Below, piece after piece: positions 1-37,674 of a DNA stretch of 37,674 bases; within the stretch, counting starts at the first letter, position 1, and each line of letters begins with the position of its first letter. The stretch is from NCBI GenBank assembly GCA_030680995.1, contig JAUXUM010000257.1, positions 1-37,674 on the forward strand, written 5' to 3'. The stretch comes from Devosia sp. (GTDB lineage: Bacteria; Pseudomonadota; Alphaproteobacteria; Rhizobiales; Devosiaceae). The notes under the pieces were generated by a model. That model made no database searches. It had not been told where the DNA came from and saw only the letters and a program-made list of their open reading frames with translations. Made by a program: the position numbers and the translations under genes.

Positions 1-421
1 GTGAGATGGCCCGGTAAAGCTTCACATCCTCCTGCGCCGCGCCGCCCAGCAACTGGTAGAGGGGAAGACCCGTCGACTTGCCGAGAATGTCCCAGCAAGC
101 GACGTCGATGGCGGACTTGATGTACGGGTGACCGCGCAGCACGGCATCCATATGACGGTTCAGCACCCCGAGATCGCGGGGATCCATGCCGATGACTTTC
201 GGTGCGATCTCGGCAAGACCCGACCGCACACCCAACGCATAAGCCGGAAGATACGCGGATCCCAGGGGACAGCATTCCCCGTAGCCGAACAGCCCTGCGT
301 CTGTTTCCACCTCCACGACGGTTGAATCGAATACATCGACATAATTGCCGTTCGACCAACTGTACCGCCCCTCGCGCAGGGGCAGGTCGATCTGGTAGGC
401 CTTGATCGCGACGATCTTCAT
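1..421 (-). CDS. Enolase-superfamily dehydratase/racemase (cis-3-hydroxyproline dehydratase-like), N-terminal part
   Basis: The first 140 codons of a gene that runs off the left edge. It starts at an ATG at 421 with the N-terminus [15 protein letters not shown]. The visible part is the N-terminal capping domain of the mandelate racemase/muconate-lactonizing branch: a [15 protein letters not shown] segment, the [19 protein letters not shown] stretch that enters the barrel, then LPLYQLLGG. The catalytic Lys and metal ligands lie outside the window. In this branch, proteins of this type dehydrate cis-3-hydroxy-L-proline or epimerise hydroxyproline betaine. The neighbouring DapA-like enzyme, amino-acid ABC transporter and ornithine cyclodeaminase-family reductase fit the hydroxyproline assignment. 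The superfamily call is firm; the substrate is inference. Confidence 0.8.
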
Positions 422-529
422 GTCAGGTGGTCCTAGATGGGGGGCGAAGCGGCGGCGGCTTGGCCCAGTCTCGCCAACCCGCATCCCTGTTTGCTTGAGT
501 GCCGCGACTGGCGGTCATGGCATCGCAGA

Positions 530-1438
530 TCAGGCAGCGATGCTTTCGAGGCTGGGCAGCGAGGGCCGCGCGGCCATGGCCTTTCTTATGATCGCCTCGG
601 TTTCTGCGCGGCGCGGCCCGGCGAGCGGCTGGCGCGGCATGCGAACACGCTCATTGGTGCCAATGGCCAAGGTTTCGGCGAGCTTGATGTTCTGAACCAG
701 ATAGGTCGATACGTCGAGATCCAGCAACGGCCGGAACCACCGATAGATTTCGAGGGCTTCGGCGGATCGGCCAGCCTTCATCAGACGGTAGATCATTACG
801 GCTTCACGCGGGAACGCGACGACGAGGCCCGCAACCCAACCCACTGCGCCAACCGAGAGCGCCTCGAATGCGAGATTGTCGACGCCGGTCAGCACGTCAT
901 AGCGGTCGCCGACCATGTTGAAGATTTCGATTGTCCGCCGGATATCGTCCGAACTTTCCTTGATGGCGACAAAGCGCTTGTCGTCCGCGAGATTTGCCAT
1001 GATTTGCGGCGTAACATCGACGCGATAGGCGACACGGTTGGAGTAGATCATGATCGGCAGGTCGGCTGCCTCCGCAACCGCGCGCAAGGTCGCTTCGGTT
1101 TCAGCGGCATTGGTGTGATAGATGGGGCTCGGCACCACCATTAGACCGTCGGCACCGACGGCGGCGGCCTTCTTTCCAAGCGCGGCAGCGGCGTGGGTCG
1201 ACGCCTCGGAGACTGTCATCAGCACGGGGAGTTTGCCGGCGACCCGGCGGGCCGTGTGAAACACTTCGATGCGCTCCTCCTGGCTCATCATCGGCCCTTC
1301 GCCCAGCGATCCGGCCACGATCAGGCCATCGACCCCCGCTTCCGTCTGCAGGGCGAAGCAGCGCTCCATTTCGGCGTGGTCAAGCGCCCCTGCCTCGGTA
1401 AACTTGGTCGTAACGGCTGGGTAAACACCCTTCCACAT
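530..1438 (-). CDS. DapA/DHDPS-family aldolase or deaminase
   Basis: A 302-residue TIM-barrel protein of the dihydrodipicolinate synthase/N-acetylneuraminate lyase family, normal in length. The Schiff-base lysine is K160 in VAIKES and the conserved tyrosine is Y132 in MIYSN. The family GTTGE loop is GSLGE (44-48), so it is probably not a true DapA. Chosen start: the ATG of MWKGVYPAVT, six bases after AAGGAGA; the frame is open further upstream but has no better start. It follows the ABC transporter on the same strand and precedes the enolase-superfamily gene. A DHDPS-family enzyme converts pyrroline-4-hydroxy-2-carboxylate to 2-oxoglutarate semialdehyde in hydroxyproline breakdown, and that is the suggested role here. 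Other 2-keto acid lyase activities remain possible. Confidence 0.82.
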   Translation of the reverse strand: MWKGVYPAVTTKFTEAGALDHAEMERCFALQTEAGVDGLIVAGSLGEGPMMSQEERIEVFHTARRVAGKLPVLMTVSEASTHAAAALGKKAAAVGADGLMVVPSPIYHTNAAETEATLRAVAEAADLPIMIYSNRVAYRVDVTPQIMANLADDKRFVAIKESSDDIRRTIEIFNMVGDRYDVLTGVDNLAFEALSVGAVGWVAGLVVAFPREAVMIYRLMKAGRSAEALEIYRWFRPLLDLDVSTYLVQNIKLAETLAIGTNERVRMPRQPLAGPRRAETEAIIRKAMAARPSLPSLESIAA

Positions 1439-1472
1439 CTCATGTCTCCTTAAAATATCTTCGGGTGTCCGC

Positions 1473-2195
1473 CTAGAGGACGGAACTGAGGAACGTCGCG
1501 GTTTCCGGGCGTTCCGGAGCTTCAAATATCTGCTTGGGCGTGCCGATCTCGTGGATCAGTCCGTCTTTGAAGAAGGCCACCCGGTTGGATACTTCACGTG
1601 CGAATCCCATCTCGTGCGTCACCACGATCATGGTCATTCCCTCTTTGGCCAGCAGGCGCATAGTGTCGAGAACTTCACCCACCAGCTGCGGATCGAGGGC
1701 AGAGGTAACCTCGTCGAAAAGCATGTAATTTGGACTCATGGCCAATGCGCGCGCGATGGCCATGCGTTGCTGCTGTCCGCCGGAGAGTCTGCCGGGAAAG
1801 ACCTTCAGTTTGTCTCCGAGCCCTACATGCTCGAGTTGCTTGATGGCAATTGCATTTGCTTCGTCACGGGACTTTCCGAGCACCTTGCGCAACGCCAGAG
1901 TCGTGTTTTCCAGCACTGTCAGATGCGGGAAGGCGTTCCACTGCTGAAACACAATGCCGATGTTGCGACGCAGCTTGTTGAGATCGGTTCCCTTGGCATG
2001 AACTTCGACGCCGTCGACCAGGATGCGGCCCGAATCGATTGGCTCCAGCCCGTTGATGCACATCAGAAGCGTCGACTTTCCCGACCCCGAGCCACCGATC
2101 ACCGACACAACTTCGCCGCGCTGAACCGTCATCGAGACCCCTTTGAGGACCTCCAGGGCGCCGAAGCTTTTGCGAACGTTGTCGATCTCAATCAT
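1473..2195 (-). CDS. Polar amino-acid ABC transporter ATP-binding protein (GlnQ/HisP type)
   Basis: A 240-residue ATPase that powers import of a polar amino acid. Walker A is GGSGSGKST (34-42), the Q-loop [10 protein letters not shown] is near 82-91, the signature LSGGQQQR is at 137-144, and Walker [12 protein letters not shown] begins at 158. Length and motifs match the GlnQ/HisP/OccP group. The start is ATG at 2195 ([11 protein letters not shown]), which overlaps the end of the permease gene by 8 bases (ATGATTGA), showing translational coupling. A longer in-frame reading from 2237 would lie inside the permease gene. Only one permease and no periplasmic binding protein are visible; the rest of the system may lie left of the window. 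Confidence 0.93.
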
Positions 2196-2844
2196 TTTCG
2201 CGCCATTTCTTTTCGAGCCGTGCCCCAAGGCGGGCAATGGGGAAGCTGATCAGGAAGTAGATCAGCCCGGCAATGGAGAGGATGAAGAGCGGTTCGTTTG
2301 CCATCCGCGTGATCAGGATCTGCGAGGACTTGAGCAGTTCGATCACCCCGATCCAGGCGACCAGCGCCGTATCCTTCATCACGCCGAGCGTGAGCCCGAT
2401 CCAGCTGGGCAGCATGATGCGGAGGGCCAGTGGGAAGACGATTTCGCGCATGTCCTGGCCCCAGGTGAGGCCCAGCGAACGCGCGGCGCGCCGGGTTGTC
2501 TGCGGCACGGCCAGAACGCCCCCGCGGACAATCTCGGAGCAATATGCCGAGGTATAGAGCGCCAGCACGAGGCAACTGACTGTAAATGGGGACGCCCGCA
2601 GACCCATGATGGGGATGAAGGAGTTGAACAGCACCAGTTGAATGAGCAGGGGTACCGAGCGGAAGATATCGAGCACGAACCCGATCGGCAGGCTGACCCA
2701 GACCGGCATTGTGGCTCGCGTGACCCCGAAGACCATGCCGAGGAAGGTGCCTCCGGCCACTGCGATGGCGGTGATCAGCAGTGTCCAGCCTGCGCCCTGC
2801 AGGAGGAACCACAAGTCATTGAGAGAGACGGCGGTGTCGAACAT
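2188..2844 (-). CDS. Polar amino-acid ABC transporter permease (HisM/GlnP type)
   Basis: A 218-residue inner-membrane permease with several hydrophobic segments (about 15-40, 50-75, 85-105 and 185-205). The cytoplasmic EAA-type loop that contacts the ATPase reads [13 protein letters not shown] followed by EIVFPLALR. The [13 protein letters not shown] segment is typical of the HisMQ/GlnP family. The start is ATG at 2844 ([10 protein letters not shown]) behind GAGGGA; a longer in-frame extension to 3156 looks spurious because it runs antisense into the reductase gene. It heads the leftward operon and is divergent from the ornithine cyclodeaminase-family gene, so a shared control region of about 200 bases lies between 2845 and 3044. 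Confidence 0.92.
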
Positions 2845-3044
2845 GGCTAGTCCCTCAATACCGGAAGAGGCGCCAGCCCAGACCGCGCGCTCCCGGCGCC
2901 GGTCCCTCTGACGCCGCGATGGGTCGTATTGGGGTGGGTGTGCATCCTCAATTCCAAGAAGTGCGCCGCTCCGAACGGCAATCGCCCCACGCAGCCGGAT
3001 TGCAGTCCGCCTACCCGGCCGCCAGTGACAGCCAAGGAGCCACA

Positions 3045-4022
3045 ATGACATATGAAACAGGCCTGCCTGCCTCGCCCGCACTTCCCTATTTCGACGCGGA
3101 GACGATCGCTGCCGCCACTCCGTGGCCCGCGCTGATCGCAGCCGTCCGCGAGGCATTCGGGCGCCCGCATGTCGCGCCTGACCGTCATATCCACACCATC
3201 GAGGTGCCCGGCGAAGTTTCCGCCACTGCCCTGTTGATGCCGGCGTGGATCGAGGGCGAGGTCTACGGCGCCAAGCTCGCCAATATCTTTCCTTCCAACA
3301 ACCGACGCCGGCAACCGGCGGTCAATTCGGTCTACGTCCTTTTCAGCGCCCGGACCGGCGCGCCGCTGGCCATCATGGATGGGACGGAGCTTACCGGGCG
3401 TCGTACGGCCGCGGCTTCGGCCCTGATGGCTTCCTATCTTGCCCGACCCGACAGCCGGAACCTGTTGATCGTCGGCACGGGCAGGCTCGCTCCACTGCTA
3501 TTTGAGGCCCACTGCGCCGTTCGCGACATCAGCAGCGCCATCATCTGGGGTCGCAATGCGGACACCGCGACGGCGCTGGCGGCGAGGCTGTCTGCTCGAT
3601 CTGCGATGCCGGTCCGGGCGGAAGCTAATCTCGAAACGGCCCTCGAGGCGGCCGACATAGTTTCTACCGCGACCATTTCGACCTCACCACTTGTGAGGGG
3701 CCGCTGGGTGCGCCCTGGCACCCATCTGGATCTGGTTGGCGCGTTTCGTCCGGACATGTGTGAGGTCGATGCCGAAGCCGTGCATCGGTCCGAGGTCTAC
3801 GTGGATACGCTTTCGGGCGCCAAAACCGAAGCCGGGGACTTGATTCAGGCGCACGATCAAGCGCTTTTCGCCTGGCAGGATGTGAAGGGCGATATGGCCC
3901 AGCTGTGCAGCGGCTCACTCAGAATCGAGCGAAAGTCCGATTCCGTCACGCTGTTCAAATCGGTCGGTGCGGCGATAGAGGATCTGGCAGCTGCAGAACT
4001 TGTCTATCGGTCAAATGGATAA
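3045..4022 (+). CDS. Ornithine cyclodeaminase/mu-crystallin family (pyrroline-2-carboxylate reductase-like)
   Basis: A 325-residue protein starting at ATG 3045, five bases after AAGGAG (3034-3039). It has the family fold: substrate-binding residues around K77 (YGAKLAN) and the LTGRRTAAASALMA motif (117-130), then a Rossmann nucleotide-binding motif IVGTGRLAP (142-150). Relatives include ornithine cyclodeaminase, alanine dehydrogenase and the NAD(P)H-dependent pyrroline-2-carboxylate reductase that finishes cis-3-hydroxyproline breakdown. Next to an enolase-superfamily dehydratase and an amino-acid transporter, the last is most likely, but this is inference. The final few codons and the stop (4011-4022) lie at the edge of a recombinase remnant, so the natural C-terminus may have been altered. 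Confidence 0.85.
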   Translation: MTYETGLPASPALPYFDAETIAAATPWPALIAAVREAFGRPHVAPDRHIHTIEVPGEVSATALLMPAWIEGEVYGAKLANIFPSNNRRRQPAVNSVYVLFSARTGAPLAIMDGTELTGRRTAAASALMASYLARPDSRNLLIVGTGRLAPLLFEAHCAVRDISSAIIWGRNADTATALAARLSARSAMPVRAEANLETALEAADIVSTATISTSPLVRGRWVRPGTHLDLVGAFRPDMCEVDAEAVHRSEVYVDTLSGAKTEAGDLIQAHDQALFAWQDVKGDMAQLCSGSLRIERKSDSVTLFKSVGAAIEDLAAAELVYRSNG

Positions 4023-4200
4023 CCAGTTCGGTCGGAGCCTTGCCGTTGGTCGTCTGGGTGAAAGCGAGCAACAGCCTGAACGTATCGCGGTAAGCCGCGA
4101 CCGTACTCAGGCTGACGGCCCGTTGCCGCCCGAGGCAATCCACGAAGAACTGCTGCAGCCGATCGCATGTTTCAAATCCGTCTGAAAAAACTTCTTGCAT
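4009..4200 (-). pseudogene. Tyrosine recombinase (integrase) N-terminal remnant
   Basis: Reading left from an ATG at 4200, about 64 codons resemble the N-terminal SAM-like core-binding domain of XerC/phage-type tyrosine recombinases: LQQFFVDCLGRQRAVS, then STVAAYRDTFRLLLAF, then GKAPTELVIHLTD. After that the similarity stops abruptly where the neighbouring reductase gene ends. No catalytic domain (R..H-x-x-R..Y) is present, so it is a truncated relic and not a working enzyme. It probably marks a past insertion or deletion in the accessory block. Confidence 0.72.
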
Positions 4201-4391
4201 CAACGGGGGCATCCACGCATGGACATATGACCGTACCGTCCGACTTGGGAAAGTCGGTAGGGAAAGCCCTTGCCAACCGGGCCGTCCCACATATGATCAC
4301 AGCCACACATCGTGGGCTGAGCGGGGTACGTTAACTTTGGCCATGGCTCACCGATGGTGGGCTGAAAGCGAAACAGGCAGGAAAATTATCT

Positions 4392-4856
4392 ATGCGTTTG
4401 CTTATCGTTATTTTTGCTCTGCTCTGCGTCGGTTCGACCGCCGCAGCGGCCGGTGAACTCGTCGACGGACAGAAAGTGTTCGCCAAATGCAAGGCGTGCC
4501 ACGACGTCGGCCCGACCGCGAAGAACAAGGTCGGTCCGATCTTGAATGGCGTTGTCGGTCGACCGTGGGGAGTAGTTGTGGGCTACAAATATTCGGCGAA
4601 CAAGGAAGGCACATTGCTCGCCATTACCGAGGCGGAGCCAATGACCTGGGACGTGGAAACGCTGACCAATTATCTGCGCAAACCGAAGGACGTCATCCCG
4701 AAGGGAACAATGTCTTTCGCCGGCCTGAAGAAGGACGAAGACATCGAGAACGTCATCCTCTATCTGGCGCAATTCGACGCGGACGGGAACGAGGTCGATC
4801 CGGAAGAGATACTCTCCGCTCTGGAGGAATCGACTTCGCAAGAACCGGCTGACTGA
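4392..4856 (+). CDS. Secreted class I c-type cytochrome (cytochrome c2-like)
   Basis: A 154-residue protein with a Sec signal peptide (MRLLIVIFALL, AAAA cleavage region near 20) and one covalent heme site, CKACH (33-37). The sixth heme ligand is probably M107 in PKGTMSFAG. The GPILNGVVGRPWG and YKYSANK segments are typical of cytochrome c2/c550. It should act as a soluble electron carrier in the periplasm. The acidic C-terminal tail, about 30 residues past the heme domain, is longer than in most relatives. AGGAAAA lies upstream of the ATG. The gene is intact although it sits between two decayed genes (integrase and DUF499 remnants). Confidence 0.9.
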   Translation: MRLLIVIFALLCVGSTAAAAGELVDGQKVFAKCKACHDVGPTAKNKVGPILNGVVGRPWGVVVGYKYSANKEGTLLAITEAEPMTWDVETLTNYLRKPKDVIPKGTMSFAGLKKDEDIENVILYLAQFDADGNEVDPEEILSALEESTSQEPAD

Positions 4857-4939
4857 AAGGGCACGTCTTTCGCGTTCCGCGGCGGCGCCTATCCGGGCGT
4901 CTGACCCCACATCGAGCGGCTCCGAACTCACGGATGTCG

Positions 4940-5780
4940 CCGATGTCTTGCGTGGCTTCAACTTCCGGCCTGGGTCATTCTGGACCAGGCCAAGTTCATG
5001 CACAGCGACCTGGCCGCTACTGGTACTCGATGTGGGCGAGCCGCAACCGGATTGCTGCCGGCCGCGCCAGGCAGTTCGAAGAAGCGCGCGTGCTGATGGA
5101 AATCGACAAGGCGCTCATCAGCTACATCAACGGCCTTGGTGATCGTGGACATTTCGACGCCGTGCAGGTCGCGCCGGGCAGTTCCTCCAATGTGCCCGAC
5201 GAGGCCGGGCGGCGTCCGCGCTGTCGGGCTTGGCGGCGCTCATTCGCACACGAGGCGGGACGGTTCGGAAGCGCTGGTAGAAGCCAAAAACATCCTGATG
5301 CAACGCGGGAGCACGCCGCGTGTCTACAGGAACATGCTGGTGTTCCTATGCCGGTCTCGCGATTTCTGGCGCCGGCAACGTCCAGGTCGTGATCGACAGC
5401 GAATCGGTCATCATCAAGCCGGATGTGGCCGAAGCGCATCGGCCGAAACCATCTCTGGTACCAGCCGACGCAAGTACGTCCAGAGTCGTTCAGGGTGGGC
5501 CAGCGCCGGCTCCCGACGGCGAAACGGTACAAACCGAACCCCATGCGGAAAAGAACCCGACGCACTTCGTCGGAACGGTGATGATCTCGCCAGATCGACC
5601 GGCTCACGAGATCCGGCAGATTGTCGAGGGGATCGTCGAGCAGTTGACGACGTTGCCCGGCAGCGAGGTATCCCTGAAGCTGGAGATCGACACCGAGATC
5701 CCAAGCGGTCCCGATCACTCCAAGGTGCGGACACTCCCGGGGAATGCGACCACGCTGGGATATCGACAGGACTGTGAAGT
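4940..5780 (+). pseudogene. DUF499 ATPase, decayed C-terminal region
   Basis: Similarity to the C-terminal third of DUF499 proteins (large ATPases of about 1,000 residues) is spread over three reading frames. Frame 2 (5015-5203) gives RYWYSMWASRN through ARVLMEIDKA to VQVAPGSSSNVPDE. Frame 3 (5214-5345) gives EALVEAKNILMQRGSTPRVY plus RNMLVFL. Frame 1 (about 5377-5763) gives THFVGTVMISPDRP, then LKLEIDTEIPSGP. At least two frameshifts and small deletions separate them, and the N-terminal ATPase core is missing. DUF499 genes sit in phage-defence loci with DUF1156 methylases, so this is probably the scar of a lost defence island. The family assignment is from memory of conserved motifs. Confidence 0.68.
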
Positions 5781-5831
5781 AGCCAAGCTGGTGCTCCACT
5801 CCTGGACAGGTCGTCGCCTAACGCAAACAGT

Positions 5832-5916
5832 TGGTGCGGGCGGTCGGAATCGAACCGACACTCCTTTCGGAACCGGATTTTGAGTCCGGCGCGTCTACCA
5901 GTTCCGCCACGCCCGC
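5832..5916 (-). tRNA. tRNA-Leu (CAA anticodon)
   Basis: An 85-nt cloverleaf on the minus strand. The acceptor GCGGGCG pairs fully with CGCCCGC, the discriminator is A and the CCA end is encoded. The anticodon stem/loop reads CCGGA-CTCAAAA-TCCGG with anticodon CAA. A class II variable arm (TTCCGAAAGGAGT region) and the T arm TCGGTTCGATTCCGA identify a leucine tRNA. Its 3' end faces left, toward the DUF499 remnant about 50 bases away, which is where integrative elements usually insert. Confidence 0.96.
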
Positions 5917-6098
5917 CAAGCGTCATACGTGAACATATCGACAGGGCGGACTTAAGGGAAAAGTCCCGCATTCGTCAATGCGCGACAGGTGAATTCCGCG
6001 AGGTGCGGGAACCGCCGTGCCGCCCACCACCTCGTGAGTTGACAGTATCCCGCCCACCGCCAATAAGACGGCAGCATTCCCCGCCCTCGAGGACCTTC

Positions 6099-6680
6099 AT
6101 GCTGCGCCGCCTCTACGACTGGACCCTGTCGCTCGCAGCCGGGCGGCATGCGCCTTCCGCGCTGGCAGCGGTAAGCTTTGCGGAAAGCTCGTTCTTTCCC
6201 ATTCCACCCGACGTGGTGCTGATCCCCATGGCGGTCGCCAAGCGCGAGTCGGCATGGCGTTTCGCCCTGATCGCGACCATCGCCTCGATCGTCGGCGGGC
6301 TTGTTGGCTATCTCATCGGCGCGGTGCTGTTCGAACCGGTGGCGAAGCCAATCCTCGATTTCTACCACTATGGCGAGGCATTCGGCGAGTTCCAGCGGAC
6401 CTTCGCCGAATGGGGCCTGCTGATCGTCTTCGTTGCCGGCTTCACCCCGTTTCCCTATAAGGTCATCACCATCGCCTCGGGCCTTGCCGGCCTCAGCCTG
6501 CCGATCTTCATCCTCGCCTCGATCGTCTCCCGTGGGGGCCGGTTCTTCCTGGTCGCGGCGCTCCTCTATTTTTTCGGGCCGCCGATGAAAACCTTCATCG
6601 AAAAGCGCCTGGGGCTGATGACACTGATCTTCGGCGTGCTGCTCGTCGGCGGCTTCATTTCTGTCAAATTCATGCTTTAA
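6099..6680 (+). CDS. YqaA/DedA-like (SNARE-associated Golgi) membrane protein
   Basis: A 193-residue inner-membrane protein starting at ATG 6099 behind GAGGA. It has the family's half-helix segment FAESSFFPIPPDVVLIPMA, a second re-entrant motif FVAGFTPFPYKVITIASGLA, and about four membrane spans. YqaA/DedA-family proteins affect membrane homeostasis, and some flip phospholipid carriers. It is closely followed by dsbB (12-base gap), so the two are probably co-transcribed. The region from the tRNA to the start (5917-6098) must hold the promoters of both this gene and tRNA-Leu. Confidence 0.88.
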   Translation: MLRRLYDWTLSLAAGRHAPSALAAVSFAESSFFPIPPDVVLIPMAVAKRESAWRFALIATIASIVGGLVGYLIGAVLFEPVAKPILDFYHYGEAFGEFQRTFAEWGLLIVFVAGFTPFPYKVITIASGLAGLSLPIFILASIVSRGGRFFLVAALLYFFGPPMKTFIEKRLGLMTLIFGVLLVGGFISVKFML

Positions 6681-6692
6681 GTGAGCGGCGCC

Positions 6693-7208
6693 ATGACCAT
6701 AACGACACTGGACAAGAAGGCCACCGGCCTTGCCTTTGTCCTCGGTCTCGCAACCATCCTGGGTGCCCTTGGCAGCCAGTACATCGGCGGCCTCGTGCCA
6801 TGCGAGCTCTGCCTGGAGCAGCGCCTAGCCTACTATTGGGGCCTGCCGCTGCTCGGCGCCATCCTCATTCTGTGGAACCGGCTGCCGCCGGCCGTCTGGT
6901 TCATCGCCATGCTGATCGTCACCGCCGTTTTTGCCTGGGGCACCTATATAGGCACCTTCCACGCCGGCGTGGAGTGGGGCTTCTGGCCCGGTCCGACGGC
7001 CTGCACCGGCACCGGCGTGGGCGTGAGCTTTGACGATCTCAACAACATCAACGCTGCCAAGATCATCCCCTGCGACAAGGTGCAGTGGACGCTCTTCGGC
7101 ATTTCGCTCGCCGGCTACAACGCGCTGATCTCGCTCGGCATCGTGGCACTTCTGCTGATTGCGGTCGTGGACCAGTGGCGGCGGAGCCGGTCGGCGCGGG
7201 CGGCCTGA
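6693..7208 (+). CDS. dsbB: Disulfide bond formation protein B
   Basis: A 171-residue four-helix membrane protein that reoxidises DsbA with quinone. The first redox pair CELC is at 37-40, and the second pair is C104 (PTACTG) and C127 (IIPCDK). The QR pair after CELC (EQRLAYYWG) is near the quinone site. An upstream in-frame GTG at 6681 directly follows the previous stop; ATG 6693 is preferred for its spacing from GTGAGCGG. The last 94 bases overlap the extended 3' end of the toxin gene on the other strand. Confidence 0.9.
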   Translation: MTITTLDKKATGLAFVLGLATILGALGSQYIGGLVPCELCLEQRLAYYWGLPLLGAILILWNRLPPAVWFIAMLIVTAVFAWGTYIGTFHAGVEWGFWPGPTACTGTGVGVSFDDLNNINAAKIIPCDKVQWTLFGISLAGYNALISLGIVALLLIAVVDQWRRSRSARAA

Positions 7209-7513
7209 GCCTCGGGGAAGAGCAGGCGCAAATAGTCGCGTGCACCGTGGACGATGTGGGCGATCTCGATCTGCGCTTCGCCGACCACATAGAGGATATA
7301 GAGGATGACGTAGGCGTCATAGGGGCAACGCCGCAGCCCCAGGTGCTTCAATCCCGGAATCACCGGATAGCGGCGCGGATGATGCGTCAGCTGCTCGGCG
7401 CGTTCCAGCAGTTCCAGCACGAAACTGTTGGCGCGGACAGGACTATCCCGGGCGATGAGGTTTCCGGTCTCTTCCAGTTCCGATTCCGCAGCTTCGGAGA
7501 TCGTGACACGCAT
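7115..7513 (-). CDS. parE: ParE/RelE-superfamily toxin
   Basis: A 132-residue protein with the ParE/RelE fold: MRVTISEAAESELEE start, a FVLELLERAEQLTHHPRRYP helix, LRRCPYDAYVILYI strands and the IVHGARDYLRLL ending. ParE toxins poison DNA gyrase. It starts at ATG 7513, one base into the antitoxin stop codon (TGATG), so the two are coupled. The core ends near residue 104; about 28 more residues, rich in Ala and Arg, run antisense into dsbB, which is longer than the usual 95-105 residues. The tail may mean that an original stop was lost on insertion. Confidence 0.85.
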   Translation of the reverse strand: MRVTISEAAESELEETGNLIARDSPVRANSFVLELLERAEQLTHHPRRYPVIPGLKHLGLRRCPYDAYVILYILYVVGEAQIEIAHIVHGARDYLRLLFPEAQAARADRLRRHWSTTAISRSATMPSEISAL

Positions 7514-7773
7514 CAGGCCGAGCGCTTACCCATCGTCCGGTATTTGGCACTGAGGCGCGATACCACTTCCTTGATCGGCTTGGTCCGGCCAGCCTCGATG
7601 TCGGCCAGCCCGGGCTGCACCGCTTCGATCAATCTTGCCAGCGCCGCCTCCCGTTCCTGCACCAGGCGCACCCCTTCCCGCAGCACTTCGCTCTTGGAAT
7701 TGTAGCGGCCGTTGGCGACGAGGTCGTTGACCACCGCCTCCAGTTTTTCGCCCAGATCTGCGCTGATTGCCAT
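7513..7773 (-). CDS. parD: ParD-type antitoxin
   Basis: An 86-residue antitoxin with an N-terminal ribbon-helix-helix (MAISADLGEKLEAVVNDL, then GRYNSKSEVLREGVRLVQ) that binds operator DNA, and an acidic C-terminus that wraps the toxin. The start is ATG 7773 with GGAGGT five bases upstream; an in-frame GTG at 7785 would put the ribosome site inside the coding region. Together with the one-base-overlapping toxin gene it forms a complete parDE module. A perfect palindrome lies 23 bases upstream and probably serves self-repression. Confidence 0.9.
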   Translation of the reverse strand: MAISADLGEKLEAVVNDLVANGRYNSKSEVLREGVRLVQEREAALARLIEAVQPGLADIEAGRTKPIKEVVSRLSAKYRTMGKRSA

Positions 7774-7795
7774 TCGCACCTCCACTGATAGGAGG

Positions 7796-7812
7796 TCAAT
7801 AATAGTTATTGA
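7796..7812. promoter_or_regulatory. Palindromic operator of parDE
   Basis: A perfect inverted repeat, TCAATAA-TAG-TTATTGA (7-bp arms, 3-bp spacer), in an otherwise GC-rich gap just upstream of the antitoxin start. ParD antitoxins of the ribbon-helix-helix type bind such short palindromes to repress their own operon. The role is inferred from position. Confidence 0.6.
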
Positions 7813-7845
7813 AGGCGGGGAAGTCGAGCGGCGGTGCCGACGCTC

Positions 7846-8403
7846 TTACGGCTCGAGTTCGATATCCCAGTAGAGATAATCGAGCCAGCTCTGGTGCAGA
7901 TGGTTGGGCGGGAAAGCCCTTCCGTTGTTGTGCAGATCGTGCACCGTGGGCTGGTAGGGCTTCTGCAGCGGCCACATCTTGATCTCGCTGGTCAGCCGGT
8001 TGGCCTTGCGCAGATTGCAGGGCGCACAGGCGGCAACCACGTTCTCCCACGTCGTACGACCGCCTTTTGACCGCGGAATGACGTGATCGAAGGTCAGATC
8101 GTCCTTGCAGCCGCAATACTGGCACTGGAAGCGATCCCGCAGGAACACGTTGAAGCGCGTGAACGCCGGATGACGGGCCGGCTTCACATAATCCTTGAGC
8201 GAAACCACGCTCGGCAGGAACATCTCGAAGCTCGGACTCTTGATGATCCGGTCGTAACTCTGAACGACGTGGACCCGCTCAAGGAAAATAGCCTTGATCG
8301 CGTCCTGCCACGACCAGAGCGATAGTGGATAATAGCTGAGCGGACGGTAGTCGGCGTTCAGCACCAGCGCGGGACAAGACTCAGGCGACACGTGCATGGT
8401 CAC
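7846..8403 (-). CDS. HNH endonuclease
   Basis: A 185-residue protein of the HNH nuclease family widespread in bacteria. Zinc-ribbon cysteines are CQYC (94-97) and CAPC (126-129). The HNH core runs FDHVIPRSKGG (H107 catalytic), WENVV (N121) and NLRKANR. The N-terminal LNADYRPLSYYPLSLWSW segment is typical of this subfamily. The start is GTG 8403, six bases after GGGAG; an ATG at 8397 is the alternative. The function is unknown: such genes are stand-alone and chromosomal and are often seen outside mobile elements. It stands as a single gene between parDE and the carboxylesterase. Confidence 0.9.
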   Translation of the reverse strand: MTMHVSPESCPALVLNADYRPLSYYPLSLWSWQDAIKAIFLERVHVVQSYDRIIKSPSFEMFLPSVVSLKDYVKPARHPAFTRFNVFLRDRFQCQYCGCKDDLTFDHVIPRSKGGRTTWENVVAACAPCNLRKANRLTSEIKMWPLQKPYQPTVHDLHNNGRAFPPNHLHQSWLDYLYWDIELEP

Positions 8404-8497
8404 TTGAGGCTCCCGGAACAGGAATCGAGAGCAGTCATGTTCTCTATAGTCTATGCCGACTGTGACAGCGCTGTGAAGCGCCTATTATAAAGCGATG

Positions 8498-9163
8498 TCA
8501 GTCGTTTGCGGCGGCGAGTTGTGCCAGCATGAAGCTTGTCGCAAAATCAAGGCCATCGGGCGCGATGCCGTGCGCCGTTCCCATCGAAACATGATAGCTC
8601 ACATCATAGCCATGCGATTGCAGCTGGACTGACGCATCCTGGCTGAGCTGCGGGTCGACCACCTGGTCCAGATCGCCGTGGATGAGACAGATCGCCGGCA
8701 TGGCCAAATGCCCCGCGTCAAACCCTTCGGGCGGGATCAGCGCGCCGGAAAAAGCGACAATTCCGAGCAGTCGCTCATCGAGCGAGAGCCCCACATGCAA
8801 CGCCATCATCGCCCCCTGGCTGAAGCCGACCAGAAAGGTGTCGCGCGCTGTGAGCCCGGTCTGCGACCAGAGGTCGATGAAAAAATTGACGATCACCTCG
8901 CGCGCCAGCGGGGCCCCGCTGGCGCGGCTGATGGTGCGCTCAAGATTGAGCGGAAACCACTGATACCCAAAGGGATTCTCAGCGCAGGGGTCGGGTGCGT
9001 CGGGCGAGACGAAGAGCGCATCGGGCATCACCTGCTGCCAGTGCGCGCCCAGCGCGATAAGATCGTTGCCGTCCGAGCCGTAGCCGTGCAGCAGCACCAC
9101 GATTTGCTTAGGCAGGCGGCCCGATTTCGGCGCCAGCATGGGACCGGAGAGCGTCTTGGTCAA
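8498..9163 (-). CDS. Alpha/beta-hydrolase, phospholipase/carboxylesterase family
   Basis: A 221-residue hydrolase of the YpfH/Est-type carboxylesterase family. The oxyanion segment VVLLHGYGSDGND is at 22-34, nucleophile S115 in GFSQG, acid D166 in HGDLDQVVD and base H198 in GTAHGI. The start is TTG 9163, overlapping the stop of the upstream glycosylase gene (TTGA) and placed well after AAGGAAGGA, so the two genes are translationally coupled. ATG 9139 is a fallback. The natural substrate is unknown; relatives cleave short-chain acyl esters. Confidence 0.88.
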   Translation of the reverse strand: MTKTLSGPMLAPKSGRLPKQIVVLLHGYGSDGNDLIALGAHWQQVMPDALFVSPDAPDPCAENPFGYQWFPLNLERTISRASGAPLAREVIVNFFIDLWSQTGLTARDTFLVGFSQGAMMALHVGLSLDERLLGIVAFSGALIPPEGFDAGHLAMPAICLIHGDLDQVVDPQLSQDASVQLQSHGYDVSYHVSMGTAHGIAPDGLDFATSFMLAQLAAAND

Positions 9164-9807
9164 AAGGCGATTCCTTCCTTGTCGCGGATGGCCGCATAGT
9201 AGCGCCAGAACAGCAGCGCCGCAGTGGCGCGGTGCGGCGCCCATGCCGCGGCGATGGCTACCAATTCCTTGATGCTCGGCCGCGCGTCAAGCCCGAGCCC
9301 GCGCGCGACCGCCTTCTGCAGCGCCAGATCGCCGGCCGGGAAAATGTCGGGGTGCCCGGCGCCGAACATGAGGTAGATCTCCGCCGTCCATGGGCCTATG
9401 CCTTTGATTTTTAGAAGATTGTGGACGGCTTCAGGAACAGAGAGCGTTCCGAGCCAGTCGAGATCGAGAGCACCGGTGTTGATCGCTTCGGCGATGGCGC
9501 GGACGGTGGTGTATTTGCCGGCCGAGAAACCGGTCGCCCGAACGGCAGGTTCCTCAAGTTCGACAAAGGCTTGCGGGTCGAGCGCACCCGGCAGCGCCTC
9601 ATAGCGGCCCCAGATGGCGCGGGCGCTGGCCACCGACAGCTGCTGACCGCAGATCACCTTGGCTATGCCGGCGAAACCCGGTTCGCTCTCGCGGATCTCG
9701 AACGGCCCGGCGACATCGGCGATCGGCCGCAGCCGGCTGTCGATGCGCATCAGGCTGCCGAGATGGTGCGCCAGCGATTCGGCGGAAGCAAGTCTGTCAA
9801 AGCTCAT
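9160..9807 (-). CDS. DNA-3-methyladenine glycosylase II (AlkA-like)
   Basis: A 215-residue HhH-GPD glycosylase that removes alkylated purines. The helix-hairpin-helix LLKIKGIGPWTAE is at 131-143 and the catalytic aspartate is D160 in FPAGDLALQKAV. It lacks the N-terminal domain of E. coli AlkA, as in many alphaproteobacterial versions. ATG 9807 (MSFDRLAS) is chosen; an in-frame ATG at 9837 would overlap the divergent gluQ start. It is coupled to the carboxylesterase downstream. Confidence 0.9.
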   Translation of the reverse strand: MSFDRLASAESLAHHLGSLMRIDSRLRPIADVAGPFEIRESEPGFAGIAKVICGQQLSVASARAIWGRYEALPGALDPQAFVELEEPAVRATGFSAGKYTTVRAIAEAINTGALDLDWLGTLSVPEAVHNLLKIKGIGPWTAEIYLMFGAGHPDIFPAGDLALQKAVARGLGLDARPSIKELVAIAAAWAPHRATAALLFWRYYAAIRDKEGIAF

Positions 9808-9835
9808 GCTAGAGGAGGATAAGTGGGAGAAGGCC

Positions 9836-10693
9836 ATGACATCTCAGCCGATTTTCCGTTTTGCGCCAAGCCCGAACGGCTGGCTGCATCTGGGGCATGC
9901 CTATTCGGCCCTGTACACCGACCGGGCCGCGAAGGCCATGGGCGGGACCATGCTGCTGCGCATCGAAGACATCGACACCGCGCGCCGTAAACCCGAATTT
10001 GTCGCCGGAATCTTTGAGGATCTGCAATGGCTTGGGCTGAGCTGGCCGCAGCCGGTGTGGTTCCAGTCGCAGCGTTTTCCAGCCTATGGGGAAGCGGCGG
10101 AAAAGCTCCGAAAGCGGGGATTACTTTACCCATGCTTTTGTTCCCGCAGCGAAATTTCCGCCCGCGCGAACGGGACGGACCCAGAGGGCGCGCCATTCTA
10201 CCCCGGCACCTGCCGGCATCTGACGAAAGAACAGGTGGGACAAAGGCTTGCGGCGGGCGAGCGGGCGCAATGGCGGCTGCGGATGGATGAGGCGCTGGTG
10301 GCAGGACCGATGAAAATCCACGTTTTTGCCGCAGGGATGAACGAAAAACAACAACATGAATGGCAAATTGCGGCGAACCCCGCTCGCTGGGGCGATGTCG
10401 TGCTCGTGCGCAAGGATACGCCCACGAGCTACCATCTGAGCGTCGTCGTCGACGACGCGGCGCAGGGGGTGACCCATGTCACCCGCGGCATGGACCTCGA
10501 GGCCGCGACCGACATCCACGTCTTGCTGCAAGAACTCCTCGGCCTCCCCTCCCCGTTCTACGCCCATCATGACCTCATCCTCGACGAGGAGCGGCAGAAG
10601 CTTTCGAAGTCGAAGGGGTCGCAGAGCTTGCGGGATCTGCGGGCGGCGGGCTGGACGGCGGGGGAAGTAAGGCGAAGGCTGGGGTTCGAGTAG
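9836..10693 (+). CDS. gluQ: Glutamyl-Q tRNA(Asp) synthetase
   Basis: A 285-residue GluRS paralogue without an anticodon-binding domain; the family attaches glutamate to queuosine in tRNA-Asp. The HIGH-like site is HLGH (18-21) inside FAPSPNGWLHLGHAY, a zinc-type CFCSR lies near 102, and the KMSKS-like site is KLSKSKG near 258. The length fits GluQ and not a full GluRS of about 470 residues. GGGAGAAGG precedes ATG 9836. It is divergent from the glycosylase gene with essentially no gap. Confidence 0.93.
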   Translation: MTSQPIFRFAPSPNGWLHLGHAYSALYTDRAAKAMGGTMLLRIEDIDTARRKPEFVAGIFEDLQWLGLSWPQPVWFQSQRFPAYGEAAEKLRKRGLLYPCFCSRSEISARANGTDPEGAPFYPGTCRHLTKEQVGQRLAAGERAQWRLRMDEALVAGPMKIHVFAAGMNEKQQHEWQIAANPARWGDVVLVRKDTPTSYHLSVVVDDAAQGVTHVTRGMDLEAATDIHVLLQELLGLPSPFYAHHDLILDEERQKLSKSKGSQSLRDLRAAGWTAGEVRRRLGFE

Positions 10694-10851
10694 GCCCCCT
10701 CCTGTTCCTCTCCCAGACGGGGAGAGGTCGGTCCAAAGGACCGGGCGAGGGGGAGCAATCAACACCCACACCCCGCGTCGCGACGGACTTGAGCTGCGCC
10801 AGCTCCTTGCTCGCATCCCTCCCCGCACGGGGGAGGGAGACCCGCCTGCAA
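10694..10851. repeat. Palindromic intergenic repeat (copy 1)
   Basis: The gap after gluQ holds a GC-rich composite element: an outer hairpin CCTCTCCC-agac/ggggagagg, an inner CGGTCC-AAA-GGACCG hairpin, and a closing CCCTCCCC-gcac-GGGGGAGGG hairpin (10817-10840). Similar arms recur in five other gaps of this window. Any of the hairpins could also slow or stop transcription, but none has a T-tract. Confidence 0.65.
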
Positions 10852-10871
10852 GCCTTGGCAGGACGGCGCAA

Positions 10872-11822
10872 CTAGGCCGCCAGCCGCTCCACCTTGAAGT
10901 GCGTCCTGACCGTCGCCGCGACGGCCTCCTCGAATTTCGTCCCAAAGTCCGGGCCAAGGACGGCATCGAGCCGGCTGTCCTTCAATTCCATCGGCTTCTG
11001 CCAGAGATAGCCCATCTTCGCGACTTCGCGCATGACCGGATTGGTGAGCCCAAGCAGGGTGAGGACGATCCAGGGAAAGCCTGAAACTTTGAGCGGCACC
11101 GGCGCGGCCGCAACGATCGCCGCCGCCATCTGTTCGGGCGTCACGTAGTGCCCCGCGAAATGGAAGTTCTCGAAGCGGCCGAACTCCTGGCGGTGCCGGC
11201 CGAGCTTCTCGAAGGCGCGCCCCAGATCAGGCAGATAGGCCCAGCTGTGGCCGAAGCCCCGGGTGCCGAGCATGGCCAGCCTGCCCTTGCCGGCCTCGCG
11301 CAGGATGGCTTGGTCGAACCAATCGAACCGATTGTCCGGCCCGAAGAAATCGCCGGCCCGCAGGATGGTGACCTGCATGGCGCCACGTTCGGCCGCGGCT
11401 CGCAGCATCTGCTCGACCCGCACGCGGATGGCGCCACGCGGCGTGGGCGGCTCCTGCGGCAGGTCGGAGGTAACCTCGCGGTGGGCAGGGCTGTAGTTGT
11501 AGATGTTGCCGGGGAACAGCAGCGTCTTGCCGCTGGCTCCAAGCGCTTCGATGACCTTTGCCGTTTGCGCTTCCATCCGCCCCTTGTCCCACTGGTGATA
11601 GGGCAGGTTCAGCGCATTGACGACGACCTCGCTTTCGCCGATCGCGGCGCGCATATCGGCAACGCTTCCGGCGTCGCCCTTGACGAACCTCACGCCCGGG
11701 ACCGGGTGGCGGTCGGCGCGGCCGAAGCCCGTGGCCTCCCAGCCGGCCTCGACGAAGGCCTTTGCCGCGTGATGGCCGATATGGCCGTTGATACCCAGAA
11801 TAGTGACTTTGCCGCGGGTCAT
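10872..11822 (-). CDS. NAD(P)-dependent epimerase/dehydratase (extended/atypical SDR)
   Basis: A 316-residue Rossmann-fold protein. The N-terminal nucleotide motif GINGHIG has glycines at 10, 13 and 16. The segments LLFPGNIYNYSP and ILRAGDFFGP are typical of NAD(P)H-dependent sugar-epimerase-like SDRs. A clean YxxxK catalytic pair is not obvious, so it may be a binding or reductase variant. It is transcribed away from the LysR gene at 12027 with a control region of about 200 bases between them, so the LysR protein probably regulates it. The substrate is not predictable from sequence. Confidence 0.85.
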   Translation of the reverse strand: MTRGKVTILGINGHIGHHAAKAFVEAGWEATGFGRADRHPVPGVRFVKGDAGSVADMRAAIGESEVVVNALNLPYHQWDKGRMEAQTAKVIEALGASGKTLLFPGNIYNYSPAHREVTSDLPQEPPTPRGAIRVRVEQMLRAAAERGAMQVTILRAGDFFGPDNRFDWFDQAILREAGKGRLAMLGTRGFGHSWAYLPDLGRAFEKLGRHRQEFGRFENFHFAGHYVTPEQMAAAIVAAAPVPLKVSGFPWIVLTLLGLTNPVMREVAKMGYLWQKPMELKDSRLDAVLGPDFGTKFEEAVAATVRTHFKVERLAA

Positions 11823-11902
11823 TTGATCTCTCCTCGGTGCTGGTGAGGAGAATGTGGCGCATGCGCAGGTGTTTAGGAATTGGACAGGATTGCAGAGTAT
11901 GT

Positions 11903-11916
11903 ATACATTTTTGTAT
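11903..11916. promoter_or_regulatory. AT-rich palindrome in divergent LysR/epimerase control region
   Basis: ATACA-TTTT-TGTAT is a perfect 5-bp inverted repeat, overlapping TGTATACA (11900-11907). It lies in the only AT-rich part of the gap between the epimerase and the LysR gene. LysR proteins bind partly symmetric T-N11-A sites in such places. The role is inferred from position only. Confidence 0.4.
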
Positions 11917-11954
11917 GTGCACTACGGCCCCCGTCGCGACTATACCAAGGCCCC

Positions 11955-11989
11955 CTCACCCGGCGCGAGCGGAGCGAATGCCGGGTGAG
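11955..11989. repeat. Inverted repeat, 10-bp perfect arms
   Basis: CTCACCCGGC and GCCGGGTGAG pair perfectly across a 15-base loop containing GCGAGCGGAGCGAAT. It lies just upstream of the LysR ribosome site and resembles the cccctc...cccgg arms of the window's other intergenic repeats. It could form a leader hairpin in the LysR mRNA. Confidence 0.6.
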
Positions 11990-12026
11990 CGGGCAATCGC
12001 GTCGCGCGGGGAGCAAGGAGAAATCA

Positions 12027-12929
12027 ATGACGACATCCGAACCCGACTGGTCGCTGTGGCGCAGTTTCGCGGCCGTGGTCGAGCACGGCTCCCTATCCGC
12101 CGCGGCGCGGGCGATCGGGCTCAGCCAGCCCACGCTCGGCCGGCATGTCGAGGCGCTGGAACAGGCCCTGGGCGTGACCCTGTTCGAGCGCACGCTGCAG
12201 GGGCTCAAGGCCACCGATACGGCGCTCCGCCTCTTCGAGCCGGTGGCCGGGGCACAGCGGGCCCTGGCGGAGGCCGCGATCCTGGCGGAGGGTTCGACCA
12301 GCGCGCTCTCGGGCAGCATCCGCATCACTTCGAGCACGGTGACCAGCCACTACGTGCTGCCGCCCCTGCTCAGGGACCTGCGCGAGACTTTCCCACAGAT
12401 CGCCATCGAGCTGGTGCCCTCGGACTCGGTCGAAAACCTGCTGCTGCGCGAAGCGGATATCGCCGTGCGCATGTTCCGCCCGACCCAGCTCGAACTGATC
12501 GCCAAGCGGCTCGGCGAGATTCCGGTCGTGGCCTGCGCCCACCAGAGCTATCTGACGGCGCGCGGCACCCCCGGCTCGCTTGACGACCTCGCCAACCACG
12601 ACCTCATCGGCTTCGACCGCTCCGACCTGATCATCGGCACCGCGCGGAGCATGGGCTTCGAGCTCAAACGCGGCGACTTCATCGTCCGCACCGACAGCCA
12701 CACGGGCATGTGGGAGTTGATGAAAGCCGGGCTCGGCATCGGCTTCGCCCAGGCCGGGCTGGTGCGGGACACCGCCGGCATGGTCGCGGTTCTGCCGGGG
12801 TTCGGAGTTCCACCGCTGCAGGTGTGGCTGACGACCCATCGCGAACTGTTCACCAGCCGCCGAATCCGTGCCATCTATGACCGGCTGGGCGAGGGCCTCG
12901 CCCACTACCTCGCAAGGATCGCCGCATGA
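12027..12929 (+). CDS. LysR-family transcriptional regulator
   Basis: A 300-residue regulator. The N-terminal winged HTH (about 7-66) contains FAAVVEHGSLSAAARAIG and LSQPTLGRHVEALEQALG, then the LFERT turn. The C-terminal half is the effector-binding domain (GSIRITSS onward). ATG 12027 is seven bases after AAGGAG. It is divergent from the epimerase gene, its likely target. Its stop overlaps the next gene's start (ATGA), so the small membrane protein downstream is co-translated. The effector is unknown. Confidence 0.93.
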   Translation: MTTSEPDWSLWRSFAAVVEHGSLSAAARAIGLSQPTLGRHVEALEQALGVTLFERTLQGLKATDTALRLFEPVAGAQRALAEAAILAEGSTSALSGSIRITSSTVTSHYVLPPLLRDLRETFPQIAIELVPSDSVENLLLREADIAVRMFRPTQLELIAKRLGEIPVVACAHQSYLTARGTPGSLDDLANHDLIGFDRSDLIIGTARSMGFELKRGDFIVRTDSHTGMWELMKAGLGIGFAQAGLVRDTAGMVAVLPGFGVPPLQVWLTTHRELFTSRRIRAIYDRLGEGLAHYLARIAA

Positions 12930-13132
12930 ACCAGACCCTGCTCACCATCATCACCGTCCTCGCCGTGGCCGCGGTGGCGGTCATCCTGTTCATGGGCTTG
13001 TGGACCATGTTCAAGGGCGGCGAAGGCAGCGGCAACCGCAGCCAGATGCTGATGCGCGCCCGCGTCATCGCCCAGTTCGTCGCCATCGTGGCTATCCTGG
13101 GGGCTCTGTTCTTCTTCGGGCGGGGGAGTTGA
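12926..13132 (+). CDS. Twin-transmembrane small protein (HIG1-like)
   Basis: A 68-residue protein with two membrane helices (about 5-27 and 48-64) joined by a basic loop (NRSQMLMRARVIAQ). This matches the twin-TM, HIG1-type small proteins common in alphaproteobacteria and related to hypoxia-induced mitochondrial proteins. It overlaps the LysR stop by ATGA and ends three bases before the adenosyltransferase start. This arrangement next to a cobalamin adenosyltransferase is, from memory, common in the order. Its function is not established. Confidence 0.8.
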   Translation: MNQTLLTIITVLAVAAVAVILFMGLWTMFKGGEGSGNRSQMLMRARVIAQFVAIVAILGALFFFGRGS

Positions 13133-13135
13133 GAA

Positions 13136-13747
13136 ATGGTCAAGCTCAACAAGATCTACACCAGAACCGGCGATGACGGCACCACCGGCCTGGTGCGCGG
13201 GCCGCGCCGCATGAAATATGACCTGCGCGTGGGCTGCTACGGCACCGTGGACGAGGCCAATGCCTTCATCGGGCTGGCGCGGCTGCACACCGGATCGATG
13301 CCCAGGATCGACCGCCTGCTGTCGCGCCTGCAGAACGATTTATTCGATCTCGGATCGGACCTCGCCACCCCGGGGAGAGATCCCGAAGGGGTCGAGTCGC
13401 TGCGCATCACCGGCGCCCAGACCGAATGGCTGGAGCAGCAGATCGACCAGTACAACGGGGGGCTGGCGCCGCTCAAGAGCTTCATCCTGCCCGGCGGCAC
13501 GCCGCTGGCGGCGGCGCTGCATGTCGCCCGCACGGTCACCCGCCGCGCCGAGCGCCTGGTGGTGGAACTGATCGGCCAGGAGCCCGACGTCAACCCGGGG
13601 ACGTTGACCTACCTCAACCGGCTCTCGGACCTGCTGTTTGTCATGGCGCGCGTCGCCAATGCCAACGGCAGTTCGGACGTGCTGTGGACGCCGGGGAAGT
13701 ACGGCGCCGGGGAAGCGCCGCAGCAGCGCCAGATCGAGGGCAAGTGA
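13136..13747 (+). CDS. Cob(I)alamin/cob(I)yrinate adenosyltransferase, PduO type
   Basis: A 203-residue enzyme that transfers adenosine from ATP to cobalt to make coenzyme B12. The N-terminal ATP motif YTRTGDDGTTGL (8-19) and the RRAERLVVEL helix mark the PduO family, as do FILPGGTPLAAALH and TYLNRLSDLLFVMAR. The length is typical. It follows the twin-TM gene with three bases between, so both should be co-transcribed with the LysR gene. No cobalamin riboswitch is visible upstream. Confidence 0.94.
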   Translation: MVKLNKIYTRTGDDGTTGLVRGPRRMKYDLRVGCYGTVDEANAFIGLARLHTGSMPRIDRLLSRLQNDLFDLGSDLATPGRDPEGVESLRITGAQTEWLEQQIDQYNGGLAPLKSFILPGGTPLAAALHVARTVTRRAERLVVELIGQEPDVNPGTLTYLNRLSDLLFVMARVANANGSSDVLWTPGKYGAGEAPQQRQIEGK

Positions 13748-13772
13748 GGGGGCTTTACCAGTGGTCCAGTCG

Positions 13773-13990
13773 TCTCCCTCCCCCTTGCGGGGGATCAAGG
13801 GTGGGGATGGACGTGAGGGTGCGGAGCGTGGGGTAACCCCCACCATAGCCCTGCGCGCATAGCGCTACGGGCGTTCTTCGCCGGCAAAGGTCCACCGGAC
13901 CTTTGCATGGGCGGCTCATCACTCTCGCCACGGACTTGGCAAATGCCAAGTCCTGCTCGACAGCCCCTCCCCGCAGGGGGAGGGTGGCCC
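13773..13990. repeat. Palindromic intergenic repeat (copy 2) with tandem hairpins
   Basis: This fills most of the 312-base gap between the adenosyltransferase and rhomboid genes. Outer arms are CTCCCTCCCCC-ttg-CGGGGG (left) and CCCCTCC-ccgca-GGGGGAGGG (right). Inside are GTGGGG-TAAC-CCCCAC and two perfect 10-bp hairpins: GCAAAGGTCC-ACC-GGACCTTTGC (13884-13906) and GGACTTGGCA-AA-TGCCAAGTCC (13932-13953). There is no coding potential. The remaining bases up to 14059 must carry the rhomboid promoter. Confidence 0.7.
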
Positions 13991-14059
13991 GACTGAGAGG
14001 CTGCCCGAATATCCCGTTCTGTACTACCTTCGCTCCACGTCCGCGCGAGTACCTCCTCG

Positions 14060-14743
14060 ATGTTCCTGCCGCTGCACGACCAGAACCCGATCCGGCACAT
14101 CAAATTCCCCTATGTGATGTATGGCCTGCTGGCGGCCAACGTCCTCGTCTTCCTGTTCCAGTCGACCATGCCGGCCGAAACCTTCGACTGGTTCACCGTC
14201 GAATACGGCATGATCCCCATCGTCGTGCGGGATCTGGTGCCGCAGCCGGTGGCCTGGCTGCCCGACTGGGCCAACCTCGTCACCTATGCCTTCCTGCACG
14301 GCGACTGGCTGCACCTGCTCTCCAACATGCTGTTCCTCTGGATCTTCGGGGACAATATCGAGGACGCGCTGGGGCACATCAAATTCCTGCTCTTCTACCT
14401 GCTCTGCGCCGTGCTGGCGGCGCTCGCGCACCTCGCCCTCAACTTCGACGGCAACGGCCCGCTGATCGGCGCGTCCGGGGCGGTGGCAGGCGTCATGGGC
14501 GCCTACATCCTGCTCTACCCGCACGCCAGGGTCTTCGTGCTGTTCCGCATCGTCATCCCCATTCCGCTGCCGATCCCGGCGCTCTGGATGCTCGGCGTCT
14601 GGATCGCGATGCAGGTCTTTTATGTGTTGATCGATTCGCAGGAGCCGGTCGCCTGGTGGGCGCATCTGGGCGGGGTGGCAGCCGGCGCGCTGCTGGTCAT
14701 TCCGCTCAAGCGGGGTGAAGTGGCGCTGTTCGGGGGGCGGTGA
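14060..14743 (+). CDS. Rhomboid-family intramembrane serine protease
   Basis: A 227-residue six-helix membrane protease. Catalytic S139 lies in GASGAVAG and its partner H202 in WWAHLGGVAAG. The family HLLSN motif (85-89) follows FLHGDW. An EDALG turn and a long amphipathic loop are also seen. Rhomboids cut transmembrane substrates within the bilayer; the target here is unknown. It stands alone between two repeat-filled gaps. Confidence 0.92.
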   Translation: MFLPLHDQNPIRHIKFPYVMYGLLAANVLVFLFQSTMPAETFDWFTVEYGMIPIVVRDLVPQPVAWLPDWANLVTYAFLHGDWLHLLSNMLFLWIFGDNIEDALGHIKFLLFYLLCAVLAALAHLALNFDGNGPLIGASGAVAGVMGAYILLYPHARVFVLFRIVIPIPLPIPALWMLGVWIAMQVFYVLIDSQEPVAWWAHLGGVAAGALLVIPLKRGEVALFGGR

Positions 14744-14769
14744 GCTTCTTCGAATTCTCGGCTCCTGGG

Positions 14770-14920
14770 TCTCCCTCCCCCTTGTGGGGAGAGAAGCAAT
14801 TGCGGCGTCTTGGCTCGCTAAACGCCTGCAATTGCAGGGTAAGGGGCGCTATTCGCACGGACACAAGAATACCCCTACCCCGGCGCTGCGCACCGGCCCT
14901 CCCCACAAGGGGAAGGGAAT
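14770..14920. repeat. Palindromic intergenic repeat (copy 3)
   Basis: Between the rhomboid gene and the small genes lies another element with arms CTCCCTCCCCC-ttgt-GGGGAGAG and GGCCCTCCCC-acaa-GGGGAAGGG. An internal pair of GCAATTGC half-sites (near 14797 and 14827) forms an imperfect hairpin. It is related to copies 1, 2, 4 and 5. Confidence 0.62.
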
Positions 14921-14998
14921 CCCGACCGCAAGCCGATGCGCATAAACTGCTCCCATCCATCCAAGCTTTCGTTTACCCGATCCCCGTAAGATCAGTCG

Positions 14999-15181
14999 AT
15001 GGACACCGATCTCGCCACCGCGCTGGAAGCCGCCCGCCCGACCGCGGCGCGCTTCACCGCGCAGATCGCGATGGTCAAGGCCAACCACGAGCTGGAGATG
15101 GCCGCGGTCCGGATGGTGGACGAGGTTTCGCGCCCGGCTCCGCCGCCGGGCCAGGGCGCCAAGTTGGACAAGATGGCCTGA
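14999..15181 (+). CDS. Small conserved protein, YjfB-like candidate
   Basis: A 60-residue protein starting MDTDLATALEAARPTAA, with one predicted amphipathic helix (about 15-45, AQIAMVKANHELEMAAVRMV) and a Pro-rich tail. The helix pattern recalls the small YjfB/putative-motility family, but the match is weak. It has Hyphomicrobiales-like codon use with strong GC in third positions, and lies 10 bases before a second small gene in the same direction, suggesting a two-gene unit. The function is unknown. Confidence 0.6.
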   Translation: MDTDLATALEAARPTAARFTAQIAMVKANHELEMAAVRMVDEVSRPAPPPGQGAKLDKMA

Positions 15182-15191
15182 GGGGCGACGG

Positions 15192-15446
15192 ATGAACCTC
15201 GATCTCTCGATCCACCGCATGGCCGTCCGCGAGGCCGAAACCCTGGGCGTCGCCCAGGCGCTGGTCGCCAGGAAACGGCAGCAGCTGGACCTCAAGCTGC
15301 TGCGCGAGCAGGTGCTCAAGGGCGAGCAGCCGACCGGCGCCGATGTCGACGGCGCGCTCAAGGACATGGATGCGCGGAGCCGGCAGAACGCCCGCGAACC
15401 GGCGCCCGCCGGCGACAGCGGCGGATTGGTCGACAAGACCGCCTAG
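15192..15446 (+). CDS. Small hypothetical protein
   Basis: An 84-residue, charged, probably helical protein (about 10-65, with the heptad-like stretch ALVARKRQQLDLKLLREQVL), followed by an Ala/Pro/Gly tail. There is no signal peptide or membrane span. Codon use matches its neighbours. The last four bases overlap the end of the convergent kinase gene. I do not recognise the family; it is probably co-transcribed with the 60-residue protein before it. Confidence 0.6.
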   Translation: MNLDLSIHRMAVREAETLGVAQALVARKRQQLDLKLLREQVLKGEQPTGADVDGALKDMDARSRQNAREPAPAGDSGGLVDKTA

Positions 15447-16336
15447 ATCAGCCCCTCCACCTCCGCCCGGTCCGGTGCGCCCAGGCGCCCGCCGAAGCGC
15501 GTGCACTTGATGGCGGCCGCCGCCGAGGCGAAGCGCACGATCCGTTCCGCCTCCCAGCTCTCCGCAAGTCCGAGCGCGAAAGCGCCGTGGAAAACGTCGC
15601 CCGCCGCGAGGGTATCGATGGCGGTCACCCGCGGTGCCGGGACGTGCCGCACCATGCCGGCATCGCTGTCCCACCAGAAGCAGCCCCGCTCGCCGGCGGT
15701 AACGGCGACGAATCCGCCATGAATCCCGGCCAGTTCCGCAGTCGCGGCCCGGGCATCCAGGTGCCCGGTAAGCAGCAGCGCCGCCGGCTCCGAGGCCACC
15801 ACATGGCTGGCAAGCGGCGCGAGGCTCTCGAGCACCGCGAGCGGGGCCACGTCGGCGTCGAGCAGGCCGGGACGGCCGTGCTCGCGTGCAGCCCTGAGCG
15901 CCAAGGCGGACGCCGCCGGCCAGCGCGCATCGACAGAGACCGCTGCGATCGACGAAAACGCGATTGGCGGCAGGCCGCCCGGATCGCCCGCGAGCGCCTG
16001 GTCATAATGGGGAACGATCATGCGCTCGCCTTGCGCATCCATGAAGATGCTGGAAAAGGCGGACCGGGCTCCGGCGACGCGGCGCACCGCCGAGCAATCC
16101 ACCCCTTCCCCCGTCAACTGCTCGACCAGGCGATCACCCGCCGCGTCGGCCCCCGCCGAAGCCCAGAGCACCGCCTCTCCGCCCAGCCGCACGATGCTGG
16201 CGGCCTGGGCGGCGGCCATCCCCTCGGCGACCTCGACCGCCTCGAGCGGCATGAACTTGCCCGGCCCCCGCGGCAGGCGCTCCAGCCGGAAGATGGTATC
16301 CATGGTGAGCGCGCCGACGCAGAGGATTTTGCGCAT
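15443..16336 (-). CDS. PfkB-family carbohydrate kinase
   Basis: A 297-residue ribokinase-like sugar kinase. PfkB signature 2 reads DTLAAGDVFHGAFA (241-254), with catalytic base D247; the first G of the usual DTxGAGD is replaced by A. Signature 1 is also atypical (EGMAAAQAASIVRLGG). It directly follows the thioredoxin-like gene (3 bases apart), so the two are co-transcribed. The sugar substrate cannot be read from sequence. Confidence 0.88.
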   Translation of the reverse strand: MRKILCVGALTMDTIFRLERLPRGPGKFMPLEAVEVAEGMAAAQAASIVRLGGEAVLWASAGADAAGDRLVEQLTGEGVDCSAVRRVAGARSAFSSIFMDAQGERMIVPHYDQALAGDPGGLPPIAFSSIAAVSVDARWPAASALALRAAREHGRPGLLDADVAPLAVLESLAPLASHVVASEPAALLLTGHLDARAATAELAGIHGGFVAVTAGERGCFWWDSDAGMVRHVPAPRVTAIDTLAAGDVFHGAFALGLAESWEAERIVRFASAAAAIKCTRFGGRLGAPDRAEVEGLI

Positions 16337-16339
16337 GGC

Positions 16340-16999
16340 TCAGCTCGCGAGCAGCGCTTCGATCACCTTGTGGCCGTCGGGCGTGTCCCAGGCGGCGGGT
16401 CCCTGCAGCACGGCGAGCTCGCAGCCCTTCCCGTCGAGCAAGAGCGTCGTGGGCAGACCGATGGCGACCGCCTCGGTCTTCAGCCGCTCGAAGGCCTTGA
16501 ACGAGGGATCGGCGTAAAGCGGCAGATTGGGCCACTGCCCCTCGTCGAGGAATTTCCGCGCCTTGGCGAGCCCGCCCTCCCCGATATCGAGATTGACCGG
16601 CAGCACCATGAACTGGTCGCTATTATACGTCTCGGCGAGCGCCTCGAGCGCCGGCATCTCCTCGCGGCAGGGGACGCACCACGAAGCCCAGAAATTGACG
16701 AGCAGCTTCTTGCCGGCGAAGGCGGCAATGGTGAGCGGGGCGCCTGCCGCATCCTGGAAAGCCATCGTGGGGTAGCCGCGCCCCTGGCCCGTGCCGTTGA
16801 GCGCCGCCAGCGCCCCCAGCGCCGCCATATCGATCCTTGCCGCGGCATCGGCCTGCACCGGACACTCCGACGCCACCGGCCCCCCGCCATTGCTAAGCCA
16901 GAGGGTAATCGCTAAAGCTATCGCCGCGCTGAAAAGGGCCAGCACGAGCACGCGCCGCGGCTGCAGTTTTGCCGGGCGTACGGGCTTTTGGTCGGTCAT
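16340..16999 (-). CDS. TlpA-like membrane-anchored thioredoxin
   Basis: A 219-residue protein with a cytoplasmic N-terminus, one membrane anchor (about 16-36) and a periplasmic thioredoxin domain. The redox motif is FWASWCVPC (CVPC 108-111) and the cis-proline loop is AIGLPTTLLLD. TlpA proteins reduce disulfides, often for cytochrome c or oxidase maturation. ATG 16999 is chosen, with GGGA six bases upstream; ATG 17005 is two codons longer. It is divergent from argH with only about 20 bases between the starts, so the two promoters must overlap the coding ends. Confidence 0.9.
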   Translation of the reverse strand: MTDQKPVRPAKLQPRRVLVLALFSAAIALAITLWLSNGGGPVASECPVQADAAARIDMAALGALAALNGTGQGRGYPTMAFQDAAGAPLTIAAFAGKKLLVNFWASWCVPCREEMPALEALAETYNSDQFMVLPVNLDIGEGGLAKARKFLDEGQWPNLPLYADPSFKAFERLKTEAVAIGLPTTLLLDGKGCELAVLQGPAAWDTPDGHKVIEALLAS

Positions 17000-17019
17000 A
17001 GGCATCCCACGAGGTTCGG

Positions 17020-18459
17020 ATGAGCAATCGGATGTGGGGCGGACGGTTCACCTCCGGCCCCGACGCCATCATGGAAGAGATCAACGCCTCCATCGGTTTC
17101 GACCACCGGCTCTACCGGCAGGACATCGCCGGGTCAATCGCGCACGCCCGCATGCTGGCCGAGGCCGGCATCCTGGCGGCCGAAGATAGGGATGCCATCG
17201 TCTCCGGTCTAGAGGCGGTCCAGGCCGAGATCGAACAACAGACGTTCACTTTCTCGCGCGCGCTCGAAGACATCCACATGAATGTCGAGAGCCGGCTCAA
17301 GGAGCTGATCGGCGAACCGGCGGGGCGGCTGCACACGGCGCGCTCGCGCAACGACCAGATCGCCACCGATTTCCGCCTCTATGTACGCGACGCCATCGAC
17401 ACGCTTTCGGCGCAGATCGAGGCGCTGCAGCTGGCATTGGTGGCGCGGGCGGAGGAAGAGGCCGAGACCATCATGCCCGGCTTCACCCATCTGCAGAGCG
17501 CCCAGCCGGTGACCTTCGGGCATCATTTGCTCGCCTATGTGGAAATGCTCGGCCGCGACGCCGGCCGTTTCGCCGATGCGCGCCGGCGGCTGAACGGGAG
17601 CCCGCTCGGCGCCGCCGCGCTCGCTGGCACCTCTTTTCCGATCGACCGGCAGATGACCGCCGAGGCGCTGGGCTTCGACCGGCCCTCGGCCAATTCGCTC
17701 GACGCCGTCTCGGACCGCGACTTCGTGCTCGAGACGCTGGCGGCGGCCAGCATCTGCGCCGTGCACCTTTCCCGCTTCGCCGAGGAGCTGGTGATCTGGA
17801 GCTCGGCCCAGTTCGGCTTCGTTCGCCTGAGCGACAAGTTCTCGACCGGCTCCTCGATCATGCCGCAGAAGCGCAACCCCGACGCCGCCGAGCTGGTGCG
17901 TGCCAAGATCGGCCGTATCCTCGGCGCGTTGACCTCGTTGATCGTGGTGATGAAGGGGCTGCCGCTGACCTATTCCAAGGATATGCAGGAAGACAAGGAA
18001 GTCGCCTTCGATGCACTGGATTCGCTGTCGCTGTCGCTGGCGGCGATGACTGGCATGGTCGGCGACCTCGAGGTCAACCGCGAGAACATGCGCGAGGCGG
18101 CGAGTTCGGGCTTTTCCACCGCCACCGATATCGCCGACTGGCTGGTGCGGGTGGCGAACGTGCCGTTCCGCGAGGCCCACCACATCACCGGCCGGGTGGT
18201 GGCGCTGGCCGAGCAGCGCGGCATCGGGCTCGAGGGCCTGACCATCGAGGATTTCAAATCCATCGACGAGCGCATCGACAACCGCATCCACAAGGTGCTC
18301 GGCGTCGAGAACTCGGTGAAGAGCCGGACCAGCTATGGCGGCACGGCGCCCGACAACGTGCTGGCGCAGGCGGCACGCTGGAAGGAAGCGCTGACCGGCG
18401 AGAAGGCGGAACCGACGCAGCGCAAATCCGGCGGGCATGGCGACGGCGGGATCGCGTAG
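17020..18459 (+). CDS. argH: Argininosuccinate lyase
   Basis: A 479-residue enzyme of arginine synthesis that splits argininosuccinate into arginine and fumarate. The fumarate-lyase superfamily signature [12 protein letters not shown] is at 277-288. [13 protein letters not shown] carries catalytic H157, and the [10 protein letters not shown] substrate loop is at 108-117. It is slightly longer than E. coli ArgH (457). The C-terminal tail is rich in charged and Gly residues. lysA follows with no gap, consistent with one transcript. Confidence 0.97.
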
Positions 18460-19719
18460 ATGGTCCACCATTTCCAGCACCGCGACGGCACCATGTTCGC
18501 CGAGGATGTCGAGTTGACCGCGCTGGCGGAAAAGGTCGGCACGCCGTTCTATGTCTATTCGGCGGCGACGCTGCGGCGGCATGTGCGGGTGATGCGAGAG
18601 GCGTTCGAGGGCATCGAAACGCTGCTCGCCTATGCGATGAAGGCCAATTCCAACCAGGCGGTGCTGAAGGTTCTGGCGCGCGAGGGCGCCGGCGCCGATG
18701 TGGTCTCCGGCGGCGAATTGGAACGCGCCGTCGCCGCCGGCATTCCGCCCGAAAAGATCGTCTTCTCGGGGGTCGGCAAGACCGTCGCCGAAATGCGGCG
18801 CGGGCTGGAACTGGGTATCCATTGCTTCAACCTCGAAAGCGAGCCCGAACTGGAGCGGCTGAACGAGATCGCCGTTTCGATGGACAGGGTGGCCCCGGTC
18901 TCGGTGCGGGTGAATCCCGATGTCGATGCCGGCACCCATGCGAAAATCTCGACCGGCAAGAAGGAAAACAAGTTCGGCATCGCCTTCGCCCGGGCGCACG
19001 AAGTTTACGCCCGGATCGCCGAACTCGGGGGGGTGAAGGCGGTCGGCGTCGATATGCATATCGGCAGCCAGATCACCTCCATGCTGCCCTTCGACAACGC
19101 CTTCTGGCTGTTGGCGCAGCTGGTTAACGACCTGCGCGCCGACGGGCACGAGATTTCCCATGTCGATGTCGGCGGCGGGCTGGGCATCCCCTATCACCAC
19201 GACGAGGCGGCCCCGCCCGACCCCAGGGCCTATGCCGAGGTGGTCAAGCGCCACGTGGGCAAGCTCGGCTGCGCCCTCATCCTCGAGCCGGGGCGGCTGA
19301 TCGTGGGCAATGCCGGGATCCTGGTCACCAGGGTCGAATATGTGAAGGAGGGCGAAAAGACCTTCGTCATCGTCGACGCGGCGATGAACGACCTGATCCG
19401 CCCCACGCTGTACGAGGCGCACCACGACATCCAGCCGGTGACCTGTTCGAACCGGCCCGCGATCAGGGCCGACATCGTCGGGCCGGTGTGCGAAACCGGC
19501 GACTATGTTGCCAAGGACCGCAAGATCGAAGGCGTCGAGGAAGGCGACCTCCTGGCGGTGATGACCGCCGGCGCCTATGGCGCGGTGATGGCCTCGACCT
19601 ACAATTCGCGCCCGCTGGTGCCCGAGGTGCTGGTCGACGGCGACAAGTGGCACGTGATCCGGGCCCGGCCCTCGATCGAGGCGCTGATCGGGCTCGATAG
19701 CGTGCCGGACTGGGTTTAG
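18460..19719 (+). CDS. lysA: Diaminopimelate decarboxylase
   Basis: A 419-residue PLP enzyme making L-lysine from meso-diaminopimelate. The PLP lysine K61 is in AYAMKANSN. MHIGSQITS, GGGLGIPY and EPGRLIVG bind cofactor phosphate, and the catalytic cysteine is in GPVCETGDYVAKDR. GAYGAVMASTYNSRP is near the C-terminus. The ATG begins right after the argH stop. Many relatives have a small lipoprotein gene between argH and lysA; it is absent here. Confidence 0.97.
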   Translation: MVHHFQHRDGTMFAEDVELTALAEKVGTPFYVYSAATLRRHVRVMREAFEGIETLLAYAMKANSNQAVLKVLAREGAGADVVSGGELERAVAAGIPPEKIVFSGVGKTVAEMRRGLELGIHCFNLESEPELERLNEIAVSMDRVAPVSVRVNPDVDAGTHAKISTGKKENKFGIAFARAHEVYARIAELGGVKAVGVDMHIGSQITSMLPFDNAFWLLAQLVNDLRADGHEISHVDVGGGLGIPYHHDEAAPPDPRAYAEVVKRHVGKLGCALILEPGRLIVGNAGILVTRVEYVKEGEKTFVIVDAAMNDLIRPTLYEAHHDIQPVTCSNRPAIRADIVGPVCETGDYVAKDRKIEGVEEGDLLAVMTAGAYGAVMASTYNSRPLVPEVLVDGDKWHVIRARPSIEALIGLDSVPDWV

Positions 19720-19780
19720 TACGGATATCGCGCTCCGCCTTCCTACCCCAGCCTCTTCGCTGTTGGCGGTGTGAACCGCC

Positions 19781-19800
19781 TGATGTAATCATTTACATCA
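19781..19800. promoter_or_regulatory. Palindromic operator candidate of tumE-tumA
   Basis: TGATGTAA-TCAT-TTACATCA is a perfect inverted repeat with 8-bp arms, AT-rich in a GC-rich region, placed 20-40 bases before the toxin start. Toxin-antitoxin operons with an HTH antitoxin are usually self-repressed at such sites. The role is inferred from position. Confidence 0.6.
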
Positions 19801-19819
19801 ATAGCGGGAGGTGATAGGC

Positions 19820-20119
19820 GTGGTGCGTGCCGAAAAGTTGACCTCGACGCGAGTTCGCCTCGGGGACGACGCATTCGCCGATCTGGTCATTTGGCGCGTT
19901 CCGACGCCGGTGCGTGGCAGCAGCCACTTCTTCAAGTATCGTCTCGCGCTGGTAGTGGGTCAGGTGTGCGTGCTGCGCTACGACAATGAAGCGGGAAAGG
20001 GCGATCACAGGCATGCCGGAAATGAAGAGCACCCCTATGAGTTCACCGATATCCACCAACTGCGAAGAGATTTCCTTCTGGAAGCCAGAAGATGGCTCAA
20101 AGGGCACCGTGGTGATTGA
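19820..20119 (+). CDS. TumE-family toxin (DUF6516)
   Basis: A 99-residue protein: FADLVIWRVPTPVRGSSHFF, then KYRLALVV, CVLRYDNEAGKGDH and a FTDIHQLRRDF ending. This pattern matches the TumE/DUF6516 toxin family. GTG 19820 is preferred, nine bases after GGGAGG; GTG 19811 and 19823 are alternatives. The antitoxin gene overlaps its 3' end by eight bases, so they are coupled, with the toxin first. The target of the toxin is not known to me. Confidence 0.8.
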   Translation: MVRAEKLTSTRVRLGDDAFADLVIWRVPTPVRGSSHFFKYRLALVVGQVCVLRYDNEAGKGDHRHAGNEEHPYEFTDIHQLRRDFLLEARRWLKGHRGD

Positions 20120-20450
20120 TGTGAGGACGCTCGACCAAGCGCTGGACGACGTTGTGACGGTCTGGGAGACGGGTGCAGCCGAGCCGCATGCACACCTCTC
20201 ATTCGAAAGCTACGAGGCCTTGCACAAGGTGCTTGCGCCTAACCGCATGGCGATCATCCGGGCTATGATCGGCGCCGGACCATTGAGCATCCGCGAGGTG
20301 GCGCGCCGGGTGGGCCGCGACTTCAAGGGGGTCCATACCGATGTGACCCACCTGATCAAAAATGGCGTCATCGACAAGGCCGCGGACGGCAAGGTCGTGT
20401 TCCCCTACGACGACATCCATTTCGATTTCCGGCTGTCGTCGGCAGCCTGA
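20112..20450 (+). CDS. HTH antitoxin partner of TumE (MarR-like)
   Basis: A 112-residue DNA-binding protein. The winged HTH region contains LSIREVARRVGRDFKGVHTD, then VTHLIKNGVIDKA and a beta-wing (KVVFPYDDIHFDF). GTG 20112 overlaps the toxin stop; nearby GTGs at 20109 and 20121 are possible. Such HTH proteins follow TumE-type toxins, neutralise them and repress the operon, probably at the palindrome 19781-19800. Confidence 0.8.
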   Translation: MIDVRTLDQALDDVVTVWETGAAEPHAHLSFESYEALHKVLAPNRMAIIRAMIGAGPLSIREVARRVGRDFKGVHTDVTHLIKNGVIDKAADGKVVFPYDDIHFDFRLSSAA

Positions 20451-20473
20451 GTCCCCGAGGGCGGCATGCCGCG

Positions 20474-20554
20474 GCGCCCCCGCCCCCTCGCCCGGATTGC
20501 CTCCAACCCGCAGGTCGAGCCCAAGGGCAGGCTCTCTCCCTGGCGGGGAGAGGA
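20474..20554. repeat. Palindromic intergenic repeat (copy 4)
   Basis: After the antitoxin gene: CGCCCCCGCCCCCTCGCCCGG and, further on, CTCTCTCCC-tggc-GGGGAGAGG, sharing arms with copy 1. It lies in a convergent gap between the toxin-antitoxin pair and cpdR and may act as a two-way transcription barrier. Confidence 0.55.
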
Positions 20555-20566
20555 AGTACCTCTAGC

Positions 20567-20980
20567 CTAGTGCCCGGTCCGGGCCTGGCTGGCCAGCGAC
20601 ACCACCTGCACTGGCTTTCCCGCCAGCGCATCGTCGACCTTTTCCATCAGCGCCGAGAGCGTGAAGGGTTTGGGGATGACATCGTAGATCAGGGCGTCGA
20701 GCCCATGCGCCCGCTCGCGCTGATCGGCAAAGCCGGTCATCAGCACGATGGGGAGGTCCGGATGACTGGCGGCGACGTTGAGCGCCAGTGCGATGCCGTC
20801 CATCACCGGCATCTTGATATCGGAGAGGAGGAGATCGAAGCGGCCCTGCTCGGCGACCACCACCTCGCTGGCGATCCCGCCATCCTCCGCCTGCACCACC
20901 TCGTGACCGGCGTGCAGCAGCGCGCGCGCCACGAACTCGCGCACATTGTCATCGTCTTCAGCGACCAGGATCCTTGCCAT
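20567..20980 (-). CDS. cpdR: Single-domain response regulator, CpdR-like
   Basis: A 137-residue receiver with no output domain. The acidic pocket is EDDD (8-11), phospho-acceptor D54 in LLSDIKMPVMDG, T82 in MTGF and K104 in PKPF. The MARILVAEDDDNVREFVARAL start and length match CpdR, which in alphaproteobacteria controls ClpXP localisation and CtrA destruction in a phosphorylation-dependent way. Its ATG overlaps the stop of the zinc-ribbon gene (TGATG). The CpdR assignment is by sequence style and its location next to ftsEX. Confidence 0.8.
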   Translation of the reverse strand: MARILVAEDDDNVREFVARALLHAGHEVVQAEDGGIASEVVVAEQGRFDLLLSDIKMPVMDGIALALNVAASHPDLPIVLMTGFADQRERAHGLDALIYDVIPKPFTLSALMEKVDDALAGKPVQVVSLASQARTGH

Positions 20981-21867
20981 CAGTGCGCAGTCTCTTTGGG
21001 TTGGATCGCCGCCGCGACCGGGGTTTCGGATTGTGCGCGCCCGCCCGAGAAGGTCAGCCGCACGCGCGTCGCGCCCACCGGCGGGGAGCTGAGCTGGGTG
21101 GTGAAATCGACCACTTCGCCTGGCTCGAGGTCGCGGGTTTCGGGGGTGACGCTCCATTCGTAGAGCGCCGCCCCGTTCTCGTCGAGCAGCGTCACCACCA
21201 CCGGCGGCACGATGACTGGACGCGACGCCACGCTGTAGATGCGGGCATCGACCTTCAGCACATTGGCGCCGCTCCGCAGCGTCATCAGCGTATGCGTGTC
21301 GCGGAACTCGAGCCCCACGATGTTGACCTTCATGCCCAGAGCCGCATAGGCCCCCGCCAGAGCGGGGAGGCCGCGGACGATTTCGGTCCGGAAGGCGATC
21401 CCCGCGACGATCAGGGTCAGCAGCAGGCCGAGCGCCACCAGCCGCGCCGCCCGGCGAATGCGCGCCAGCGGCAGCTTGGCGGTGAGCGAAATCCGCCTTC
21501 GCGCGAAAGCCTTGTCGCGCCTGGTCCTGGCTCTCGGATCGGCTTTTGGTTCAACCGGCTTTGTCTTGGGCGCGAGGGCCGCCTTGATCTCCTCGATCGA
21601 GCGCATCGGGTCTTCCGCGGCGCCGCCCTCGGGCACGGCTGCAGCCGCAACGGCCTTTTCCTCTTCCGCGAAGGCGGCGTCGAGATCCCGCTCGGCCGTC
21701 TCGTCGAAGAGCTGGTCCGGATCGCCGGCGATGTTCCCGCCGGCGCCGGGCACGGCCGCCCAGGACTTGCCGCAATGGGCGCATTGCACCTCGCGCCCCC
21801 CGGGGCCGAGTGTTTCCACCGGCACCTGGTAGCGTGTCCCGCAATGCGGGCATACGATGACGGTCAT
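20980..21867 (-). CDS. Zinc-ribbon (MJ0042-type) membrane protein
   Basis: A 295-residue protein. The N-terminal zinc ribbon has CPHC (6-9) and CAHC, in TVIVCPHCGTRYQVP and EVQCAHCGKSW. An acidic, low-complexity linker (to about 120) and a basic stretch lead to one membrane span (about 140-160) and a C-terminal domain of extended strands ending in a DLEPGEVVDF pattern. ATG 21867 puts the ribbon at the N-terminus as in relatives; ATG 21888 is possible. It is upstream of and coupled to cpdR. The function is not established. Confidence 0.85.
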   Translation of the reverse strand: MTVIVCPHCGTRYQVPVETLGPGGREVQCAHCGKSWAAVPGAGGNIAGDPDQLFDETAERDLDAAFAEEEKAVAAAAVPEGGAAEDPMRSIEEIKAALAPKTKPVEPKADPRARTRRDKAFARRRISLTAKLPLARIRRAARLVALGLLLTLIVAGIAFRTEIVRGLPALAGAYAALGMKVNIVGLEFRDTHTLMTLRSGANVLKVDARIYSVASRPVIVPPVVVTLLDENGAALYEWSVTPETRDLEPGEVVDFTTQLSSPPVGATRVRLTFSGGRAQSETPVAAAIQPKETAH

Positions 21868-21999
21868 TGCGGGCAAGGGCGAGCGCATGCTCCGAACCTA
21901 GGCCCGCCGGGTTAAAACTCCTCAAACTCGCCTACCTTGGCGGTTAGGGCCCAATGCTGATGTATTATGCGTAAGGACTGATTCGGATTGGGCGGGCAG

Positions 22000-22659
22000 G
22001 TGATCGAGTTTTCCAATGTGGGCTTGCGCTATGGGCATGGCCCGGAAATCCTGAGGGACCTCACCTTCCGCATTGAGCCGGGCTCCTTTCACTTCCTCAC
22101 CGGACCGTCCGGATCGGGCAAGACCTCGCTGCTGAGGCTGCTTTTGCTGTCGCTGAAGCCCACGCGCGGCAAACTCTCGCTGTTCGGCAAGGACGTCTCG
22201 GCCCTCGACCAGGATTCACTCCTGCAGATGCGGCGCCACATCGGTATCGTCTTCCAGGATTTCCGCCTGCTCGAGCATCTGACGACCTTCGAGAACGTGG
22301 CGCTGCCGCTGCGCGTGCTGGGCCAGCCCGAGAGTGAATATCGCGGGAACGTCACCGAGCTGCTCGAATGGGTGGGCCTTGGCGAACGGATGGACGCGCT
22401 GCCAGCCCTGCTTTCAGGCGGTGAGAAGCAGCGCGCCGCCATCGCCCGGGCAGTGATCGGACGCCCGGATATCCTGCTCGCCGACGAGCCGACCGGCAAT
22501 GTCGACCCCGACCTGTCGCTGCGGCTGGTGCGGCTGTTCGCCGAACTCAACAAGATGGGCACCACCATCCTCCTCGCCACGCACGAATTGCCGCTACTCG
22601 AAAACTTCCCCTTCCCCCGCATGCTGCTCGACAACGGGCAGGTGGTGCTTCGTGGTTGA
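22000..22659 (+). CDS. ftsE: Cell division ATP-binding protein FtsE
   Basis: A 219-residue ATPase of the FtsEX complex, which couples the divisome to cell-wall hydrolases. Walker A GPSGSGKTS is at 35-43, the Q-loop IVFQDFRLLEHLT is typical of FtsE, the signature LSGGEKQR is at 138-145 and Walker B ILLADEPTGNVD begins at 158. GTG 22000 gives the family N-terminus MIEFSNVGLRYG; TTG 21988 is four codons longer. It is divergent from the zinc-ribbon/cpdR pair and overlaps ftsX by eight bases. Confidence 0.95.
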   Translation: MIEFSNVGLRYGHGPEILRDLTFRIEPGSFHFLTGPSGSGKTSLLRLLLLSLKPTRGKLSLFGKDVSALDQDSLLQMRRHIGIVFQDFRLLEHLTTFENVALPLRVLGQPESEYRGNVTELLEWVGLGERMDALPALLSGGEKQRAAIARAVIGRPDILLADEPTGNVDPDLSLRLVRLFAELNKMGTTILLATHELPLLENFPFPRMLLDNGQVVLRG

Positions 22660-23590
22660 GTTGCGGCTGCCCCGGCTCCGGATGGCATCAACGCGGCCGC
22701 GCAGCGCACCGATCGTACCCGAGCGATCGGTGGCGGGGCGCACCCTGGTGCTGCTCATCGCCATCATGACTTTCCTTTCCGGCGTGACGCTGGGCGGGGT
22801 GGTGCTGGTGCAGAAATCGGCCATCGCCTGGTCCTCCGACGTCGGCCGCGAGGTCACGATCCAGATCCGGCCGGTCGAGGGCGAGGTGATGGAGAGCAAC
22901 CTGCGTACGGCAGTGGCGCTGGCCGAGGCGACGCCAGGGGTGACCGCCACCCGCGCGCTCACGCTCGAGGAGAGCGAGGCCCTGCTCGAGCCGTGGCTCG
23001 GCGCCGGCGTCGATCTCTCCGCGATCGAGATTCCGCGCCTGGTGGTGGTGGAACTGGGCGATCCGGCGGACGCCGACATTCCCAAGCTCGAACGCGACCT
23101 TGCCGCGGTCAAGGGCGCCACTCTGGACACCCATGCCGCCTGGCGGCAGCAACTGAACGTCATGGCCGGGACCATCGTGGTCTCGGGCCTGCTGGTCCTG
23201 AGTCTGATCGTCGTCGCCACCGTCCTCGCCATCATCTTCGCGACGCGCGGCACCATGGCTTCCAACCGCGAGATCGTCGATGTGCTGCATTTCATCGGCG
23301 CCTCGAACAGCTTCATCGCCGGCGAGTTCCAGGGGCGGTTCCTCTCCATCGGCTTCCGCGGCGGCGTCTTCGGCGGCATCGCGGCAGTGGCTTTCTTCGC
23401 CGCGGTCGGATTGACGGCCGGCAACATGGTACCCAACGAGGCGAGCGCGCAGCTGGGTATCCTCTTCGGCCGCTTCGCGCTGGGCATCGACGGTATCATC
23501 GGCATCGCCGCCGTGGTGCCGGTCATCGCCGCGCTGACCGCCATCACCTCGCGCTTGACCGTGCGGCGGTTCCTGACGCAGACATCGTAA
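22652..23590 (+). CDS. ftsX: Cell division protein FtsX
   Basis: A 312-residue permease-like protein. The first membrane helix is near 28-50 (LVLLIAIMTFLSG). A periplasmic loop domain follows (about 55-170), then three C-terminal helices with the STIVVATVLAIIFA-like segment, the NREIVDVLHFIGAS coupling motif and a LGILFGRFALGIDG region. GTG 22652 overlaps the ftsE stop, giving tight coupling. It is the partner of FtsE in cell division. Confidence 0.93.
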   Translation: MVELRLPRLRMASTRPRSAPIVPERSVAGRTLVLLIAIMTFLSGVTLGGVVLVQKSAIAWSSDVGREVTIQIRPVEGEVMESNLRTAVALAEATPGVTATRALTLEESEALLEPWLGAGVDLSAIEIPRLVVVELGDPADADIPKLERDLAAVKGATLDTHAAWRQQLNVMAGTIVVSGLLVLSLIVVATVLAIIFATRGTMASNREIVDVLHFIGASNSFIAGEFQGRFLSIGFRGGVFGGIAAVAFFAAVGLTAGNMVPNEASAQLGILFGRFALGIDGIIGIAAVVPVIAALTAITSRLTVRRFLTQTS

Positions 23591-23635
23591 GGCCGGGCGA
23601 ACCGGCGGCCGGATCAACCGGCGGGAGGGGAAGAG

Positions 23636-24460
23636 GTGATCGTCCAGGCCATCCGGTCGCTGTTGTTCTACGTGCTGTACCTCGGCCAGACGGTGGTGCT
23701 GGCCATCATCGTCGGCACCGACGCGATCATCCGCGGCCGCACCGGCTTCGGCTGGGCGGTGGCGCGATATTGGGGCAACGCCAACCTGTTCTTCCTGCGC
23801 TGGGTGGTGGGCATCAAGACCGACGTGCAGGGGACCGAGAACATTCCCGACGGCCCCTGCATCCTGGCCGCCAAGCACATGAGCGACTGGGACATCTTCG
23901 CCATCCTGCCCCATACGCGGCGTCCCGCCTTCATCGCCAAGAAGGAGCTGACGGACATCCCCTTCTTCGGCTGGGCGGCGCGCAGCTTCGACACCATCCG
24001 CATCGACCGCTCGAAGGGCAGCGACGCCATTCCCTCGATGATGGCGGACGCCCGCGCGGCGATCGAGCGCGGCTGCCGCATCGTCATCTTCCCCGAAGGC
24101 ACCCGCAAGGCACCGCTGGCCCCGCATGACTACCGCTACGGCATCGTGCGCATGTACGAGGCGCTCGGCGTGCCGGTGGTGCCGATAGCGCTCAATTCCG
24201 GCCTCTACTGGGGCCGCCACAGCCTCGTCCTCTGGCCCGGCACGGCGCGTGCCCGCTTCCTGCCTCCGATCATGCCCGGGCTGCCGGCCGAGGACTTCCA
24301 CCGCGAGCTGGCGGCGGGGATCGAGGGCGAAACCAACCGGTTGCTGCTCGAAGCCTATGAGCAGGGACTGAGCCGCCCGATCCCGCCGGAACTGCGCGAA
24401 AAGCTCGAGGCGCTGCGGTGCGGAAGCCCGCCATTACCGGGCGAAACCACTACATCTTGA
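23636..24460 (+). CDS. plsC: 1-acyl-sn-glycerol-3-phosphate acyltransferase
   Basis: A 274-residue membrane-associated acyltransferase of phospholipid synthesis. The HX4D catalytic motif is HMSDWD (81-86) and the glycerol-phosphate motif is FPEGTR (152-157); PVVPIALNSG is the fourth block. An N-terminal hydrophobic helix is at about 5-32. GTG 23636 lies directly behind a strong GGGAGGGGAAGAG. Located 45 bases after ftsX, it is probably in the same operon, an arrangement common in this order. Confidence 0.93.
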   Translation: MIVQAIRSLLFYVLYLGQTVVLAIIVGTDAIIRGRTGFGWAVARYWGNANLFFLRWVVGIKTDVQGTENIPDGPCILAAKHMSDWDIFAILPHTRRPAFIAKKELTDIPFFGWAARSFDTIRIDRSKGSDAIPSMMADARAAIERGCRIVIFPEGTRKAPLAPHDYRYGIVRMYEALGVPVVPIALNSGLYWGRHSLVLWPGTARARFLPPIMPGLPAEDFHRELAAGIEGETNRLLLEAYEQGLSRPIPPELREKLEALRCGSPPLPGETTTS

Positions 24461-24509
24461 CGCATTGGCCGAAGCAGACCATAGATATTGATGAGTGCCG
24501 ACCGGTCGC

Positions 24510-24543
24510 TTGACTTTGTGTCAAATTTGTTCTATTTTTGTTC
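24510..24543 (+). promoter_or_regulatory. SOS box (LexA site) overlapping a sigma-70 promoter
   Basis: TTGACT (24510-24515), a 17-base spacer and TATTTT (24533-24538) form a good vegetative promoter. The alphaproteobacterial LexA motif GTTC-N7-GTTC occupies 24529-24543 and covers the -10 region. Transcription would be blocked by LexA and released on DNA damage. The gene served is the 114-residue protein starting at 24573. Confidence 0.8.
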
Positions 24544-24572
24544 TCTTTCGTTGGCACGGGGGAGTGCGTCAC

Positions 24573-24917
24573 ATGGGGCTGAGCGTGGAAAGAAGGGTGC
24601 TGCAGCCTGCATTCGGGCGACAGGTCAATTGGCGCGGCCGCTCCGGACGGCTTTATGCCCTCGCGCCCCTGCGGCTCGAAGAATTTGCGCTGCGCAACAG
24701 CGACCTGTTCCTGATCGCCCGCGGCAGCCTCGCGCTCTGGGCCGGTTCGGCCGACGACGTCATCAACGATACCGCCAGCCGCGCCCGCTTCCGCCTGGCG
24801 CTCGACTGCGCCGACCGGGTGTTCCACGTCGATGCCGGGGACGACGAAATCGAACGCATGACCGTGGTCTGGGACCTGGAAGGCGCCGAGCCGGTGGCGG
24901 GGTTGACCGCGGCTTAG
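24573..24917 (+). CDS. SOS-controlled protein of unknown function
   Basis: A 114-residue soluble protein starting MGLSVERRVLQPAFG at ATG 24573; longer in-frame starts lie inside the promoter. The segments VNWRGRSGRLYALAP, LFLIARGSLALWAGSADDVI and SRARFRLALDC suggest a mixed alpha/beta fold. I know no function for it, though similar proteins seem to occur in other Hyphomicrobiales. The LexA-type box directly upstream makes it a likely DNA-damage-induced gene. It converges with the ChaC-like gene seven bases downstream. Confidence 0.8.
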   Translation: MGLSVERRVLQPAFGRQVNWRGRSGRLYALAPLRLEEFALRNSDLFLIARGSLALWAGSADDVINDTASRARFRLALDCADRVFHVDAGDDEIERMTVVWDLEGAEPVAGLTAA

Positions 24918-24923
24918 CGGCCG

Positions 24924-25478
24924 CTACGCGCTCTCCACCACCGGCAGGTCGGTGCCCTTGAGCCGCTCGACCAGCTGCAACAGATATTTGTCGTGGATGC
25001 CGAGTTGTTCGAGATGGCGGGCGGTCGCCAGCACATATTCATGGTTGGGACCGGATTCGCCGATGCCCGCCCGCACCAGCCGCACCTGTTCGGCGATCTC
25101 CAGCCGCCCCGCATATTGCACATGCCGCTCGTCGACCACGAAGGCCAGCGCCCTCACCGTCTCGCCATCGGCAAGCCGGACCGGCCGCATGGCCTCGCGA
25201 TAGACGCCGCGATCCATCTCGCGGGCGACGAGATAATCGTGAACCGCGGGCCAGCGGGCCGTCTCGACCTCGAACACCATGCCGCGGCAGGAGCCCCCGC
25301 GCACCAGCCCGAACACCAGGCCCGGCTGCTCGGGCGTGCCGCGATGCCGGTGCGAATAGATGCACAGGCTCCGATGCGCCCCCTTGAGCAGCGCCGGCAC
25401 CGCCCGCAGATAGTCGAAGCCGGGTCGCCAGATCAGCGAGCCGTAGCCGAAAACCCAGTGGGAGAAATGCTGCTGCAC
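24924..25478 (-). CDS. Gamma-glutamylcyclotransferase, ChaC-like
   Basis: A 184-residue enzyme that releases 5-oxoproline from gamma-glutamyl peptides, in this subgroup probably glutathione. The substrate-binding motif is FGYGSLIW (10-17) and the likely catalytic glutamate is E87 in AREMDRGVYRE. GGSCRGMVFEV and ALAFVVD are further family blocks. GTG 25478 puts YGSL about ten residues in, as usual; the frame is open to 25532, which would add 18 residues without family similarity. Confidence 0.9.
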   Translation of the reverse strand: MQQHFSHWVFGYGSLIWRPGFDYLRAVPALLKGAHRSLCIYSHRHRGTPEQPGLVFGLVRGGSCRGMVFEVETARWPAVHDYLVAREMDRGVYREAMRPVRLADGETVRALAFVVDERHVQYAGRLEIAEQVRLVRAGIGESGPNHEYVLATARHLEQLGIHDKYLLQLVERLKGTDLPVVESA

Positions 25479-25579
25479 GGTTTGGAGCCTTGTTCTCGTC
25501 CAGTTCCTAACGCTAGGTTCGGCGCCGCGCAATCCGGGCTCCTGCCCATATATCCATTGCCCGCAAGAGGAACCCGATC

Positions 25580-26581
25580 GTGAACCGTTTCATCTGGCTC
25601 GGCCTGATCGTGCTGCTCGTGGCCGGTATCTGGACCGCCGGCTGGTTCTATGCCGCCGCGGCGGCACGCACAGCCATAGCCAGCCTGGCCGAGGGCGATG
25701 GCGAGACCGCGCCCACCCTCAGTTGCGAGGTGCTCGAGGTCACCGGCTTCCCGTTCCGCTTCGATCTGAGCTGCGTCGGCGCCACCATCGTCGATGGCGA
25801 CCTGTCGGCCACCATTGCCGGGCTCAAGGGTTCGGTGCTGGTTTACAATCCATCTCATGCGGTGGTGTCGGCGCAGGCGCCGGTTACGCTGGCCGATGCC
25901 TTCACCGGCAGCGAAAGCCGCGTCGATTTCACCGGCGCCGAAGCGAGCATCCGGCTGCAGTCGCCGGATTTATGGACCGGCCTGCAGGGAAAGGGCTGGC
26001 GCATCGCCCGCGCTTCGCTGATCGCCGATGGCCTCAATTGGACCGACACGCTGACGGGCGAAAACCTCATCGCCTCTGCCATTCACCTCGAAGCTCACCT
26101 GCTCGACATGCCGGAGCGGCACGAGCCGGAAAAGGGTCTTTCCGCGCTGGCCGCCTATGCCCGGCTCGACCAGGTACAGGCGCCGGCGTTCGACGTCGCC
26201 GGCGGGGAAGTGAGCCTGGAAGCCGAATTGAGCGGCCTGCCGGACGATCTGCGCGCCCTGGACGCGCCGGCGCCGCTGCGGCGCTGGCGTGACGCAGGCG
26301 GACAACTCCGCATCGTCAGCCTCAAGGGCGAGGCTGGAGAGGATTTCGTGAATTCCACCGGAACGCTGGCCCTCGATTCGGCGGCGCGGCTCGAGGGCCA
26401 GTTGCAGCTCACCAGCAAGGGCCTGGTCGAGCGCACCGGCACGCTGGTGCCGGAGGACTGGAAGGGCCTGGTGCTCGGCGCACCGGCCGCCGATGGCAGT
26501 TACAGCCAGACGCTGAACCTGCGCGGGGGATTCATTTTTGCCGGGCTGATGCCGGTGGCGCAGCTCGAGCCGTTGTTTTAG
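25580..26581 (+). CDS. DUF2125 domain protein, membrane anchored
   Basis: A 333-residue protein with a signal-anchor helix (about 5-25, WLGLIVLLVAGIWTAGWF), followed by a large, mainly beta periplasmic domain containing SCEVLEVTGFPFRFDLSC and repeated short strands. This pattern and length match DUF2125, found mainly in alphaproteobacteria. Function unknown. It is divergent from the ChaC-like gene with a gap of about 100 bases holding its promoter, and converges with tyrA. Confidence 0.85.
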   Translation: MNRFIWLGLIVLLVAGIWTAGWFYAAAAARTAIASLAEGDGETAPTLSCEVLEVTGFPFRFDLSCVGATIVDGDLSATIAGLKGSVLVYNPSHAVVSAQAPVTLADAFTGSESRVDFTGAEASIRLQSPDLWTGLQGKGWRIARASLIADGLNWTDTLTGENLIASAIHLEAHLLDMPERHEPEKGLSALAAYARLDQVQAPAFDVAGGEVSLEAELSGLPDDLRALDAPAPLRRWRDAGGQLRIVSLKGEAGEDFVNSTGTLALDSAARLEGQLQLTSKGLVERTGTLVPEDWKGLVLGAPAADGSYSQTLNLRGGFIFAGLMPVAQLEPLF

Positions 26582-26633
26582 GTGGCTCGGCGCCATGCCG
26601 TGGCAGCGCCCTCGTCCACAGCGGAACGAAGCG

Positions 26634-27605
26634 TCAGGCGTCGTCTCCGCCGCCGTGCTCACGAACCAGATCGGATAGTGGCGCCGGCTCCGCCTTGTCG
26701 CCGGGATGTGGGCGGCCGAAATCGGGCGCGGCGGTTTCCTGCCCGGCATCGATGATCGAGCGGCGAACGGTGCGGGTGCGAGTGAACATCGCCTCGAGCC
26801 CCGGCCCGTCGCCGACCCGCACTGCCCGTTGCAACTTGGCGAGGTCCTCCAGGAAGCGCCCGAGCATTTCGAGCACCGCGTCGCGATTGGTCAAGAACAC
26901 GTCGCGCCACATCACCGGGTCGCTGGCCGCGATACGGGTGAAATCGCGAAACCCCGAGGCCGAGAACTTGATCACCTCTGACTGCGTATCCGCTTCCAGA
27001 TCGGCGACCGTGCCGACAATGTTGTAGGCGACCAGGTGCGGCACGTGGCTGGTTATGGCGAGGACCAGATCATGGTGCTCCGCGCTCATGCATTCGACGT
27101 TGGAGCCCATGGCGCCCCAGAACGAGGTGAGGCGGTCGATGGCGACTGGATCGACGCCTTTTTCCGGCGTGAGCACGCACCAGCGGCCGACAAACAGCTC
27201 TGGAAAGCCGGACGCGGGCCCCGAATACTCGGTCCCCGCGATCGGGTGTCCGGGAACGAAATGCACGCCGGAGGGAACCAGCGGTCCGACGACCTTCAAG
27301 ACGTGCTGCTTGACCGACCCGACATCGGAAAGGATGGCGCCGGGCTCCAGGGCGCCGGCAATCTGTTCCATCACCGCGCCGTAGGCGCCCACCGGAGTGC
27401 AGAGGATGACGAGGTCGGCGCCGCGCACCGCCTCGGCCGCATCCAGGCTGTAGAAATCGCCAAGCGCCAGCGCCCGCGCTTCGTCCAGCGTTTCGGGCTT
27501 GCGCGTGGAAATGGCGATGGTTTTGGCCAGACCTTTGAGCCGGGCCGCGCGGGCGATCGACGAGCCGATCAGCCCGATGCCGATGAGCGCCAGTTTCTGA
27601 AACAT
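26634..27605 (-). CDS. tyrA: Prephenate/arogenate dehydrogenase
   Basis: A 323-residue NAD(P)-dependent enzyme of tyrosine synthesis. The Rossmann motif GIGLIGSS is at 9-16. Substrate-site motifs are SDVGSVKQHV and PGHPIAGTEYSGP; HVPHLVAYN marks the helical C-terminal domain. The start is ATG 27605, overlapping the hisC stop (TGATG), so the genes are coupled. In rhizobia this gene is also called tyrC. The last ~50 residues are a charged extension of no recognised family. Confidence 0.93.
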   Translation of the reverse strand: MFQKLALIGIGLIGSSIARAARLKGLAKTIAISTRKPETLDEARALALGDFYSLDAAEAVRGADLVILCTPVGAYGAVMEQIAGALEPGAILSDVGSVKQHVLKVVGPLVPSGVHFVPGHPIAGTEYSGPASGFPELFVGRWCVLTPEKGVDPVAIDRLTSFWGAMGSNVECMSAEHHDLVLAITSHVPHLVAYNIVGTVADLEADTQSEVIKFSASGFRDFTRIAASDPVMWRDVFLTNRDAVLEMLGRFLEDLAKLQRAVRVGDGPGLEAMFTRTRTVRRSIIDAGQETAAPDFGRPHPGDKAEPAPLSDLVREHGGGDDA

Positions 27606-28711
27606 CAATCCCGCGCTCCCGCCGCACCGAAATCCTTGAGTACCTCGACGACGCCGCGCATCGCCGCTTCCGTGCCGATCGAGATGCGGAGCCCGTTGGG
27701 AATGCCGTAGCCGTGGATCTCCCGTACGATCAGCCCCCTCTCGAGCAGCGCCTGGAAGGCGTCCGCGGCCTGCCGCGCGTCGGGGAACAGCACCATGACA
27801 AAATTGGCCTGGCTTGGCACGACACGCAGCCGGTTGGAGGACAGGCTGCGCGTCAGCCAGTCCCGCCAGCATGCATTGTAGTTCTTGAGCTCGGCCGTGA
27901 ACCCGGTGTCGCGCGCCGCCTCGGCGCCAGCGACCTGAGCCGGAACTCCGACATTGAACGGGCCACGGATGCGGTTGACCGTGTTGACCACGTGGGGCGG
28001 CCCGTACATCCAGCCGATGCGCAGCGCGGCAAGCCCCATCTTCGAAAAGGTGCGGACCATGACCACGTTCTCGGCCCGGTTCACCAACCCGATCCCCACT
28101 TCGTAGTCGGGGGCGGTGACATATTCGGCATAGGCGCTGTCGAGTACGAAGAGGATGTCGGGGCGCAGCCCCTTGTGCAGCCGGTCGAGTTCGCCGGCGC
28201 CGAGATAGGTGCCGGTCGGGTTGTTGGGATTGGCGAGAAAGACCATCCTGGTCTTTTCGGTCACCGCCGCCAGCAGCGCCTCGACATCGGCGCGGTAATC
28301 GGTTTCTGGCGCCATCACGATCTCGGCCGAAGCGCCGCGGGTGACGATCGGATAGACCGAGAAGCCGAACCGGCTCATCACTGCCTCGTCGCCTTCGCCG
28401 AGATAGGACTGCGCCAGAAGATGAAGGATGTCGTCCGAACCGGCGCCGCAGACGATCCGCTCCGGATCGAGCCCATGCACCTCGCCCAGCGCCTCGCGCA
28501 GGATTCTGGAGGAACCTTCCGGGTAGATCTCGAGCTTTTCCGCGACCGCCCTGTAGGCGGCGATGGCTCGCGGGCTGGCGCCCAGCGGGCTCTCATTGGC
28601 CGAGATCTTGACGGGCTCGACACCCGGCACGGCGTGCGCGCGGCCCTGCACATAGGGCGCGATCTTCAAAAGGCCGGGCTGCGGTTGCGGACGGTCGGGC
28701 GTCTGGGACAT
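27605..28711 (-). CDS. hisC: Histidinol-phosphate aminotransferase family enzyme
   Basis: A 368-residue fold type I PLP aminotransferase. The PLP lysine is K224 in RTFSKMGLAALRIGW. NPNNPTGT (161-168) and DSAYAEY are cofactor-site motifs. Family members act on histidinol phosphate and often also on aromatic amino acids. Coupling to tyrA suggests that this copy works at least partly in tyrosine/phenylalanine synthesis; a separate his-operon hisC may exist elsewhere. It has its own start region upstream, opposite the methyltransferase end. Confidence 0.92.
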   Translation of the reverse strand: MSQTPDRPQPQPGLLKIAPYVQGRAHAVPGVEPVKISANESPLGASPRAIAAYRAVAEKLEIYPEGSSRILREALGEVHGLDPERIVCGAGSDDILHLLAQSYLGEGDEAVMSRFGFSVYPIVTRGASAEIVMAPETDYRADVEALLAAVTEKTRMVFLANPNNPTGTYLGAGELDRLHKGLRPDILFVLDSAYAEYVTAPDYEVGIGLVNRAENVVMVRTFSKMGLAALRIGWMYGPPHVVNTVNRIRGPFNVGVPAQVAGAEAARDTGFTAELKNYNACWRDWLTRSLSSNRLRVVPSQANFVMVLFPDARQAADAFQALLERGLIVREIHGYGIPNGLRISIGTEAAMRGVVEVLKDFGAAGARD

Positions 28712-28763
28712 GTTCTTGCCAAGCGGGTTTCAAGGCCGCGCGGACCATAGTGAAACCCTTGCA

Positions 28764-29543
28764 TCAACGCAAAGAAATCCGACGTGCATGGCGCTGGGGC
28801 GGAAGCGCGGGTCCGATCTCCATCGCCGCCTGCGGCGCCATTGACGGCATCCGCACATAGCGTTCGCTCTTCTTGCGCCGCGGCACCGCGGGGAACAGCT
28901 CCTTGCGCGCCTTGACCACCAGCACCCCGGCGAACATCGGCCCGAACAGCCGGCCCGCCCGCTCGAAGAAGCGCGCCGACTTGAGCACCAGGGACTTCTG
29001 CACCGGCGGCAGATAGAGCGCGTCGCGCCACACCTCGGGCACGAAGGAATGGTCGCGCAGCAGCCGCTCGAGCTGGGGCTTGCTGAAGGGATAGCCGTCG
29101 CCGAAGGGGGTGGTGTCGACCTGAGCCCAGATGCCGCGCCGGCGCGGCACCACCACGATCAGCTTCGCATTGGGCGCCGCCACCCGCCAGAACTCGCGCA
29201 TCAATTCCTCGGCGTCGGCGATGTGTTCGAAAGCATGCACGGCGATGATGAGATCGACCGCCGAATCGGTCAGCGGCATTTCCAGCGGATCGCAAAGGAC
29301 GGTATGGGACGGTCCCTCGCGCGGCCATGCCGACGAGCCCTGACGCGCCGGCATGAAAGCAAGCACGCGTTCCGCCTTCTCCAGCGTGAAGCGCAAATAG
29401 GGGGTGGCGAAGCCAAGGCCGAGCACGCGCAACCCCTGCACGTTGCCCGCCAGCCTGAGGACTTCCTCGCGCACCAGCGCGCGCGAGATCTTGCCCAGCG
29501 GGGATTTGTAGAAATCGATGAGCCGCTTGACGTCCAGGGTCAT
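28764..29543 (-). CDS. Class I SAM-dependent methyltransferase
   Basis: A 259-residue protein. The SAM-binding motif I is LRVLGLGFATPYL (about 38-50), a post-II region lies around CDPLEMPLTDSAVDLI, and AVHAFEHIADAEELMREFWR is typical of methyltransferase family 11. The start is ATG 29543 with GAGGCA upstream; the frame stays open another 328 codons but that part is antisense to gloB. The C-terminal 60 residues are basic. It is divergent from gloB with about 95 bases between them. The substrate is unknown. Confidence 0.88.
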   Translation of the reverse strand: MTLDVKRLIDFYKSPLGKISRALVREEVLRLAGNVQGLRVLGLGFATPYLRFTLEKAERVLAFMPARQGSSAWPREGPSHTVLCDPLEMPLTDSAVDLIIAVHAFEHIADAEELMREFWRVAAPNAKLIVVVPRRRGIWAQVDTTPFGDGYPFSKPQLERLLRDHSFVPEVWRDALYLPPVQKSLVLKSARFFERAGRLFGPMFAGVLVVKARKELFPAVPRRKKSERYVRMPSMAPQAAMEIGPALPPQRHARRISLR

Positions 29544-29639
29544 GGCATTGCCTCGTGAACCTTTGTAGACTCTGCCGCAGCCGGCGCTGCTTGTCATCCC
29601 CGCTCGCGCCAGATCCCGCATCCAAGAGGAGCCGAACAA

Positions 29640-30413
29640 TTGGCCTTGCTGATCGATATCTTCATGTGCCGCACCGACAACTACGGTTATCTGGTGCATG
29701 ACGTCGAGACCGGCAAGACCGCGGCGATCGATGCGCCGGACGCCAAGGCCATCAAGTCGGCGCTGGAGATGCGCGACTGGACGCTGAGCGACATCCTCAT
29801 CACCCACCACCACACCGATCATGTCGAAGGCGTGCCGGCACTGAAGCGGGAATACGGGGCGGTGGTGACCGGCCCCAAGGCGGAAGCGGAAAAGATCCTC
29901 GGACTCGATGTCCTGGTCGGCCCAGGCGAAAACGTCTCCCTCGGCGCGACCGATTTCTATGTCATCGGCACCCCCGGCCACACGCTCGGACACATCGTCT
30001 ATTACGACCATGCCGGAGGACACCTGTTCACCGCCGATGCGCTGTTCTCGATGGGCGTGGGGCGGATGTTCGAAGGCAAGCCCGGCCCGATGTGGGAGGG
30101 GCTCGAGGAACTGCGCGAACTGCCGGACGGGACGCTGATCTATTGCGGGCACGAATATTCGCTCGACAATGCGCGCTTCGCCCGCAGCGTCGATCCGCGC
30201 AACGCGGCGCTCAACATCCGCGCCGCCGAGGTCAAGCGCATGCGGGACGCCGGCAAATATACCATTCCGGTGAGCCTGCGGATGGAAAAGGCCACCAACC
30301 CCTTCCTCCGTGCCGACCGGCCGGAGCTGGCCAGAGCCATGGGGCTGGCGCCGGACACCAAGCCGTCCGCCGTCTTCGCCGCATTGCGGGCGGCAAAGGA
30401 CAACTTCAAATAG
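29640..30413 (+). CDS. gloB: Hydroxyacylglutathione hydrolase (glyoxalase II)
   Basis: A 257-residue metallo-beta-lactamase-fold hydrolase that finishes methylglyoxal detoxification by splitting lactoylglutathione. The metal site is THHHTDH (55-61), with further ligands in GTPGHTLGHI, FTADALFSMG and YCGHEYSLDN. The start is TTG 29640, eight bases after GAGGAG; the N-terminus ALLIDIFMCRTDNYGYLV aligns with the family. The C-terminal helical domain (NPFLRADRPELAR) is complete. Confidence 0.95.
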   Translation: MALLIDIFMCRTDNYGYLVHDVETGKTAAIDAPDAKAIKSALEMRDWTLSDILITHHHTDHVEGVPALKREYGAVVTGPKAEAEKILGLDVLVGPGENVSLGATDFYVIGTPGHTLGHIVYYDHAGGHLFTADALFSMGVGRMFEGKPGPMWEGLEELRELPDGTLIYCGHEYSLDNARFARSVDPRNAALNIRAAEVKRMRDAGKYTIPVSLRMEKATNPFLRADRPELARAMGLAPDTKPSAVFAALRAAKDNFK

Positions 30414-30587
30414 CATGGCGAGGGACGGGCCGGGCTTCAAACCGGTGAGCAAGGCCACCATGCCGATTTCGAAGCCCTGTTCGGCGAGCCGGTGGCCTGG
30501 GTGTCGATTGCGGGAACGCGCCGCCACCTCATGCGTTTAACCCTGATCCCGCATGCCGGGGCAAAAGCTTAACAAACCCTTGCAGCC

Positions 30588-30603
30588 TGGCATGGTACTT
30601 GCG
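30588..30603 (+). promoter_or_regulatory. Sigma-54 (RpoN) promoter candidate
   Basis: TGGCATGGTACTTGCG matches the -24/-12 consensus (TGGCACG-N4-TTGC) in all but one core base. The invariant GG (30589-30590) and GC (30601-30602) are exactly ten bases apart. It sits 77 bases before the start of the small gene at 30680 and after gloB, in the same direction. No enhancer site has been recognised, so activity is inferred from sequence. Confidence 0.5.
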
Positions 30604-30679
30604 ACGTAAGGTGCAAGGGCCGGGACAGCTTGTTCCACAATGACACAGCCGGCCCGAAATGACACGAGGGACGGCGCCA

Positions 30680-30937
30680 ATGACCGGAAATGGAACGAAC
30701 GGAGCTTCAGGCGGATTGCCGATGGTGCTGGCGCCCTCGATACCGCGCTCGAACTACCGCCGCGCGGCGCCCAAGGCGGCGTTTCTGAGCCAGCTCATCG
30801 CCGAACGTCATCATCTCGCCCCGCAGCGCGCCAGGCGGCGCGCGCCCATCGCCGAAGCGGTGGACGCCTACTACAGCACCGGCAACGTCACGGCGGTGCG
30901 GATGCCGGCCGGATACCGGAAGACGGTGGTGGCTTGA
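30680..30937 (+). CDS. Small conserved protein of unknown function
   Basis: An 85-residue basic protein: a Gly/Asn-rich start, SNYRRAAPKAAFLSQL, AERHHLAPQRARRRAPI and a conserved-looking C-terminus MPAGYRKTVVA. ATG 30680 is favoured by GAGGGA at proper spacing; ATG 30659 is in frame. There is no signal or membrane segment. The conserved core suggests a cytoplasmic, perhaps nucleic-acid-binding protein, but I recognise no domain. A sigma-54-like promoter lies upstream. The 30414-30587 gap after gloB shows no gene. Confidence 0.65.
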   Translation: MTGNGTNGASGGLPMVLAPSIPRSNYRRAAPKAAFLSQLIAERHHLAPQRARRRAPIAEAVDAYYSTGNVTAVRMPAGYRKTVVA

Positions 30938-30998
30938 TCCTTCGAGGCTCGCGCCTCGGGACGAGGCGTTTCCAGGCTCCCCCAGCCGGGCCCGGGCG

Positions 30999-31448
30999 TC
31001 AGTTCATCGTCACGTCGCGGCCGGCGCTGGTGATCGACACCGAGAAACCGGCGACGACGTCGAAGATGCTCATCATCATCAAAAGGAAGAACACCGAACT
31101 CGCCGCGGCGCCGACCAGCAGGAACTCGACCAGGAAGACGACGAAAACCAGCGTCGAGACCATGTGTTCCACCACCGAGGAGCGGCCGGAATTGGTGGAT
31201 TTCAGCATCTCGAAAAACAGGCAGGCGAGCCCCAGCACGAGGAGCAGATCGCCCGAGGTCAGCGACCAGGAAATGCCCGAGACCATGGGAACAGTGAAGA
31301 GCTGGCCGCTCCAGCCCGCCGGATCGCCGCCCATGAACGGGAACACCACGAAATTGTAGAGCGCCAGCGGCAGCATCAGCAGCGGCGGAATGAACACGCC
31401 CCGCGACGGACGGCGTTCGGGCGGAATGAAGATGGTCGATTCGCTCAT
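30999..31448 (-). CDS. Four-helix membrane protein of unknown function
   Basis: A 149-residue inner-membrane protein: about four hydrophobic spans (near 19-38, 60-80, 92-113 and 116-135), with a proline-rich cytoplasmic N-terminus (STIFIPPERRPSRG). The KSTNSGRSSVVEHMVSTLVF and FFLLMMMSIFDVVAGF segments look like those of conserved proteins of this order, from memory. It is downstream of fumC on the same strand, about 80 bases away. Function unknown. Confidence 0.8.
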   Translation of the reverse strand: MSESTIFIPPERRPSRGVFIPPLLMLPLALYNFVVFPFMGGDPAGWSGQLFTVPMVSGISWSLTSGDLLLVLGLACLFFEMLKSTNSGRSSVVEHMVSTLVFVVFLVEFLLVGAAASSVFFLLMMMSIFDVVAGFSVSITSAGRDVTMN

Positions 31449-31528
31449 GATGCGGTTCCCGGCTGGGTCAAGTGGCTGGGAGACAATGCCAAAGAAGCTG
31501 CGGCGGGGCTAGTGGGGGATCGCAACCG

Positions 31529-32923
31529 CTAAAGCTTCAGCGGGCCAACCATCTGCTCCGGCTTCACCTCGGCGTCGAACTCCTCGCCGGTGAGCAGGCC
31601 GAGTTCGATCGCTGATTGCCTGAGGGTCGTGCCCTTCCTGTGGGCGTTCTTGGCGATCTTGGCGGCGTTGTCGTAGCCGATCCTGCGGTTGAGCGCGGTG
31701 ACCAGCATCAGGGAATTGTCGAGGTGCTGCTTGATCCGCGCCCGGTCCGGCTCGATGCCGGTGGCGCAATGATCGTTGAAGCTCTTCGCCGCATCGGCCA
31801 GCAGCCGCACCGACTGCAGGAAGTTGTAGGCGATCACCGGCTTGAACACGTTGAGCTCGAAATTGCCCTGGCTGGCGGCGAAGCCGATGGCGGCGTCGTT
31901 CCCCATCACCTGCACGGCGACCATGGTAGTGGCTTCCGCCTGCGTCGGGTTGACCTTGCCCGGCATGATCGATGAACCCGGCTCGTTTTCCGGAATGGTC
32001 AATTCGCCCAGCCCGGAACGGGGCCCCGACGCCAGCCAGCGCACATCGTTGGCGATTTTCATCAGCGCCGCGGCCAGCTGCTTGAGCGCCCCGGAGCTGC
32101 CGACAAAGGCGTCGTGCCCCGCCATCACCGCATACTTGTTTGGCGCGGTCACGAAAGGCCGCCCGGTGAGCGCCGCAATCTCGGCGGCGACGGTCTCGCC
32201 ATATTTGGGGTGGGCGTTGAGCCCGGTACCGACGGCCGTGCCGCCCAGCGCCAGTTCGTAGAGCTGCGGCAGGGTGGCGCGGATGGCCTTGAGCGCGAGG
32301 TCCAGCTGCGCCACCCAGCCGCTCATTTCCTGCCCGAGCGTCAGCGGGGTGGCGTCCTGCAGGTGCGTGCGGCCGATCTTGACCACATCCATGAACTGCC
32401 TGGCTTTGCCGTCGAGCGTCTCGCGCAGGAGCGTCACCCTCTCGACCAGGTAGCCCTCGATCGCCTCCACCGCCGCGATGTGCATCGCCGTGGGATAGGT
32501 ATCGTTGCTCGACTGGCTCATATTGACGTGGTCGTTGGGATGCACCGGCTTCTTGGACCCCATCGCCCCACCCGCGATCTCGATGGCGCGGTTGGAAATG
32601 ACCTCGTTGACGTTCATGTTGGACTGGGTGCCCGAGCCGGTCTGCCAGACCACCAGCGGGAAATGCTCCCGCAGCTTGCCCTCGATCACTTCGTCGGCGG
32701 CGGTAACGATCAGATCGCGCGGCGCCTCGTCGAGCAGGCCCAGCTTGTGGTTGGCGAGCGCCGCGGCTTTCTTGAGGATGCCGAAAGCGCGAATGATCTC
32801 GGCCGGCATCTTCTCGCCGCCGATGTCGAAATTGGCCAGCGACCGCGCCGTCTGCGCGCCATAGTATTTGTCGTCGGGCACATTGATGGTCCCCATCGAG
32901 TCGCTTTCAACGCGCATGCCCAT
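31529..32923 (-). CDS. fumC: Class II fumarate hydratase
   Basis: A 464-residue iron-independent fumarase of the TCA cycle. The superfamily signature [13 protein letters not shown] is at 316-328. [14 protein letters not shown] (96-109), [11 protein letters not shown] and [12 protein letters not shown] (182-193) are further active-site blocks. ATG 32923 is eight bases after GGAG; GTG/CTG codons upstream are less likely. It follows the rpmF terminator on the same strand, so it has its own promoter in that short gap or relies on read-through. Confidence 0.97.
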
Positions 32924-32940
32924 GACCAATTCTCCGGGAT

Positions 32941-32978
32941 GAAAAAGCAAAACGGCCAGCCCCGCTTGGGACTGGCCG
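32941..32978 (-). terminator. Rho-independent terminator of rpmF
   Basis: On the minus strand, CGGCCAG ... CTGGCCG forms a 7-bp GC stem with a 12-base loop, followed at once by TTTTGCTTTTT. It lies 44 bases past the rpmF stop and just before fumC. Confidence 0.85.
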
Positions 32979-33021
32979 CAAGATTATCATTTCAAGAGCG
33001 CAAGGGCCCTGGCTCTTCGTC

Positions 33022-33204
33022 TCAGGACTTCCTGGGCTCAAGAATCTGCCGGCCGCGATACATGCCGGTCTTGAGATCCACGTGGTGCGGACGGCGCAGC
33101 TCGCCCGAGTCCTTGTCCTCGACATAGGCCGGGGCGGCAAGCGCATCGGCCGAACGGCGGAAGCCGCGCTTCATCGGCGAGGTCTTGCGTTTTGGCACTG
33201 CCAT
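33022..33204 (-). CDS. rpmF: 50S ribosomal protein L32
   Basis: A 60-residue basic ribosomal protein with the invariant start [20 protein letters not shown]. The C-terminal part (CxxC-type zinc knuckle in some species) is the cysteine-free form [15 protein letters not shown], as is usual in alphaproteobacteria. GGAGT precedes the ATG, and a TATAGA hexamer about 80 bases upstream may be its -10. mtgA lies upstream on the same strand, as in related genomes. Confidence 0.97.
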
Positions 33205-33322
33205 GGTCGTTACTCCGTCTTCAATAGCGTTCCGCCGCGACCGGTCGCCCGGTGGGCAACAGACAGGGGCTGCCTGGGAATTGGCGGGTTCTATAGAGAC
33301 TTTTGCCTGCCTTGGCTAGAGC

Positions 33323-34060
33323 CTATTCGAGCGCCAGTTTCCCCGTAGCCGCCACACATCCGGCGCGCTCGCCATATCCCTTGGTCCGCTGTTCGACGAT
33401 CCGCGCGATGCGTCGAAGCCCCCGCGTCGGATTGGCGGGTTTGCGCAGGAGCGGATTGGGCAGTGTCACCGCCAGCAGCGTTGCCCGTTCCCAGCTCAGC
33501 GCGCCCGCATCCACCCCGAAGGCCGCCCTGGTGCCCGCCTCGACGCCGAATTCGCCGTTCGGGCCCCATTCGGCGATGTTGAGGTAGATCTCCATGATCC
33601 GCCGCTTGGAGAGCACCAGATCGAGATAGAACGCCAGCGGCACTTCCAAAGCCTTGCGGATGGGAGATTGCCAGTTGGAAAGGAAGAGGTTGCGCGCCAC
33701 CTGCATGGAAATGGTCGAGGCGCCGCGGAACGCCTTGCCGGCCAAAAGCCTTTCGATCTCATCCCTGAGTGCCGCCAGATCGACGCCCCAGTGACGACAG
33801 AATTGTCCATCCTCGCTGATCACCACCGCCGCCTTGAGCCGGTCGGAAATGGCCTCGATGGGCCGCCAATCGCGGACCACGCGTTTGCCGGTCAAATAGC
33901 GCTCCAACATTGGAACAGACACCGGATCGACCACGGCATAGATCGGGGTGAGGATGAGGGGGATGATGACGAGGATTGCGACGAGCCAGAGCGCGGCGCG
34001 GAGGACGCGGAGGAGCGGGCGGCGCTTTTTGGCTGACCCGCTGCTTGTGCTGCCTGCCAC
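33323..34060 (-). CDS. mtgA: Monofunctional peptidoglycan transglycosylase
   Basis: A 245-residue GT51 enzyme that polymerises lipid II glycan strands. An N-terminal membrane anchor (about 18-40) is followed by the catalytic segment VVISEDGQFCRHWGVD, with the first conserved glutamate, and then GASTISMQVARNLFLS, RIMEIYLNIAEWGP and a FGVDAGALSWERATLLA block. The start is uncertain: GTG 34060 is chosen, and the frame stays open to 34138 through a repeat element that abuts or has replaced the original upstream region. Confidence 0.9.
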   Translation of the reverse strand: MAGSTSSGSAKKRRPLLRVLRAALWLVAILVIIPLILTPIYAVVDPVSVPMLERYLTGKRVVRDWRPIEAISDRLKAAVVISEDGQFCRHWGVDLAALRDEIERLLAGKAFRGASTISMQVARNLFLSNWQSPIRKALEVPLAFYLDLVLSKRRIMEIYLNIAEWGPNGEFGVEAGTRAAFGVDAGALSWERATLLAVTLPNPLLRKPANPTRGLRRIARIVEQRTKGYGERAGCVAATGKLALE

Positions 34061-34067
34061 CCAAACG

Positions 34068-34215
34068 ACCCCCACCCTTGGCGCTTCGCGCCGTCCCTCC
34101 CCGCAAGGGGGAGGGAGACGCAGGAACCGCACACGCAATGCCTCCGATGACTACCCCAAAGGCGCCACACCGCCTCCCTTCCCCCTTGAGGGAAGGGATC
34201 GAGGGTGGGGGTTAG
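34068..34215. repeat. Palindromic intergenic repeat (copy 5)
   Basis: Arms are GTCCCTCCCC-gcaa-GGGGGAGGGAGAC (34094-34119) and CTCCCTTCCCCC-ttga-GGGAAGGG (34173-34198), with an outer pair formed by CCCCCACCCTTG and GAGGGTGGGGG. It fills the gap between the divergent mtgA and polyprenyl synthase genes and reaches the mtgA start region. Confidence 0.65.
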
Positions 34216-34291
34216 CCATTTCCCGCGTAGCGCGCAAGTCATGAAGCCCGCCCACCTTGCCGCGCGAATCGAGAACGGCTAGCACTCCAGC

Positions 34292-35194
34292 ATGACCTCC
34301 TTCGCCGACGAAATGGCCGTTTGCGCCGCCGATATCGAGCGGGCGCTCGACAGGCTGCTGACCGCCGAGCGCCTCGCGGGGCCCGGCGTGCCGCCCGATC
34401 GCCTGGTCGCCGCCATGCGCCACGGCAGCCTCAATGGCGGCAAACGGTTGCGGCCGCTGCTGGTACGGCAGGCCGCGAGCATCTTTGGGGTCCTGCCCCG
34501 GGAGAGCCTGGCCGCGGGCGTGGCTGTGGAACTGGTGCATTGCTATTCGCTGATCCATGACGACCTGCCGGCCATGGACGACGACGATGTGCGGCGCGGA
34601 CAGCCCACCGTCCACCGCGCCTATGACGACGCCACGGCCATCCTCGCCGGAGACGCGCTGCCGACGCTGGCGTTCGGCATTTTGGCCGGCGAGGACTGCC
34701 ACCCCGACCCGGCGGTGCGCGTTCGCCTCGTCGCCGAGCTCGCGGCTGGCGCCGGCGCCGGCGGCATGGTGGGCGGGCAGGTGCGCGATATCGAGGGCGA
34801 AACGACAGCCCTCCCCGATCGCCAGATCGCCGAAATGCAGGCGATGAAGACCGGCGCGCTGATCCGCGCCGCCGTCCGCATGGGCGCGATCCTCGGCGGC
34901 GCCGGGGACGAGGCTCTGGTCCATCTCACCCACTATGCGGAGGCCGCCGGCCGCGCCTTCCAGCTCGCCGATGATCTGCTGGACGTCACCGCTTCGGCCG
35001 AGGCCATGGGCAAGGCCACCGGCAAGGACGCCGCCAACGGCAAGCAGACATTGGTCGGCCGGCTCGGAGTCGAGGCGGCGCGGCGTCATCTGGCGGAAAC
35101 GGTCCACGACGCGCTGACGGCGCTCACCGCATTCGGGCCGGAAGCCGATGGGCTGCGCGCGACCGCGATGTATTTCGCGGCAAGGGAGAGCTAA
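34292..35194 (+). CDS. ispA: Short-chain polyprenyl (farnesyl/geranylgeranyl) diphosphate synthase
   Basis: A 300-residue trans-isoprenyl diphosphate synthase. The first Asp-rich motif is DDLPAMDDDD (90-99) and the second is DDLLD (227-231). GGKRLRP (49-55) binds the pyrophosphate, and KTGALI and GGQVRDIEGE are further blocks. Length and FARM context fit farnesyl diphosphate synthase; geranylgeranyl activity cannot be excluded. It converges on ispG with an 8-base gap, placing two isoprenoid genes together. Confidence 0.92.
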   Translation: MTSFADEMAVCAADIERALDRLLTAERLAGPGVPPDRLVAAMRHGSLNGGKRLRPLLVRQAASIFGVLPRESLAAGVAVELVHCYSLIHDDLPAMDDDDVRRGQPTVHRAYDDATAILAGDALPTLAFGILAGEDCHPDPAVRVRLVAELAAGAGAGGMVGGQVRDIEGETTALPDRQIAEMQAMKTGALIRAAVRMGAILGGAGDEALVHLTHYAEAAGRAFQLADDLLDVTASAEAMGKATGKDAANGKQTLVGRLGVEAARRHLAETVHDALTALTAFGPEADGLRATAMYFAARES

Positions 35195-35201
35195 CGACCC
35201 C

Positions 35202-36452
35202 TCACTCCGCCGCCGTGGTTTCGGGTGTCTTGGCCCCCTGCCCGAACCGCTTCTCGATATAGTCGGCGACCATCGCCTTGAACTGGTCCGCCACATCCGC
35301 CCCGCGCAATGTCGCGACCTTCTTGCCGTCGATGAAGACCGGGGCGGCCGGCTGCTCGCCGGTGCCGGGGAGCGAGATGCCGATATCGGCCTGCTTCGAC
35401 TCCCCTGGGCCGTTGACGATGCAGCCCATCACCGCCACCGAGAGCGTCTCGACGCCGGGATAGCGCTCGCGCCATTCGGGCATGGAGGCGGAGAGATGCT
35501 GCTGGATGTCCTGGGCGAGGCTCTGGAACACCGTCGAGGTGGTGCGGCCGCAGCCCGGGCAGGCCGCGACCACCGGCAGGAACTGGCGGAAGCCCATGGT
35601 CTGCAGCAATTCCTGCGCCACCCGCACTTCCTGCGTGCGGTCCCCGCCCGGCTCGGGGGTGAGCGAGATGCGGATGGTATCGCCGATCCCCTGCTGCAGG
35701 AGGATGCCGAGCGCCGCCGAGGAGGCGACGATGCCTTTCGATCCCATGCCGGCTTCGGTCAGCCCGAGGTGCAGGGCGTAGTCGCAGCGCGACGCGAGGT
35801 CCTGGTAGACCGCGATCAGGTGCTGGACGTCGGAAACCTTGGTGGAAAGGATGATGCGGTCGCGGCCGAGCCCGATCTCCTCGGCGCGCCGGGCCGAGAG
35901 CAGCGCCGACTTGATGATCGCTTCGCGCTGCACCGCGGCGGCCGAGATCGGCGTCGGCGAGACGGCGTTCTCGTCCATCAGTTTGGTCAGCAATTCCTCG
36001 TCGAGCGAGCCCCAGTTGACCCCGATGCGCACCGGCTTGCCATATTTGAGCGCGAGCTCGATCAGCGTCGCGAATTGCGTGTCGCGCTTGGCCTTGAACC
36101 CCACATTGCCCGGATTGATGCGGTATTTGGCCAGCGCCTCCGCGCAGGCCGGGTGGTCGGTGAGCAGCTTGTGGCCGATATAGTGGAAATCCCCGATGAT
36201 CGGGACGTTGACGCCGCGGGCCATCAGCCGGTCGCGGATATGCGGCACGGCGGCCGCCGCCTCGTCGCGATCGACGGTGATGCGCACCAGTTCCGAGCCC
36301 GCCCGGGCGAGCGCCGCCACCTGCCGCACCGTGGCCTCTATATCGGCGGTATCGGTATTGGTCATCGATTGGACGACGATCGGCGCGCCGCCACCGACCA
36401 TGACGCCGCCGACATCCACACCCACCGATTGCCTGCGGATCGCTGCCGCCAT
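35202..36452 (-). CDS. ispG: 4-hydroxy-3-methylbut-2-enyl diphosphate synthase
   Basis: A 416-residue iron-sulfur enzyme of the MEP isoprenoid pathway (GcpE). [15 protein letters not shown] and [11 protein letters not shown] are near the N-terminus of the TIM barrel. The [4Fe-4S] cysteines are in [10 protein letters not shown] (two) and [10 protein letters not shown] (one). The length is typical of alphaproteobacterial forms. ATG 36452 is the first good start (MAAAIRRQS). Confidence 0.97.
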
Positions 36453-36530
36453 GGATCACCTTTCGCTTGCTGGGCCACGAAATAAGCCTTCGAGCGTGGG
36501 AGCGCAATGTTACGAATGCGTGATGGCCCA

Positions 36531-36543
36531 GGACAAGTTGTCC
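36531..36543. promoter_or_regulatory. Short palindrome upstream of the HTH gene
   Basis: GGACAA-G-TTGTCC is a perfect 6-bp inverted repeat about 80 bases before the HTH start, in the 36453-36621 gap. It may be an operator for that protein or for ispG (divergent). Only symmetry and position support this. Confidence 0.35.
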
Positions 36544-36621
36544 CTCTGGATTCCCAAAAATAGCGACAAGAGAGCGCTTTGAATAAACATATATCTTGCG
36601 GGCAGTGTCGAAATGTGAGTT

Positions 36622-37068
36622 ATGTGCCGTATGACAGCGACACGAGTTAAAGCGGCGATAGGCCAGCCCACTCACGAAGGTGGTGGGGAGGCGCGAATTC
36701 GCGAGAAATGGGGAGAGGCGATAGTCCCTGGGTTCCAAGCGGTGCCGGACACCCTACTCAAGAACCAAGATCGGCTGGGACTGAACCCCACTGAGCTTGT
36801 GGTGCTTTTGAACGTGCTAATGCACTGGTGGTACGCGGGAAAGAAACCATTTCCTCGGCCGACGACAATCGCGAAACGCATGGGTTCGACGGTGAGGACA
36901 GTACAAAGGGCAATCAACCAAGTGGTCGCCTTGGGTCTGCTCATTCCCGAACAAGGGCCCGACCAAGAGGACTTCCTGAATCCCGAGCCTTTGGTTCAGA
37001 AACTTGGCGAACTAGCGAGAAGCGACCCTGAATATGCTTCCCGGAGGAACAGGAGAGATACGGCGTAG
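36622..37068 (+). CDS. HTH (winged) DNA-binding protein, probably horizontally acquired
   Basis: A 148-residue protein: VPDTLLKNQDRLGLNPTELV, NVLMHWWYAGKKPFP, and a helix-turn-helix RPTTIAKRMGSTVRTVQRAI followed by the recognition/wing region VVALGLLIPEQ. The layout resembles replication-initiator/transcription-factor-like HTH proteins of mobile elements. Lower GC and less biased codons than its neighbours suggest transfer. ATG 36622 or 36631 could start it. Its TAG stop is formed by bases 8-10 (U8-A9-G10) of the tRNA-like element that follows, so the two overlap by nine bases. Confidence 0.8.
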   Translation: MCRMTATRVKAAIGQPTHEGGGEARIREKWGEAIVPGFQAVPDTLLKNQDRLGLNPTELVVLLNVLMHWWYAGKKPFPRPTTIAKRMGSTVRTVQRAINQVVALGLLIPEQGPDQEDFLNPEPLVQKLGELARSDPEYASRRNRRDTA

Positions 37069-37176
37069 CTCAACTGGATAGAGCCCCCGTTTTCGACGAC
37101 GCTTGCGAAGTAGCATCGCGCTATTTTACGAGCGTCGGGCGGGGAGATGTGGGTTCGATTCCCACCGACCGTCCCA
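37060..37176 (+). tRNA. tRNA-like element with a 41-nt hairpin in the anticodon loop (Arg-UCG-like)
   Basis: A 117-nt cloverleaf. Acceptor ACGGCG (37060-37065) pairs with CG-A-CCGT (37166-37172, one bulged A), discriminator C and encoded CCA. D arm is GCTC-AACTGGATA-GAGC. Anticodon stem CCCGT (37086-37090) pairs with GCGGG (37139-37143, one G-T pair). The variable loop is GAGAT and the T arm GTGGG-TTCGATT-CCCAC. The loop is 48 nt instead of 7: TTTCGA, then an almost fully paired hairpin (37097-37137), then G. Removing the hairpin leaves TTTCGAG, with TCG at 34-36. It could be a tRNA with an intron-like insert, an odd functional tRNA, or a pseudo-tRNA. Confidence 0.6.
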
Positions 37177-37251
37177 AAAATCTACTCAAACCGCGAGCCG
37201 GGAGACCCGCATGAGCCTTGAACGAGCCGCGGCGACGACCATATCTCAGGC

Positions 37252-37557
37252 ATGAGAAACTTTGGCCCCATCGCCCGCCTCCTCGCCTTCCGCCGCGAAC
37301 TCGTTGCCCTGTGGCAAGCTTTCTTCGCGCCGGAGACGCCGATGCGTCTCAAGGTGCTGATGCTCTTGGTGCCGCTCTACTTGGTAAGCCCCATCGATCT
37401 CATTCCCGACGTGGTGCCGCTGCTCGGTTGGCTGGACGACATGATTGTCATCCCCATGCTGGTGAGCTGGATCTTCCGCATGCTGCCGCAGCGGGCGCCG
37501 GTGCGTACGCGCACTGAGGCCAGCAAGCAGATCGACGGCACTTACCGGCGGCTCTAG
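37252..37557 (+). CDS. YkvA family (DUF1232) membrane protein
   Basis: A 101-residue protein with the DUF1232 core: MRLKVLMLLVPLYLVSPIDLIPD, followed by VVPLLGWLDDMIVI. Two hydrophobic segments probably dip into or cross the membrane. The SPIDLIPD motif is diagnostic. Function unknown; the family is widespread and generally stands alone. It converges with the biotin-carrier gene end two bases downstream. Confidence 0.9.
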   Translation: MRNFGPIARLLAFRRELVALWQAFFAPETPMRLKVLMLLVPLYLVSPIDLIPDVVPLLGWLDDMIVIPMLVSWIFRMLPQRAPVRTRTEASKQIDGTYRRL

Positions 37558-37559
37558 GC

Positions 37560-37674
37560 CTACTCGAACCGCACCAGCAGGTCCTTGGCGTCGATCTGGT
37601 CGCCCGGTTTGACCAGCACTTCGGCGACGACGCCGCCGGCTTCGGCGTGGATGGCCGTTTCCATCTTCATGGCT
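37560..37674 (-). CDS. Biotin carboxyl carrier C-terminus (pyruvate carboxylase-type), partial
   Basis: Only the last 37 codons are in the window. They hold the biotinylation site AMKMETA (the lysine is biotinylated), then AGGVVAEVLVKPGDQID and the usual LLVRFE ending of a biotinyl domain. The same ending is seen in pyruvate carboxylase, acyl-CoA carboxylase alpha chains and related enzymes. Which one it is cannot be decided without the upstream part; the METAIHAE pattern slightly favours pyruvate carboxylase. Confidence 0.85.
   Translation of the reverse strand, partial: AMKMETAIHAEAGGVVAEVLVKPGDQIDAKDLLVRFE

What the first reader, a model, noticed from the sequence alone, without database searches (positions are those of the whole stretch)
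37060..37176. tRNA-like gene with a 41-nt self-paired insert at anticodon-loop position 37/38
All cloverleaf parts are present (acceptor with one bulge, D arm, anticodon stem, 5-nt variable loop, T arm, encoded CCA), but the anticodon loop is 48 nt. The extra 41 nt (37097-37137) fold into one hairpin: 18 positions per side, a single C-A mismatch, and a 5-nt ATCGC loop. The insert sits exactly between the nucleotides that would be 37 and 38, the canonical site of archaeal and eukaryotic tRNA introns. Removing it leaves a normal 7-nt loop with a UCG anticodon. Known bacterial tRNA introns are group I or II and over 200 nt. So this may be a novel intron type, a tRNA with an extended anticodon arm acting as a regulatory RNA, or a remnant in which a small mobile hairpin was captured.
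Basis: partly seen in the sequence, partly recalled or inferred. Interest (0 to 1): 0.85.

Follow-up and report, generated by a model that had tools for sequence, protein, structure and literature searches.

The report
Mobile tRNA-arginine mimic beside helix-turn-helix gene
A small mobile cassette carries a DNA-binding-type protein gene followed at once by an RNA that copies the body of the arginine tRNA but has a long hairpin in place of its reading end; relatives sit in other bacteria and on plasmids, so it looks like a real but undescribed kind of RNA, probably one that imitates a tRNA rather than decodes.

Summary
In detail: 37060-37176 is a tRNA-like gene whose anticodon arm carries a 41-nt hairpin. 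It is not a one-off. I aligned 19 members (alpha-, beta-, gammaproteobacteria; genome contigs, five plasmids, one viral contig). The insert's sequence changes freely but stays paired (7 of 9 insert pairs with changes on both sides; arm-swap control 0 of 10000), so 'drifting pseudo-tRNA' fails as a general account. Nor is it an intron in a 7-nt loop: the shared form is a 7-bp stem, a 5-nt bulge (UUCGA or UUCUA in 14 of 19), then a hairpin. Arginine identity nucleotides A20, C35 and G/U36 are kept in 19 of 19; the discriminator is mostly C. In 13 of 16 members found by their RNA, a DnaD-like winged-helix gene (HTH_36) lies directly upstream (window: 9-nt overlap). In the window this pair alone is a ~692-bp insert; its protein is absent from 40 relatives. 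Two related loci carry the RNA twice. Defence genes lie near it in 6 of 7 loci I chose to scan. Best account: a mobile cassette whose RNA mimics tRNA-Arg as decoy or competitor for a tRNA-Arg-binding enzyme. The family is well supported; the mechanism is inference (about 0.4). The window copy looks partly worn.

The parts
36524..37215 (.). Inserted cassette (about 692 bp), not present at the corresponding place in relatives L273 and L284
   Evidence: Flanks are conserved; L273 joins them directly, L284 with about 20 nt between; P0001 in 0 of 40 relatives; GC 0.515-0.585 inside against 0.625-0.755 over 34500-36399 and 0.62-0.645 to the right
36622..37068 (+). Winged-helix protein gene, 148 aa (HTH_36 / DnaD_N); a gap of about 22 aa in the wing region against relatives
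   Evidence: Pfam HTH_36 8.4e-10, DnaD_N 6.8e-9; alignment; model of a relative is a winged helix
37060..37176 (+). tRNA-Arg-like RNA with extended anticodon arm, CCA encoded
   Evidence: Rfam tRNA 34 bits; family model R1 83.6 bits, but the window is one of the 19 rows R1 was built from
37060..37065 (+). Acceptor 5' strand, one nucleotide shorter than its 3' partner 37166-37172
   Evidence: Direct reading; alignment A1
37085..37091 (+). Lower anticodon-arm stem, 5' strand (pairs with 37138-37144)
   Evidence: Fold; 7-pair helix over the family
37092..37096 (+). 5-nt bulge TTCGA holding C35, G36, A37 of tRNA numbering
   Evidence: Column counts
37097..37137 (+). Insert hairpin: arms 37097-37114 and 37120-37137, loop 37115-37119 (ATCGC)
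   Evidence: Fold and shuffles; compensatory changes across the family
37138..37144 (+). Lower anticodon-arm stem, 3' strand
37149..37165 (+). T arm

Best explanation
What it is (shown by comparison): one copy of a mobile two-gene cassette, a winged-helix protein gene followed within a few nucleotides by an RNA derived from tRNA-Arg whose anticodon loop has been rebuilt into a 7-bp stem, a 5-nt bulge that still shows C35-G/U36-A37, and a covarying hairpin. How it works (inferred): the two are transcribed together; RNase P and the 3' tRNA enzymes cut the RNA out like a tRNA; it folds with a normal elbow and acceptor but cannot decode. Because it keeps arginine identity nucleotides it occupies a protein that normally binds tRNA-Arg. 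The most likely target is a tRNA-Arg-attacking toxin or defence nuclease, for which the RNA is a decoy that cannot be inactivated in the usual way; arginyl-tRNA synthetase is the second candidate. The winged-helix protein most likely regulates the cassette.
For: Covariation over 19 members: 88.8% of cells paired (shuffles 79.6%), 19 of 32 pairs changed on both sides (shuffles 11.1), 0 of 500 shuffles as high on either; insert helix 7 of 9 pairs changed on both sides; arm-swap control 0 of 10000; 16 of 19 inserts at p<0.05 on their own. A20, C35 and G/U36 each in 19 of 19, A37 in 18; a review names A20, C35 and position 36 as arginine identity elements (PMC9976931, passages); in this genome the D-loop GGA, read from the printed loops, occurs only in the four tRNA-Arg genes. 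CCA within 0-2 nt of its place in 16 of 19. HTH gene directly upstream in 13 of 16 RNA-found members. The pair alone is the insert in the window. Tandem second RNA copies in L215 and L222, with C-G to U-A in the lower stem. Defence-type genes in 6 of 7 loci whose neighbours I scanned: AbiTii, AbiEii, AAA_13/PDC-S06, PD-Lambda-3 with QatC, Abi_C, Eco57I methylase; DndB directly upstream of a further RNA, L244.
Against: No transcript, processing, charging, binding or phenotype is shown. The discriminator is C 11, U 5, A 3 of 19, not mainly the A/G that the review's text gives for arginine, which speaks against efficient charging. The neighbours scanned were picked by eye; of the defence genes only those of L078, L225 and L227 lie downstream on the RNA's strand, L225's about 0.7 kb away. 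For the window, L204, L206, L218, L221 and L292 I recognised none. No target nuclease is shared: the HTH protein is the only neighbour common to many loci. L237, L234 and L246 lack the usual bulge motif, and Rfam's tRNA model does not find L234 or L237 even at E 1. No sigma-70-like promoter was found at 36450-37300. 16 of 20 other plasmid relatives of the HTH protein have no such RNA within 190 nt, so the protein has other uses.
Confidence: 0.42

Rival explanations
1. Protein-RNA complex: the winged-helix protein binds the bulged hairpin directly, and the RNA is a scaffold or a titrating ligand that controls the protein (autoregulation), its tRNA body serving only for processing and stability.
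For: Tight linkage: the HTH stop lies 5-14 nt before the RNA in 14 loci (coordinates) and overlaps it in the window; the conserved asymmetric bulge and an apical loop that often reads like TNRCA (by eye) look like a protein site; terminator-like hairpins follow the RNA in L233 and L236 (by eye).
Against: Pandoraea L228 has another protein upstream, and the visible end of L217's matches it; G531 (L244) has a DndB-family protein and G987 (L292) none; the fold is nearest to DnaD and MarR-type domains; the arginine nucleotides would be unexplained.
Confidence: 0.25
2. RNA toxin of a toxin-antitoxin pair: the mimic sequesters arginyl-tRNA synthetase or jams translation, and the winged-helix protein represses it.
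For: In HTH relatives the slot behind the gene holds PemK/MazF toxins (L229, L238) or Abi_2 genes (L208, L213), and a NYN gene lies beside it in L212; the cassette is mobile and self-contained.
Against: Discriminator mostly C; some copies have lost or damaged the protein (L206) or have none (L292) yet keep the RNA, which a harmful RNA should not allow.
Confidence: 0.15
3. Novel small tRNA intron: the hairpin is spliced out to give tRNA-Arg(UCG) or (UCU).
For: In 14 of 19 members the bulge still reads UUCGA or UUCUA.
Against: Genome has the full arginine set; the lower stem closes the loop with U.G pairs kept in 16 of 19; only one bulge; L237 and L234 lack the motif; discriminator mostly C.
Confidence: 0.05
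4. Passive element: a tRNA-like 3' end kept as an integration site, processing signal or mRNA 3' end, without a trans function.
For: In most members the RNA lies directly behind a gene; the cassette is cleanly inserted in the window.
Against: No integrase shared, only a 3-nt TGA repeat at the borders; covariation in an insert that such a role would not need; tandem copies; an RNA without an upstream gene (L292).
Confidence: 0.13

Closest known systems
tRNA-Arg (bacterial)
   Same: Cloverleaf elbow, T arm, A20, C35, G/U36; CCA in most
   Different: No free anticodon loop; covarying hairpin of 29-41 nt in the anticodon arm; discriminator mostly C
Archaeal/eukaryotic tRNA introns (bulge-helix-bulge), bacterial group I tRNA introns (recalled)
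   Same: Extra sequence in the anticodon loop region
   Different: One bulge only; far shorter than group I/II introns; loop closed by pairing
Phage tRNAs that evade anticodon nucleases (PMC10264068, abstract and passages; PMC11555353, search listing only)
   Same: Mobile-element tRNA species altered in the anticodon loop, in a defence setting
   Different: Those are proposed to go on serving translation; the words 'insertion', 'hairpin' and 'decoy' do not occur in the held text of PMC10264068
Type III toxin-antitoxin systems and AbiF with its ncRNA (recalled)
   Same: Small mobile protein + structured RNA pair near abortive-infection genes
   Different: Protein is a winged helix with no nuclease domain found; RNA is a tRNA derivative behind the gene
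HTH_36/DnaD_N plasmid proteins with PemK, DUF3800, NYN or Abi_2 neighbours
   Same: Homologous winged-helix protein
   Different: No such RNA within 190 nt downstream in 16 of 20 examined
tmRNA and viral tRNA-like structures (recalled)
   Same: tRNA body with the anticodon arm replaced
   Different: Not called as tmRNA by ARAGORN; not a viral genome end

Membership tests
Functional tRNA-Arg | Cloverleaf with acceptor, D and T arms | tested here: met
   Rfam tRNA above its gathering score in 8 of 10 members scanned; L234 and L237 not found; acceptor, D and T helices 93-98% paired over 19 members
Functional tRNA-Arg | 7-nt anticodon loop | tested here: not met
   7-bp stem, 5-nt bulge, hairpin
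Functional tRNA-Arg | Identity elements A20, C35, U/G36 | tested here: met
   19 of 19 each
Functional tRNA-Arg | Discriminator A/G73 | tested here: not met
   C 11, T 5, A 3 of 19; the review's table, as held, also lists U73 in that row
Functional tRNA-Arg | Aminoacylation and decoding | not testable with these tools
   needs biochemistry
tRNA intron, bulge-helix-bulge type | Two 3-nt bulges flanking a 4-bp helix at the exon borders (recalled) | tested here: not met
   Single 5-nt bulge
Group I / II intron | Ribozyme core | tested here: not met
   Insert is 29-41 nt; cmscan gives only tRNA at this place in the window
Type III toxin-antitoxin | RNA antitoxin beside its endoribonuclease toxin (recalled) | tested here: not met
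   Partner is a winged helix; no shared toxin gene
Integron gene cassette | attC with GTTRRRY core at the cassette border (recalled) | tested here: not met
   No GTTRRRY within about 10 nt of either border, read by eye
HTH_36 / DnaD_N winged-helix proteins | Pfam match above cut-off and winged-helix fold | tested here: met
   Window, L218, L222, L233, L237 above cut-off; L246 below it for DnaD_N; model of L218

The most novel reading that the evidence does not exclude
A new class of mobile cassette in which the effector is an RNA: a winged-helix protein plus a tRNA-Arg mimic that acts in trans on the tRNA-Arg pathway (decoy antitoxin, anti-defence RNA or RNA toxin), spread on plasmids and in defence islands of Pseudomonadota, and possibly part of a wider set of mobile-element tRNA mimics with extended anticodon arms that includes phage examples.
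Probability: 0.45. Interest if true: 0.9.

Novelty: categorically new. Interest (0 to 1): 0.8.

Why it matters
ARAGORN missed the window gene, so such genes may go unannotated or be called pseudo-tRNAs, and a class of tRNA-derived RNAs may be hidden in plasmids, defence islands and phages. If the RNA acts on the tRNA-Arg pathway it would be a new way for a mobile element to interfere with, or protect from, attack on tRNAs. The unit is small and testable: two genes, about 0.7 kb, with a covariance model.

Tried and rejected
Intron, group I/II intron, bulge-helix-bulge, tmRNA: see membership tests. Captured palindrome: no second copy of the RNA region in the genome and none among the window's repeats shown; the insert alone was not searched with looser settings. 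Shared third gene: all-against-all comparison of 131 reading frames from 16 neighbourhoods found the HTH protein in 9; the other clusters are four antisense frames and four pairs. Short local DNA matches that touch the insert in relatives (G252, G170, G142, G200, G345) were not followed further. In the genome-contig scan I judged 12 of 15 stretches members by their T arm, 3 (L216, L223, L226) chance; L219 and L220 show the same sequence as L206 and L204 and were left out of the alignment. L234 was left out of A1 because its arm is larger and branched; L244, L246 and L292 and the second copies in L215 and L222 were found later and are not in the counts. L233, L236 and L237 were found through the HTH protein and are left out of the 13 of 16. 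Model R1 also matches ordinary tRNAs (all 385 genomes), so only matches of 100 nt or more count; that list was cut, so 5 of 385 is a lower bound. For the same reason R1 scores of phage tRNA-like genes (64 bits or less, ordinary tRNAs up to 58) show no kinship. Folding of inserts included one extra 3' G for 18 of 19; the pair counts corrected this. An attempt to read acceptor pairs of the genome's own tRNAs (second part) was misindexed and is not used. The review's table, as held, puts U73, G2-C71 and C3-G70 in the arginine row exactly as in the cysteine row below it, so I do not lean on G2-C71 (17 of 19) and C3-G70 (18 of 19). Paper searches listed 21, 17, 8, 20 of 56, 0, 12 of 1,212 and 2 papers; none of the titles and abstract starts shown describes such a family.

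Full report
Observation. The sequence at 37060-37176 is as described. Rfam's tRNA model covers it end to end at 34 bits with 44 nt left unaligned in the anticodon loop; ARAGORN does not report it. It folds to -51.6 kcal/mol, z -3.31, none of 200 shuffles as good. The genome held (3.14 Mb, 257 contigs, 96% complete) gives one match. ARAGORN on the 38 other tRNA places found by the Rfam search gives tRNA-Arg ACG, CCG, CCU and UCU, so a UCG tRNA is not needed.

Relatives. A blastn search of 36950-37200 against plasmids hit a Caulobacter sp. FWC26 plasmid and a Xanthobacter dioxanivorans plasmid through the RNA part. Both have a helix-turn-helix gene, then a tRNA-like gene with a hairpin of different sequence in the same place. 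Pattern scans then gave two genomes besides the window's own out of 385 in the class, one viral contig, and 12 members among 15 stretches of the 84,980-species collection: Aminobacter, Microvirga, Mesorhizobium, two Phenylobacterium, two Pandoraea and five MAGs (two of them, L219 and L220, showing the same sequence as the genomes). Searching plasmids with the Aminobacter HTH protein (326 records) and fetching 12 of them added Methylocaldum, Spongiibacter and Bradyrhizobium, plus a larger branched variant in Paraburkholderia; Rfam's tRNA model finds the first two but not the Bradyrhizobium or Paraburkholderia RNA. Frequency: matches of 100 nt or more in at least 5 of 385 genomes of the class (list cut) and, by a stricter pattern, 2 of 398 of the phylum sample.

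Structure. In alignment A1 of 19 members a structure that I wrote from their folds (acceptor, D, T, 7-bp lower anticodon arm, 9-bp insert helix) has 88.8% of cells paired (shuffles 79.6%), 19 of 32 pairs with changes on both sides (shuffles 11.1) and a covariation score of 0.334 against 0.177; 0 of 500 shuffles reach these, and 1 of 500 reaches the number of further pair types. Sliding the partners by 1-3 columns drops pairing to 41-50%, though a structure taken from the sequences tends to beat slid versions anyway. Pairs with changes on both sides: acceptor 6 of 7, D stem 0 of 4, lower arm 3 of 7, insert 7 of 9, T stem 3 of 5; the insert helix is paired in 74.1% of cells. Swapping the insert's 3' arms between members gives 0 of 10000 permutations as good, also with one of each near-duplicate pair removed. 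On their own 16 of 19 inserts fold better than shuffles at p<0.05; L204 (0.35), L206 (0.09) and L221 (0.08) do not. RNAalifold's own consensus on the same alignment did not recover the insert helix, probably because MAFFT does not align it well. The common shape is five anticodon-stem pairs, two Y.G pairs, a 5-nt bulge, then the hairpin; the bulge reads TTCGA in 9 and TTCTA in 5 of 19 rows of A1. Against this, the lowest-energy folds of L227 (z -0.83) and of the first copy in L215 rearrange the D and T arms.

Arginine features. A20, C35 and G/U36 are present in 19 of 19 and A37 in 18. A review names A20, C35, position 36 and discriminator A/G as arginine identity elements (PMC9976931, passages). 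In the window's genome the D-loop GGA occurs in the four tRNA-Arg genes only; Ala and Val have GGG (read from the loops printed). Against this, the discriminator is C 11, T 5, A 3. CCA stands at its exact place in 10 of 19 and within two nucleotides in 16.

The partner protein. In 13 of the 16 members found through the RNA, an HTH_36/DnaD_N-type protein gene stands directly upstream: 12 with an intact frame and one cut by the edge of the locus (L225); L206 has only remnants in two frames; the two Pandoraea lack it. In 11 of the 12 the stop lies 6-14 nt before the RNA and in the window it overlaps by 9 nt; with the three HTH-found members the range is 5-14. Outside the alignment, G505 has a divergent DnaD_N protein below cut-off, G531 a DndB-family protein ending about 6 nt before the RNA, and G987 none. 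A model of the Microvirga protein (pLDDT 75.5, pTM 0.64) is a winged helix; only three PDB chains match at E 0.001 or better, all DnaD, followed by MarR-type and other winged-helix regulators; a sequence profile also finds DnaD (2vn2, 5e-8). Of 20 other plasmid relatives of the protein whose downstream DNA I printed, 4 have the RNA; others have PemK/MazF, DUF3800, Abi_2 or unknown genes there.

Mobility. The protein is in none of 40 relatives including 18 congeners. The DUF1232 gene to the right is in 17 of the 18 congeners. In L273 the left flank joins the right flank directly and in L284 with about 20 nt between, while L279 and L275 carry an unrelated small gene there. The window therefore has an insert of about 692 bp (36524-37215) holding only the HTH gene and the RNA; its GC is 0.515-0.585. 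I found no integrase and only a 3-nt repeat at the borders. No sigma-70-like promoter was found in 36450-37300.

Tandem copies. In L215 and L222, which are related to each other, a second RNA follows the first after about 50 nt with its own hairpin; the outer anticodon-stem pair changes from C-G to U-A. It may be one duplication event. The second copies are not in the counts above.

Setting. From seven loci I chose neighbours by eye and scanned them; six gave defence-type families: AAA_13/PDC-S06 starting 17 nt after the RNA (L227), AbiTii about 50 nt after it (L078), AbiEii about 0.7 kb after it (L225), and, in other orientations, Eco57I-type methylase (L214), PD-Lambda-3 and QatC (L222) and Abi_C (L224); L215's neighbour gave none. 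In the window and several other members I recognised no defence neighbour.

Reading. That this is a conserved, mobile, tRNA-Arg-derived RNA is shown by comparison. That it is cut out by tRNA enzymes, does not decode, and occupies a tRNA-Arg-binding protein is inference. I favour a decoy for a tRNA-Arg-attacking enzyme (0.42), then a complex with the winged-helix protein (0.25), an RNA toxin (0.15), a passive element (0.13) and a spliced intron (0.05). The window copy itself may be wearing out: its acceptor strand is one nucleotide short and its protein shows a gap of about 22 residues in the wing.

Novelty. In the ten members scanned, Rfam 15 offers only tRNA at the RNA's place, and nothing for L234 and L237. 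Seven paper searches listed nothing that describes such a family in the titles and abstract starts shown; two listings were cut. The library lacks most subscription papers and nearly all preprints, so prior description cannot be ruled out.

Noticed in passing
Many look like two tRNAs run together, but some (L108, L170, L097) fold with extended anticodon arms, while L133 and L135 fold no better than shuffles; some recur, by eye, as families (L128/L138/L184/L186; L098/L106/L133/L144/L152/L194; L135/L169). No evidence that they belong to the window's family.
   Followed up: partly
L231 2517-2685 and L232 2535-2696: Behind the same HTH protein an Agrobacterium and a Shinella plasmid share a different hairpin-forming stretch instead of the tRNA-like RNA (by eye).
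   Followed up: no
L229, L238: HTH relatives on Sphingobium plasmids are followed at once by PemK/MazF toxin genes, suggesting a slot behind the HTH gene that holds varied cargo.
   Followed up: no
L068 99-192: ARAGORN names a tRNA-Phe with anticodon AAA in the window's genome at a contig end; Rfam gives a 45-bit tRNA match of 92 nt there, so the type may be misread.
   Followed up: no
L244 (G531): A tRNA-like RNA of similar length follows a DndB-family protein by about 6 nt, so partner proteins can change.
   Followed up: partly
window 28547-28635: ARAGORN reports a tRNA-Ala (GGC) that Rfam does not support at its gathering score; probably a false call.
   Followed up: no
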